DNA from: Hyphomicrobiales bacterium
GTDB taxonomy: Bacteria; Pseudomonadota; Alphaproteobacteria; Rhizobiales; Xanthobacteraceae
Assembly: GCA_016201085.1 (NCBI GenBank)
Contig: JACQDO010000083.1
Span: 1 to 6,847, forward strand
DNA length: 6,847 bases
Direction: 5' to 3'
The notes beneath the pieces are model-generated. The model searched no databases. It was given only the letters and a program-made list of their open reading frames with translations, and was not told the origin of the DNA. A program made the position numbers and the translations under genes. This document shows, in pieces, positions 1 through 6,847 of the stretch. How positions within the stretch are numbered: position 1 is the first letter of the stretch; each line of letters begins with the position of its first letter.

Positions 1-1215
1 ACGTTGCTCGACAAGTTGAAAGTGCGCCAGCCGCAGAACGGCATCGCCACCTCGCCGGGTGCCGCGCGCGCCATCGCCGACCAGATCGGCTATCCGGTCG
101 TGATCCGGCCGTCCTACGTGCTGGGCGGGCGCGGCATGGAAATCGTGCGCGACGCCGCGCAGCTCGATCGCTATGTCACGCGGCTGGCCGCCACGCTCGA
201 CAAGCCGTCCGAGCTGGTGGTGTCGAAGAAGAGCCCGCTGCTGATCGACCGCTATCTGTCCGACGCCACCGAAGTCGACGTCGACTGCCGGGGCGACGGC
301 AAAGACACTTTCATCGCCGGCATCATGGAGCACATCGAGGAAGCCGGCATCCACTCGGGCGATTCCGCCTGCGCGCTGCCGCCGCATTCGCTCGACGCCA
401 AGACGATTGCCGAGCTCGAGCGGCAGACGCGCGAACTGGCGCTGGCGCTCAATGTCGGCGGCCTGATGAACGTGCAATACGCCATCAAGGACGGCGAGAT
501 TTACGTGCTGGAGGTCAATCCGCGCGCCTCGCGCACGGTGCCGTTCGTCGCCAAAGTGATCGGCCTGCCGGTGGCCAAGATCGCCTCGCGCATCATGGCC
601 GGCGAAAGCCTGGCGAGCTTCAAGCTCAAGTCCGGTACCTACAAGCACCGCGCGGTGAAAGAGGCCGTCTTCCCATTCGCGCGCTTCCCCGGCGTCGACA
701 CCGTGCTGGGGCCGGAGATGAAATCCACCGGCGAAGTGATGGGGATCGACGGTTCGTTCGAGATCGCCTTCGCCAAGAGCCAGATCGGCGGCGGTACCAG
801 CCTGCCGCGCGATGGCACCGTGTTCGTTTCGGTCAAGGACGCCGACAAACCGCGCATTGTCGATGCGGTCAGGCTGCTGGCCTCGCTCGGCTTCAAGACC
901 ATCGCCACCTCGGGCACCCAGCGCTACCTGGCGGCACAGGGGGTGGAGGCGGCCAAGGTCAACAAAGTGCTGGAAGGCCGGCCCCATATCGTCGACGCCA
1001 TCAAAAACGGCGGGGTTCAGCTGGTTTTCAATACCACCGAGGGGGCCGCCGCCCTGGCCGACAGCCGCTCCATGCGCAACGCCGCCCTCTTGCATAAAGT
1101 GCCGTACTACACCACTCTTTCGGGTGCCGTCGCCGCGGCGCAAGGCATCAAAGCCTATCTCGGGGGCGACCTCGAGGTGCGTACGTTGCAGAGTTATTTC
1201 AGCGGCCGGACTTGA
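1..1215 (+). CDS. carB: Carbamoyl-phosphate synthase large subunit, C-terminal part (partial at left edge)
   Basis: CarB makes carbamoyl phosphate from bicarbonate, ammonia (delivered by CarA) and two ATP in the cytoplasm, feeding pyrimidine and arginine synthesis. About 404 codons remain of a protein that is usually about 1,070-1,110 residues long. Visible, counting from the TTG at base 4: the second (carbamate-phosphorylating) ATP-grasp domain, residues 1 to about 200, with [14 protein letters not shown] (35-48), [17 protein letters not shown] (106-122) and [12 protein letters not shown] (170-181). A linking region then leads into the C-terminal MGS-like allosteric domain from about residue 272. 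The TSGT (302-305) and VNK (319-321) positions, which hold UMP in the E. coli enzyme, are kept. The stretch at about 62-77 ([11 protein letters not shown]) is longer than in E. coli and resembles rhizobial CarB as I recall it. The frame is open from base 1 to TGA at 1213-1215; the start lies outside the window. The identification is very secure. Confidence 0.98.
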
Positions 1216-1229
1216 GGGCTCAAGCCCTC
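1214..1229 (+). other. Short hairpin at the carB stop codon
   Basis: GAGGGC (1214-1219) and GCCCTC (1224-1229) form a perfect 6-bp stem with a TCAA loop, starting inside the carB stop codon. No T-run follows, so it is not an intrinsic terminator by itself. It could protect the 3' end of the carB message or be chance in GC-rich DNA. Confidence 0.35.
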
Positions 1230-1279
1230 GCCGGTCCGAACCCGAAGTACGGCGGCGCGAGTTAGGCCGGGAATTCAAC

Positions 1280-1321
1280 GGTCGCGGTGCAGAAAAATCT
1301 GGCCGCGGCCTGGGCTTTTTT
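1280..1321 (+). terminator. Probable intrinsic terminator after carB
   Basis: GGTCGCGG (1280-1287) pairs with CCGCGGCC (1303-1310) over 8 bp with one G-U pair, enclosing a 15-nt loop that has a small AGA/TCT pairing. A run of six T (1316-1321) follows 5 nt after the stem. It lies 65 bp past the carB stop, where transcription would be expected to end. The gap between stem and T-run and the large loop make it imperfect. The alternative pairing, GGCC/GGCC at 1301-1310, would leave only a 2-nt loop. Confidence 0.45.
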
Positions 1322-1339
1322 AACCGGCCCTGGATGCAT

Positions 1340-1373
1340 GACTCCGGTTCCACGGCTGGCCGTGGCCGGAGTC
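1340..1373 (+). other. Long two-part hairpin in the greA leader
   Basis: GACTCCGG (1340-1347) pairs with CCGGAGTC (1366-1373), and immediately inside it CCACGG (1350-1355) pairs with CCGTGG (1360-1365) across a CTGG loop. The only interruption is a TT bulge at 1348-1349. This is about 14 bp of GC-rich pairing ending 102 bp before greA. No T-tract follows, so it is more likely a structured leader, processing site or pause element than a classical terminator. The outer arms contain GACTC and GAGTC, which match the GANTC methylation site of alphaproteobacterial CcrM. Confidence 0.55.
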
Positions 1374-1475
1374 GTATTACGAGTGGGTTGAACGGTAATT
1401 AAAGGGTGGAAGGGGCTTGGCGGCGCGAAGAAGCGTGCAATTCAAGTTCGGGCGCCCGCCAGGAGGAGAAGGACG

Positions 1476-1949
1476 ATGGACAAGATTCCGATGACGGCCG
1501 CCGGCTATTCCACACTGGAAGCCGAGCTCAAGCACCGCCAGCAGGTGGAGCGCCCGCGCATCATCCAGCAGATCACCGAGGCGCGTACGCACGGCGATCT
1601 GTCGGAGAATGCCGAGTATCACGCCGCCAAGGAGCAGCAGTCGCTCAACGAGGGCGCCATCGCCGAACTCGAGGACAAACTGGCGCGCGCCGACGTGATC
1701 GACGTCTCCAAGCTGTCGGGCGACACCATCACGTTTGGCGCGACGGTCACGCTGGTCGACGAGGACACCGACGAGAAGAAGGTGTGGCAGATCGTCGGCG
1801 AGCCGGAAGCCGACGCCAAGAAGGGCCGCATTTCGATCACCTCGCCGCTGGCCAAGGCGCTGATCGGCAAGACCAAGGGCACCACCGTCGAGGTCAACAC
1901 GCCGGGCGGCGCCCGCGCCTATGAGATCAAGAAGGTGGATTGGCGGTAA
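1476..1949 (+). CDS. greA: Transcription elongation factor GreA
   Basis: GreA binds the secondary channel of RNA polymerase and stimulates cleavage of backtracked nascent RNA, rescuing stalled complexes. The product is 157 residues, matching the usual 157-158. The N-terminal coiled-coil finger (about 8-75) carries the signature [14 protein letters not shown] (35-48), whose tip acids D41 and E44 fall at the same numbers as in E. coli GreA. The C-terminal FKBP-like domain (about 80-157) contains [10 protein letters not shown]. The ATG is set by a strong AGGAGG at 1461-1466, 9 nt upstream. The stop is TAA at 1947-1949. The gene follows carB, but a likely terminator separates them, so it probably has its own promoter; I could not find a convincing one in 1374-1460. 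Its last 23 bp overlap the end of the convergent toxin gene. Confidence 0.97.
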
Positions 1950-2244
1950 CCGCCCGCTCGACGTCGCGGCCGCCGTATAAAATACGGTCGATGACGACGC
2001 GACCGGTTTCGACGTGGAAGGCGATCGTCACGCGCCGCTCGAAGCCGACGACTCTCAGGCCGGGACGGATATCATCGCGCTGTGTTCCGCGTTCGGTGAA
2101 CCGCTCGAAGCCGAGACAATATTTCTCGATACGGCCGATATAGCCGATCGCCCGGCCAGCCCCCGATCGCTCGGCAATGAAGTCGTAGAGGCCGATCAGA
2201 TCGACCTGCGCTTCCGGCGAAAAAGCGATCTCACGTTTTCGCAC
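1927..2244 (-). CDS. parE: ParE/RelE-family toxin of a type II toxin-antitoxin pair
   Basis: Small cytoplasmic toxin of the RelE/ParE superfamily. ParE members typically poison DNA gyrase and RelE members cleave mRNA; sequence alone does not settle which applies. Visible: [22 protein letters not shown] near the start (the first beta strand and helix pair), then [10 protein letters not shown], a basic [23 protein letters not shown] sheet region, and the C-terminal DRILYGGRD typical of these toxins. I start it at GTG (2242-2244), giving 105 residues, the usual family length. The longer open frame to TTG at 2292 would add a basic stretch with no family similarity and overlap the antitoxin gene by 62 bp. 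With GTG the overlap with parD is 14 bp, implying coupled translation with no separate ribosome site. The 3' end overlaps greA by 23 bp on the opposite strand. The family is clear; the exact start is less certain. Confidence 0.88.
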
Positions 2245-2524
2245 GACGCGATGTCTGGCGCCGCCGCGCGTGGCGCGCCTTGATGCCGGCAAATACCTGC
2301 TTGGCGGGAATTGCGCGCGTCGGGTCGGCCTTCATCGCATCATAGACCGGAGCGACATCCTCGCGCAGCCACCGCTCGACCGCGGCGTCGCGGTCTTGCA
2401 ATGCCCGTAGTCCGGCACGAACGACTTCGCTGGCCGATGCATAAGCCCCGGACGCGACTTTCTTGTCGATGAATTTCGCGTGCTCCCGTGGCAGGCTGAC
2501 GGTGCGTTTCGCGATCGAAGCCAT
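2231..2524 (-). CDS. parD: ParD-family antitoxin (ribbon-helix-helix)
   Basis: Antitoxin that binds and neutralises the downstream toxin and normally represses its own operon. The product is 97 residues. The N-terminal ribbon-helix-helix DNA-binding part (about 5-45) reads KRTVSLPREHAKFIDKKV, then SGAYASASEVVRAGLRALQDRD, which is the standard ParD pattern. The C-terminal half (EDVAPVYDAMKADPTRAIP) is the toxin-binding arm. The tail, [14 protein letters not shown], is unusually basic; part of it is dictated by overlap with the toxin start. ATG at 2522-2524 has AAGAGG (complement of 2533-2538) 8 nt upstream. It is the first gene of the pair, antitoxin before toxin, as usual for ParDE. A promoter and a dyad lie just upstream (2539-2579), consistent with autorepression. 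Confidence 0.93.
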   Translation of the reverse strand: MASIAKRTVSLPREHAKFIDKKVASGAYASASEVVRAGLRALQDRDAAVERWLREDVAPVYDAMKADPTRAIPAKQVFAGIKARHARRRQTSRRAKT

Positions 2525-2538
2525 GGGTGCGACCTCTT

Positions 2539-2557
2539 GGTATGAACAAATCTTACC
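2539..2557 (-). promoter_or_regulatory. Candidate ParD operator (dyad)
   Basis: The 19 bp GGTATGAACAAATCTTACC are symmetric as GGTA-n-GA-n5-TC-n-TACC, six matched pairs about one centre. The site covers the likely -10 box of the parDE promoter and starts 15 bp before the antitoxin ATG. Ribbon-helix-helix antitoxins bind such dyads to repress their own operon, so autoregulation is inferred from position and symmetry. Confidence 0.5.
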
Positions 2558-2579
2558 AGAAATCGGACAGGGCCGCCAA
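2550..2579 (-). promoter_or_regulatory. Candidate sigma70-type promoter of parDE
   Basis: Reading the minus strand, TTGGCG (complement of 2574-2579) is followed after 18 nt by TAAGAT (complement of 2550-2555). Transcription would start about 20 bp before the antitoxin ATG. It lies in the 79-bp gap after the lrp stop codon, so the pair need not depend on read-through from lrp. Confidence 0.5.
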
Positions 2580-2603
2580 GCGACCCGCGTCTTCTGGGCG
2601 CCC

Positions 2604-3116
2604 TTATTCCATCGGCACCATGGCCGCGTCCTTGGACTGGCGCAGCGTGAGCGAGGTCTTCACGTTGCGCACGTTGGGCGCCGAGGTGAGCTTCTCGACG
2701 AAGGCCTGGAAGGTTTTCAAATCGGGCGCCACGCACTTCAAGACGAAGTCGATCTCGCCCGACAGCATCCAGCATTCGCGCACCAGCGGCTGCGCGCGCA
2801 CGAAATCCTCAAAGGCCGTGAGATCGGCCTCCGCCTGGCTCGCCAGATGCACCATGGCGAACACCGCCACCTCGTAACCGAGCTTCTTCTCGTCGAGCAG
2901 CGCGCGATAGCCCTTGATGTAGCCGGCCTCCTCCAGCGCGCGCACGCGCCGCAGGCAGGGTGGCGCCGAAATGCCGACCCGGCGCGACAACTCCACATTG
3001 GTGATGCGGCCGTCGTCCTGCAGTTCCTTCAGGATCTTGCGGTCGATGGCATCGAGGCGGGCGGGCAAGGGCAACTCCAGCGCGAGCGCAGCGGATAAAA
3101 GCAGCGGTCCATCCAT
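2604..3116 (-). CDS. Lrp/AsnC-family transcriptional regulator
   Basis: Feast/famine-type DNA-binding regulator, usually working as dimers to octamers that respond to amino acids. From the ATG at 3114-3116 the product is 170 residues: LDAIDRKILKELQDDGRITNVELSRRVG (21-48) leading into a helix-turn-helix with SAPPCLRRVRALEEAGYI, then a RAM ligand-binding domain (about 86-165) containing the conserved SGEIDFVLK. The first 16 codons from ATG include CTT and TTA, rare in this GC-rich DNA, and the ATG lacks a ribosome site. A TTG at 3066-3068 has GGAG (complement of 3075-3078) 6 nt upstream and would give 154 residues, so the true start may be there. The gene is divergent from trxB, with a strong dyad over its promoter suggesting autoregulation. 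The ligand and targets cannot be read from sequence. Confidence 0.92.
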   Translation of the reverse strand: MDGPLLLSAALALELPLPARLDAIDRKILKELQDDGRITNVELSRRVGISAPPCLRRVRALEEAGYIKGYRALLDEKKLGYEVAVFAMVHLASQAEADLTAFEDFVRAQPLVRECWMLSGEIDFVLKCVAPDLKTFQAFVEKLTSAPNVRNVKTSLTLRQSKDAAMVPME

Positions 3117-3119
3117 ACC

Positions 3120-3151
3120 GCGAAATAATGTTTCGCGAAAGATTATTGCGC
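3120..3151. promoter_or_regulatory. 32-bp near-perfect dyad, likely Lrp-family operator
   Basis: The sequence is symmetric about 3135/3136 with 14 of 16 base pairs matched. The core TTTCGCGAAA (3131-3140) is flanked by AATAAT (3124-3129) and ATTATT (3142-3147), then by GCG (3120-3122) and CGC (3149-3151). The two mismatched pairs are 3130/3141 and 3123/3148. It lies 4-35 bp before the regulator's ATG and contains its likely -10 box. Lrp/AsnC proteins bind AT-containing imperfect palindromes of about this size, so self-repression is the natural reading. It may also affect trxB, about 185 bp away. Confidence 0.65.
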
Positions 3152-3169
3152 TGACAAATGCTCCGACAA
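3142..3169 (-). promoter_or_regulatory. Candidate promoter of the Lrp/AsnC regulator
   Basis: On the minus strand TTGTCG (complement of 3164-3169) is followed after 16 nt by AATAAT (complement of 3142-3147), matching 4/6 and 5/6 of the sigma70 consensus. The -10 box forms one arm of the 32-bp dyad, so a bound regulator would exclude RNA polymerase. Confidence 0.5.
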
Positions 3170-3335
3170 GCGCGACCTCTGTGCCAATAGACCCAATGTT
3201 GTGACTACGGGGGGTTGCGTATCTTGCATAGCTCGGCGTAAGGCCATACATCGTGCGGGGCACAAGAGCCGGCCGAGGATCCGGCCGCCCGGGCGATTGG
3301 GTCGCCCGACGACGCCCGCCAGGGGGGCGCATACG
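3170..3335 (+). other. trxB upstream region with a leader hairpin
   Basis: This is the gap between the lrp promoter and trxB. CGGGCGA (3290-3296) and TCGCCCG (3302-3308) form a perfect 7-bp stem with a TTGGG loop, ending 27 bp before the trxB ATG. Upstream, CCGGCC occurs twice in close succession (at about 3269 and 3281). No promoter stands out: TTGTGA (3199-3204) with TATCTT (3220-3225) has only a 15-nt spacer and is weak. The ribosome site AGGGGGG (3321-3327) lies 8 nt before the ATG. Confidence 0.35.
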
Positions 3336-4301
3336 ATGGCAAAGACTACCCACGCTAAGGTCGTGATCGTCGGCTCGGGTCCGGCGGGTTACACCGCCGC
3401 GATCTACGCCGCGCGCGCCATGCTGGAGCCGATCCTGATCCAGGGCGTGCAGCCCGGCGGCCAGCTCACCATCACCACCGACGTGGAGAACTATCCGGGC
3501 TTCGCCGACGTCATCCAGGGCCCCTGGTTGATGGAGCAGATGCAGAAGCAGGCCGAGCATGTCGGCACCAAGATCGTCACCGACCATGTTGCGAAGGTGG
3601 AACTCGCCAGCCGCCCGTTCCGCCTCACCTGCGACTCGGACGACGTCTATCTCGCCGACAGCCTGATCATCGCCACCGGCGCGCAGGCGCGCTGGCTAGA
3701 CCTTCCGTCCGAGCAGAAGTTCAAGGGCTATGGCGTGTCGGCCTGCGCCACCTGCGACGGCTTCTTCTACCGCAACAAGACCGTCATCGTGGTCGGCGGC
3801 GGCAATACCGCGGTGGAGGAAGCGCTGTTCCTCACCAATTTCGCCTCCAAGGTCACCGTGCTGCACCGGCGCGACAGCTTCCGCGCGGAGAAGATTTTGC
3901 AGGACCGGCTGTTCAAGAACCCCAAGATCGACGTGATCTGGGATTCAAGCCTCGACGATGTGCTGGGCGCCGAGAACCCGATGAAGGTGAACCGCGTGCG
4001 CATCAAAAACCTGAAGACCGGCGCGGTCAGCGAGCGCGCGGTCGACGGCGTATTCATCGCCATCGGCCACCAGCCGGCATCGGAACTGTTCGCCGGCCAA
4101 TTGCAGATGAAGCCGTCGGGCTACATCGTCACCGCCGGCCATTCCACCGCCACCTCGGTCCCCGGCATATTCGCCGCCGGCGACGTCACCGACGACATCT
4201 ATCGCCAAGCGGTCACCGCCGCCGGCCAGGGCTGCATGGCGGCGCTGGAAGCGGAGAAATTCCTGGCCGCGCATGAACATCAACGCGCGGCAGCGGAATA
4301 G
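3336..4301 (+). CDS. trxB: Thioredoxin-disulfide reductase TrxB
   Basis: Cytoplasmic NADPH- and FAD-dependent enzyme that reduces thioredoxin, supplying electrons for ribonucleotide reductase, disulfide repair and peroxide defence. It is 321 residues, the same length as E. coli TrxB. Visible: FAD-binding GSGPAG (13-18), a GGQLTITTDVENYPGF segment (41-56), the redox-active CATC pair C137/C140 inside the NADPH domain, NADPH-binding GGGNTA (154-159) with HRRDSFRA (178-185) marking phosphate recognition, and the C-terminal FAD motif GIFAAGDV (277-284). The ATG at 3336 is preferred because AGGGGGG lies 8 nt upstream and family similarity starts there; the frame is open to 3201 but that stretch is not protein-like. 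A LysR gene follows after 3 bp, almost certainly on the same transcript. Confidence 0.97.
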   Translation: MAKTTHAKVVIVGSGPAGYTAAIYAARAMLEPILIQGVQPGGQLTITTDVENYPGFADVIQGPWLMEQMQKQAEHVGTKIVTDHVAKVELASRPFRLTCDSDDVYLADSLIIATGAQARWLDLPSEQKFKGYGVSACATCDGFFYRNKTVIVVGGGNTAVEEALFLTNFASKVTVLHRRDSFRAEKILQDRLFKNPKIDVIWDSSLDDVLGAENPMKVNRVRIKNLKTGAVSERAVDGVFIAIGHQPASELFAGQLQMKPSGYIVTAGHSTATSVPGIFAAGDVTDDIYRQAVTAAGQGCMAALEAEKFLAAHEHQRAAAE

Positions 4302-4304
4302 ACC

Positions 4305-5210
4305 ATGGCCAACACCTCGATGGACTGGGACAAGCTGAAAGTGTTTCACGCCGCGGCGGAGGCAGGCTCCTTCACCCATGCCGGCGAGCGGCTCGGGCTG
4401 TCGCAGTCGGCGGTTTCGCGCCAGGTTTCGGCGCTGGAATCCGAGCTGTCGGTCTCGCTGTTTCACCGCCACGCCCGCGGCCTGATCCTCACCGAACAGG
4501 GCGACATGCTCTACCGCACGGCGCATGAAGTGTTCATGAAGCTGGAGGCGGCGCGCACCAAGCTCACCGACAGCCGCGAGCGGCCGAACGGCGAACTCAA
4601 GGTCTCCACCACGCCCGGCATTGGCGTGAACTGGCTGACCCCGCGGCTCGGCGAATTCCTCGATCTCTATCCGGACATTCACATCACGCTGATCACCACC
4701 GACGAAGAGCTCGACCTCGCCATGCGCGAGGCCGATGTCGCCATCCGTCTGCGCCAGCCGACCCAGCCGGACCTGATCCAGCGCAAGCTGTTCTCGGTGC
4801 ATTTCCATGCCTACGCTTCACCCGACTATCTGAAGCGGTTCGGCACGCCGCGCACGCATGAGGAGCTCGACAAGCACCGCATCGTCATACTCGGCGGCAA
4901 TGTGCCGGCGCATTTCGCCAACCGGCGCTGGCTGCTGGAGGTCGGCCGCGAGGCCAAGGATCCGCGCGTGCCGAAGCTGTCGATCAACAACGTGCTCGGA
5001 CTGCTGCGCGCCTGCCAGCGCGGTTTGGGCGTCGCGATGCTGCCGGACTATCTGGTGGAGGAAAACGGCGGACTGGTGCAGTTGTTCGGCGACGACGACA
5101 CGCTCGCGCTCGATGCCTTCTTCGTCTATCCGGAGGAGCTCAAATCGGTGGCGCGCATCCAGGTGTTCCGCGATTTCCTGGTGGCGAACGCGCAGCGCTG
5201 GCATTTCTAG
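4305..5210 (+). CDS. LysR-family regulator, LsrB/VtlR-like
   Basis: LysR-type transcription factor of 301 residues. The winged helix-turn-helix covers about 6-66 (DWDKLKVFHAAAEAGSFTHA, LGLSQSAVSRQVSALESEL, LFHRHARGLILTEQG); a coiled linker helix and a periplasmic-binding-like effector domain (about 97-301) follow. The DWDKLKVFH start, FHRHARGLILTEQG and RLRQPTQPDLIQRKLF resemble rhizobial LsrB and Brucella VtlR as I remember them. Those regulators affect oxidative stress, envelope and host interaction, and VtlR controls small transcripts. The gene begins 3 bp after trxB, with no clear ribosome site, so coupled translation is likely. ATG at 4320 (residue 6) is an equally possible start and matches the usual LsrB N-terminus. 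It has a single cysteine, C237, so any redox sensing would need a disulfide between subunits or another mechanism. Confidence 0.9.
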   Translation: MANTSMDWDKLKVFHAAAEAGSFTHAGERLGLSQSAVSRQVSALESELSVSLFHRHARGLILTEQGDMLYRTAHEVFMKLEAARTKLTDSRERPNGELKVSTTPGIGVNWLTPRLGEFLDLYPDIHITLITTDEELDLAMREADVAIRLRQPTQPDLIQRKLFSVHFHAYASPDYLKRFGTPRTHEELDKHRIVILGGNVPAHFANRRWLLEVGREAKDPRVPKLSINNVLGLLRACQRGLGVAMLPDYLVEENGGLVQLFGDDDTLALDAFFVYPEELKSVARIQVFRDFLVANAQRWHF

Positions 5211-5253
5211 AACTTCAATGCGGCAAGAGGTCGCCCACCGTTCGCTGCGGCAA

Positions 5254-5271
5254 GCGGTGCCCGCTCACCGC
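5254..5271 (+). terminator. Weak candidate terminator after the trxB-lysR unit
   Basis: GCGGTG (5254-5259) and CACCGC (5266-5271) form a perfect 6-bp stem with a 6-nt loop, 44 bp past the lysR stop. A loose T-rich stretch (5276-5285) follows. The stem is short and the T-run broken, so termination here is possible but weak; the strong terminator at 5443-5471 would stop any read-through. Confidence 0.3.
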
Positions 5272-5312
5272 CAATTCTCGATTTTGACATGGCAGACATG
5301 CGACACGATGCG

Positions 5313-5341
5313 TTGCCGGACTCAATCATCGCTCGCATAAT
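5313..5341 (+). promoter_or_regulatory. Sigma70-type promoter of the small RNA
   Basis: TTGCCG (5313-5318) and CATAAT (5336-5341) are separated by exactly 17 nt, matching 4/6 and 5/6 of consensus. The predicted start is at about 5347-5349. No open reading frame with a ribosome site follows, but a structured stretch and an intrinsic terminator do. A GANTC site (5319-5323) lies in the spacer, so CcrM methylation could affect it. Confidence 0.6.
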
Positions 5342-5347
5342 TCGCAA

Positions 5348-5471
5348 CAGCTGAAGCACTGGATGTATCCTCCCAGACTCAACCGGTGCGCAGCATGTTC
5401 CCCTCTGGAAGATGTTGCCGGCCCCCACGCCGGCACGTTGAGACCGGGCCCTTCACGGGGCCCGGTTTTTT
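5348..5471 (+). ncRNA. Predicted trans-acting small RNA with anti-Shine-Dalgarno loops
   Basis: A free-standing transcript of about 124 nt is predicted between a good promoter and a strong terminator. Its stem-loops run in series. SL1: GCACTGG (5356-5362) with CCGGTGC (5383-5389), with a 20-nt loop containing TCCTCCCA (5368-5375). SL2: GCAGCAT (5390-5396) with ATGTTGC (5412-5418), one G-G mismatch, then TTCC/GGAA closing a CCTCT loop. SL3: TGCCGGC (5416-5422) with GCCGGCA (5429-5435), sharing 3 nt with SL2. SL4: the terminator. CU-rich motifs exposed in loops are typical of rhizobial trans-acting sRNAs that cover ribosome sites (AbcR/alpha-r15, NfeR1/alpha-r14, MmgR/alpha-r8, Rfam suhB). I cannot say which family applies, or whether it is new. 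No convincing coding potential is seen. The role is inferred; transcription is strongly suggested by the paired signals. Confidence 0.65.
5443..5471 (+). terminator. Strong intrinsic terminator
   Basis: ACCGGGCCC (5443-5451) and GGGCCCGGT (5458-5466) form a perfect 9-bp stem with the 6-nt loop TTCACG, running directly into TTTTTT (5466-5471). This is the clearest intrinsic terminator in the window. It sits 233 bp after lysR, too far to be its simple end, and fits the 3' end of the small RNA. Confidence 0.92.
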
Positions 5472-5802
5472 CAGGCTGAGGACGGACGGTCATGCTGCCG
5501 AGATCATGCTGCCCCGCGATCCTCGGACGTTCGGAAGCCTCATCACGAAAAAGTAATCCGGGAAAAGCCATAATATAGGTCCAGGAACCTGGGCCCGACC
5601 GCTCGTTGCTTTAGAATCGCGCGTGAAATCGGAAGAAAATATTGTTTCCGCGTGGTGTTCGGTTACCCGTGCAAAATAGCCACACTGCGGATGGGTTCGC
5701 GCGTGTTACGTATTGTGTAACTGATGCAGGACTATCGGTTAGGCGAACGCGGTAATATAAGGGGGACAAGGGGACCCTTAGCTGAATGTTGGAGGATTAT
5801 CG
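5472..5802 (+). other. 331-bp leader upstream of the L,D-transpeptidase gene, no gene seen
   Basis: I find no supportable gene here. It is more AT-rich than its surroundings and holds several small symmetric elements: a 10-bp direct repeat TCATGCTGCC (5490-5499, 5504-5513); a GGTCCAGG/CCTGGGCC inverted repeat (5578-5595); a dyad CGGAA-n11-TTCCG (5630-5650); GTTAC-n7-GTAAC (5705-5721); and TAAGGG/CCCTTA (5758-5763, 5775-5780) just before the ribosome site. A TATAAG (5756-5761) could serve as a -10 box, but no good -35 lies 16-18 nt upstream. An envelope-stress or cell-cycle regulator may act here, but none is identifiable. Confidence 0.4.
5791..5796 (+). promoter_or_regulatory. Ribosome binding site fixing the GTG start
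   Basis: GGAGGA sits 6 nt before GTG (5803-5805). It selects this start: the frame then gives a clean signal peptide, and no ATG in that frame lies near. GGAGGAT (5791-5797) is exactly complementary to ATCCTCC in the first loop of the upstream small RNA. Confidence 0.8.
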
Positions 5803-6847
5803 GTGATAAGTGTTCGTTTTGACCGTCTTTTGACCTCTAGCGCGCTCGGTCTGGTATTGGCGCTGGGAAGCCATGCTGGCTTGGCCCAGCAGCCCGAACA
5901 GAAGATCGAGGCCGTGGCCCCGGTAGCCGCCCCCGCACCGCCCGCATCCCTGGGCACGCAGGATCTCGCGCCCAAGCCGAATCAGGCGGCTCCGACCGAA
6001 GCCGCCAAGACAGAGCCCGCCAAGACCGAGACCGCCGCGCCGGCCGCTAGCGCCGACAGCGCCGTCTCCGACAAATTGCGCGAACTGATCGCCAGCAAGC
6101 AATTCGACCGTACGGTCAGCCGCAAAGCCGACCGCGACGGCGTCGAGTCGTTCTATAAGGCGCGAAATTATGCCCCGCTGTGGCTCACCGCCGGCGCCGT
6201 CAATGAGCGTGCCAAGTCGGCGATCGCCACTCTGGCGCGGGCCGACGCCGTGGGTCTCGATCCGAGCGATTATCCGACGCCCGATTTCAAATCGGCGACG
6301 ACGCCCGATGCGCAGGCCGATGCCGAGCTCAAGCTCACCGCCGCGGCGCTCACTTTCGCACGTCAGGCGCAAATCGGCCGCATCCACTACACCCGCGTCA
6401 GCGCCGACATCCAGTTCGAACTCAACGCGCCCGAGCCGGCCGCGGTGCTGGCCAAGCTTGCCGAGGCCGGCGATGCCGGCCAGGCGCTCGACAGCTACAA
6501 TCCGCCGCAAGACGAATTCAAGGCGCTCAGAGCCAAGCTCGCCGAATTGCGCGCCAACGGCGGCGCGCTCGCCAAGCCGGAGGAAGAGAAGAAGCCGGCG
6601 CTCGTGCACGTCCCCGAGGGCAAGACCATCCTGCGTCCCGGCATGAAGGATGCGCGCGTGCTCGCGCTGCGCCAGCGTCTCAACATTGCCGGCGACAAGA
6701 ACAGCGATCTTTACGACGACGCGGTGCGCGATGCGGTGAAGGCGTTCCAGACCAGCGCCGAACTGAACACTGACGGCAACCTCGGCCCCAACACGGTCAG
6801 GGCGCTGAACGGCGAGAAGCAAGTCGCCAGGGGTCCGAGCGCCGATC
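5803..6847 (+). CDS. YcbB-type murein L,D-transpeptidase, N-terminal part (partial at right edge)
   Basis: Secreted enzyme family that forms 3-3 cross-links in peptidoglycan or attaches proteins to it in the periplasm. The frame is open for 348 codons to the window end. Visible: a signal peptide (1-28) with RFDRLL, a hydrophobic core ALGLVLALG and likely cleavage at GLA|QQ; a low-complexity Ala/Pro/Lys/Glu linker (about 32-87, including repeated AKTE units); a conserved N-terminal scaffold domain from about 88 with SFYKARNYAPLWL (116-128) and AQIGRIHYTRVSADIQ; and a peptidoglycan-binding type 1 domain (about 274-340) reading LRPGMKDARVLALRQRL, then VKAFQTSAELNTDGNLGPNTV. The catalytic YkuD domain with its HGC cysteine motif would lie beyond the window. 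Domain order and the LWL motif identify the family well; whether the catalytic domain is intact cannot be seen. GTG start with GGAGGA 6 nt upstream. Confidence 0.9.
   Translation, partial: MISVRFDRLLTSSALGLVLALGSHAGLAQQPEQKIEAVAPVAAPAPPASLGTQDLAPKPNQAAPTEAAKTEPAKTETAAPAASADSAVSDKLRELIASKQFDRTVSRKADRDGVESFYKARNYAPLWLTAGAVNERAKSAIATLARADAVGLDPSDYPTPDFKSATTPDAQADAELKLTAAALTFARQAQIGRIHYTRVSADIQFELNAPEPAAVLAKLAEAGDAGQALDSYNPPQDEFKALRAKLAELRANGGALAKPEEEKKPALVHVPEGKTILRPGMKDARVLALRQRLNIAGDKNSDLYDDAVRDAVKAFQTSAELNTDGNLGPNTVRALNGEKQVARGPSAD

Follow-up and report, generated by a model that had tools for sequence, protein, structure and literature searches.

We consider it highly probable that the window, as we call the whole 6,847-nucleotide stretch analyzed here, carries a single-copy, divergent AbcR-type small RNA (sRNA) gene downstream of lsrB, the gene of its likely activator; the sRNA is predicted to mask ribosome-binding sites on mRNAs that encode substrate-binding proteins of transporters. 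AbcR sRNAs are a known kind: work in Sinorhizobium, Agrobacterium and Brucella treats them as a link between LsrB/VtlR and nutrient uptake; what is very likely added here is a divergent branch, beside lsrB, that scores below the family threshold. Such a branch would extend the AbcR circuit to a large bacterial group, would permit better annotation via a new covariance model, and would part the old elements of the circuit (box, two seeds and terminator) from the changed ones (copy number and activator cysteines). The source organism is Pseudolabrys-like and belongs to the same genus as genome G006; NCBI assigns Pseudolabrys to the Xanthobacteraceae. A literature search that did not have the genus name Pseudolabrys among its terms found no AbcR sRNA placed in Xanthobacteraceae, and a prior report is possible. 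A review states that a small number of S. meliloti sRNAs are found in Xanthobacteraceae or Bradyrhizobiaceae, in a passage that does not name AbcR (PMC7143759); another sRNA family has been reported there (PMC3927594).

The window contains, in order, carB (partial), greA, a minus-strand lrp-type gene, trxB, a lysR-type gene and an L,D-transpeptidase gene. The names carB, trxB and L,D-transpeptidase were given from the translations, with a Pyr_redox_2 match for trxB and Scaffold and PG_binding_1 matches for the transpeptidase. Between greA and the lrp-type gene, two small frames overlap on the minus strand (1927-2292 and 2231-2524), which by eye resemble a toxin-antitoxin pair of the ParE/RelE and ParD types, respectively. 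A preliminary description of this DNA had placed a candidate sRNA between lysR and the L,D-transpeptidase gene, and the gene map agreed: 592 bases separate the end of lysR (5210) from the transpeptidase start (5803), and the sRNA stretch lies inside them (Table 1). The lysR product is an LsrB/VtlR orthologue and the likely activator of the sRNA; it gave a single match at E ≤ 1e-80 when its own genome was searched. The order trxB-lysR-sRNA resembles that of A. tumefaciens, trxB-vtlR-abcR1-abcR2 (PMC7486931), and a place downstream of lsrB/vtlR is shared with AbcR1/AbcR2 of Sinorhizobium, Agrobacterium and Brucella. A protein-coding reading of the stretch, offered by two reverse-strand ORFs (5326-5571 and 5207-5428) without Pfam match, was rejected; the frequency of indels in the stem regions also argued against coding potential.

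Table 1. Features of the lsrB-sRNA region (window coordinates)
Feature	Position	Strand	Basis or remark
LysR-type regulator, LsrB/VtlR orthologue, 301 aa	4305..5210	+	Pfam HTH_1, LysR_substrate
VtlR/LsrB box GCAT-N3-TG-N3-T	5289..5301	-	ATGGCAGACATGC on +; sole match in the window, both strands
Sigma-70-like promoter TTGCCG-17-CATAAT	5313..5341	+	9/12 matches; start near 5348 inferred
AbcR-type small RNA gene (predicted), ~124 nt	5348..5471	+	ar15 full-length sub-cut-off match 5349-5470; model R1 match
Stem-loop 1	5350..5394	+	pairs 5350-5353/5391-5394 and 5356-5362/5383-5389
aSD1 UCCUCCC, loop of stem-loop 1	5368..5374	+	sequence; exact in 62/76 sequences
aSD2 UUCCCCUCUGG	5398..5408	+	sequence; UUCCCCUCUG exact in 68/76 sequences
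Stem-loop 2	5416..5435	+	pairs 5416-5421/5430-5435; two-sided changes in 5/6 pairs
Intrinsic terminator	5443..5471	+	pairs 5443-5451/5458-5466, six T 5466-5471; two-sided changes in 5/9 pairs

The MFE fold of 5340-5475 has four hairpins at -64.9 kcal/mol (z -4.88), a value that none of 200 shuffles equalled. All four stem-loops of the preliminary description are in this fold, but the comparison of relatives backs three of them. The small second hairpin, in whose loop CCTCT (5402-5406) had been placed, forms in the MFE fold with 4 bp (TTCC 5398-5401/GGAA 5407-5410) but is absent from the centroid fold, and its 5' arm scarcely varies, leaving little for covariation to show. The placement of CCTCCC in the loop of stem-loop 1 was borne out by sequence and MFE fold, as was that of the last stem, a 9-bp core running into six T; a simple terminator scan did not return this terminator at 5443.

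Several of these elements match published AbcR RNAs. The S. meliloti AbcR motifs are aSD1 CUCCUCCC and aSD2 UUCCCCUC, the latter sitting between stem-loops in the published model (PMC8844928), and the UCCUCCC motif is also named elsewhere (PMC3712013). The window sRNA shares aSD1 UCCUCCC in the 5' hairpin loop, aSD2 UUCCCCUC between stem-loops 1 and 2 (5398-5405), and three hairpins of which the last is a Rho-independent terminator; known AbcR RNAs measure 114 and 121 nt. Of the two Hfq-binding signatures of the family, a U tail and an A/U-rich linker, the window gene has six T at 5466-5471, but the linker CGUUGAG (5436-5442) ahead of the terminator, with A/U at 3/7 positions, is not A/U-rich, whereas an A/U-rich linker at this place is said to be kept in ar15 relatives (PMC3712013).

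Loci of relatives were picked by the lysR protein, 80 being kept of 226 encoding a relative, so the RNA itself had no role in their selection. Labels among them include Pseudolabrys, Rhodoplanes, Pseudorhodoplanes, Variibacter, Xanthobacteraceae and unclassified Hyphomicrobiales, and also Rhizobium sp. Q54, Rhodopseudomonas and Proteobacteria. TTCCCCTCTG followed lysR by no more than 500 nt in 61/80 loci and by 1.3-2.3 kb in 6 more. Model R1, made from the window and 24 lysR loci, matched the plus strand downstream of lysR in 75/80 loci, and in 51 of the 56 outside its training; on the window, which belongs to its training set, it scored 128.9 bits (5343-5476). The five loci missed were L049 and L069, in which the sequence after lysR measures just 226 and 97 nt, respectively, and L046, L068 and L083, in which it is longer. 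The motif counts in Table 1 refer to 76 sequences, namely the window and 75 loci.

Across 62 sequences, a set chosen for carrying TTCCCCTCTG, 17 columns were invariant, and since the stretch is both conserved and covarying, it stands beyond chance. In a 25-sequence clade alignment, whose structure was taken from the window fold and is biased towards it, the 25 pairs of the three stems were 95.2% paired and 13 of them had changed on both sides, against a shuffle mean of 3.2 (0/500 shuffles reached 13). Shifting the partner by 1 to 3 columns in the same alignment lowered pairing to 26-45%. Stem-loop 1 was the least supported, with two-sided changes in 3/10 pairs and an inner helix that was 86.7% paired. 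In a wider alignment (A4), two-sided changes affected 24/25 pairs, with a larger bias since it was fitted to its own model; MAFFT misaligned stem-loop 1 in the 62 sequences, so that RNAalifold recovered only the other two stems. All three stems covaried. Pair-preserving changes in stems combined with near-constant loops characterise a functional sRNA whose seeds are conserved.

The promoter-like element named in the preliminary description was present as described, with TTGCCG at 5313-5318 and CATAAT at 5336-5341. One promoter-like match in 5000-5900, against 0.5 expected from shuffles, says little alone; by-eye comparison of relatives showed the site to be preserved among them. The box listed in Table 1 has the published LsrB/VtlR form GCAT-N3-TG-N3-T (PMC7486931) and, if the sRNA starts at 5348, spans about -59 to -47. 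By this predicted start, it sits close to the published PabcR1 box of S. meliloti at -61 to -49, whose removal lowered activity more than 22-fold in a promoter bound by LsrB (PMC8844928); the two sources conflict over S. meliloti (PMC7486931 and PMC8844928). A strict box on either strand, no more than 90 nt upstream of the model start, was found in 70/76 sequences against 0.5 expected from shuffles, and 69 of the 70 fell between -52 and -64. Five of the six sequences lacking it carried CATGGCTGACAT near that place (L013, L031, L040, L076 and L091), and one was without (L086).

In Rfam, ar15 (RF02345) matched the window at 5349-5470 over the full model (1-112) with 19.9 bits (E 1.3). Since the curated cut-off is 40 bits, about twice this score, the window gene is not a member of RF02345 by Rfam's rule. 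The whole-window search gave five matches, all sub-cut-off, of which ar15 was third by score and the only alphaproteobacterial family. On 261 bases (5260-5520), it ranked best of four families (E 0.051), and the only other alphaproteobacterial one was Atu_C8 (E 1.6). The suhB family (RF00519), also put forward in the preliminary description, gave no match, either in the window (E up to 5) or in 5260-5520 (E up to 10). Likewise, the NfeR1 family (alpha-r14) had no Rfam match in the window or in 5260-5520. NfeR1 resembles the window sRNA as an S. meliloti anti-Shine-Dalgarno sRNA targeting transporter mRNAs, but has three identical anti-Shine-Dalgarno motifs (PMC8844928), whereas the window has one UCCUCCC and one differing motif.

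Among 60 genomes including that of the source organism, ar15 was found at E ≤ 0.01 in nine. G058 alone exceeded the cut-off, and the remaining eight scored 25.3-34 bits; the source genome was not one of the nine in this search, whose filters were stricter. G058, a genome that appears Rhizobiaceae-like, has three ar15 genes above the cut-off, two of them ~206 and ~429 nt downstream of lsrB. This tandem pair (L001 1230-1830, minus strand) has a GCAT...ATGC box upstream of each gene, and the third copy lies on another contig. The tandem pair shows both anti-Shine-Dalgarno motifs and GCATAACTGGCATGC upstream. In the reverse direction, R1 gave only 22-31 bits on the G058 AbcR genes, and opposite-strand matches in terminator regions reached 27 bits, so that this direction of testing is weak on score alone.

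Judged by place, promoter box, motifs and architecture, the window gene is homologous to AbcR. The earlier proposal of a trans-acting riboregulator of ~124 nt, possibly AbcR, thereby gained support from the best-ranking ar15 match, synteny, the LsrB box, both anti-Shine-Dalgarno motifs and covariation. The window gene differs from known AbcR systems in its Rfam score, in its linker, in having one copy in an 88.6%-complete genome instead of a tandem pair, and in an LsrB without the cysteines of the G058 protein. The sub-cut-off score, together with stem sequences mostly unlike those of the G058 copies, would also fit a new sRNA family, non-homologous to AbcR, that converged on CU-rich anti-Shine-Dalgarno motifs and stands beside lsrB by chance. 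We regard this as improbable, given the shared neighbourhood, a regulator box that is similarly spaced, the agreement of both motifs in order and structural place, a full-length model match, and the other genomes that score 25.3-34 bits on ar15.

To follow the AbcR-type gene across the order, model R2 (81 sequences) was run on 249 genomes at E ≤ 0.001 with filters that lose weak matches. It matched 102 genomes and gave no match at this threshold in 147, and lsrB was found in 228/249 at E ≤ 1e-80. The place of lsrB was known for at least 89 of the 102 positive genomes. Among the matches listed, the sRNA lay on the same strand 85-885 nt downstream of lsrB (median, 234) in 63/89 and elsewhere or on another contig in 26/89; low-scoring cases among these 26 may be chance matches. 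The eight same-family genomes of other genera among those listed all had an sRNA match. In six genomes of the genus g20 (G054, G136, G167, G195, G219 and G242), the pair has come apart: the sRNA shares the strand of lsrB but precedes it by ~21-26 kb. Six loci (L017, L018, L020, L022, L023 and L024) have the sRNA 1.3-2.3 kb after lysR; the gene lying between the two in L020 (4966-6021) encodes a protein of 351 aa with a His-rich tail, drug/metabolite transporter-like by eye. In the source genome, R1 at E ≤ 10 gave four matches: one on the window gene, one antisense to its terminator region, L124, and a fourth at 12.2 bits (E 2.05). L124, considered as a second sRNA copy, was judged to be a terminator behind a transporter-like frame. 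As the assembly is 88.6% complete, an undetected second copy is possible.

This distribution also bears on the reading that the stretch is merely the 3' UTR of lysR with its terminator, perhaps processed and lacking a promoter of its own. The sRNA is on the same strand, 138 nt past the lysR stop, and no terminator was listed between them, although the scan missed the one at 5443 as well. Such a reading is very unlikely in view of the conserved box in 70/76 sequences, the gene that intervenes in L020, the separation of the sRNA from lsrB in several genomes (1.3-2.3 kb after or 21-26 kb before lysR), and loops that are invariant too, beyond the terminator. That the stretch acts in cis as a leader of the L,D-transpeptidase gene that follows (start 5803) is hardly credible: it is on the same strand and the ldt site GGAGGAT (5791-5797) could pair with AUCCUCC of aSD1, but the terminator ends ~330 nt upstream of ldt, and GGAGGA before ATG is commonplace, with 224 places in the genome.

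The window LsrB is 55% identical to the LsrB-type protein of G058 encoded beside the over-cut-off ar15 genes. Cysteines 147 and 276 of the G058 protein lie in the motifs DCAIRL and FCYPDE; both positions are valine in the window LsrB and in 80/80 loci. A third G058 cysteine (247) is missing from the window and all 80 loci, and a different cysteine, at window residue 237, is present in 80/80. C144 and C273 are conserved in LsrB of A. tumefaciens, S. meliloti and B. abortus, and in A. tumefaciens replacement of C273, not C144, increases peroxide sensitivity (PMC11975290). Because the numbering offset is equal, C144 and C273 probably correspond to 147 and 276 of G058. As these 80 loci come from the closest relatives, the absence of the cysteines is claimed for this lineage only, in which the input signal of LsrB may differ. 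Quite tentatively, a single-copy, LsrB-driven AbcR might be ancestral and widespread in Hyphomicrobiales but missed by Rfam, with an activator without redox cysteines and an original input other than peroxide, and with redox control and duplication arising later in the rhizobial/Brucella branch; we hold this broader scenario to be possible, but rather doubtful.

In S. meliloti, transporter mRNAs are repressed by base pairing of both seeds at their ribosome sites (PMC8844928), and AbcR RNAs depend on Hfq (PMC3712013). For the window sRNA, we infer expression, LsrB control, Hfq binding and repression along the same lines. LsrB would bind the box and switch the sRNA on, Hfq would stabilise it, and the two motifs, aSD1 from the stem-loop 1 loop and aSD2 from the segment separating the stems, would pair with ribosome-binding sites. 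This pairing would block translation and promote mRNA decay, by which nutrient uptake would be tuned. In enterobacteria, a single sRNA, GcvB, targets many amino-acid transporter mRNAs; we know of no place or regulator that it has in common with the window sRNA, and the likeness is one of analogy only. GcvB has been cited as a parallel (PMC8844928).

In the source genome, a livK-like gene (G000:C178, L160/L299) has CCAGAGGGGAA before AAAGAATG, and CCAGAGGGGAA is an 11-nt perfect complement of 5398-5408 at the ribosome site. The computed seed pairing of this leader, -22.5 kcal/mol, exceeded that of every other leader among the 36 scored. AbcR1 has livK among its published targets (PMC3712013); pairing there is most likely via aSD1 (PMC8844928), whereas aSD2 is predicted for the window sRNA. 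This livK pairing is the sole support that we count from the target tests. GAGGGGAA-N2-9-ATG occurred at 10 places in the source genome, against 2 for the reversed control; five of the ten frames (2-54 codons) share the repeat CAAGGGGAGAGGGGAA, one is livK-like, and four have 15, 70, 272 and 399 codons. For AGAGGGGAA and the reordered control GAAGGGGAA, 36 genomes were searched and the 22 of the same genus retained, matches of the 14 others being excluded and overlaps counted once. By N-termini read by eye, ~11/44 AGAGGGGAA loci and 9/46 control loci preceded starts of transporter substrate-binding proteins, a non-discriminating test, as the control was a poor choice, having AGGGGAA in common with the seed complement, and several of the nine seem to be orthologues of one gene.

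Further comparisons concerned Peripla_BP_6 genes, for which 21 leaders were scored from 25 matches (L294, L295, L297 and L301 were excluded as the same gene as L300 or as lacking a 5' part). These 21 outpaired 15 LysR leaders on both seeds (p 0.0008 and 0.0001), but the LysR leaders have weak ribosome sites, and for aSD2 21/200 scrambled seeds equalled the real one. Among GGAGGA-before-ATG sites, GGGAGGA was present in 8/10 Peripla_BP_6 genes against 88/214 others (p 0.018, a post hoc choice; some sites are entered twice among the 96 and 224 places, and the start was corrected for one of the 8). GGGAGGA, the complement of UCCUCCC, in many substrate-binding-protein leaders is not clearly above what strong ribosome sites would lead one to expect. 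The ldt ribosome site in the window, which complements AUCCUCC over 7 nt, is likewise likely to be merely a strong Shine-Dalgarno sequence. The repeat CAAGGGGAGAGGGGAA recurs in 11/44 AGAGGGGAA loci (L157, L158, L159, L163, L182, L190, L194, L228, L233, L239 and L240), where it mostly precedes short or unlikely frames and is perhaps a dispersed repeat or part of a terminator.
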